IMG/VR virus record: IMGVR_UViG_3300030202_001323
Coordinates: 4,857-42,811 of that record
DNA from: a virus
DNA length: 37,955 nt
Reading direction: 5' to 3' (one strand)
In this document: piece by piece, positions 1-37,955 of the stretch
Numbering within the stretch: position 1 is the first letter of the stretch
Layout: every line of letters starts with the position of its first letter
The notes under the pieces: generated by a model
The model's database searches: none
The model's input: the letters and a program-made list of their open reading frames with translations, nothing else
Told to the model about the DNA's origin: nothing
Position numbers and translations under genes: made by a program

Positions 1-228
1 GCTCATGCCATAAATTTTGTTAACGTCGTGCTGGTTTTCAGGCACTTCAGTATAATATATTGCTGATTCGTCAAGAATAAAGTCAAATATAATCCTTGAG
101 TTATCTGGGTGATTTATAAATGTACCAGAGCTATGCTCACCTTTAGGTATAACATAAGTTCTAAAGCCAAGATCGTCAACTTCTTTACTGCAAGAAACAA
201 AAAAAAGAAGTATCAGAAGTTTTTTCAC
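1..228 (-). CDS. Partial small lipoprotein, GTG start, runs off left edge
   Basis: An open frame of 76 codons starts at GTG (226-228) and continues without a stop to base 1, so the C-terminus lies outside the window. The GTG shares its G with the TAG stop of the preceding gene (TAGTG), a tight junction like others here. The N-terminus is Lys-Lys then a run of Leu/Ile/Phe ending in the lipobox FVSC followed by SKEVDD, a typical lipoprotein signal with Cys at about residue 13. The mature part (for example IIFDFILDESAIYYTEVPEN) looks beta-rich and has no family I recognise. The lipoprotein call rests on the signal alone. A function in the infected cell envelope is inference. Confidence 0.62.
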   Translation of the reverse strand, partial: MKKLLILLFFVSCSKEVDDLGFRTYVIPKGEHSSGTFINHPDNSRIIFDFILDESAIYYTEVPENQHDVNKIYGMS

Positions 229-452
229 TACTGAGAGTCTCTAATAGCTTTTTCTGTTGGATAATCTTTATCTCCAGGCTTAGCTGGTGCTTCTCCTCTT
301 TTTCTTTTAGCATGTATTCTATCCCACAAACCTATTTTCTTTGCAGGTGATGTACAGTGTGCATCTAAAGGAGAGTTTGTTTTTTCTCTATCAGCATTAC
401 ACATGCAGTTAGCTCCGTAAAAAGAACTACCTTTCATTTTAAAATTGTTCAT
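228..452 (-). CDS. Small basic Cys-containing protein of unknown function
   Basis: This 74-residue protein begins MNNFKMKGSSFYGANCMCN, has a CxC pair near residues 16-18, another Cys near residue 33, and a Lys/Arg-rich C-terminal half. The KMKGS start and an SPL motif resemble small proteins I have seen in Bacteroidota phages, but I cannot assign a function. It follows the 464-937 gene after 11 bases. That gap is part of a run of A residues on the coding strand with no Shine-Dalgarno sequence. The next gene overlaps its stop by one base. An SPL plus Cys arrangement also occurs in the upstream neighbour, so the two may be distantly related or bind the same ligand; that is speculative. Confidence 0.6.
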   Translation of the reverse strand: MNNFKMKGSSFYGANCMCNADREKTNSPLDAHCTSPAKKIGLWDRIHAKRKRGEAPAKPGDKDYPTEKAIRDSQ

Positions 453-463
453 ATTATTTTTTT

Positions 464-937
464 TTAAGATTTACCTTTGTTTTTTCTACAAAAAGACGCA
501 GCAGCCTCTCTACTACCAAAGCCCCATTTTTTTAAAGCCATAGCGTAAGGTGTTGGTTCTCCTTTAGCATTTTTCATACTACCTTTCATACCCGCAAATC
601 TACAAGCAAAACTAACTCTACGTGGGTTTGTACCACTAGTTTTTCTGTCGCCAAGAGTTTTACCTGTTTCAGACTTGTGTTTAGACCTCATTTTTTTATT
701 TCTTCTTTCGTAAGCCTCTTCCGTTATTTTAACGCTTGAGGCTTTTTTACAGCTACCAGGTGCACAAGGCTTTGTACCAGGTACTCTTTTATAACCGTCC
801 CAGCAGTTACACTTTTTAGCTAACGGTGAATGGTCATAACCTTTTTTACCGTAAGATATATGTTCTTCGTAGGTTTTAGCCATTACGCTTTTACCGTCCT
901 TGTACATTTTATGTGGCTTAAAATTTTTTTTACTCAT
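464..937 (-). CDS. Basic Cys-rich hypothetical protein
   Basis: I chose the ATG at 935-937 (MSKKNFKPHK), giving 157 residues. An in-frame GTG at 947-949 would add four residues and overlap the upstream gene. The ATG lies one base after the upstream stop (TAATATG). The middle holds a Cys cluster (KKCNCW, then two more Cys around PCAPGSC) that could bind metal. The C-terminus is a compact basic module containing ACRFAGMKGSM and KKWGFGSREAAASFCRK. The whole protein is strongly positively charged, so nucleic-acid binding is possible but unproven. I do not recognise a named family. It lies in a run of small accessory genes after the virion genes. Confidence 0.6.
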   Translation of the reverse strand: MSKKNFKPHKMYKDGKSVMAKTYEEHISYGKKGYDHSPLAKKCNCWDGYKRVPGTKPCAPGSCKKASSVKITEEAYERRNKKMRSKHKSETGKTLGDRKTSGTNPRRVSFACRFAGMKGSMKNAKGEPTPYAMALKKWGFGSREAAASFCRKNKGKS

Positions 938-938
938 A

Positions 939-1262
939 TTAAAAATCACTCATTAATTGATTATCTATTTCTTCTTGTATTTCTTTTCTTGTAGCTACCA
1001 TCTTAAAACTAAGATCAGCTTGAAACCTAGCTACTTCTTCTCCGTCTTTAAATATTATAATAGTAGGTATAACTGCTATTTTATGTTTTTTAGCCATTTC
1101 AGCCTGTGTACCTATATCTACGTATGATATTGTTTTACAGTCTTTCAAGTCCATAACCCACGGCACGTGATTAGCTTTGTTCCACTCAGCGTTAAACTGA
1201 GCTATTTGTATTTGACTAAAAGCACTATTACATAGCAGCATTAGTATTATAATGTATTTCAT
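939..1262 (-). CDS. Secreted thioredoxin-fold protein lacking the CxxC motif
   Basis: The 107-residue protein opens with a signal peptide (MKYIIILMLLCNSAFSQ), probably cleaved near residue 16, so the mature part should be periplasmic or extracellular. The rest follows the thioredoxin pattern: a strand and FNAEW at the place of the active-site helix, then EMAKKHKIAVIPTIIIFKDG with the cis-proline at P66 and the glycine turn after it. The two catalytic Cys positions after W27 are Asn (N28-K-A-N31), so redox activity of the usual type is not expected. One Cys remains at residue 42. Its ATG overlaps the stop of the next upstream gene (ATGA). A binding or scaffolding role in the envelope is inference. 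Confidence 0.72.
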   Translation of the reverse strand: MKYIIILMLLCNSAFSQIQIAQFNAEWNKANHVPWVMDLKDCKTISYVDIGTQAEMAKKHKIAVIPTIIIFKDGEEVARFQADLSFKMVATRKEIQEEIDNQLMSDF

Positions 1263-1537
1263 CTGTTATATAGTTTGTCCTCTATTTTTTCTAAAGTTTT
1301 CTTTATTTCTTCAACGTCTTTTTGTGTGTCCATAATAGTGTTACGAATCATTTGATCTTTCATATCAAATTCCATACGCGTAACTTCAGGAGTAACAACA
1401 GGTAGTTCTTTTGCTTCTGCAATATCAGCTTTTAATGTAAACCACATACCTATTAACGTTGACAGCGCAACACCTATTGCTATTAATGTTTTTATGCTTA
1501 TTGTAAAGCCAGTGTTTTCGTTTAATTCTTTTGCCAT
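1259..1537 (-). CDS. Single-TM membrane protein with C-terminal coiled coil, holin-like candidate
   Basis: This 92-residue protein has a polar start, one hydrophobic segment at about residues 15-35 (KTLIAIGVALSTLIGMWFT), and a charged C-terminal helix from about 55 to 90 with heptad-like spacing (KDVEEIKKTLEKIEDKL). The size and topology fit small phage membrane proteins often placed near lysis genes. However, a single TM plus coiled coil is not diagnostic of a holin, and no endolysin is visible nearby. It starts two bases after the upstream lipoprotein gene and overlaps the next gene by four bases. Alternatives are a spanin-like or superinfection-exclusion membrane protein. Confidence 0.6.
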   Translation of the reverse strand: MAKELNENTGFTISIKTLIAIGVALSTLIGMWFTLKADIAEAKELPVVTPEVTRMEFDMKDQMIRNTIMDTQKDVEEIKKTLEKIEDKLYNR

Positions 1538-1539
1538 TG

Positions 1540-2628
1540 TTAAAATATTGTGTAGTTTATTCCAAATTTAAAGTCGTACCACTCTCTATTCCAGTACTTA
1601 TTATATTTACCTTCAAAAAAGTAACCTAAGTTTTTATTTTGTTTTATACCATAAATTAAACCTGCAGAATAATCGTACCACTGCTCACCATCATTAAAGT
1701 TATGATATGAAAACTCGTTACCACTATCATAGTGATAAGGCATAACATTACCCCAAGCATGCAGCCAGTTTGATTTACTATATCTATAGTAGTCAAAACC
1801 AATTACAATTGAATGTTGCATTATTCTATCTAGCTCGTTTCTTTTTCTCTCTGTATAATCAGATAATACTTCAGGTATAACTACAGTTTCCCAAACCTCA
1901 GCGCTTGTAGCTACAACTTCACCAGCAGGATTTGTATATATTGAATTAGCAACATCTACATTGTAACCTTCTTGTAAAGCTAAATAAGTATAATGTAAGC
2001 TACCGTTATTTAACATCCACTCATCAAGCGGGTTGTAACCGTAAGGTTCAGCTAGCCTATGTGCTAAGCCAATATTCCAAGATAAGTTTTTATGTTTTCT
2101 ATATCTATATCTTTCTGATGCCTCAAAGTATTTTACGTCAGCAAAACCATCTTCTAAGTATTCTAGCTTTAATGCAAAAAAGTTTATACAAACCTCGCTT
2201 TCACAACCATCATCAGAACTCCAACGCATAAAATGATGTTGATCCATGTAATCTACACCTTCTTGTCTTTTGTAATCTACTTCAAATAAATATTCTAAAC
2301 CTCTAACTTTACCAACTGTAGCAGCATCGCTGTAGTTAGTTTCTGTACCATCGTAAAAAGACTTGCCTTTACTTTCATAACCAAACCTAGCTATTTTACG
2401 TAAGCCAACTGTAAAGTTATAATCGTAAGGAGTAGATATTGTGCTTGTAGATAAACCATTGTCTACAGAAAATACTTCAACATCAGATAATGATGTACCA
2501 CCATTTACAGCTGCGTAAAACGTAGAAAACTTTAACAATGATTTTAAGTCTATATCTTGACTACAACAAGATTTTGGTGCAGCACAAGATGTTATTATTA
2601 TTAATAGTAATATTAGTATTTTCTTCAT
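1540..2628 (-). CDS. Predicted lipoprotein with outer-membrane barrel-like features
   Basis: The 362-residue protein starts with two Lys, a strongly hydrophobic stretch and a lipobox ITSC (Cys15), then a second Cys cluster (SCC) at about residues 20-22. The rest is rich in Tyr, Trp, Phe, Asp and Asn in alternating patterns. The last residues, FKFGINYTIF, end in Phe with alternating aromatic/hydrophobic positions, as in the C-terminal beta-signal of outer-membrane barrels. A lipidated N-terminus together with a barrel-like body is unusual, and the signal could instead be an ordinary cleaved one. It lies immediately after the giant ejection gene. It might alter the infected cell surface, but function is unknown. 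Confidence 0.6.
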   Translation of the reverse strand: MKKILILLLIIITSCAAPKSCCSQDIDLKSLLKFSTFYAAVNGGTSLSDVEVFSVDNGLSTSTISTPYDYNFTVGLRKIARFGYESKGKSFYDGTETNYSDAATVGKVRGLEYLFEVDYKRQEGVDYMDQHHFMRWSSDDGCESEVCINFFALKLEYLEDGFADVKYFEASERYRYRKHKNLSWNIGLAHRLAEPYGYNPLDEWMLNNGSLHYTYLALQEGYNVDVANSIYTNPAGEVVATSAEVWETVVIPEVLSDYTERKRNELDRIMQHSIVIGFDYYRYSKSNWLHAWGNVMPYHYDSGNEFSYHNFNDGEQWYDYSAGLIYGIKQNKNLGYFFEGKYNKYWNREWYDFKFGINYTIF

Positions 2629-2658
2629 ATATTTTTAATCACTTGTAAATTTTAAATT

Positions 2659-5600
2659 TTACTGGTGAGCGTAGCACTTACCAGATTTATTTTCAGTTCT
2701 ATTTTTACATCTTGGTCCTTTACCTTTTCTTGTCTTAGCAGAGCACTGAACTTCTCTAGCTTCTTTTTCTTTTCTAAGTCTTTCTTTTTCTTTTCTTCTT
2801 TCTTCTTTTTCCTGTTCTTTTTCTTGTCTTCTAATTTCTTCAATTTCACCTCTAGCATTTATAACTTCTTGGTTTCTTACACCAACATCCCAAGTGTTCC
2901 AACCAAGTAATAAAGCTATACGCTGCCAGTTATCGTTATTACTATTACCAACCTCGCGTAAGTTCATAATTTTCTTATATAATCTATCTGTAGGTATATT
3001 TGTTAAAGCAGATATTGTTTGAGTAACAGGTGACCATATAGGATTATCTATATCAAAAGTGTCCATGTGATCAATTTCTCTACGTTTAAACTTGTATGTT
3101 CTAAGACCAGTATTTACTTTTCTAACTTTACTACCAACAGGTGGTGACAACTGTAGCATTTCCATTATTATAGCAGCTGTGTCCATACGAAAACCTTTTT
3201 TATCTTCTTCAGCAAACTTAATAATCATATTTTTAAGAGTAGAAGCTATTGCGCCAGCAACCCCGATACCACGTAGTATAGAATCTATTGAGCCATTTAC
3301 TAATCTAAATGTAGCTCTTTCTTTTTCTTTTTGTTTTTCACCTTCAGTTTTTTCTTCATCATCATCAAACATAAATCTAAACAGAGCTTGTTGTAGCGCA
3401 CCAAATATTAAGTTCTGTGCAGCGCCGTAATATAATATTTTTGATATGTTTGTTTTAGCATCACCTCTACCATTTTTTAAATCAAGAAAAGCTTTTTTAG
3501 TTAATCTAGCATACTGCATTGGTGTATTTTGAAAAGCAAGTATTAACCTACCAAGTGGTGAAGCTTGTTGTGATGAAATCATATCAGGTCTAGAAGACTG
3601 TTGAGTTTCTTCAGTTATCTTTTGAAAGTCTGTAAATGCTTGTGCTTCTGCGTCTGCTTGTGACATACCGCTTTTTATTAACGACTTAACTCTATTTCTA
3701 TAGAACGTGGCACCACCAGAAGCAATAGCAAAGCTATCAGCTATTTGTGTAGGTAAGAAACCAAACTCTAATAACTTTTGTAACAAACCAGATACACCAC
3801 CGTTTTTATATGCTTGTGCTATTTCACTTTCACTAACAGATCTTCTATTACCAGCACGTCTTTGTTTAAGCATATCAGAGTTAAATAAAAACGTAAAGTC
3901 TTTCCAAAATTGTTTTTGATTTGCAAATGCAGCTGCAGCTTTTATAGGATTATTGTCTGACCAGTTTATAAAGTTTACTGTTGACAATGTCTGTAATACA
4001 GCTGATCTACCGTTAAAAAACATGATAGCACCAACAGAGTTGTTAACCCAGTTTGTAAACTGATTAGTTAACTTGTTAGTACCAAAGTTTCTATTACTGC
4101 CATTTTCCATACGCCATAATATATCTTCCATAGCGTCTCTCCAATTAGTACCAAGCGCAGCTTCTAACTTATTCATCAAAGGCCCGTTTAATCTACCACC
4201 TTGCCAATCACCAAATAATTTTTTTCTATTTTCAATAAACTCAGTAAGCATACCAGTTCTATTTTCACCCATAGTTATACCATGAAGATCTTGAGGTATT
4301 GAGCTAGTTAACCAAGCGTTTGTAGGTTCTATGTAACTAGGTGATTTAGTTATTTTAGTAATACTATCAGCATACTGTTGTAACTCAGGTTCTTTGTTTA
4401 TTTCTTTTAATATAGCTTTTTTATCAGCTTCAGATATACCAGGTATTTCAACACCAGCTTTATCCCACATATAAACTCTTAATCCTTGATCGTAAGTAAA
4501 CTCTGTTCCAGGTATTTTCTTTTTTAGTTTTTTCTTAACTTTAGGAAAAGCCTTGTTTAAGTTTTTAAGATCAACAGATAAGCCTTGAGCCATATTACTT
4601 ATTTGCTGCATACCTCTTGAGTATGGATCAAACAACGCATCTTTAAAAAACTGCATATCAGCATCACCTTTAGCTCCTTTACCTAGTAGTGGATATAATA
4701 AGCCCTTAAAATCTTCTGCACTAGGCGGTATGAAAAATTTCCATTTACCTTTTTTACCACCAACAAGTTTTGCCTTTGCATCAGAATAATCTTTATACTC
4801 TGCAATACCTAAGTTTCTTGAAATCATTTCGTTTAACTTAGTAGGATCAGCTTTACTTCTTAATGTTGTTCTCGCTTGTCTTACTTTTGACTTAACATCA
4901 AATTGATCTAATATATTTTTAACAGCTTGTACATTTTTTAATGCGTCATCAGCAAAGTAAAAGTCATTATAACCTTCAGCTGCTTTATCAGCAACCCATA
5001 ATGCTTTAGCTTCAGCTGTAGAATTACCAAGTCCAGTTATATTTTCTATAGGTATGTTTAAGCCATTGTCTTTTAAAAACTTGTGTATAGCTTTTTGAGC
5101 CGCAGGTGGTCTAGCTGTTAATATAAATATATCGTTAGTACCAAACTTAGCTGCTAGCTTTTTAGCTTTTTCAAATAACGGTGCAATTTTACCATCAATA
5201 ACTTTGTTAAACTGTGAAAAATCAAACTTATAACCAAGATCAGCTAAGTTTTCATATTCAGCAGCATACTCTGCAGGTGTTAACGTACCTGTTGTACCGT
5301 CTGGTCTTGTAAACTCAACTAGAGATTTACTTGTAGCAAGTGTGTCATCAAAGTCTAATACACTTATACCTTTAGCATCACCTTCTAAATACTTTTGTTC
5401 TAGAGCTTTACTTATAATATTATCTTTTTGTATGTTTTCTTTTGATCTTAAAACTTTTATACCAGCTTCTTTTAATAAAACAACTTCAGCTGCAGGCTTA
5501 CCAGACACGTGAACAACTCTATCTAATATATTTTTTGGCAAAGCAAGTGTTAATCTTCTGTGACCCTCTCTACTTGTTCTACCTAACTTAGTGTCAAGTA

Positions 5601-8600
5601 TTTTATCCATAACAAACTTAGGACCAAAGAACTGAGTATGATCTTCTACTATATCAGCAAACACTTGATCGTTATATTTACCAGAAACTATAGCAGCAAA
5701 CAAGTCACTGTTAGTATTACCACTAGCGGCTAGATGCTCGCCTTTAATTGTTAGATCAGCGTATGTAGCTTTGTGCGCAGCTCTTTTTAATGCTTTACCT
5801 TTTAAACCTTTTTTCTTAAAAGTAGCTGTATTTTCTTTCATGCGCTCAGCATAAAAATCAAACTTACTTAATTTATCTACCCAAGCGTTATATGCTTTGC
5901 TATCAGTTTTAACACTGTCTTTTATATTTTTAAACTTGTTAGTATCTATAAAGTTACCTTGCATAAAATACTCTATAGCACTCAAAGCTCTTATACCTTT
6001 TACTATGTTTGTTTGCGTTTGAAAAAATGTAAACAAATCTATACCAGATATGTCACCAGCTTTGTAAGCTTCGTTTAGCTTGTCAATTAAATATTTTAAA
6101 TGACCTATGTTAGATGTATTAGCTGCAGATATTTTATCACGCACTGTGTCTAAGTGATCAAGAGCAGCTTGCATATCTCCTTCACTATGTAGTATAGGAG
6201 AATAAATGTCAACTAGTTTTCTGTTACTCTTGTTAGCAGGTAGTATGTCAGCTTGAACGTAACCAGTAACCTCGTTAACTAGCATATCCATAACTTGCGC
6301 TCTGTCATCTGCAAAAGGAGCTTTGCCATCATATTTAGCTGAGTTCATTGCAGAATCTAAAGCTCTACTAAAATAACCAAACACATCAACACCACCAAGA
6401 CTATTTATAAAAGACTGATCTATATTATACTTGTCAACAAAGTTTTTTATTGCATTATTATATCTTACAGCGTTGTCGTTTGTTTTCTTATCTTTGTTTC
6501 TTAATCTATAACCACCTTCTTTTATCGCGTCTTTTATTTTACTAGGAACATCAGCGCTGTCTAAAGCGTTTTGTATTAATCCTATGTTTTCTTTTGTAAT
6601 ACCCTTGTTAATAGCTTGTTCTTCTATATGCGCAAGCAGCTCACTAGAGTTAGTTAGCATAGCAGACATATCTCTATAAGCCTTGCTATCAAAACCAAAC
6701 CTAACACCAGTTTGTATTACTTGTTCTAAGTTAGGAGCAACACCATTCATAAAGGCAGACATGCCTAAGTTTTTACTTTCTTTACTTCTTAGCACAACAC
6801 CTCTTTCAACTTGTTCTATAGCTTGAGCTGTTAAGTTATCAGCTTGTACACCATATAAAAGCTCTTGCCTAGACTTAAACATGTTAGCTATATCACTATC
6901 ATTTTCCATGTTAGCTCTAAACTGTTCTAAACCTATTTCTTGAGCCATAGCTCTAGTTAACGTGTCAAGACCACCTCTTCTAAGCTCTGTCATTGTAGTA
7001 CCATTAAAAAACTTTTTAATAATATCAACAGAAGTTATATCTGTCATAGCTTTAGGATTACGTCTAATTTTTTGTTTACCATCAGTCATACCTTTGTAAG
7101 GACCTTCTTCGCTTGATCTATAAAAGTCTACTTGACCTGGTTTTGTACCTTTAGTTCTACCAACATGATCTGTTGTCCATACCTTAGTACCGTCTTCTTG
7201 TATAACTAGTTTTTGTACGGCTTTAGGCATATTTTTAGCTAACCAAGTGGTTGGCATGTGTTTTAATATAAGAGCTTTGTTTTTAGGATTTTTTAAAAAC
7301 ATTTCAATCTCTTGTGGTGTTTTACCCATAGCAGCTTCTATAGTTTGCTGTATAGGATTTTTTTCTGCATAAAACTTCTTTTTTAATTCAGAAACTAAAG
7401 GACTGACTGTAGCATTTTTTCCTTTTTCAGCTGTAATGCTAGGTAAAATACCTCCTAAAGTTAACTGGACTTCATCTAAGACAGTTTTTAATCCTTCTGG
7501 TGTTAACGCTAAGCCATCAGTAAAATCTGTTGTTCCTTCAACAATATTTCTATCATCATCTAAATTTATATCTGTATCGTCATCAGTAAGAACTCGATTA
7601 GCGTTGTCTAAATCTGTTGTAAACACTTGATCAATACCTAATCTTTCAGCTAAGCTGTTTGCTCTAAGGTTTAATCTATTACTAACAAACGCGTCTAAAC
7701 TTTGTTTAGAAGGATCGTATTCATTTTGTATCATAGTAACAGCTTCTGAAAACAAACTGTCTATATAATCTTTTCTTGTTACACCTTTTCTATTGTCAAT
7801 ACTTATAGGATCAAACAACCTTTTAGCTATGTCATTCATTATACCACCTATTTCGTACTCTAAAGCACTTACTTGATTGGCATCACCAGTCATTGGTTCG
7901 CCATTGTAATCAACTTTAAGCATATTGTCAAGCATAGCTTTAACATCAGCTTTAGTTGCTTTTTTACCTTTGTAACCCTGCTCTAACACACCTTGTAAGT
8001 TACTAGATCTTTTTACAGTTCTACCATCTTCAGTTTGTAAATCTTTACCTTTTCTTTTATCTATTCTTCTTTTAGTTAACTTACCTACCTCACCTTTGTC
8101 AAAAGACTTCATGTGATCCGCTAAATAAGCAGCGGCATTTGTCGGTGTGTCAGTTTTAAAATCAGCGTTATATAAACCTTGAGCTCTTTGTAAAATTGTA
8201 GGCTTGTTAGAGTACAACTTGTCTTTATATTTTTTATACTGTTTTCTTTGTATAGCATCTTGTACGTAGTTACCATATTCTTGATGAGCTATTTTTGGTT
8301 GTTGCTCCCATGGCAATGGCATACCGTTTTTGTCATATAATAAATGCTTGTTACCTTGTAATCTCTGCATTGCCTCAACATGTATAGGCGCTGCGTTCTC
8401 AGCTGTCCATGCGGCTAAATTACCAGAGTATTCTATTAACTCCTGAGTATCAAAAGCTTTAGCGTCTGTAGCGTGCTTTACTTCATGTGAAAATACAGTA
8501 CCTTGTGTTAAGTTACCTTCCTTAAGATTTTTAGCTGCAGCTTTAGCGTCTGTAACAATATACTTACCACCAACAATAACACCAAAACTTTCTCCAGACT

Positions 8601-11600
8601 CTACTTCAGCTATAATATCATCAGCGCTTTCATCTGGATTAAGCTCACCATTTTCCTCCATCTGACGTATATCTTCAACAAAACCTTTGTCACTAACTTG
8701 AACTATTTGTAAACCTTCTAATCTTTTATCACCTAAAACTGATTTAGCATTTATTTCTTGATCTATATTTCTAGATATAGCTTCAGCTTTAAAACCACCA
8801 AACAATCTACCGTAACGAAGATAAGCTTCGTCTTCAGCTTCTCTTTGTTGTTTAGTTCTTCTTTTATCTCTCATTATATCAACGCCGCCGTATAGCTGTG
8901 TTTCAACCATAGCTTTTATACCTTTATCTTTTTTAGCGTCTTTTATAAATTTATTTTCTATTTGTCTTTTTGCCTCTTGATGAACCTTTGTAGCTCTTTG
9001 CTGGTCATTCATTTTTTTATAATCAGCATCAGTCTTCATTAATCTATTATGAATACGAGTACCTCTGCTACCCCAAGCTCTATGACCATCTTTGTAATCT
9101 ACACTTTCAAGTAGCTTTTGTCTTCTTTCTTTAGCATCAGCTAATCTATTATCATAGCTTTTTTTCTTATCACCTTTTAAACTATCAGAATATTCTTTAA
9201 CTTTTTTATCGATAACAGCTTGTGAATCACCAGGCGTAACACCAGCCTCGTAGTTTAGCTGATCCATTACCATACCGTTTTTCATTAAACGCTCAAGGCC
9301 TTTAGCACCCATTAACATACCAGTCATTTCCATACCGTCTGTAAGAGTTGCTAGTTTGCTTTTTTCTTGGTTTAAGTCGTATGTTATTAAGTCTATATCT
9401 GATTGTGTTAGATTAGTATCTTTGAGCTGATTTTTATATTTATTAATTTGATCTTTAGTTTCAAAATATACTTTTCTATTATCAGAAGTATTCATACGCT
9501 GCATTATAGAGCTATAAGCTAAACTAGGACCGTTCATTGCACCACCTGTTAAAACAGAGGCAGCTATTACATCACTCCAACCTTCAGATAAATCCATGTC
9601 TCTGTCAAGAAATATAGACTCAGAAGCCATATCACCAAGATGTATTAAGCTTTCTTCAACAACCTCACCACCAGTTCTTTTAATACCTTCACCAGCTACA
9701 CCAGCATAATAAGCAAAGTTCTTTTTAGTAACAGCTGCTAATATATCATCTGCTTGTGACGTGCCTATAATACCTTTCATTAATTTACTAGCGTTAGGTA
9801 TTGTACCTAAGGCAAATGCCACACCACCTTCAATAACACCAGCTGCTATCGACGCTTTAAGTATATCGTTACTTGACATATCACCTAAAGCTTTTTGCTC
9901 TTCAAGATTAGCTTTTGTGTTTATATAGTCTTCATAATCCATGTAATCTTTATTGAGCTCTAACATTTCAAGTTGCCTTTTTGCTTCTTCAGCAGCACCA
10001 GCTTGTATTGTAAGATCTGCATATTTAGATGTACCAGAGTTTAAACCAAAAGCACTAGCTGTTATAGCGCTGGCCACAGTAGCGCCAGCACCAAAAGCGG
10101 TACCAACACCCTGGGTAGCGACGGCCAGCATTACGTTTGGAGCTTGTTGTGATAAAGTTATTAAACTGTATCTACCTTTTTGACCTGTTGCTAAAGACGT
10201 ATTGTAATCTAAAACAGCCTCGTAAGCATCTGCACCAGCCTGTCTACTTTGATGCATGTTTATAGCGTTTTCACTACCAAACAATATTGGTACGGAGTAA
10301 CCTATACTAGCACAAGCACTGTTAAATTGATCTAGCATTATATTACCAATATCACCTTCTCTATTAGCAACGTCTTGTATTTTTGAATGTTCTTGATTAG
10401 TTTTTAACCAGTTTTTATATCTATTACTTTCAACAGTTATAGTGGTGTTGTATTTGTCAAAAGTTTCTTTTTCTCTTTTTCTAATCTTATTAAACATTGG
10501 TTGGTATTTTTCTGCGTTATTACCTTTGGCAATATACATATTCATACCTTTTTCATCTTTTTTAACTTCAACAGTTACACCATCTTTTTTTGCTTGTTTA
10601 AATATATCTATAGCGTACCTATAATCTTCATCACTTTCTGTTTTAAAATCTTTTTTAGCGTTATCTAAATTAGTATTTATAGATTCTTTTTGCTTATATA
10701 AATTTTCTACTTTAACTTCACCATCCTCACCTTCAACAGCTACTATGCCTGCTCTACCATTATACCTTACAATTAACTGGTCATCACCTTCTCTTAATCT
10801 TTCAGCATACTCAGCGTTCCAAACCTTTTCATTGTCTAATAAGTTTTGTTTACTTATAGATTTATTAAACTGTTCTTCTGAATTTTCTTTTGCTTTATCA
10901 AATATAGCTTGACCTTCAGGGCTTAATGAGTTTCTAACCTCGTCAGAAAACAAAGTATCAACTCTTTGTTGTTCCCAATTATCAACTGGCTCAAACTCAC
11001 CGTCATCAGAAACAATAGGTTTGTTTAAGTAGTTATTAAGCACTTTAATATCTTCTTCTGAAGCACCTTTCATAAGTACCTTAACGTCGTTATATTTTTG
11101 TTTTGATTTTGCATAGTTAGCTTTTGACAAAGACATGTCAACACTATACTGAGGGTCTTGCTGTATGTTTTTTCTTATTTTATTTTGACGCACAGCAGCT
11201 TCGTGGGCCATTTCAGAAAACTTAATTCTCTGCTCTTCAGTATAATTATCTCTATTAGATAAATACTGTTGCAACTCTTGTGGATCAAACTCACCTTCTA
11301 TAGGTACACCATCTTTACTTATACCATAAAGTTGTTGTTTACCTTTTTTTTGATTATATAAAGGGAAAACGTTAATACCTATTTCGTTATAACCCTTGTT
11401 GGCTCTTGCCAAATCATCTCTTTCAATAGCATTTGGAACAAAAAAGTTACCTTGAGTATCTACACCTGTAAACAGGTTCATACCAATACCGTTCTTTTTT
11501 ATAACCTCTTGTTGACCTTTAGCCCACTGGTTAAAAACATTAAACTGATCTACGGCTTTTTGCCTATCCGCCTCTCCGTTAGGGTTTAAATTAATTTTTA

Positions 11601-12015
11601 TACCCGGAAAAGAAGGTTCACCTGTACCTGTTATTACTAGTTCATTACCACCACTACCACTAGCTTGTGCTGTAAAATCAACTCTTGGATAAAGTTTCTT
11701 TAACTCAGCTATCATTTGATCTTCGTCTTTATTAACCCAAGTTTTTACATTATCAGGGTGAAAATCATTTGTATAACCAAGCTTTGCTACTCTTTCTTTT
11801 TCCCTTGCTTCTGCTTGTTCTATTTCAGTATTGTTTTCTTTTACTTCTTTCTTTTCTTTTTGTGTAGGTGCAGTTGGTTGTGCCGCGTAAGCAGCCTGCT
11901 TTCTTTTTATAAAAGCATCAATCATAGCTTGAGCTTGCGGTATAGGAACTCTATCCGCTTTCATTTTCGCTATTGCGTCTCTTAATATTTGTTGATCTTG
12001 AGAATTTAAATTCAT
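2659..12015 (-). CDS. Giant multi-domain internal virion/ejection protein candidate (polyvalent-like)
   Basis: At 3118 residues this is the largest gene here and occupies the position of T7 gp16, following gp14-like and gp15-like genes with a TAATG overlap. Visible parts: hydrophobic, Gly/Ala-rich segments at about 615-660, 715-745 and 815-830; a zinc-protease motif HEVKH (H1177, E1178, H1181); a complete HAD hydrolase motif set with DFDDT (D2221, D2223), LTARP (T2300) and ADD (D2356, D2357); more hydrophobic segments at about 2860-2935; a Lys/Glu-rich helix; and a terminal Cys/His cluster (C3091, C3103, C3114, H3117). Such mixtures are known from phage polyvalent proteins, which enter the host with the DNA. 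Delivery with the genome and the roles of the domains are inferred. No transglycosylase motif was recognised. Confidence 0.72.
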   Translation of the reverse strand: MNLNSQDQQILRDAIAKMKADRVPIPQAQAMIDAFIKRKQAAYAAQPTAPTQKEKKEVKENNTEIEQAEAREKERVAKLGYTNDFHPDNVKTWVNKDEDQMIAELKKLYPRVDFTAQASGSGGNELVITGTGEPSFPGIKINLNPNGEADRQKAVDQFNVFNQWAKGQQEVIKKNGIGMNLFTGVDTQGNFFVPNAIERDDLARANKGYNEIGINVFPLYNQKKGKQQLYGISKDGVPIEGEFDPQELQQYLSNRDNYTEEQRIKFSEMAHEAAVRQNKIRKNIQQDPQYSVDMSLSKANYAKSKQKYNDVKVLMKGASEEDIKVLNNYLNKPIVSDDGEFEPVDNWEQQRVDTLFSDEVRNSLSPEGQAIFDKAKENSEEQFNKSISKQNLLDNEKVWNAEYAERLREGDDQLIVRYNGRAGIVAVEGEDGEVKVENLYKQKESINTNLDNAKKDFKTESDEDYRYAIDIFKQAKKDGVTVEVKKDEKGMNMYIAKGNNAEKYQPMFNKIRKREKETFDKYNTTITVESNRYKNWLKTNQEHSKIQDVANREGDIGNIMLDQFNSACASIGYSVPILFGSENAINMHQSRQAGADAYEAVLDYNTSLATGQKGRYSLITLSQQAPNVMLAVATQGVGTAFGAGATVASAITASAFGLNSGTSKYADLTIQAGAAEEAKRQLEMLELNKDYMDYEDYINTKANLEEQKALGDMSSNDILKASIAAGVIEGGVAFALGTIPNASKLMKGIIGTSQADDILAAVTKKNFAYYAGVAGEGIKRTGGEVVEESLIHLGDMASESIFLDRDMDLSEGWSDVIAASVLTGGAMNGPSLAYSSIMQRMNTSDNRKVYFETKDQINKYKNQLKDTNLTQSDIDLITYDLNQEKSKLATLTDGMEMTGMLMGAKGLERLMKNGMVMDQLNYEAGVTPGDSQAVIDKKVKEYSDSLKGDKKKSYDNRLADAKERRQKLLESVDYKDGHRAWGSRGTRIHNRLMKTDADYKKMNDQQRATKVHQEAKRQIENKFIKDAKKDKGIKAMVETQLYGGVDIMRDKRRTKQQREAEDEAYLRYGRLFGGFKAEAISRNIDQEINAKSVLGDKRLEGLQIVQVSDKGFVEDIRQMEENGELNPDESADDIIAEVESGESFGVIVGGKYIVTDAKAAAKNLKEGNLTQGTVFSHEVKHATDAKAFDTQELIEYSGNLAAWTAENAAPIHVEAMQRLQGNKHLLYDKNGMPLPWEQQPKIAHQEYGNYVQDAIQRKQYKKYKDKLYSNKPTILQRAQGLYNADFKTDTPTNAAAYLADHMKSFDKGEVGKLTKRRIDKRKGKDLQTEDGRTVKRSSNLQGVLEQGYKGKKATKADVKAMLDNMLKVDYNGEPMTGDANQVSALEYEIGGIMNDIAKRLFDPISIDNRKGVTRKDYIDSLFSEAVTMIQNEYDPSKQSLDAFVSNRLNLRANSLAERLGIDQVFTTDLDNANRVLTDDDTDINLDDDRNIVEGTTDFTDGLALTPEGLKTVLDEVQLTLGGILPSITAEKGKNATVSPLVSELKKKFYAEKNPIQQTIEAAMGKTPQEIEMFLKNPKNKALILKHMPTTWLAKNMPKAVQKLVIQEDGTKVWTTDHVGRTKGTKPGQVDFYRSSEEGPYKGMTDGKQKIRRNPKAMTDITSVDIIKKFFNGTTMTELRRGGLDTLTRAMAQEIGLEQFRANMENDSDIANMFKSRQELLYGVQADNLTAQAIEQVERGVVLRSKESKNLGMSAFMNGVAPNLEQVIQTGVRFGFDSKAYRDMSAMLTNSSELLAHIEEQAINKGITKENIGLIQNALDSADVPSKIKDAIKEGGYRLRNKDKKTNDNAVRYNNAIKNFVDKYNIDQSFINSLGGVDVFGYFSRALDSAMNSAKYDGKAPFADDRAQVMDMLVNEVTGYVQADILPANKSNRKLVDIYSPILHSEGDMQAALDHLDTVRDKISAANTSNIGHLKYLIDKLNEAYKAGDISGIDLFTFFQTQTNIVKGIRALSAIEYFMQGNFIDTNKFKNIKDSVKTDSKAYNAWVDKLSKFDFYAERMKENTATFKKKGLKGKALKRAAHKATYADLTIKGEHLAASGNTNSDLFAAIVSGKYNDQVFADIVEDHTQFFGPKFVMDKILDTKLGRTSREGHRRLTLALPKNILDRVVHVSGKPAAEVVLLKEAGIKVLRSKENIQKDNIISKALEQKYLEGDAKGISVLDFDDTLATSKSLVEFTRPDGTTGTLTPAEYAAEYENLADLGYKFDFSQFNKVIDGKIAPLFEKAKKLAAKFGTNDIFILTARPPAAQKAIHKFLKDNGLNIPIENITGLGNSTAEAKALWVADKAAEGYNDFYFADDALKNVQAVKNILDQFDVKSKVRQARTTLRSKADPTKLNEMISRNLGIAEYKDYSDAKAKLVGGKKGKWKFFIPPSAEDFKGLLYPLLGKGAKGDADMQFFKDALFDPYSRGMQQISNMAQGLSVDLKNLNKAFPKVKKKLKKKIPGTEFTYDQGLRVYMWDKAGVEIPGISEADKKAILKEINKEPELQQYADSITKITKSPSYIEPTNAWLTSSIPQDLHGITMGENRTGMLTEFIENRKKLFGDWQGGRLNGPLMNKLEAALGTNWRDAMEDILWRMENGSNRNFGTNKLTNQFTNWVNNSVGAIMFFNGRSAVLQTLSTVNFINWSDNNPIKAAAAFANQKQFWKDFTFLFNSDMLKQRRAGNRRSVSESEIAQAYKNGGVSGLLQKLLEFGFLPTQIADSFAIASGGATFYRNRVKSLIKSGMSQADAEAQAFTDFQKITEETQQSSRPDMISSQQASPLGRLILAFQNTPMQYARLTKKAFLDLKNGRGDAKTNISKILYYGAAQNLIFGALQQALFRFMFDDDEEKTEGEKQKEKERATFRLVNGSIDSILRGIGVAGAIASTLKNMIIKFAEEDKKGFRMDTAAIIMEMLQLSPPVGSKVRKVNTGLRTYKFKRREIDHMDTFDIDNPIWSPVTQTISALTNIPTDRLYKKIMNLREVGNSNNDNWQRIALLLGWNTWDVGVRNQEVINARGEIEEIRRQEKEQEKEERRKEKERLRKEKEAREVQCSAKTRKGKGPRCKNRTENKSGKCYAHQ

Positions 12016-13172
12016 TAGCTACCGAAGTATTTTTTGTTTAAGAGGTCATAATTTTTGTCATTTGCTTGAACTACATCTTTTCTTGTACCTCCATAGTTTT
12101 TTTCTAATATAGATGTGTAGTAGTTACCAACTGTTTTTTTAGTAATACCATCATTATAATTTTCATTTTCAGGATTAGTTAATGCGTCAAATATTTTATC
12201 ACTATCTTCTTGTGATATAAGTTTAGCTTCTTCCATAGATATTTTACCATCACCATCTGTATCGTAAATTTGACCTTTAGAAGAAACAGTATCTATACCC
12301 AAAGCTTCATACGATAATCCACCAATGTAATCTTTAATGTTTTCAGCCATAGTAGTTTCACCTGTAAATACATTGTCATTTAGTATAGACTGTATATTAG
12401 ATGTTTCTAGAATTTGCATTACTCTTCTATTTGTTTTATCTCTATCAAAAGGCTTGTAAGAATTGTCGTCTGTACTTAAACTTTCATTTATTGCAGCTTC
12501 CTGCATTAAAGAATCATTTATACCTAGCAAATCGTTATGAGTTGCAACATCTCTTTTAGCGTTGTCTAGTACTTTTTCAAGATCACCTTTGCTGTATAAT
12601 TTACCATCAGGACCTTTTATTTTAGACACGCCGTCTTCAAACACAACTTCAGTATTAGAATCTAATATAGAATTTAATAAGTTTTGCGTATCTGAATCTA
12701 AACCTGATATTAAATTTGGCATAGCTTTACCATCAACACTTTTTGTATCTATGGTTTGTGCAACGTCTTTTCTAAAATCAACCCACGTTGCGGTTGTTGC
12801 ACTTAAATCGTTTAACTGCCCTAGTAACTTTTGCTCTAAATCTTTGTCACCACTTTGAACAGCTGCATCGTATTTAGCTTGTAGATCTTCTACTTGAGGT
12901 CTATAAGCATTTAAATAATTTTCATTTAATGCACCACTTCTATCTAATACTTTTGTAGCAAGATCTTGTCCTGTTTTTTTACCATCAGATATTCTTTTAG
13001 CTTCTGTTTTAGCGTCAGTTTCTCTTTTGTTAGCTAAATCAGTACCAATTTTATTAAGGTCTTTACCAACTTTACCTAAAACATCAGAAACTCCTCTTCT
13101 GCCTTTGCCCATTTCTTTATAGGCTTCTGACATAACACCTTGTTTATATGCGTTTACTAAATTTACATTCAT
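12015..13172 (-). CDS. Helical internal virion protein with an EF-hand loop (gp15-like position)
   Basis: This 385-residue, mostly helical, charged protein lies between the gp14-like gene and the giant protein, the position of T7 gp15. Near the C-terminus it carries a textbook EF-hand calcium loop, DTDGDGKISMEE, at residues 304-315. Asp is at loop positions 1, 3 and 5, Gly at 6, Ile at 8 and Glu at 12. Flanking residues (AKLISQEDSDKIFDAL) could form the exiting helix. Only one such loop was noticed. Its stop overlaps the start of the giant gene by one base. Assignment as an internal virion protein rests on position and composition; calcium binding rests on the motif. Confidence 0.62.
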   Translation of the reverse strand: MNVNLVNAYKQGVMSEAYKEMGKGRRGVSDVLGKVGKDLNKIGTDLANKRETDAKTEAKRISDGKKTGQDLATKVLDRSGALNENYLNAYRPQVEDLQAKYDAAVQSGDKDLEQKLLGQLNDLSATTATWVDFRKDVAQTIDTKSVDGKAMPNLISGLDSDTQNLLNSILDSNTEVVFEDGVSKIKGPDGKLYSKGDLEKVLDNAKRDVATHNDLLGINDSLMQEAAINESLSTDDNSYKPFDRDKTNRRVMQILETSNIQSILNDNVFTGETTMAENIKDYIGGLSYEALGIDTVSSKGQIYDTDGDGKISMEEAKLISQEDSDKIFDALTNPENENYNDGITKKTVGNYYTSILEKNYGGTRKDVVQANDKNYDLLNKKYFGS

Positions 13173-13176
13173 ATTT

Positions 13177-13839
13177 TTATGTTTGTTGTTGTTTCCAGAA
13201 AGGGTTTTGGAAGTCCATTTTACCTCCTACACCACCTGTTAATGCATTAGTAACACCACCTGCAGCGCTTGTTATTCCGTCCCACTTTGCTTGATTAGCA
13301 GCCTGCTCTTTCATATTTGCTGCTTGCATGTCTGCAGCATCCATACCCATAAGCGTAGCTATTTTACTTTCTTCATCTTTTCTTTTTTGAACTTCACCTC
13401 CTATCTGCTCGTCTTGTATTCTACTAGCCTCAGCTCTTTCTAGTTGTTGATTAGCTTGTTCTTGTTTACCAATAGATACAGAAGCGGTCTTAGCATCCAT
13501 AGAACCTTGATTAGCTAGCGTTTGTGCTAACGCAGCTATACCAGAACTACCTGCTGATTGTTTCATTTGGCTTAATATGTTTGCTTGGTTTTGTTGCTGT
13601 TGCTCTCTCATGAACTCTGCTTCTTGTTGGTTAACTGTTAGATCTTCCATTTTGTTTTCCATGTTCATGTAAGGATTACTAGTGTCTAAAGCTGCAAATT
13701 GTGCTTTTCTTTTATTCATTTCTGCCTTTGCCGCAGCAGCTTCAGCAGCAGCAGCTTTCTCTCTTTTATTAGCACCAATAGCTTTAGCTACACCAGCACC
13801 TACTGTTACAGCAGCAGCACCGACTAGTAAAAAACTCAT
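13177..13839 (-). CDS. Ala/Gln-rich internal virion protein (gp14-like)
   Basis: The 220-residue protein starts with a hydrophobic Gly/Ala/Val segment (MSFLLVGAAAVTVGAGVAKA), then a long Ala/Glu/Lys helix and a Gln-rich central region with many predicted helices. It ends with a Gly-rich stretch. A hydrophobic N-terminus followed by Ala/Gln-rich helices is the usual look of T7 gp14-type internal virion proteins, which insert into the outer membrane at ejection. Its place directly before the gp15-like and giant genes supports the call. The sequence itself is low-complexity, so homology cannot be claimed from it alone. Confidence 0.65.
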   Translation of the reverse strand: MSFLLVGAAAVTVGAGVAKAIGANKREKAAAAEAAAAKAEMNKRKAQFAALDTSNPYMNMENKMEDLTVNQQEAEFMREQQQQNQANILSQMKQSAGSSGIAALAQTLANQGSMDAKTASVSIGKQEQANQQLERAEASRIQDEQIGGEVQKRKDEESKIATLMGMDAADMQAANMKEQAANQAKWDGITSAAGGVTNALTGGVGGKMDFQNPFWKQQQT

Positions 13840-13842
13840 AGT

Positions 13843-14295
13843 TTATTTATTTTTATTAATGTATTCTTCATATTCTTTTATATCTTTTGCAACAATATCT
13901 TTTTCTAATTGTTGTATATCTTTTGTATTTGTAGGATTTTTATGTATGTTTACAAATATACTATCTTCATTAGCATATATAACTCTTTTAGTACCTGGTT
14001 TAGCAACAACGTAACATGGTGAAATATAATCTTCAATACCATTTTCTGTAGCTACAGATATACCGCCTGTTAATAAAAACCAAACATGTAAGTGTTTGTG
14101 TATTGCTCCAACAACAACAGAACCCTGAGCCATAGACATTTGTCTAACATATACCCCATCTGCAAAAGTATGTTTTAAAGGAAAGTGTTTAGAATTTTGA
14201 TGAGTAACAATATTAACTTCATCAGCTTTAGTTATCAAGGCCTCTTGAAAATCTAAGATTTTCTTTTGACTAGATAATTTTATATCTTTATTCAT
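13843..14295 (-). CDS. Cupin-like small beta-barrel protein
   Basis: The 150-residue protein has a helical N-terminal 30 residues, then a beta-rich core with the pattern GSVVVGAIHKHLHVWFLLTG (H66, H68, H70). This resembles cupin motif 1, where His residues bind a metal, although the usual Glu is not evident. A second element around CYVVAKPGTKRVIYA and FVNIH resembles cupin motif 2 with its conserved Pro-Gly and His. The C-terminus is a charged helix. It sits among virion genes, so a structural use of the fold is as likely as an enzyme. The leader is A/T-rich and lacks a Shine-Dalgarno sequence. Confidence 0.6.
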   Translation of the reverse strand: MNKDIKLSSQKKILDFQEALITKADEVNIVTHQNSKHFPLKHTFADGVYVRQMSMAQGSVVVGAIHKHLHVWFLLTGGISVATENGIEDYISPCYVVAKPGTKRVIYANEDSIFVNIHKNPTNTKDIQQLEKDIVAKDIKEYEEYINKNK

Positions 14296-14336
14296 ATTTA
14301 ATTTAATTATAATTAAATAATCACACTTTTTTTACG

Positions 14337-14678
14337 TTATTTACTACTTTCAAATATATCTACAGCAACTCCAAACAGTTCTGATGTAATTGTACTTGTG
14401 TTTTTCATTTTAACTTCAGCATAATAACCCAAAACACTACTTAAATTTGCTTTATTGTCTTTCATAAAAAATATATAAGAACTATTTGGTGGGGTTGCTA
14501 AATGGTTTTGTATTGTTATAGCGTTACCGCTTATAGCAGTTATTGTTCCAATACCAACAATATTAGATTGTGTTGCTACAGAAAAACTACCAGAAGATGA
14601 TGTAGGTACATAGTATGCAAAGTCACCTACTTGGCAAGATACGTTTAATGGTTGGCTAAATGTTAATGTTACTGGCAT
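14337..14678 (-). CDS. Small beta-rich virion protein candidate
   Basis: This 113-residue protein is Ser/Thr/Val-rich with alternating hydrophobic residues. It has a Cys-containing N-terminal part (NVSCQVGDFAYYVP) and a C-terminal part with LGYYAEVKMKNTST and ELFGVAVDIFESSK. I recall similar C-terminal patterns in small proteins next to tail genes of uncultured marine phages, but cannot verify this here. It starts one base after the stop of the 2430-residue protein, so it is translationally linked to virion genes. A minor structural role is inferred. Confidence 0.55.
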   Translation of the reverse strand: MPVTLTFSQPLNVSCQVGDFAYYVPTSSSGSFSVATQSNIVGIGTITAISGNAITIQNHLATPPNSSYIFFMKDNKANLSSVLGYYAEVKMKNTSTITSELFGVAVDIFESSK

Positions 14679-14679
14679 A

Positions 14680-17600
14680 TTATGATATTGTTATAAAATT
14701 AGGTTGTAATACAAGGTTACCATTAGGTATTAGTGATGTTGATTTTCTACCGTACTTTTTAATTCTAAATGTACCAGTTACTGTTACCACTGTAGCTGCT
14801 TCGTTTATAGTTGCTGTAGCAGTTTCTAAATCATAAATATAATCACTAGTAAATTCTATTGTAGAATCTTGAGGTAGCGTAGCATTAGTTGCAACAGCTA
14901 AAACAACACTTGTATTAGCATTTACAGTTGCTACTTTTGTACCTGCCGGTATACTAGCGTTAGTTGCTATCATACCAACTTTTATACCTGTTGTATTTGC
15001 TATAGGTAAAGTTGTAACACCAGAGCTTTGATCGCTATCAACATAAGCTTTTGTTAAAGAACCTACAAAGTCTCTTGAGTTAGGTTGCCTGTCAAGTGTC
15101 ATTGTACCAGACTGTTTTGTGTATGTAAATGTAAATGTTTTTAAACCTGATTTACTACCCATTTCTGTTAACTCTATGTTACTGTGTATAGTTGTGCTAC
15201 CAGAAGAAGCTAGATTTGTTTTAGTTCCAGGAGTAAATGTTTGATTACCTGTTTCATCTAAAACTGTAAAGTTTAATTCGTTAATAGCATCAGGTGCTGT
15301 GCTACCGATAGGTAGTGTTCCAGCAGAACATATTATGCTGTAAGTACCTGCGCCGTTGCTAGGTATAACTACAGAAAACTCTTTTTCAAATATACCCGCA
15401 ATGTTACTTTCATCTGAAGCGGCAAAAGTTTCTGTTGATACGTTACCACTTCCTTCACCAATAGCTTCAAAAGTTTGGTTTGTAAAGTTGTAGGTAGACT
15501 CAATAGCATTTCCAGCAGCGTTTAGCTTAGCAATTTTTAATCCAAAGTTACCAGTTGCGTTCGATCTTATTGTTATACCTTGACTACTATTTATTCTAGC
15601 AGTAGTTGGCGTAGAAACCGTCGTTACTCTATTAGTAACTGTTGGTAAGTCTTGAACTTCGTAAGTAAACCTAACATCGTGTAATAAGGCGTCAAAGTCT
15701 GATGGATCTGGGTCTAAGCCAGAAACCCCAACAGGTGGTTGATAATTTATTTCTATTACAGAACTTTGTATTCTTGTTGTTTGACCAGTAGCAGTATGCA
15801 TTGTATCTACTTGGTTAAACGTATAGTAGTTTTCATAACCAGCGTTTGCGCTTAATGGGTTCCAAAACACATTAACACCTTTGTTACTACCAGGTAAAGG
15901 ATTTAGATGACGATCACCTGTAGCAGCTATAGTATACTTAGCTACAGTTGTTGCTTGATTACTTGCAACAGTACCGGTATGTTTATCTGTTGTAGTTGTA
16001 CTAGCATAACCATTAGCATTTGTTTTTGTTATACCAGATATAGTTGTATTGTTAACTGTAGAGTTTGCTTGAGTTGTATAACTAACTCTAACAACAGAAC
16101 TTCTATTAGCAGAGTTAGAACTTACAGAAGCATTGTGATCAACGTCTACATACACATTTTTATTTGCACTAGGCATATTAAAATCAACATAATGTATTTG
16201 TGCGTTAACAACATTTCCAGGATCACCGGCTATACCATTGTTTGTAAATACAACTTTTTCAACTTCTGCATCAGCGTTCCAACCTCCTGCGGCTGTGTAT
16301 ATATAAGAAGTAGAGTTGCCACTACCGCTTGTTGTTGCTGTACCACCAGGAACTGAAAAATCAGCTGCATCTAAATTTATTCCAGAATAAACGGTTGCTC
16401 CAGCAGAATTTAAAACTTGATTTGTTAAGCTAGCATATACAGAGCCTGTTCCTGTACCAACACCTTCTGTTTGCACTATGGTTGGACCGTCTAAAACTCT
16501 AAAACCAGAATCAGCGCCACTCGCATCCCAGTTTGTGCCACCAGACGATGTATTATTAACTTTTACTGTTAACTTATATTGTTTAGCTGTACTACCACTA
16601 GAACTTACAGAAGCAACTCCTAAACCTTGAACAGAAAACTCTCTTTGATCTAGGTTTGTTTCTGTTGATGTAACACCTTTTAACGTAGCAAACCACTTAC
16701 CTTCTTTGTTTTTAAATTCTATATTTTCAGCATCTTGCAAGTCTGTAGTTAAATTTTCTAAGTACCAACCAGCTTTTGCGTTTAAGTTATAATATTCTCC
16801 ATCAGTATAATTAACACCACCTTGTGCTACAGTTGAAAACTCTGTTATTCTAGCTTGTGTACCTTCGTAATTTATTAAGTTAAAACTTTTTACAGAGCTA
16901 GGCAGCTCGTTAAATATCATTGTAATATCAGAATAATACTGAGTACCATAAAAATTATTTGCAACAGCATTTGTATGGTGTTTCCACATAGAACCTTGTC
17001 TTAATGTGTAATACTCGTTATTTAAACTAACACCAAACTCTAAACCTGCAAAGTCTCTAAAACTAGTCCAACCTTTAGCGTTGTCATTCCAACTTATAGT
17101 TGTTGTTGTAGGTCTGTATTGATAACGACCGTTCATAGTAGCAAGTGTTAAATTGTATTCTGATTTTTTATCATCATAACTACCCGTGGCAAAAGATATA
17201 TTTTTTAAGTTATCATTAAAATAATCTTTCATACCAACTTCAGATATTACAGAAATACTACTTCCACCTTGTAATTTAAGAACTTGACTTCTCATTTGAT
17301 CACACCAGTATATAGCGTCAGCTGTAACCGCTACAGACTCTGGGTTTGTAGATATTCCATACTCACCAGGTATTGGCGTTGCACTACCTAAAACTTTATT
17401 ACTAGCAGAAACGTTACCACCACCATCAGCATTAAATAATATATCTTTATTTGTTGCTATGCTTAGTATTTTATCTTCACAAAAAGCTAAAGTGTTAGTG
17501 TTTCTAGCTACCATTTTCTGTATACTACCGTGGCTTGGATTTAAATCTTTTGTTATTGGCTCTGCCATTATAAACTGGTTTAATCTATTAACACCACTAA

Positions 17601-20600
17601 TAGAATTAAATATACCAGACCATATAAAACCACTACTTCTATGTTCTTCAGCATAAGTAGTAGCAGCTACAGTAGAAGCTTTTACACCGTTAGTTAGTTG
17701 TGTTAAGTTAAAGCCGTCTCTAACTCTATCAGACTCTATACCATTACCAAATGAAAAGCAATTACTCCAACCTAGTTTTATAGGATTAAAGTGTGGAGCT
17801 CTCCAAGGCACTGGACCACCTTGTGGGTCTGTTGGTGTTTTACCAGTTAATATACCTACAGCTGTATCACCAGCAGCGTAGTTACCAGCTTCTTTAACAA
17901 CATATAAAGATATACACGATCCGTCATATCTTTCAATTGCTACTACTTGATTGTGATTAATTGCATCAGTTAGACCCATATTGTTATCAATAGTATTTCT
18001 AACTGTTACGTTTGTAATGTCCTTGTTGCCCGTAGAGTTTACAGCTGTTATCTCATATACAACCTCTGTTATACCGTCTGCTGCTAAATGAAAGTTACCA
18101 GATGCGTTTCTAACTTTAAAAGTAGAACCAAGAGGTAATAACAACTCATTGTTATCAGCATCAACATTAAGAGGTAAATAACCTGTAGCTTCGTAATATA
18201 TATCTAACCCAACATCTTCTTTAGGTTCTGTTTCCCATATAGCGGGCTTTTCTGTAGATAGCTCTGATCCTCCGCTTTCTGAAACAAAATCTTGTTTTAA
18301 TATGTCTATACCAGTTACGCTTGAAGCGTCATGCTTCATTAAACTTAAAACATCAAACTCGTTTGGATCCATTGGACCGCCGCCATCAAGTCTTTCAAAC
18401 ATAACATTAAACATGCTACTCTTACAACCAGTATCATCTTTATCACATCTAGAACAATGGTTTAAGTTTCTACCAAAGTTATAAACTTGCGCTGCCCCAC
18501 CTCTTTTTATAACTTTATAAGCTGTTTGAGTTGGATCATCTCTAAATCTAAATATAGTTCCAGGAGTTTCCATAAAAGTGTAAAACTGATGTACTCTTGA
18601 TTGCGCGTCTCTGTGATCTGCAAACCAACCTAAAAAACCAAAAAATATTCTACTATAACTACTGTAGTGTCTTAAAACACCAGCATTACTACCACCACCA
18701 CTTCCATAGCCGCCAAGATGAGAATCATGAACACCATTTTTATTAGCGTGTCTAGCAAACCCTGTAGAGTTCCAGTTAGAAGTTTCCATAACTTTTATTC
18801 CTTCCATGTAAAGTAAATCAGAGTTAGCATCAGCAGATGAAAACGCTTCCCACCAATCTTTTGTTCTACCATGAGAAGTATTGCAATGACCAAACTCTTC
18901 GTTGCTAGCGTTAAAAGAATTTATACCACTACCAAAAGCGTTTTCGTTAAAATCAGTGTAATTACCAGAGTGATAAGTGTGTGTATGACCTAAACTACTA
19001 GTTGCTGAAGAGGTTGGATGTGCATTAAAAGATTGACTGCCTCTGTTTCTTGGACCTATTAAAAGTCTCATATTAAAAGAATCAAATATACTTAATGCTG
19101 TTGAGGGGTCTTGGTCTACCATTACAGCGTCTTGTAGTAATAAATCTTTATAAACTTTTACAAAAAATCTACCATTAAACTCTGGTCTGTTAGTAACAAC
19201 ATCTTCTCTTAATTCTAAAGAATAGCTAATAGTACCAGACAATATAGATGACATATCTGCATCGTCTCCAAACTTAGTTGCAGTTCTTATACTAGTGTCG
19301 GTACCACTAAGCTTTTTTATACTAACAACTTGAATCCAGTCTGTAGTTGCTGTGTTACCGCCTGACTCACCAATTATTCTAGCATAACCATAACCACTAG
19401 CTACTTTTGACCATGTATCTGTTAAAAATTTTTCTCTATCACCAAAACCAGTTTCAAAATTAGTTTCTGAAAATATAAAACTAACAGCATCTTTATTTAC
19501 CGTTGCGTTCTGCGAGTTCATAACAGCTGAGCCATGACTAACTTTTTTAGTTTTTATATAGTCAGGTGCATCATTTTCAATAGCTATAATTTTATATCTA
19601 GCTTTTTCTAACACAGGTACATCTGAATCGTGTTGCTTTTTAAGTATTAAATATGTATCTATATCTACTTTATTTCTTTCTGCAGAAGGAAAACTAATCC
19701 AAACATTACCATCTTCAGCATCGTACCAACGATCCATTGCTAAATTATAATATTCGTTAGAAGTTTCTTTTATATAATACTTTAAATATTTTGCCCAACT
19801 AGGAACACTAGTTCCAGCATAATCTAATCTAGCTTTTATTTGGTTTAAATTAATAGACCATTTTTTATCTAACGTTACACTACTACTTTTCTTTGGAACA
19901 AGTACTGGTGTTTCTCTACAAAAATCATCGCTAAATACAACACCTAGTTGATATGTTCTAAGAGTTTTTACTGAAGGAAAACCAGTTCCACCTGGTTGTT
20001 TATAGTTTTCACCGTAATTATGAGCAAAAGAAACATTTAAGTCTATATCACCAGCTAAATCATAATTTTGCTTATAGTTACCAAACACTAATCTGTTACC
20101 AGTTATAGCTAAAGTTTTTGCGCTTTTAGGTACGTTGTCATAAGGTCTTAGTAATTGATTTGCCTCAACAACAGCGTGTATCATTTCAGAAGTTATAGTG
20201 TAAGAACCTCTGTTTCTATTGTTAGTTCTATCTGGCCACTCAGGATTATCATTTTTTGGTGTTAATGTTTTTACAGTGTAAATGTTTGGGCTAGACTCTT
20301 CTTTGTATAATAAATCTATAGCTACAACTTCTGCTGGTACTAAGTCAAACTCGTGGAAATAATCTTTTAAGGTAACAAACTTTAATCTGTTTGTCATACC
20401 TATATTAAAACCTTTTTTGGCTACATAATCAAAATCGCCAGGTATAAAAGCAACTTGTGACCAAGGCGCGTATGCTGAATACTCACCATCAACGTATTTA
20501 TATCTATAAGAAAATCTAGGAAATTTAAACTCGAAAAGGCTAATATCACTTTCTAGTTTTAAAGCAAAATCAGTATTTACGTTTTGAACGTCTTCGCTAA

Positions 20601-21972
20601 CAGAGTTTATTGTTAGCTCATAAGGACCTGTTGATCCACCATTGTTTGGCATACCACCAGGCGCACTTGATATTGTTGCTCTAACTAAAGCGTCAGAGCT
20701 ATCTAAATCGTCAATATCAGTAGTCATGTCATCAGTTAATATAACTATATCACCAACACGTAAATCTATAGGATTTATAAAGTTAATATTACTAACAATA
20801 TCACCTGGCTCAAACACATCACCATTACTATCTCTAAATTTTGTTTGTGCTGATAAAACACCACTTGTAGCGTTGGCATCACCTAAATTACCATTTGATA
20901 AAACAGGTATTCGTTTCATAACTGTATCAGACATTTCAAGGTTTAATGGAAACTTTGGGTTTGGCTTTATTACTGTTATGTCTTTAAGTGTTGAAAATAT
21001 AGGCTCGTTATCAGTTCTAGACATAGCTAGCTGATTATCTAAAGATATTCTTGTGTGAAAATGAGCATTGTCTCCTAAAAATACTTGTTTACGGTTTGAG
21101 TTACCTGAAGCTAAATTTGTAGCCGCAGATCTAGCAGCGGTGTTATCCCAGTCTTTTACTCTAGCGTTACCACCAGTACCTTGTATACTTCTTTTTATAT
21201 TTATTTTTTTAGGTTCATTGTTTCCATCTGTAAAAAACATTAAGCCATCAATATGATCTATTGAAGTTACTTTTACAAAAGGATCAAACTGTAATACTTT
21301 ATCTATTACAAACGTTGGCTTGTCACCAGTTGAACTAGCAACAGCTTCTGATAACATTATATCCCAACCACTTGTACCATCTCTAATAACATCTTCAACA
21401 GTAACATTATCGTTTTCACTTATATAATATGTATTACCGTTAGCAACAGTATTTCCATTAGGCGCTGTTATATTACCACCACTACCATTAGTAAAAGTAC
21501 CTACTATTTTCATACCTCTTCTTATACCAGTATAATTGTAAGCGTTACTTAAACCAGAGGCTACTCTAACTTTAGTAGTATTAAGAGTTTCATTAAGTGT
21601 TTCTTTTACTTTGTATATATCAACAAAAACATATTTAGAAGTTTGTGCTATAGTATCATACTCTATAATATAATCTTTAAATATTAAAGGTTGAAAACCT
21701 TGTAATCTAGGGTGACCACCTCCAGCAACAAAGTAATATATAACATCTTTTTCAGGCAACTCATAAACACCAACGCAAGTAGAGTAATCTGCTAACACTA
21801 TATTTGAAGTTACCTCAGTGTTACCCATTACTGTCTGTACAGATCCCATATCTGATCCGTCAGAGCTTACTATTTGTACATTGTTAGCGTCACGGTATTG
21901 ACCAGGTTCCACGAGTCTTTCATCGCGGTCTTTGTTCATTTTCGCTAGCCCAAAATTTCTCTTTAGTTCCAT
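14680..21972 (-). CDS. Giant tail/nozzle-like virion protein (2430 aa)
   Basis: The N-terminus (MELKRNFGLAKMNKDRDERL and following NVQI, GSVQTVMGNTEV) matches the style of large podoviral tail-nozzle or stabilisation proteins in marine phages. Its gene position corresponds to T7 gp12. Middle sections around residues 1500-1750 contain repeated aromatic/Gly strands suggestive of a beta-propeller. A His cluster GHTHTYHSG (H996, H998, H1001) and a Cys cluster (C1173, C1176, C1183) suggest metal sites. From about 1750 on, the protein becomes Thr/Ser/Gly-rich with tandem Ig-like strands, as in surface-exposed tail domains. It is about three times longer than T7 gp12, so extra host-contact domains may be fused to it. 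Domain borders are approximate. Confidence 0.65.
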   Translation of the reverse strand: MELKRNFGLAKMNKDRDERLVEPGQYRDANNVQIVSSDGSDMGSVQTVMGNTEVTSNIVLADYSTCVGVYELPEKDVIYYFVAGGGHPRLQGFQPLIFKDYIIEYDTIAQTSKYVFVDIYKVKETLNETLNTTKVRVASGLSNAYNYTGIRRGMKIVGTFTNGSGGNITAPNGNTVANGNTYYISENDNVTVEDVIRDGTSGWDIMLSEAVASSTGDKPTFVIDKVLQFDPFVKVTSIDHIDGLMFFTDGNNEPKKINIKRSIQGTGGNARVKDWDNTAARSAATNLASGNSNRKQVFLGDNAHFHTRISLDNQLAMSRTDNEPIFSTLKDITVIKPNPKFPLNLEMSDTVMKRIPVLSNGNLGDANATSGVLSAQTKFRDSNGDVFEPGDIVSNINFINPIDLRVGDIVILTDDMTTDIDDLDSSDALVRATISSAPGGMPNNGGSTGPYELTINSVSEDVQNVNTDFALKLESDISLFEFKFPRFSYRYKYVDGEYSAYAPWSQVAFIPGDFDYVAKKGFNIGMTNRLKFVTLKDYFHEFDLVPAEVVAIDLLYKEESSPNIYTVKTLTPKNDNPEWPDRTNNRNRGSYTITSEMIHAVVEANQLLRPYDNVPKSAKTLAITGNRLVFGNYKQNYDLAGDIDLNVSFAHNYGENYKQPGGTGFPSVKTLRTYQLGVVFSDDFCRETPVLVPKKSSSVTLDKKWSINLNQIKARLDYAGTSVPSWAKYLKYYIKETSNEYYNLAMDRWYDAEDGNVWISFPSAERNKVDIDTYLILKKQHDSDVPVLEKARYKIIAIENDAPDYIKTKKVSHGSAVMNSQNATVNKDAVSFIFSETNFETGFGDREKFLTDTWSKVASGYGYARIIGESGGNTATTDWIQVVSIKKLSGTDTSIRTATKFGDDADMSSILSGTISYSLELREDVVTNRPEFNGRFFVKVYKDLLLQDAVMVDQDPSTALSIFDSFNMRLLIGPRNRGSQSFNAHPTSSATSSLGHTHTYHSGNYTDFNENAFGSGINSFNASNEEFGHCNTSHGRTKDWWEAFSSADANSDLLYMEGIKVMETSNWNSTGFARHANKNGVHDSHLGGYGSGGGSNAGVLRHYSSYSRIFFGFLGWFADHRDAQSRVHQFYTFMETPGTIFRFRDDPTQTAYKVIKRGGAAQVYNFGRNLNHCSRCDKDDTGCKSSMFNVMFERLDGGGPMDPNEFDVLSLMKHDASSVTGIDILKQDFVSESGGSELSTEKPAIWETEPKEDVGLDIYYEATGYLPLNVDADNNELLLPLGSTFKVRNASGNFHLAADGITEVVYEITAVNSTGNKDITNVTVRNTIDNNMGLTDAINHNQVVAIERYDGSCISLYVVKEAGNYAAGDTAVGILTGKTPTDPQGGPVPWRAPHFNPIKLGWSNCFSFGNGIESDRVRDGFNLTQLTNGVKASTVAATTYAEEHRSSGFIWSGIFNSISGVNRLNQFIMAEPITKDLNPSHGSIQKMVARNTNTLAFCEDKILSIATNKDILFNADGGGNVSASNKVLGSATPIPGEYGISTNPESVAVTADAIYWCDQMRSQVLKLQGGSSISVISEVGMKDYFNDNLKNISFATGSYDDKKSEYNLTLATMNGRYQYRPTTTTISWNDNAKGWTSFRDFAGLEFGVSLNNEYYTLRQGSMWKHHTNAVANNFYGTQYYSDITMIFNELPSSVKSFNLINYEGTQARITEFSTVAQGGVNYTDGEYYNLNAKAGWYLENLTTDLQDAENIEFKNKEGKWFATLKGVTSTETNLDQREFSVQGLGVASVSSSGSTAKQYKLTVKVNNTSSGGTNWDASGADSGFRVLDGPTIVQTEGVGTGTGSVYASLTNQVLNSAGATVYSGINLDAADFSVPGGTATTSGSGNSTSYIYTAAGGWNADAEVEKVVFTNNGIAGDPGNVVNAQIHYVDFNMPSANKNVYVDVDHNASVSSNSANRSSVVRVSYTTQANSTVNNTTISGITKTNANGYASTTTTDKHTGTVASNQATTVAKYTIAATGDRHLNPLPGSNKGVNVFWNPLSANAGYENYYTFNQVDTMHTATGQTTRIQSSVIEINYQPPVGVSGLDPDPSDFDALLHDVRFTYEVQDLPTVTNRVTTVSTPTTARINSSQGITIRSNATGNFGLKIAKLNAAGNAIESTYNFTNQTFEAIGEGSGNVSTETFAASDESNIAGIFEKEFSVVIPSNGAGTYSIICSAGTLPIGSTAPDAINELNFTVLDETGNQTFTPGTKTNLASSGSTTIHSNIELTEMGSKSGLKTFTFTYTKQSGTMTLDRQPNSRDFVGSLTKAYVDSDQSSGVTTLPIANTTGIKVGMIATNASIPAGTKVATVNANTSVVLAVATNATLPQDSTIEFTSDYIYDLETATATINEAATVVTVTGTFRIKKYGRKSTSLIPNGNLVLQPNFITIS

Positions 21973-21975
21973 TAA

Positions 21976-22971
21976 TTAGTGTTTAATCCATTTAGATTTA
22001 CCTCTCATTATTTGAGCTATCTCTTCAATTTTAATATTTGATAATCTTATTTTTGCTTTTCTAGTTTCTGCAAACTTTTCTTTTTTAAGTAATGCTAACA
22101 TACCTGGCGGCTGTTGCATCCTAGCAAGCATACATCCATATAATACATGTTTTATCATAGCTTCTTGTGCAAACTTATGAACAATCATATCTTGTTCAGT
22201 ATGTATTTCTGTATTGTAAGGCGAGCTAGAGTGTACACCAGATTGTAAAGTACCCACGCCGTCGCTTATGTATTTTAATGTTATAACTCTTCCTGTTAAG
22301 TTACCTGAAAGATGTAGTCTACCTTTTAAATAATCTATATAAAAAGAACCATGTGCGTTCATGTGTCTTGGCTCAGAACCAAATCTTTGACCTTCTTGTA
22401 AGTCGTATATATCGTATTGATCAGCGTCTGTTTGATGTGGAGTTGCAACACCTGTGTTACCACTTAACACACCAGTGTTTACCGTGTTACCATGATAGTC
22501 AAACCAAGTGTTAGAATCACTAGCGTGTGTAGATGCACCATCACTATCAAACTCTAATTTATAATCACTATCTTGATTATAAGGCGTTGGGTTACTAGTT
22601 ACAATAGCAGGCATTAAAGTTCTTTCAATACCATCATCTCCTTTGTAAGTAACTTTTGTATAACCAACAAAATCTATTGGTAAAGCCATAACTAATGAAG
22701 GCGGTATTTCTATTTCCATAGATTTTACAGATCTAAACGTGTCAAAGCTTAATTCCTGCATTGATCTATAAGCGTGATAAGATACATCTGATTTTCTAAC
22801 CCCTTCTAATATTTGACCTTCTTGACAATAAGAAGCTAAAACATCATTTATAACATCATCAATTTTCATAAACTGATAATTACCATATTGTCTATCGTCT
22901 CCGCTTAACTGATTAGTGTCTTGACCTTCAAAATATTGTTTTTCTGTTAATGTTATTAAGTTGTTTGGCAT
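21976..22971 (-). CDS. Virion protein, candidate head-tail connector or neck protein
   Basis: The 331-residue protein has a helical N-terminal domain (IDDVINDVLASYCQEGQILE and YHAYRSMQELSFDTF), a beta-rich middle beginning with SMEIEIPPSLVMALPIDFVG, and a C-terminal helical part rich in Lys and Met. Helices followed by the phrase 'PPSL.MALPIDFVGYTKV' are typical of a protein set found next to tail genes in marine podovirus-like contigs, possibly an adaptor related in role to T7 gp11. Six bases separate it from the preceding gene and three from the nozzle-like gene. The assignment rests on position and general look. Confidence 0.55.
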   Translation of the reverse strand: MPNNLITLTEKQYFEGQDTNQLSGDDRQYGNYQFMKIDDVINDVLASYCQEGQILEGVRKSDVSYHAYRSMQELSFDTFRSVKSMEIEIPPSLVMALPIDFVGYTKVTYKGDDGIERTLMPAIVTSNPTPYNQDSDYKLEFDSDGASTHASDSNTWFDYHGNTVNTGVLSGNTGVATPHQTDADQYDIYDLQEGQRFGSEPRHMNAHGSFYIDYLKGRLHLSGNLTGRVITLKYISDGVGTLQSGVHSSSPYNTEIHTEQDMIVHKFAQEAMIKHVLYGCMLARMQQPPGMLALLKKEKFAETRKAKIRLSNIKIEEIAQIMRGKSKWIKH

Positions 22972-22977
22972 GTCTTA

Positions 22978-23805
22978 TTATTTTGTTTGTTGATCATTTT
23001 GTGCTTCTTCAGTGCTTGCTAATTGAACTAAACCTGCTTTGTTTATAGTTATACCAGCTAATTCTAGTATTTTTATAACTAAATTAGTTTCTTCTGATCT
23101 GTGTAGATTAAAGTCTACTGAAGTTGAAGCGTTATATAATGCTTGTTCGTTTACAACAACATATCCCCAATTAACTTCTCTAGGTACTTCAGCTACAACC
23201 TCTACTTTTAAACCAGTTGTTAAAGGTGTTTTACCTGTACTTTCTCTATATAAAGAAAAACTACCATCTGTATTTTCTGTATAATAAAATTTTTCTTGAT
23301 TATTAGTGTGCCATCTTGAATTAGTTTTAGCTTCATATAATTCTTTTATATGATCTAAATCGTAATATTCAACAAGGTTTAATGGAATTCTAGAACCTCC
23401 TATGCTAGAGTGTTGTAAATACATTCTACCAGTTCTATATATAGATGATGATAATGGTGGTAATGTAAAGCTACCGTTAGTAGCATTGTATGTTAAAGCA
23501 ACGTCTGTTCCTTTGTATATAGATATTTTTTCTCTTAGTATATTTACGGTATCACCAAAGTCTGGTTCTAACGGATTGTTAGCGCCTGGATTTGTTTGTG
23601 GAGCCTCTGCTCTTTTGTTTAAATTTACCATAGCAGCTAGATCATAAAAGTATTGCTCAAATATATCTAACTGTGCTTGATTAGCATGTAAATTAAATTC
23701 TTGCGGCGTAATATAGCCTCTTTGCTCTTTGTTAGCCAGAGCTAATACTCTTTGGTAAACTGTATCTATGCTTATGGTCGTTTGACCAGCTATTATTAAT
23801 GCCAT
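22978..23805 (-). CDS. Virion protein, candidate adaptor (tail tubular A-like position)
   Basis: This 275-residue protein starts with helices around ISIDTVYQRVLALANKEQRG and ITPQEFNLHANQAQLDIFEQ, then beta strands. A helical bundle followed by a beta domain, between the capsid and nozzle genes, is what a head-tail adaptor should look like. Another possibility is that the 331-residue neighbour is the adaptor and this one a minor protein. It begins after a 58-base gap that contains a strong hairpin, so its translation or mRNA stability may be set separately from the upstream gene. No specific family is claimed. Confidence 0.55.
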   Translation of the reverse strand: MALIIAGQTTISIDTVYQRVLALANKEQRGYITPQEFNLHANQAQLDIFEQYFYDLAAMVNLNKRAEAPQTNPGANNPLEPDFGDTVNILREKISIYKGTDVALTYNATNGSFTLPPLSSSIYRTGRMYLQHSSIGGSRIPLNLVEYYDLDHIKELYEAKTNSRWHTNNQEKFYYTENTDGSFSLYRESTGKTPLTTGLKVEVVAEVPREVNWGYVVVNEQALYNASTSVDFNLHRSEETNLVIKILELAGITINKAGLVQLASTEEAQNDQQTK

Positions 23806-23826
23806 ATATATTTTTTTAAAATAATG

Positions 23827-23852
23827 TAACCACCCTATATAAGGGTGATTAC
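23827..23852 (-). terminator. Intergenic RNA hairpin, possible weak terminator or processing site
   Basis: On the minus-strand RNA a stem of about 11 pairs closes a five-base AU-rich loop, and two flanking A-U pairs extend it to 13. The one mismatched position on the plus strand (C30/A48 of the 23800s) becomes a G-U wobble on the minus strand, so pairing is complete only in the direction of transcription. A short U-rich stretch (AUUAUUUU) follows. It could be a weak terminator or an mRNA-stabilising structure between the two genes. Confidence 0.5.
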
Positions 23853-23863
23853 ATATTATTGTT

Positions 23864-24685
23864 TTACTTTAATTGTTTTTCAATTGAAGTTAAAACCTCC
23901 ATACCTTCATCAGTTTTAAACCATGCGGCTAATGCTGAATATGGATGCTCATCAAAAGGAACGTTTAGTAATTTTCTGTTATTAGAAGCCCAGCTAAATA
24001 TTCTTTGATCTTGTGATAACGATAGTATACCTGTTTCTGTGGCTTTTATACCAACATTTCTTAAATGTATGTTATCATCATTCATTAAATCTAAGAACAG
24101 TTGTGGATTTCTTTTAGCAAATACAAGTAAGTCACGTTTAAGTTCCTTAGAAGTCATCCTAGATACACTAGAACCTAATTCTACACGCATAATTGCTTCA
24201 GTCATATCTATGTCTAGTGTTCTTGCAGCAACTAAAGCGTCAACTTCTAACTCTATATCAGCTAATTCATTAACAGCTCTTTCTTGAGGTTTTATTTCAA
24301 AATAATGAGAGTCTTTGTGCGGGTGATATATTGATAAATACTTTTGCAATATAACCTCGTTTTTAGGTACAGCTAAAATACCGTTTCTAAAAACAATAGA
24401 CCCAAGCAACTGATCTCCTTTCATTTCATCAACAAATACTGTTTTTTGATTTCTACAGTATTTTATTTCTCTTTCGTATCCAGCTTCTTCGTCAAACCAA
24501 TATAATCCTCTAGCTCTTATTGTAAAAGTTAAAGGTGATTTTTCTCCAGATAATCTGTATACTCTATCTTTTATTACCCAACCATCACTTGCTTTTTGTA
24601 CGATTGGTTCTTGTCTTTTTGGTTTTGGTGTTTCAACAACTGTTTCAACAACAGGCACCTCTGCCTTTTCCATTTTTTTTGCCAT
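23864..24685 (-). CDS. Hypothetical protein following the capsid terminator
   Basis: A 273-residue protein with a low-complexity Lys/Pro/Glu/Val N-terminus (about residues 1-35), a beta-rich section with ARGLYWFDEEAGYEREIKYC and YHPHKDSHYFEI, and a helical C-terminal half (ALVAARTLDIDMTEAIMRVE and later). I do not recognise the family. It is the first gene after the intrinsic terminator behind the capsid gene and is followed by a hairpin, so it is isolated from its neighbours by RNA structures on both sides. It lies within the head and tail block, so a virion or assembly role is plausible but unproven. Confidence 0.6.
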   Translation of the reverse strand: MAKKMEKAEVPVVETVVETPKPKRQEPIVQKASDGWVIKDRVYRLSGEKSPLTFTIRARGLYWFDEEAGYEREIKYCRNQKTVFVDEMKGDQLLGSIVFRNGILAVPKNEVILQKYLSIYHPHKDSHYFEIKPQERAVNELADIELEVDALVAARTLDIDMTEAIMRVELGSSVSRMTSKELKRDLLVFAKRNPQLFLDLMNDDNIHLRNVGIKATETGILSLSQDQRIFSWASNNRKLLNVPFDEHPYSALAAWFKTDEGMEVLTSIEKQLK

Positions 24686-24707
24686 AATATAATATAATAT
24701 AAATTAA

Positions 24708-24741
24708 TAAAAAGAAAGGGTCGAGGCCGAAGCCTCGATCC
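24708..24741 (-). terminator. Intrinsic terminator after the major capsid gene
   Basis: Read on the minus strand, stem arm GGATCGAGGC (24741-24732), loop UUCG closed by C-G, and arm GCCTCGACCC (24727-24718) are followed by TTTCTTTTTAT (24717-24708). One A/C mismatch interrupts the lower stem. The C(UUCG)G tetraloop and U tract are classic for rho-independent termination. It begins 16 bases after the capsid stop codon, like the T-phi terminator after T7 gene 10, and should raise capsid mRNA relative to downstream genes through partial read-through. Confidence 0.85.
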
Positions 24742-24757
24742 TTAATATAAATAATGC

Positions 24758-26215
24758 TTATGCAGCAGTCATTAGTAAGAAGTTGTTCGCTCCTTGAACT
24801 ACTAAACATCTTTCTGATAAGAAGTGCATTTCCATCGCATCTAAATCAGAAGTAGTAGCACCAACTGAACCAGTAGTCCAAGTCTTGTACTTTCTGCTTT
24901 CCATATTAGAAGCTCTGAATCTTACATGTAAGAAAGGTCTTTTTAGGTTTTTACCTAATACCTCATCATATACAGTAGATACACCTGCTGGTATCATAAC
25001 ACCAGTGATGTTACCGATAGATGCTCTTGTACCTTTATCGTTTAGATATTTAAAGTCAGACTTATAGAAGTCATAAGAACCTCTTCTCCAACCAGTAAAG
25101 CCTAAGTTTAACGCCATTTCTTCTGAGTTGTTAAATACTCCCCAAGAAGTACCACCTGAGTGGTAAGCATTTAAAGAAGCTAACCAGTCGTCAAAGTTAA
25201 GAGTTACAGTTCTATTTAAGAACATCATGTTCTCTTCAATAGCACCTTGCTCATCTAACTTAGCTAATAAGTCATCAACCTCAGAAGTTACAACAGCATT
25301 TTGGAAGTCAGATGTTACGTGACCTCTATCGTTAATAGCTGCAAATAAACCTTCAGTACCAGTAATTTTACCAGCTGCACCAGTAATAGTTGAAGGTACC
25401 ATTGGGTTTGAACCTGCGTTAGCAGTTGACTTTTCTGATTCAAGCATAGCCATTTCTAAGTAATCGTTGAAACGAGCTTTAGTATCACCAGAAGCTTTTA
25501 AGTACCAGTAGTAACCGTTTTGTCCGTCTTCACCAGAAATTTCAACCCATCCAATTTGAGCAGCATCAGATCCAGAGATCTCATACTTATCTTTTAATAT
25601 GATTGGCTTGTTAGTTCTAGTTTGGAACTGTGGCTTGTTAGCACCTTCTCTACCTACAGCACCTTTTACGTATTCAGAACCGAATACCATAATAGTAGCT
25701 GCTTCAGATCCAGTTAAACCAGTTGACATATCAGCTGCGTTAGTATCGTAAGCAAATGCAGTTATTACGCCTGAAGCTACCGCGTTTACAAAGAACTTTT
25801 TAACAACTGTAGTTTTTCTAACTAAAAGCATGTCACCAGGTCTTACACCGTGGTTATTACCTATTGTAACGCCATCAACATCCTTAGCTGCCGACATTGT
25901 GATTGTTACATCACCATCAAGCGAGCCAGAACCTTGGTTAGCTACTGTACAGTTAGTATAAGTTAAGTGCAATCTACCTTGCTCTGACCAAATAACTTGA
26001 TCAGAAGACATAGACTCTTCTGCACCTACTTTAGATAAGAAACCAGAGATAGTTCTGTTACCAAATATCTCAGCTTCTTTTTCAATTAAATCTGGCAAAT
26101 ATTGTTGTGCCCAACCTTTTTCATCAGCTGAAGTAAAATCAATATAGTTTGTTGCCAGTGTTTGTTTTATAGGAGCTGGTGTCATTTTACCAGTTCCTTG
26201 AAATGTTACTGCCAT
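24758..26215 (-). CDS. Major capsid protein
   Basis: The 485-residue protein follows portal and scaffold genes and precedes a strong terminator, the normal place of the capsid gene in podoviruses. It has no low-complexity tails. It begins MAVTFQGTGKM and shows an N-terminal helix-rich arm (KGWAQQYLPDLIEKEAEIFG), mixed alpha/beta domains, and a C-terminal LHVRFRASNMESRK then FLSERCLVVQGANNFLLM, an ending I associate with capsid proteins of Bacteroidota-type phages. The codons include more C-ending choices (TTC, AAC) than neighbouring genes, fitting high expression. The HK97 fold is expected from the family, not visible directly. The leader is A/T-rich with no Shine-Dalgarno sequence. Confidence 0.85.
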   Translation of the reverse strand: MAVTFQGTGKMTPAPIKQTLATNYIDFTSADEKGWAQQYLPDLIEKEAEIFGNRTISGFLSKVGAEESMSSDQVIWSEQGRLHLTYTNCTVANQGSGSLDGDVTITMSAAKDVDGVTIGNNHGVRPGDMLLVRKTTVVKKFFVNAVASGVITAFAYDTNAADMSTGLTGSEAATIMVFGSEYVKGAVGREGANKPQFQTRTNKPIILKDKYEISGSDAAQIGWVEISGEDGQNGYYWYLKASGDTKARFNDYLEMAMLESEKSTANAGSNPMVPSTITGAAGKITGTEGLFAAINDRGHVTSDFQNAVVTSEVDDLLAKLDEQGAIEENMMFLNRTVTLNFDDWLASLNAYHSGGTSWGVFNNSEEMALNLGFTGWRRGSYDFYKSDFKYLNDKGTRASIGNITGVMIPAGVSTVYDEVLGKNLKRPFLHVRFRASNMESRKYKTWTTGSVGATTSDLDAMEMHFLSERCLVVQGANNFLLMTAA

Positions 26216-26242
26216 TTTTTAAAATTGTTTTTAAATTAATAA
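26216..26242 (-). promoter_or_regulatory. A/T-rich capsid gene leader without Shine-Dalgarno
   Basis: The 27 bases before the capsid ATG read on the coding strand as mostly A and T, ending AACAATTTTAAAAA directly before ATG. No GGAGG-like element is present. Bacteroidota genes commonly use A-rich leaders in place of a Shine-Dalgarno sequence, and the capsid gene must be highly translated, so this is good evidence of host type. Confidence 0.5.
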
Positions 26243-27343
26243 TTAGTTTCGTGTTTTAATACGCAGTTTCATGTCATCTGAGCTATCGCCTAAAACTCTA
26301 ACTGTTATACCGTCTTTTGTCACTGAGTGTGATTGTCTAGCCGTGTTAACATTTTTAGCTTCAGAAACCGATTCTTTTATAGCATCAGCTTTTCCCTGCT
26401 CATAAAAATGACTTGCTACCGCGTCAGGATTCATTGCCGTAAATAAACCTTTGTGATAACCTTCAGCATCTTCCATAACACTATCTTTATTCAAAAACTT
26501 TTCGATAAAGTTGTTTATGTCACTTTGTTGCTGTTTCACTTTGTCCATATTACTAACATTGTATGTTACCTGCTTGTCACCAACTTTAAATTCAAAACCT
26601 TTGAAATCGTTGTTAAAAACCTTTTCGGTTTTATCTAAGAATACATCAGCTTGCATTTGTACAATTTTAGCTTGTTGCTCTTCTTCCTGCGTGTAATTGT
26701 TGTAGAAATCAATTGCTTCTGTTTGCTCACTCGTAAGCTGTGCAGAGTTACCTTTAATTTCTTCATAGTATTTAGACTTTTGCCCGTCTAAGTAGGCTTT
26801 AGCCTCAGCAACTTGCTCTTTTAAGGCTAACTTTTTTCTTCTAATCTCTTTGTCATCAGCTTCGTCTTCATCGTATGAAAACTGATCTTCTAACATAAAG
26901 TTAATTTCTTCGTTATTAAGATGCGGCTTAGTTCTTTTGTAATAGTCTTGTAAAACTTCTGAGTCATCTAACTCGTTAACATCTGTGTTAAGCCTTACAT
27001 AGTCATCTAAGCTACCACCAGTTTCTTGCATAAATTGTTTTAATTTTGCAAGATCATCTTGTTCTACTTCTTCTTGAACTTGTTGTTCAACTGGTTGTTC
27101 TTCATTTGAAACGGGCTCTTGTACTTCTTCAACCACTTCTTCGCTACTTGTTTCGTTTTCGGGTTGCTCGACAACAGCATCGCTATCATTTGTTTCTTGT
27201 TCTTGAACGGCATCTTCTTCTTTAATTTTTGTTAAATCTATTTTATAATCACCATCTTCATTTATTGATACAGGTGATTCTTGTTCTGTAGTTTCTTCTA
27301 CAGGTTGTGTAGTTTCTTCAACTACTTCGTTGTTTTCTTCCAT
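26243..27343 (-). CDS. Acidic scaffolding protein
   Basis: This 366-residue protein sits between portal and capsid genes. Its first 110 residues are low-complexity Glu/Val/Gln/Thr (VVEETTQPVEETTEQESP is typical), followed by a helical acidic and Lys-rich middle with coiled-coil character (for example RRKKLALKEQVAEAKAYLDG). It has a basic C-terminal tip (MKLRIKTRN), which in scaffolds can contact the capsid shell. Strong acidity, helicity and position fit T7 gp9-type scaffolds. No protease domain was recognised, so it is unlikely to be a scaffold-protease fusion. Confidence 0.75.
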   Translation of the reverse strand: MEENNEVVEETTQPVEETTEQESPVSINEDGDYKIDLTKIKEEDAVQEQETNDSDAVVEQPENETSSEEVVEEVQEPVSNEEQPVEQQVQEEVEQDDLAKLKQFMQETGGSLDDYVRLNTDVNELDDSEVLQDYYKRTKPHLNNEEINFMLEDQFSYDEDEADDKEIRRKKLALKEQVAEAKAYLDGQKSKYYEEIKGNSAQLTSEQTEAIDFYNNYTQEEEQQAKIVQMQADVFLDKTEKVFNNDFKGFEFKVGDKQVTYNVSNMDKVKQQQSDINNFIEKFLNKDSVMEDAEGYHKGLFTAMNPDAVASHFYEQGKADAIKESVSEAKNVNTARQSHSVTKDGITVRVLGDSSDDMKLRIKTRN

Positions 27344-27367
27344 GATATAATAATATTAAATAATTAA

Positions 27368-29710
27368 TTAAACATCCATGTTTAAGCCTTGACCCATCAC
27401 GTCATTTCCTGATGATTCAAACTTTTCTGGACTTTCTCTTTGATCTTTACGATCTTCTTTCATACTGTCTTGTTGTACTTTAGCGTCTGCTTCCATACCT
27501 TTGAGTTGTCTATTTATTTCAAACTCGTGATCCATCAACTCTTTTTTCAACTTAGCTTCTTCTCTCATATACTGCATTTTTAACTCGTTCTTTGTTTTTT
27601 CCATGTTTAATGCAGCTTCTTGTTTAGCTTGCTCTTCTTGCATTTTAGCTTGAGAAGCAGCTTGCGCAGCTTGTTGATTTGTTTGTGACTGCATTTGCAT
27701 ATTTCTTTCAGCAGTCTGTTGGTCTTTTTCAGCTTTCTTTTTTCTACGTATTTTTAAAAGCTGATTAGCCATTTTTATATTTTTAACCTCACGCAAGTCA
27801 ATAGCATCGTCTAAGTCTATTAATTTTTGCTGTAAGGCCATTTGTATGTTATTTTCTAACACTTGTTTTTCTTCTTCATCTGGTTGTAAGTTTATAAATA
27901 TTCCAAAATCATAAAGATGAAGCTCTTTTAATTCTTCTAGTGTTGCAACGTTATGAGCACCTATAGCTTGTATAAAAGCATCTTTTGTTGGTGAGTACTC
28001 TACAATATCAGATATTCTTAACGATAATTGTTCTGCAGCCTCAACAGTTAAAAACAAGCTAGCATCTAGTATATGTCTAGTTGCTACATTTGAATTAGCA
28101 GCTGCAAGTTTTTGTATACCTACTAACGATCTAGAATCTGGAGTTGAAGCATCTCTAGCCTCGTTTAAACCGGTTACATCTCTAATCATTTGTAAGTAAT
28201 AATTATAATTACCTATAAGTGATTGTAATTTACCACCTGCACCAGCACCGTTTGATATTTCTTGTATTGGTACTTTACCAGGGTTACCATCACCGTCTTG
28301 AGTAAACGATCTACCAATAACGCTACCTGTTTGAAAGAACATATTTAAGGCTTCTTGTGGGTTATAATTAGTACCATTACCTAAGTCAACCTCTGCTAAA
28401 CCATCAATATCTAAATAAACACCATCAGGCACCATACGAGATAATACTTGTTGTATTTTTAAATGTGTTAGCTGTATCATATCAGCAAAACCAGTTATTC
28501 TACTAACAACAGACTCTATTTTACCTCTATACATTTTAGGAGCAACTAATGAATAATTCATTTTAACTTTGTTAAAATTACTTTTATCTCTCATCATGTT
28601 GTCAGCTTTTTGCCATTTCAACATAATATCTGTTCCTAGTATTTTAGCGCCTTCAAATAACACCTCTTGTGGTTTTTCTAATCTTATAAAATCAACTTGT
28701 TTTTCTACAGGAGGATTAAACCTATCATCTTTTTTAATAGCTCTTTCACCACCAGTGCTAGTCTTTTTAATTTTATAAACATTGTTCATGTATGTTTTAT
28801 AATTAAAATATAATACAGATATTTTATTTCTATCTCTATTATAACTTTGCATCCTGTTGTCAGCCATTCTTGTGTATCTTTTGTCTATACTTTCAAGATC
28901 AGACTCAGTTAATTGTGGAAACTCTTTTACAAGTTCATTAATAGGTATATATTTAACTTCACCTATATAATATATGTCTTCAAAATATGGAGAATCGCTA
29001 TGTGAATAAACTATATTAGCAGGATCAACATATTGTACTTTAGCACCTTCAGACCAGTCAAATGTTGTTTTTACACAACCTATACCTAGTACAGTTAAAT
29101 CTTCTAAACACCTTCTTCTTGTTAAATCGTATTTACTACCTTCTAATAAAACATTTACAGCTTGCTCGTTTGCAAGTTCAACCTCTTGCTTATAAGTTAA
29201 CTGCATGTGAAGTCTTAGTTCTTCTAGTGTTTCAGGTAATTGTTCAGGATCATTTTTAGAAAGATCCATGTTAAATTGTTGTTTTGCTTGTTTATTAAAG
29301 TCTTTAGTTCTCATATCCTTTAACAAACCTTCCATATAGTCAGTTCTTTTAGCCACACCATATTGGTCCTGAGAATATGCTTTAATATCAAAAGATCTAT
29401 TTGCCATACCATTTACAACTATATCTACAAACTTAGGTATGATAGGTACTGGTGTCCAGTCTAAATTAAGATAAGACAAATCACCATTAATAGACAACTC
29501 GTCTTTATATTTTTGTATTGATTGTTCACCTCTCGCGTATAATCTAAGATTATGAAACTTTCTCTGTGTTTGAGAATATCTGTTAGAAGCAGGACCATCA
29601 AACCACTCGAGTTCAATAGCTCTAGCTACTTTTAATCCATACTTGTCAGAAACTTTTTCTAAGTCACTGACAACTTGAGAAGGAAATTCTTTATGTAGAG
29701 AATCTGCCAT
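27368..29710 (-). CDS. Portal protein
   Basis: The 780-residue protein follows the large terminase by one base. Portal-like elements include an N-terminal region with RLYARGEQSIQKYKDEL, then LDWTPVPIIPKFVDIVVNGM, and a core stretch VLGIGCVKTTFDWSEGAKVQ then YVDPANIVY, the type of wing/stem sequence seen in podoviral portals. From about residue 655 the protein becomes a long Gln/Lys/Glu/Ala-rich coiled coil (QQAAQAASQAKMQEEQAKQE), as expected for a C-terminal barrel or tunnel extension into the capsid. The size is larger than T7 gp8 and closer to portals of crAss-like phages. Twelve copies should form the DNA entry vertex. Confidence 0.85.
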   Translation of the reverse strand: MADSLHKEFPSQVVSDLEKVSDKYGLKVARAIELEWFDGPASNRYSQTQRKFHNLRLYARGEQSIQKYKDELSINGDLSYLNLDWTPVPIIPKFVDIVVNGMANRSFDIKAYSQDQYGVAKRTDYMEGLLKDMRTKDFNKQAKQQFNMDLSKNDPEQLPETLEELRLHMQLTYKQEVELANEQAVNVLLEGSKYDLTRRRCLEDLTVLGIGCVKTTFDWSEGAKVQYVDPANIVYSHSDSPYFEDIYYIGEVKYIPINELVKEFPQLTESDLESIDKRYTRMADNRMQSYNRDRNKISVLYFNYKTYMNNVYKIKKTSTGGERAIKKDDRFNPPVEKQVDFIRLEKPQEVLFEGAKILGTDIMLKWQKADNMMRDKSNFNKVKMNYSLVAPKMYRGKIESVVSRITGFADMIQLTHLKIQQVLSRMVPDGVYLDIDGLAEVDLGNGTNYNPQEALNMFFQTGSVIGRSFTQDGDGNPGKVPIQEISNGAGAGGKLQSLIGNYNYYLQMIRDVTGLNEARDASTPDSRSLVGIQKLAAANSNVATRHILDASLFLTVEAAEQLSLRISDIVEYSPTKDAFIQAIGAHNVATLEELKELHLYDFGIFINLQPDEEEKQVLENNIQMALQQKLIDLDDAIDLREVKNIKMANQLLKIRRKKKAEKDQQTAERNMQMQSQTNQQAAQAASQAKMQEEQAKQEAALNMEKTKNELKMQYMREEAKLKKELMDHEFEINRQLKGMEADAKVQQDSMKEDRKDQRESPEKFESSGNDVMGQGLNMDV

Positions 29711-29711
29711 G

Positions 29712-31928
29712 TTATTGTTTAATTATTTTTGAATTTGTTCCTTTATTGCTGTACTTAGCAATTTGTATATTTACCGCTGCTTTTTTCATTGTTGGATTTG
29801 GCTTATACAAATGTCTATTACAAGCCATTATAGCTAATCCACTACTTATTGTAGCATCGTATTTTGTTCTTTTTGTAATATCAAACCTACTCCAATCGTT
29901 TAAAGTGTTATTAAAATACATATTACCCACACCATCTTTTGTTCTTCCAACTTTTTCTTGTATGTACATTTCAATAGCAGCAGCATGAGCTTGTTTAATA
30001 TCTTCACTTGTATTAGGTATACCACCTATTTCTTTTTCAGTAGTTGATAACTTGTTCCAAAGTTTATCAGGTCTGTTCATACTATAACCTCTATAACCAC
30101 GCCTTCTTAAATGATACAATAGACGAGGTTTATTATTTTCCGCTAGCATTGGCATCCCGTAATAAATTAAAGCCATTAGAACGTCTTCAAAGAATATCTC
30201 TGCTGTTTGTGGCCTTGCTACATACTCTAAAAAAAATTGACTTGGTGGACAGTCTTCCATACTAAATTTTGTTAGACCGTGTAAAGCTCCCTTTGAACCT
30301 TTACCATCTACAGTACCGCTAATATCGTAGCTGTCGCAGCCAAAAGCACCCATGTGATCGTTGCCAGGATATTTGATTCCATTTTTTATTATTATATTGT
30401 TTTGTAAATGTACCGGTGGTACCCAACTTACTTTAAATCTACCTTTTGGATCTGGATAAAATATTACTTTTGTATCTTTTACACCGTTAACCCATTGAAA
30501 ACTACCTGTAGAAATACCTAGTGTTCTAGACATTTCTTCGTTGTAATCTATTTGTTCGTATATTTTTACCAAGTTAAATATACTATTAGAAGCTTCATCT
30601 CTAAACGCATGCTCTGTAGTTCTTGGAAACTGTCTATAAAACTCGTTTAAAGCATCTTGATCATTTTTTAAACCTTCAGCTTCGTTATTCCAGTGATCTA
30701 TTATTCCATAATCAATTAACTCTCCGTCTGGGGCGAAGACATCATCACTAGGCATATCAAATACAGGACGTCCGTATTCATCAATAAATCCTTCGTAGTT
30801 CCATTCCATTGGGATAAAGAGAGAATACAAGCCAGACTTTGTTTGTCCATTCCTATTTCTTTGAGTAACGTCTGATGCATTGTATAGTTTTTTAAAGTTA
30901 TCACCTCCTTTGTCTAACGCATTAGATGTTGATCCCATCATGCACTTACCAATAATCCTACTACCTAATCGTAAACATGTTTTGGTAACACGCCAGTTGT
31001 TTAATATATTGTCAGGTCTTTCCCACTTACCACTTTCATCATGTACTAACAGTTGAAGTTTTTCTCCGTCATAACTGTTGTCACCTGTATTTTTCCAATC
31101 AATAGTAGTATCAAGTCCAACCAGGTTTTCCTGCTTTTCGTTAGCAGTAATCTTTTTACGAGTAAACTTACTCGCAGGTACACGGTAAGCAAGCTCAGAC
31201 TTAGGTCTATCCATACCATCTTGTATCGGTTTAAAGAAAAACGGATAGTTAACAGATATTGGTACAACCTTGTCGGTAAACATTTTTTTAGCATCAGCTC
31301 CAGTTTTTGATAATATACCAAACCTTGCATCACTAGATATTGTAGCTTGGTTAACTGTTTCAGCTGAAGACATAAAAGAAAAACCAGATCGTCTGTTTTT
31401 AAGGTAACACATACCATAACATCTTTTATCTGCTTTACAAGCTTCCCAGAATATGTAAAACAACCTGTTAGCTTCTCTAAAATCTGGTGCACCTACATCT
31501 ATTTTACTCCATTGTAAATACATATAATGCGTACCTGTTATGTATGTTGGTTCTTTTTCATTTAAAAACCAAAAACCTTCTTCTCTTCTTTTAAATTCTT
31601 CATCTATATAATCAAACCATTTTTCTTTTGATTCCTCAGGGTATGATCTCCAGTCAAATATATTTTTTAATTTAGATAATTCTTTAGGATATTCTATTTG
31701 CTCCCATTTTCTTTTTTCATGCACGTACACGTTTTTTGGCTGCAAAGGTAAAGCAATTCGCAAACCTTGTATTTCGTATATTTTACCAATGGTACCATTT
31801 TTTGATATAATGATAATATCATGCTCTTTATTATATCCATATTTCCATTTTTTAGTTCTGTTAAGTCTAGTTATTGTAGTGTTCTTAACAGGCTCTATTA
31901 TCTTGTATAGTGTTTGTTCGTAACTCAT
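29712..31928 (-). CDS. terL: Terminase large subunit (packaging ATPase-nuclease)
   Basis: The 738-residue protein contains an ATPase half and a nuclease half. A Walker A-like loop is KNRRSGFS (K177-S184), which is degenerate compared with GxxxxGKT but fits terminases. Walker B is LQLLVHDE (D297, E298). The coupling motif MMGSTSN lies at about residues 328-334. The C-terminal part has FGCDSYDISG (D532, D535) and later EIFFEDVLMAL, consistent with RNase H-fold nuclease acidic residues. It powers DNA entry through the portal and cuts the concatemer. Its ATG overlaps the stop of the preceding small gene (ATGA), and the leader inside that gene reads AGAAGGAAGATCAAA, one of the few Shine-Dalgarno-like sequences here. 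Confidence 0.85.
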   Translation of the reverse strand: MSYEQTLYKIIEPVKNTTITRLNRTKKWKYGYNKEHDIIIISKNGTIGKIYEIQGLRIALPLQPKNVYVHEKRKWEQIEYPKELSKLKNIFDWRSYPEESKEKWFDYIDEEFKRREEGFWFLNEKEPTYITGTHYMYLQWSKIDVGAPDFREANRLFYIFWEACKADKRCYGMCYLKNRRSGFSFMSSAETVNQATISSDARFGILSKTGADAKKMFTDKVVPISVNYPFFFKPIQDGMDRPKSELAYRVPASKFTRKKITANEKQENLVGLDTTIDWKNTGDNSYDGEKLQLLVHDESGKWERPDNILNNWRVTKTCLRLGSRIIGKCMMGSTSNALDKGGDNFKKLYNASDVTQRNRNGQTKSGLYSLFIPMEWNYEGFIDEYGRPVFDMPSDDVFAPDGELIDYGIIDHWNNEAEGLKNDQDALNEFYRQFPRTTEHAFRDEASNSIFNLVKIYEQIDYNEEMSRTLGISTGSFQWVNGVKDTKVIFYPDPKGRFKVSWVPPVHLQNNIIIKNGIKYPGNDHMGAFGCDSYDISGTVDGKGSKGALHGLTKFSMEDCPPSQFFLEYVARPQTAEIFFEDVLMALIYYGMPMLAENNKPRLLYHLRRRGYRGYSMNRPDKLWNKLSTTEKEIGGIPNTSEDIKQAHAAAIEMYIQEKVGRTKDGVGNMYFNNTLNDWSRFDITKRTKYDATISSGLAIMACNRHLYKPNPTMKKAAVNIQIAKYSNKGTNSKIIKQ

Positions 31929-32200
31929 TTTGATCTTCCTTCTGCAAAGCCTTTAAATACTCTCTCTTTTTTTTCTTCGGTATCTTTCCCCTCAAGTATG
32001 TTTTCTTCTTCCTGTATTCTGTTAAGTATCTCAAATGCGTCAAATATAGCTAGTTTTTTAGTAGCCGCGGCATTTTTAAGTCTATCAGCTGATATATCGT
32101 CATCAGAATCAACAATATCTTCTTTTGCTACTTTAATCAACTCTTCAACTGCTCTATGCCCAGCTTGGATTATACGTTTCTTCGTTTCCTTGACATTCAT
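31925..32200 (-). CDS. Candidate terminase small subunit
   Basis: This 91-residue, highly charged, helical protein (TKKRIIQAGHRAVEELIKVA, then ADRLKNAAATKKLAIFDAFE) overlaps the large terminase start by four bases. Small size, helical content, basic start and this location are what a small terminase subunit, which recognises the packaging site, would show. No clear helix-turn-helix could be confirmed by eye. Its first 47 bases overlap the end of the upstream gene in another frame, which points to strong translational coupling. Confidence 0.55.
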   Translation of the reverse strand: MNVKETKKRIIQAGHRAVEELIKVAKEDIVDSDDDISADRLKNAAATKKLAIFDAFEILNRIQEEENILEGKDTEEKKERVFKGFAEGRSK

Positions 32201-32738
32201 ATTTTATTGTAATTAAATTTAAATTAACTTTGTAAAGTCTTTTGCCGTCTATAATAAATTCAAATCTAGCGCCAACTTTAGCAAAACCGAGTATATCTCC
32301 TTTTTTATATTCATCGTTACCATAAATAACTTTGCCTATAAACTTTTCTTTTTCAGTAGAAAACTCATTATCCTCTTTTAGTGGTTGTAAAAATATATAA
32401 CCGTCTAATGGTTTCCAACTATCTTTTGTTTTAACAGCATATATTTGATCGTGATATATGCTATAGGTATTTTCATTAATCCAGCTTGAGCTGTTTCTTT
32501 CTTTACCTGTAACGTCATGCCATCTTCTAAATATATTATGATGAACTATTATTTCGTCACCAACCTTTATTCCTGTGTTGTTACCCATTATGGGTGTAGA
32601 TATAACACGAGCTTTTCTGTTTATAAATTTGTGATTGAATATATCTGTATTTAGAATTAATTCTTTATCACCTAGTTTTTTTGCGTTATTATATCTATTC
32701 CCAATAGGTTCTACAACAAAATTGTAGACACTTCTCAT
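32154..32738 (-). CDS. Tandem GroES-like co-chaperonin candidate
   Basis: The 194-residue protein can be read as two GroES-type barrels. In the second half, FLQPLKEDN (116-124), GKVIYGN (135-141), KKGDILGF (145-152) and the ending FIIDGKRLYKVNLNLITI (161-178) line up in order with the GroES elements for barrel strands, V-x-VGxG, VKxGDxVlF and IdgeeylivresdIl. The first half repeats the plan: VVEPIGNR, RKARVIS, KVGDEIIVHHNIF and NTYSIYHDQIYAV. Residues 123-132 would be the mobile loop that binds GroEL. Phages use such proteins (T4 gp31, for example) to fold capsid protein. Identity rests on pattern only. It starts by a TAATG overlap and its end overlaps the next gene by 47 bases. Confidence 0.55.
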   Translation of the reverse strand: MRSVYNFVVEPIGNRYNNAKKLGDKELILNTDIFNHKFINRKARVISTPIMGNNTGIKVGDEIIVHHNIFRRWHDVTGKERNSSSWINENTYSIYHDQIYAVKTKDSWKPLDGYIFLQPLKEDNEFSTEKEKFIGKVIYGNDEYKKGDILGFAKVGARFEFIIDGKRLYKVNLNLITIKYECQGNEETYNPSWA

Positions 32739-32959
32739 TAGTACTCTAAATTATACTCTACTGATATAGCCATGTTTTTATTAAAGTCTTTCCAAGGTAT
32801 AACCTCTTTATTTTTTTTAATATAAATAGAGTATTTATCAGTCTCTTCTAATATGTTACATATAACATGACCTCCATAAACCTCTTGACCAACCGCGTAG
32901 TGCATTGCGTCGTTTTTATAATCTTTACCTATAGTAATTTTACGAATTAGCTTCTCCAT
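32738..32959 (-). CDS. Small hypothetical protein
   Basis: A 73-residue protein beginning MEKLIRKITIGKDYKNDAMHY, followed by VGQEVYGGHVICNI and a beta-rich end with IPWKDFNKNMAISVEYN. It overlaps the upstream gene by 20 bases and the downstream GroES-like gene by one base (TAATG), so it is part of the same translational unit. I recall similar short proteins beginning with IRKITIG in uncultured marine phage contigs, without assigned function. A small beta-sandwich or barrel is possible. Confidence 0.6.
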   Translation of the reverse strand: MEKLIRKITIGKDYKNDAMHYAVGQEVYGGHVICNILEETDKYSIYIKKNKEVIPWKDFNKNMAISVEYNLEY

Positions 32960-33221
32960 TGTTCTCGTGGTATTTAAGCTCTCCAGTTCTTACGTCAACA
33001 TCAGCTTTTCCGTATATTTTTTCGAGCTCACCTTGCATTGAATTTACTTGATCTTGCAAAGTCGTTAAAGCATGTAGAACTCCATGTTTTCTTTGTTCTA
33101 ATACTCCTGCTTCTCTTTGAAGCATTTCAATTTTACCAACGAGCTCTTGTAATGATTTTAACTCGTCATCTGTAAGTTTTTTAGGTTTTAAGTCAACCTT
33201 AGGTGTTTTTCTTTTTGCCAT
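32940..33221 (-). CDS. Small coiled-coil protein
   Basis: A 93-residue protein with a basic N-terminus (MAKRKTPKVDLKPKKL) and a long central helix with heptad-like repeats (LQELVGKIEMLQREAGVLEQ and following) that predicts a coiled coil at about residues 22-70. It lies just upstream of the 73-residue protein and overlaps it by 20 bases. The gap of 73 bases before it is AT-rich and may hold a promoter, but no convincing motif was found. Function unknown. Confidence 0.6.
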   Translation of the reverse strand: MAKRKTPKVDLKPKKLTDDELKSLQELVGKIEMLQREAGVLEQRKHGVLHALTTLQDQVNSMQGELEKIYGKADVDVRTGELKYHENNGEANS

Positions 33222-33294
33222 TTTAATTTTATTTAAGTTAATTAATTTGTTATTTATCTATTTATACTATCACACAAAATAGCGAGTAATTACA

Positions 33295-33555
33295 CTAGTC
33301 GTCTATTTCAGAAATATATGTGTTTGTTTCTAATTCTTCAACTTCAATACCAGTGCCATCACCTACCCAACTGCTATGATTTGTAAATGTATAGTTAGAG
33401 CATGTGTTTATTGTTTGAAAAGCACGAACACGATCATTAACTAGATCTGTTGTTGCTATTAATCTTTCTGTATCGTCTATACTTTTACGCATAAACGTTA
33501 TATTTTCTTTGTTAAGCGTATCAAACACTTCTGATGTTACTATATAATAATTCAT
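33295..33555 (-). CDS. Small hypothetical protein
   Basis: An 86-residue protein starting MNYYIVTSEVFDTLNKENIT with an acidic C-terminus (GIEVEELETNTYISEIDD). It begins one base after the stop of the LamG-like fibre gene, so it is coupled to it. The sequence appears alpha/beta with conserved-looking TINTCSNYTFTNHSSWVGDG in the middle. I do not recognise it. Small genes next to fibre genes are sometimes fibre assembly helpers, which is only a guess here. Confidence 0.55.
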   Translation of the reverse strand: MNYYIVTSEVFDTLNKENITFMRKSIDDTERLIATTDLVNDRVRAFQTINTCSNYTFTNHSSWVGDGTGIEVEELETNTYISEIDD

Positions 33556-33556
33556 T

Positions 33557-34636
33557 TTATTTATTTACTATTTCTGAATCACCTGATATTGTAAAAGGAT
33601 CGTTTGATCTTGTAGCAGCACCATTACCTTCCCATTTCCAATAACCAATTAAATTTTGCGATGCACTATGTGTTGTTGCATCAATTACAGAGCCATTATT
33701 ATATAATGATGTTACTTCTGAATCACTAAGTTGTTTATTCCATATAGTTAAATCATTATAAACTGTAGCTGAACCATTACCACACTTTTGCTGTAAAGTT
33801 GAAGCGTTTGAGTGTTCACCGTTACTACCTAAACTCCACAACCTATTATTAGTAGTACTCATTGGATAACTAGACCTACTACCAGAGTTGTTATTTGTTT
33901 GTATTGGAGCTGCACCAGCAGCATTAGCATTCCAATATAAGTTCATTGATGCAGCGGTGTTTGTTGTTGATTTAGTAATAGTAATCATTGTATAATTATC
34001 GCTATTTACATAACCTCTATTACTAGCACTCCAATATGTTGTTCCTAAACCAGCAGCTTGATAACCTGCCGCGTAAGCTCCTGAGTTTGCATGAAACAAC
34101 CAACCACCTTGATTATACCATTGTCCAGAACCAGCAACGTTACCATATCTAACTTCTATTCTATTAGTGTTTTCAGCATATATAATTTTAATCATATCTT
34201 CAATCTGCTTAGCCGCACCTGATTTTTGTCCAATAATAAAATGTATATTAGTATTTAAACTACTAGTCCAACCGGCTTTTACCCAGAAAGATATTGTCCA
34301 TGCTGTAGAGCCTGTAAAATTAAACGTATCGTCAGTATCAGTAAATTTAATTGCATTAGCAGTACCTACAGATATTGATTTAGAAACAGCTTTAGTGTTT
34401 GTAAACGGAGAAGTAGCGTCGTGATCATAACTATACCACTCTGACATCGCGTGTGGTGCTGTATCGTCTGGTTCTTCATTAGCATTTAAACCAAAAGTAT
34501 TTATTTCAGTGTTTAAAGCTAATTCACCTAAACCGATGTTAGTATAAGTATTATCAGTATCGTTGTAGTTATTAACTTCAACTTCTCTTTTAATACCTAA
34601 AAGACTTAATGAATTACCACTAGCAGGAACAGCCAT
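33557..34636 (-). CDS. LamG-like lectin-domain tail fibre or adhesin
   Basis: The 359-residue protein begins MAVPASGNSLSLLGIKREVE, a start often seen in phage tail-tip adhesins, and has an early EWYSYDHDAT segment. From about residue 85 to the end it has the features of a concanavalin-like LamG fold: AWTISFWVKAGW, repeated Gly/Asn/Thr/Trp strands, and near the end YNDLTIWNKQLSDSEVTSLY followed by NLIGYWKWEG. Such domains bind carbohydrates, so the likely target is a cell-surface glycan. Its ATG overlaps the end of the upstream fibre gene by 17 bases, so both fibre products are probably made together. The exact place in the virion is inferred. Confidence 0.72.
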   Translation of the reverse strand: MAVPASGNSLSLLGIKREVEVNNYNDTDNTYTNIGLGELALNTEINTFGLNANEEPDDTAPHAMSEWYSYDHDATSPFTNTKAVSKSISVGTANAIKFTDTDDTFNFTGSTAWTISFWVKAGWTSSLNTNIHFIIGQKSGAAKQIEDMIKIIYAENTNRIEVRYGNVAGSGQWYNQGGWLFHANSGAYAAGYQAAGLGTTYWSASNRGYVNSDNYTMITITKSTTNTAASMNLYWNANAAGAAPIQTNNNSGSRSSYPMSTTNNRLWSLGSNGEHSNASTLQQKCGNGSATVYNDLTIWNKQLSDSEVTSLYNNGSVIDATTHSASQNLIGYWKWEGNGAATRSNDPFTISGDSEIVNK

Positions 34637-37600
34637 CTAATCTTTGTTTTAATTCATCAATTTGTTCTTGTTGATCTTTAACAGCTTCAATTAATAACGC
34701 AACCATTTTTTCATACTTAACAGCCTTGTAACCATTGTCTCTTGTATCAACTATTTCAGGAAGTACTCTTTCAACTTCTTGAGCAACCACACCAATATCA
34801 TTGTTACCATTAAATTGTTTGTGTTTATCGTTCCAAGTAAAAGTATAACCAGTTAAACTTTTTACTTTATCAATAGGATTTGTTATTGCTTGTAAATTAT
34901 CTTTATATCTTTTATCAGATGATGCGTAAGCAACTACATCTTCACCAACATTAAGTGTTTTTGCAATACCAACACCACCAGCTATTTTTACAGCACCAGA
35001 AGTTTTGTTTGTTGATTGTGTTGTATCTGATATTGTAACAGCAGCGCTAAAAGTTTTAGCACCACTTATTGAAGAGGCGGTTGAAGCTTGAACAGCGCCA
35101 TTTGCAATTGATGTTAATTCGTCTAAATCTGTACCGGAAGATACAGTTATATTAGCTAATTTATCTGCTTGTGCACTAGATATTGTAGTTGTATTACCAG
35201 CTAATGCAGTTGTACTTGTTGTACCTATTGCTACAGCATTACTCGCAACACTATCTAATTTAGTTTTTAAAGCGTTTGTAAAGTTGTTTTGTGTTAAACC
35301 ACCATCACCAACAGAGTAAGTTGTATTGGTATCAGTTGAAGATATTGTAATAACACCACCACTTTCAGCTAAAGTTATATTGCTACCTTTTTTAAACCTT
35401 AATGTTTCACTTGATGTTAAAGTATTATCAGCAGAGTTATTACCACTTGTATCTACTTCTATAGTTCTAAAAGTATTTGTGTCATTATCATTAAAATTAC
35501 TAGCGTGTATTGTTCCTGCGTTTTCAGCTGTCCAGTCTATAATTTGATTACCTGATGGTATAGTTGGCGTACCTGTTAAAGTGCTATAAGCTTGTGTACC
35601 TGTATGGTTTGCTCTACTTAATAAGTTAGCAGCTTGATAACCATCTACAGTGTCAGCATCTAAACCAGTACCAGCACCGTCAACTGTTTTAATAGCTGTT
35701 AATATTTCAGCTGCAGTTTGATCAGCTGTTGCGTTAGACTCTATACCATCTAGCTTTGTACCATCAGTAGCAACATCTCTTCCGTCAACTGTACCATTAC
35801 AAACAATGTTTCCGGAGGCGGTAATGTTTCCGGCGGCTTCTAGATTTTGTGTAAATATTGTATCGCCATCTACACGAAAATCTGAGTCAGAATCTATAGC
35901 AGTTGTACCATTCCAAATAGCTATTCTATTGTCAGTACCAGTACCTGTTACTGTACCTGTGTTACCAGTTAACGTAGTACCATTAGCAGTTACAGTTCCT
36001 AAAAAAGTTGCATTATTGTTACCAGCTATAGCAAAAGGAACAGAACTATCAGTATCATTATAAACAATAAAAGTTCCGTTGTTATTTATTATGGAGTAAT
36101 CATCATTAGTATCTGTATCGGTTAAATATATTCTTGGGTACGATGAAGATATTTGCAAGTGACCGCTTGCAACTATATTACCTGCAAAAGTTGCGTTTTG
36201 TGATGTATCTAAAGTTATTGCTGCTGTAGGTGAGCTTGTTCCATTTGTTTGAATTTCTAAAACTTGATCTGCTCTTAAAATAGCTCTATCAGAACCATAA
36301 TGTAAAATACCTTTACCAGCACCCCAAGTTATAGTGCCCGCAAAAGTTGCGTTGTTAGAAGTATCTAAGCTTAATACATTAGTAGAGCCAGTAGTAAAAG
36401 CTAAATTTGTTTGACCACTTGGAACATTTATATTCCATCTATCAACTGTGTTTGTTTTGAATTTTAAATTTGAACTTGTAACACCGCTTCCTTCAATTAA
36501 AAAAGTAGCTGTGCTTCCAATAACAGTGGCTCCTGTTGTCATAGTTTCAAACGTCTTTACACCATTAGTGTATAGAGCAACTTGCCCGTCTTGATCAGCG
36601 TGTAAAGCATATTCACCAGAACCAGTCCTGAGATCTACATTATCAGTAGCTTGTATATACTTTACGCCAGTAATATCGTTGTCACTCATTGCAATATCAC
36701 CAGTCATTGTACCACCAGATTTTGGTAAAGCGTTTGTAGCTAAAGTACCTTGTGCAGCTGTTGCATAATCACTAGAATCAAAAGCTTTTACTTGAGATAA
36801 GTTTGTAACTTCAGAATCTAATAAATATCTACCATCACCATACGTTTGAGTAACTAAATACTGCCAGTCTTCCCAACTAGTTCCTCTATATCTATAAGCT
36901 ATTGAAGCTGTATTATCAGAACTTCCTTTTGAAAACAACTGAAAACCGTAGTTATCATCATTTTGTGTTACAACTAAACCTGTTGAGTGAGAACTACCAA
37001 ACGGGTTATTTGTAGAACCTGTTAATCTATAAGAACCTCTAGTTGTTATTGTGTCCCAGTCAGCGCTTGTTGATGCAAAGTTAGCAAATGATTTAGAGTT
37101 TAACCATATCGTGTTTGATGTAACACCAGTACCACCACTGCTAACCGCTAAAGCATTAGTTAGTGTTAATGTTCCCGATATATCTGCGTTACCATTTATA
37201 TCTAAAGACGTAGCTTCTAACTCTCCATTAACCTTTAACATTTTGTTAGAGTATACTTGAGCATTGTCTAACCTTAACTGTGTTCCGCCATCATCTCTAT
37301 ACCATGAAGGATCGCCAGTATTAGTAGTACCAAAATAAGCGTCTCTTGTTCCGTTTGCACCTATAAACTGAATGTAATTCCAATCAGAGGAGTCACCACT
37401 GCTAGGAACTATTAAGTCAATTTTATTATCAGTAGTAGTAGTTATTGTTATTTTATCAGTCAAATCACCACCAGTCAAAGGTAATTTAGTAGCTATACTA
37501 TTTGTAATCGTTGTGCTAAAATTAACGTCATCACCTAATGCTGCTGCTAGCTCGTTTAATGTGTTTAGCGTATCAGGCGCTGAATCTACTAAGTTTGATA

Positions 37601-37955
37601 CTTGTAAATCAACATAAGCTTTTGTAGTAAAATCAGTTGTACCTGTTGGTGTTGAACCTGATACTCTACCGTTAAAAGCAACTTTACCACTAGAACCTGT
37701 TAAAGTATTTGAGTTAGGAAGCGTTATAGTGCTTGCAAAAGTTGCGTTACCAGTTGAATTTATTGTTAAAGCAGTTGTATTATCTGTTTTAAAAGTAATT
37801 TGATTATCAGTGCTAAAATCTATAATATTATGTGCGTCTCTACCAATACCACCACCAGAAGTATATATCCAAGAGCTAAAGTAAGCAGCGCCAGCGTCAC
37901 CCATATCTAACTGGAGAGCTGTTATAGAACTATTATTGTCAACTCCTATAAGTTT
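34620..37955 (-). CDS. Tail fibre with C-terminal S74 intramolecular chaperone, 5' end cut by window
   Basis: At least 1111 codons are open to the right edge. The first ATG in the window (37904) is internal, because 17 further codons upstream stay open and continue the same style (ITALQLDMGDAGAAYFSS). The body is built of repeated short strands with the motif NATFxG (NATFASTI, NATFAGTI, NATFAGNI, NATFLGTV), a beta-helix-like fibre shaft. The end carries an S74 peptidase-type chaperone: SSDKRYKDNL with the likely self-cleavage Ser (codon 34917-34919) and Asp after it, GYTFTWN, GVVAQEVERVLPEIV, then a coiled coil. Such domains trimerise fibres and release themselves. The two final Cys residues (CSC) are odd but may be minor. 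Confidence 0.82.
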   Translation of the reverse strand, partial: KLIGVDNNSSITALQLDMGDAGAAYFSSWIYTSGGGIGRDAHNIIDFSTDNQITFKTDNTTALTINSTGNATFASTITLPNSNTLTGSSGKVAFNGRVSGSTPTGTTDFTTKAYVDLQVSNLVDSAPDTLNTLNELAAALGDDVNFSTTITNSIATKLPLTGGDLTDKITITTTTDNKIDLIVPSSGDSSDWNYIQFIGANGTRDAYFGTTNTGDPSWYRDDGGTQLRLDNAQVYSNKMLKVNGELEATSLDINGNADISGTLTLTNALAVSSGGTGVTSNTIWLNSKSFANFASTSADWDTITTRGSYRLTGSTNNPFGSSHSTGLVVTQNDDNYGFQLFSKGSSDNTASIAYRYRGTSWEDWQYLVTQTYGDGRYLLDSEVTNLSQVKAFDSSDYATAAQGTLATNALPKSGGTMTGDIAMSDNDITGVKYIQATDNVDLRTGSGEYALHADQDGQVALYTNGVKTFETMTTGATVIGSTATFLIEGSGVTSSNLKFKTNTVDRWNINVPSGQTNLAFTTGSTNVLSLDTSNNATFAGTITWGAGKGILHYGSDRAILRADQVLEIQTNGTSSPTAAITLDTSQNATFAGNIVASGHLQISSSYPRIYLTDTDTNDDYSIINNNGTFIVYNDTDSSVPFAIAGNNNATFLGTVTANGTTLTGNTGTVTGTGTDNRIAIWNGTTAIDSDSDFRVDGDTIFTQNLEAAGNITASGNIVCNGTVDGRDVATDGTKLDGIESNATADQTAAEILTAIKTVDGAGTGLDADTVDGYQAANLLSRANHTGTQAYSTLTGTPTIPSGNQIIDWTAENAGTIHASNFNDNDTNTFRTIEVDTSGNNSADNTLTSSETLRFKKGSNITLAESGGVITISSTDTNTTYSVGDGGLTQNNFTNALKTKLDSVASNAVAIGTTSTTALAGNTTTISSAQADKLANITVSSGTDLDELTSIANGAVQASTASSISGAKTFSAAVTISDTTQSTNKTSGAVKIAGGVGIAKTLNVGEDVVAYASSDKRYKDNLQAITNPIDKVKSLTGYTFTWNDKHKQFNGNNDIGVVAQEVERVLPEIVDTRDNGYKAVKYEKMVALLIEAVKDQQEQIDELKQRLDGCSC
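35805..35838. repeat. GC-richer direct repeat inside the fibre gene
   Basis: Two 16-base copies (35805-35820 and 35823-35838) match at 14 positions with an 18-base period. They encode the fibre segment AAGNITASGNI using GCC, TCC, ACC and GGA codons that are rare in surrounding DNA. This may be a slipped duplication or a patch of imported fibre sequence. Confidence 0.6.

Follow-up and report, generated by a model that had tools for sequence, protein, structure and literature searches.

A gene for a predicted outer membrane β-barrel protein (OMP), one for a coiled-coil-like protein with a single transmembrane (TM) segment (TMcc) and one for a thioredoxin-like protein (Trx) form a recurrent trio, which in many phages is accompanied by the gene for a secreted repeat protein (SPrep), the cargo. 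This recurrent exported set points to an unstudied mode of surface remodelling in the infected bacterium, and the explanation that we tentatively prefer is a module that, late in infection, exports the repeat protein and displays it at the surface of the infected cell. The cassette is a concrete gene set common to unrelated uncultured phages, with matches in hundreds of IMG/VR stretches, and it makes two questions testable: by what means Bacteroidota phages that lack recognisable spanins rupture the outer membrane, and whether the type IX secretion system (T9SS) of the host serves phages in recoating the cell before lysis.

Organization of the exported gene cluster

The window, which is the whole stretch of 37,955 nucleotides analysed, is preceded by a left flank, L002 (G000:1-8500), and a window position equals the L002 position minus 4856. 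Directly upstream of the cassette, the minus strand carries an ORF for a 3118-aa giant protein (2659..12015), which may mark the end of the structural run; Pfam gave no match to its product (E up to 1), and among PHROG matches none surpasses E = 0.008. On the same strand follow the genes for OMP (1540..2628), a 362-aa exported protein with a signal sequence and a predicted barrel, for the 92-aa TMcc (1259..1537), whose gene shares 4 bp with the start of the next one, and for Trx (939..1262), a 107-aa secreted protein matching Pfam Thioredoxin (8.4e-6). Beyond Trx, still on the minus strand, lie genes for a 157-aa basic DUF6321 protein (464..937; 1.1e-7) and for a 74-aa Cys-containing protein (228..452), whose PHROG matches (best 3e-11) have no assigned function, and the N-terminal part of a lipoprotein gene (1..228), which runs into 10 N just left of the window. 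The 74-aa protein is variable filler, and the DUF6321 protein is a common yet variable filler of the space that separates the repeat protein from the trio, where gene order differs among loci. The fourth cassette member, the 743-aa SPrep, is encoded on the same strand left of the window (L002:2298-4529), and its gene overlaps by 44 bp that of an M15 endolysin (L002:1850-2341, same strand).

This layout bears out the first-pass annotation in that four of the six genes following the giant protein (1-228, 939-1262, 1259-1537 and 1540-2628) are present as ORFs for exported or membrane proteins. When the best 9-residue hydropathy mean above 2.5 is taken as our own cut-off, a hydrophobic N-terminal segment is seen in 5 of the 9 minus-strand ORFs after the giant gene, counting into the left flank, versus 1 of 20 from the giant gene upstream (Fisher p = 0.0055). 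One of these nine ORFs, of 80 aa, is probably the second half of a gene cut by the run of 10 N (L002:4847-4856). The 76-aa product of the fragment at 1..228 gave a match to Tad8 (5.8e-4, below the cut-off), which was set aside because an intact relative of 183 aa (L006:10702-11253) has no Pfam match at E up to 0.05.

Recurrence of the cassette among phages

Two OMP queries matched 487 and 546 IMG/VR stretches, the overlap between the two not being counted. In two sets of loci found with the barrel, every locus with full flanks has the complete set of four genes (24/24 in set A and 22/22 in set B). Likewise, all four are present in 44/44 TMcc-found and 37/37 Trx-found loci with complete flanks, the four cassette searches overlapping in contigs and the bait gene being present by selection. 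In 65/65 set-A and 69/77 set-B loci, the three genes of the trio share a strand and fall within 6 kb. In each of the eight set-B loci scored as misses for want of TMcc and Trx, no more than 4 kb separates OMP from the left end of the locus, and so an upstream TMcc–Trx pair could be cut off. Four fragments carry the giant gene, TMcc, Trx and cargo and lack only the barrel, suggesting that OMP may be dispensable. Identity to the window protein is 52–94% for OMP, 53–96% for TMcc and 37–93% for the cargo, which is thus more variable than either. Conservation in relatives, proposed by the first-pass annotation as a check on its cluster, is high, and set B rules out that the cassette is an oddity of the window lineage. 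Neither OMP nor TMcc has a tblastn match in 50,697 GenBank phages, and the available parts of the literature matches listed contain no description of the cassette.

The carriers comprise podoviruses of the window type, myoviruses with gp23 and a tail sheath, and phages of 88–120 kb with a crAss-like terminase. Among 46 carrier records, which are longer contigs that we picked from the 160 set-A and set-B loci (37 from B and 9 from A), gp23 was found in 7 and a tail sheath in 11, and the terminase family of the window gave a strong match in 17 and a distant one in 7. Since the carriers are so diverse, it is unlikely that the function of the cassette depends on virion type. The same diversity bears on the idea that the trio and the giant protein are virion or DNA-ejection parts forming an injection channel. 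The trio directly follows the giant gene in the window and in several set-A loci, in agreement with this idea, but the cassette is also found in other gene neighbourhoods in the gp23/sheath myoviruses and the phages with a crAss-like terminase, and the signal sequences would point to proteins that the infected cell exports through Sec and that are not packaged. A role as virion part is therefore disfavoured, and we regard it as highly improbable.

Predicted properties of OMP, TMcc and Trx

OMP has 12 predicted strands, an insert of about 75 aa at residues 194–268 and a C-terminal Phe. An AlphaFold2 model based on 85 homologues has a mean pLDDT of 73.3 and a pTM of 0.64, with poor stretches; it supersedes, through a wider alignment, an earlier model with a mean pLDDT of 56.6. 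The structural matches of the model found by Foldseek against PDB and VIA are generic barrels; PorP/SprF entries are not among the matches listed, which is no evidence of a difference. The OMP profile has no match at E up to 1 among the sequences of solved structures, and the window OMP has no match to a PorP/SprF family in Pfam (E up to 1) or NCBIfam (E up to 0.1). A lipobox had been noted in the 362-aa protein. A lipobox-like N-terminus is present in 47/81 set-A and 10/80 set-B homologues (57/161), all of which have a hydrophobic N-terminus, indicating that export and the predicted β-barrel are conserved and that the lipobox is not a family trait. OMP was accordingly rejected as a conserved lipoprotein. 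Other lipoproteins (family 32) are encoded near OMP in 8 loci.

TMcc consists of one N-terminal TM segment followed by about 55 residues, with a highly conserved coiled-coil-like tail, and 24 columns are invariant across 29 diverse homologues. The hydropathy cut-off is exceeded by 57/69 set-A and 47/68 set-B TMcc proteins.

From its sequence profile, which matches solved thioredoxins from 4.2e-7, Trx is assigned a thioredoxin fold. Pro is found at position 66 in 145/145 members, which we take to be the cis-Pro place of thioredoxins. In contrast to the thioredoxin superfamily, both active-site Cys positions are occupied by Asn in nearly all members (N28 in 144/145 and N31 in 137/145), and the single conserved Cys is C42 (125/145). 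The redox-active CxxC is missing at the active site; a CxxC anywhere in the protein is found in 7/144 relatives, in all of them within the N-terminal signal region.

Lysis genes near the cassette

The gene for the M15 endolysin belongs to the same gene run as the cluster, and its end lies 2.5 kb outside the window on the left. Its product matches phrog_894 (E = 1.3e-28) and Peptidase_M15_3 (PF08291; E = 1.9e-12, 47.7 bits against a cut-off of 23.2), and the translation shows the HxxxxxxD and HxS motifs of this domain. The first-pass annotation had suggested that the cluster stands in for a recognisable endolysin–spanin set, and this gene rules out that it replaces the endolysin. The suggestion would have been refuted by a standard lysis cassette elsewhere together with a lack of conservation of the block; an endolysin is indeed present, yet the block is highly conserved. 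The broader idea of an envelope-targeted block is supported, as the block is kept in relatives and often lies near lysis genes.

In 25 of the 41 carrier records with a detected lysis gene, such a gene is at most 5 kb away from OMP, against 8.7 expected if placement were random; for a distance of 8 kb the count is 30, against 12.6 expected. These figures are biased upward because Amidase_2 and phrog_3427 were searched for after having been seen beside the cassette, and because close relatives are included. Of the families chosen afterwards, PF00959 was found in 1/46 records (G008, 5.3 kb from OMP) and PF11860 in 0/46, the latter being silent in the controls as well. In 7/41 records (G002, G017, G019, G024, G026, G035 and G036), the nearest detected lysis gene is 25–89 kb away.

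The main rival of an export-and-display function is an outer membrane lysis module that substitutes for spanins, in which an i-spanin-like TMcc, freed once the endolysin has removed the peptidoglycan, would engage OMP and/or secreted proteins and rupture the outer membrane. The proximity counts above and the amidase endolysin or holin genes that adjoin the cassette in several carriers are consistent with this, as is the build of TMcc, a single TM segment with a helical tail. In the lambda Rz/Rz1 spanins, as may be the case for TMcc and OMP, an N-terminal inner membrane TM segment is followed by a periplasmic helical tail and a second protein resides at the outer membrane, and an endolysin gene is near in many carriers of the cassette. 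The cassette differs from Rz/Rz1 in having a predicted barrel of 360 aa, mostly without a lipobox, and a recurrent secreted repeat cargo, which fits poorly with lysis; moreover, the predicted periplasmic part of TMcc is short at about 55 residues. TMcc matches the Rz-like family phrog_739 weakly (E = 0.14), and because that family, found in 7/49 records, also matches 9/14 control genomes, it is uninformative as a spanin detector. In the available text of the reports concerned, the cultured relatives Calle and Gundel have no listed spanin and the flavobacterial phages Ingeline and Nekkels have predicted ones (PMC8776804), and no spanin was found in 91/677 phages, Bacteroides and Croceibacter phages included (PMC6139136). 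Taken on both sides, a spanin substitute appears somewhat unlikely.

The secreted cargo and its C-terminal tail

The window cargo is repeat-rich and contains 37 Cys in 743 aa. A hydrophobic N-terminus is present by hydropathy in 52/53 set-A and 54/54 set-B cargos as well as in the window cargo. Por_Secre_tail (PF18962) matches 22/42 cargos at E up to 0.1 and TIGR04183 matches 2/4 (1.5e-10 and 9.2e-9), suggesting that about half of the tested cargos carry a T9SS sorting domain. A YPNP-type tail is present in 63 of 147 distinct complete cargos, and its profile picks up a further 13; a short TDxLGR tail is found in 69, the window cargo included. The window cargo has no sorting-domain match in Pfam or NCBIfam, its tail matches the full-tail profile weakly (E = 0.32), and the link between the TDxLGR tail and the full domain is likewise weak, with an hhalign probability of 12% (E = 0.0024) against 0.4% for the reversed control. 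The shorter tail of the window copy is a candidate sorting signal at most. Other cargo domains are MAM (6/42), TSP3 (6/42) and one CBM match.

These adhesin-like domains (MAM and CBM) and the variability of the cargo raise the possibility that the cassette is a host-surface "moron", which would alter adhesion, aggregation or particle binding to ecological benefit and take no direct part in either lysis or exclusion. A search of genome contigs with the barrel profile, confined to two peptide patterns, gave just three MAG contigs (3.8–11.7 kb), and so no bacterial donor is evident; the recurrence of a four-gene set amid late genes also argues for a core phage role. A moron of this kind is thus distinctly improbable.

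The export-and-display reading draws on the resemblance of the cassette to the SprB–SprF and PorP-like pairs of the Flavobacterium T9SS, in which a large repeat cargo is followed by a downstream barrel gene. The cargo-then-shuttle order, as given in the available part of PMC12618676, is matched in set B, where 51/77 loci have the cargo gene immediately upstream of OMP, with an overlap in 43. In set A the cargo is directly upstream in 1/65 loci and downstream in 51, and in the window it is not directly upstream. Many cassette cargos share the Bacteroidota-type sorting domain. The cassette differs from these pairs in its type A-like or shortened tail, its two extra envelope proteins and its phage-borne state, and OMP, which by profile does not belong to the PorP/SprF family, has 12 modelled strands against the 14 reported for the FadL-type PorP/SprF barrels in the accessible part of PMC9143113. 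Counting against the export-and-display reading, type A cargos are reported, in the available part of PMC12618676, to use PorV and no private shuttle. As here, phage genes with T9SS sorting domains occur in Cryophage (PMC7468147) and BACON-phage contigs (PMC6949934); the available parts of both papers describe enzyme, PA14 or BACON cargos without reference to a barrel, coiled-coil or thioredoxin partner.

In the export-and-display reading, all four proteins, judged by their predicted signal or membrane segments, would enter the envelope via Sec. A redox-dead Trx and a TMcc presumably anchored in the inner membrane may retain the cargo in the periplasm, from which it would exit via the host T9SS translocon, a reduced-tail cargo perhaps taking another exit, and OMP would take up or anchor the cargo at the surface in the manner of SprF towards SprB. 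Since the cassette is located in the late region of the genome, frequently close to lysis genes, the coat would be built up just ahead of lysis. It would most probably serve to cover receptors on the dying cell and its debris, which would keep other phages out and spare progeny from loss. Phage proteins in the host outer membrane are exemplified by lambda Lom, PA-2 Lc and T5 Llp, some of which alter phage adsorption; these are single genes with no known cargo, coiled-coil or thioredoxin partner. A bolder version, which we consider unlikely, is a new class of trans-envelope machine, in which TMcc, a redox-dead periplasmic Trx and a private OMP would form a dedicated export and anchoring path for repeat cargo on infected Bacteroidota cells, borrowing or bypassing the T9SS, and would add an outer membrane lysis step in phages without recognisable spanins. 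The highly conserved tail of TMcc and the Asn pair of Trx offer specific residues for mutation.

Gene cluster following the giant protein gene

The virus record is 42,811 bases long, and the window covers its bases 4857–42811. After the gene for the 3118-aa giant protein (2659–12015, minus strand), the minus strand carries ORFs of 362, 92, 107, 157, 74 and at least 76 aa in this order, and hydropathy analysis gives the 362-aa (1540–2628), 92-aa (1259–1537), 107-aa (939–1262) and 76-aa ORFs a signal-type or transmembrane N-terminus. With the left flank (L002) included, nine minus-strand ORFs follow the giant gene, and 5 of them pass the hydropathy cut-off, compared with 1 of 20 from the giant gene upstream (Fisher p = 0.0055), in agreement with the first-pass annotation, which proposed a cluster of exported or membrane proteins here. 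The 76-aa ORF is the 5' part of a lipoprotein gene broken by 10 N (L002:4847–4856) just left of window position 1; an 80-aa ORF (L002:4526–4768) is probably its second half, and an intact relative encodes 183 aa (L006:10702–11253). The sole upstream minus-strand ORF with a hydrophobic N-terminus encodes a 220-aa protein (13177–13839) within the structural run, possibly an internal virion protein. The giant protein terminates in a Cys/His-rich motif (CSAKTRKGKGPRCKNRTENKSGKCYAH), and its homologue in stretch L307 ends similarly.

On the same strand, the left flank encodes a 743-aa secreted repeat protein with 37 Cys (L002:2298–4529) and a 163-aa M15 peptidase (L002:1850–2341; PF08291, 1.9e-12; phrog_894 'endolysin', 1.3e-28), whose genes overlap by 44 bp. 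The first-pass annotation suggested that the cluster stands in place of a recognisable endolysin–spanin set and pointed to the sequence beyond the left edge; an M15 endolysin gene lies there, so the cluster is near an endolysin and does not replace it.

Conservation of the four-gene cassette

The 362-aa protein, a putative outer-membrane barrel, matches 487 IMG/VR stretches, of which the best 80, at 72–94% identity, form set A (L006–L085). A distant barrel homologue (49%) in L166, a contig binned with a Nitrosopelagicus MAG, led to a second search that matches 546 stretches, of which the best 80 form set B (L169–L248). L166, L167 and L168, in which cassette pieces lie within contigs binned as Nitrosopelagicus (an archaeon) and Maricaulis MAGs, are probably phage contigs mis-binned into MAGs. 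Among loci drawn from the best 80 per set in which the barrel gene is followed by 1.5 kb or more of sequence, the genes for the barrel, the 92-aa membrane protein (TMcc) and the 107-aa thioredoxin-like protein (Trx) lie on one strand within 6 kb in 65/65 set-A and 69/77 set-B loci, and are strictly adjacent in 52/65 and 57/77. Where flanks are complete (8 kb each side for sets A and B, 6 kb for loci found with TMcc or Trx as bait), these three genes and the repeat protein gene are all present in 24/24 set-A, 22/22 set-B, 44/44 TMcc-bait and 37/37 Trx-bait loci, the bait gene being present by selection and contigs being shared between the four sets. Thus, the cluster is conserved in relatives, and the repeat protein is one of its regular members.

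With no flank condition and incomplete loci included, the barrel, TMcc, Trx and repeat protein genes are found in 80, 75, 73 and 52 of 80 set-A loci, 80, 71, 70 and 74 of 80 set-B loci, 70, 79, 76 and 62 of 79 TMcc-bait loci, and 73, 79, 79 and 60 of 79 Trx-bait loci. Six Trx-bait loci lack the barrel gene: two of these are truncated on the left, and the other four, fragments of 33–50 kb, encode a giant homologue together with TMcc, Trx and the repeat protein but no barrel at any position. Four contigs appear in both the barrel and portal match lists, with 75–80% identity to the window's barrel versus 65–68% to its portal.

Beyond the M15 gene, the plus strand of the left flank carries what is probably part of a ribonucleotide reductase gene (PF02867, 0.0032, below the cut-off). 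Plus-strand genes in L002:784–1669 point towards the cassette; they encode a 136-aa barrel-like exported protein (weak matches below the cut-off), a 75-aa membrane protein (a possible holin) and a 64-aa Hc1-like protein, and they are also found next to the cassette in set-A relatives such as L007, L013 and L071.

Cassette proteins

The barrel model, built with 85 homologues (mean pLDDT 73.3, pTM 0.64), shows 12 long strands, with an insert of 75 residues. Its best structural matches, EstA (Z 15.1, rmsd 4.0, 204 aligned), KdgM (Z 14.5, rmsd 3.2, 167 aligned) and NalP (Z 14.4, rmsd 3.8, 196 aligned), are generic barrels and therefore inform on the fold, not on the function. The viral model A0A516LKJ4 (E 1.2e-19, 22% identity) looks like a relative. 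Trx matches solved thioredoxins in a profile search (4.2e-7), with Asn in place of the two active-site cysteines in 144/145 and 137/145 sequences and one other Cys conserved in 125/145. TMcc has a single predicted transmembrane segment and a charged, highly conserved tail.

The repeat proteins are modular, with matches to the type IX secretion system (T9SS) C-terminal sorting domain in 22, to MAM in 6 and to TSP3 in 6 of 42 (E up to 0.1). Among 147 distinct complete repeat proteins, the tail is of a YPNP type in 63 and fits the profile of that type in 13 others; in 69 it is a short TDxLGR tail, as in the window's repeat protein, and two proteins have neither. The TDxLGR tail matches the sorting domain weakly (E = 0.32 for the window's own).

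Carrier phages

In GenBank, the window's portal has 87 matching records, as does its terminase: 68 from Flavobacterium phages, 15 from Cellulophaga phages, 2 from Tenacibaculum phages, 1 from a Maribacter phage and 1 from an uncultured genome. An annotated peptidase/endolysin gene lies beyond the terminase, on its far side, in 3/3 relatives inspected. First-round profiles detect none of the barrel, TMcc and Trx genes in the relative stretches L003–L005. Among 50,697 phage records, tblastn finds no match to the 362-aa barrel or TMcc (E up to 0.1 and 1), likewise none to a divergent barrel encoded by a carrier of 114 kb, and only weak partial thioredoxin matches to Trx.

Among 46 carrier records chosen for length, a T4-type gp23 capsid is found in 7, a tail sheath in 11 and a terminase matching the family of the window's own in 28: strong (E 1e-127 or better) in 17, intermediate (1e-51 to 1e-68; records of 88–120 kb) in 7, and weak in 4, all with gp23. 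Against GenBank phages, one intermediate terminase best matches crAss-like phages (~25% identity), and one carrier gp23 is 60% identical to that of Flavobacterium phage immuto. This range of gp23, sheath, window-type and crAss-like-matching terminases indicates that the cassette accompanies unrelated types of virion.

Proximity to lysis genes and possible role

M15, Amidase_2 and phrog_3427 holin searches detected a lysis gene in 41/46 carriers. The distance between the barrel gene and a lysis gene is at most 5 kb in 25/41 versus 8.7 expected by random placement (matched in 0/100,000 draws), and at most 8 kb in 30/41 versus 12.6, where Amidase_2 and phrog_3427 were chosen after family members had appeared beside the cassette and close relatives count as independent records. 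In 7/41, the closest lysis gene detected lies 25–89 kb from the barrel gene. PF00959 lysozyme is found in 1/46 records, one already having an amidase match, and PF11860 muramidase in 0/46 in a search without a working control. The late, often lysis-adjacent position suggests that the cassette would coat the infected cell shortly before lysis.

A spanin-like role is the main alternative to a cargo-and-shuttle reading. No spanin is listed for the window's relatives Calle and Gundel in the passages of PMC8776804 considered, and none was found in about 13% of surveyed phages (PMC6139136), but PMC8776804 lists predicted spanins for the flavophages Ingeline and Nekkels. The repeat protein and barrel fit best as cargo plus shuttle, because a secreted repeat protein recurs with the barrel, in many cases carrying a T9SS tail, and its gene mostly lies immediately before the barrel gene in set B. 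Consistently, excerpts describe the SprF-like gene of Flavobacterium as commonly directly downstream of its own cargo (PMC12618676) and its product as thought to anchor the cargo (PMC9143113); unlike in these pairs, the barrel does not match the PorP/SprF profile. Since, in addition, no sorting domain is detected in the window's cargo and the cargo gene is not adjacent to the barrel gene in set A, the pair may work like an SprF-type pair rather than be one. T9SS cargo on a phage is already known, being termed a unique occurrence in a passage of PMC7468147, and sorting domains near BACON genes are noted in a passage of PMC6949934; no description of the four-gene set was found in the portions of the literature searched.

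In nine carriers with the window-type terminase (G038–G046), the lysis genes are split: a 3-TM holin (phrog_3427) lies 29–46 kb from the barrel gene in 8/9, within 4 kb of the terminase in 7 of these 8, and an M15 endolysin lies 4–12 kb from the barrel gene in 9/9. A small membrane protein near the cassette (L230:10573–10824) represents a family with a conserved NEKxxVGF-like stretch at 28 loci, 24 of them in set B; the member searched against PHROG gave no match (E up to 0.05), and the family is a candidate holin.
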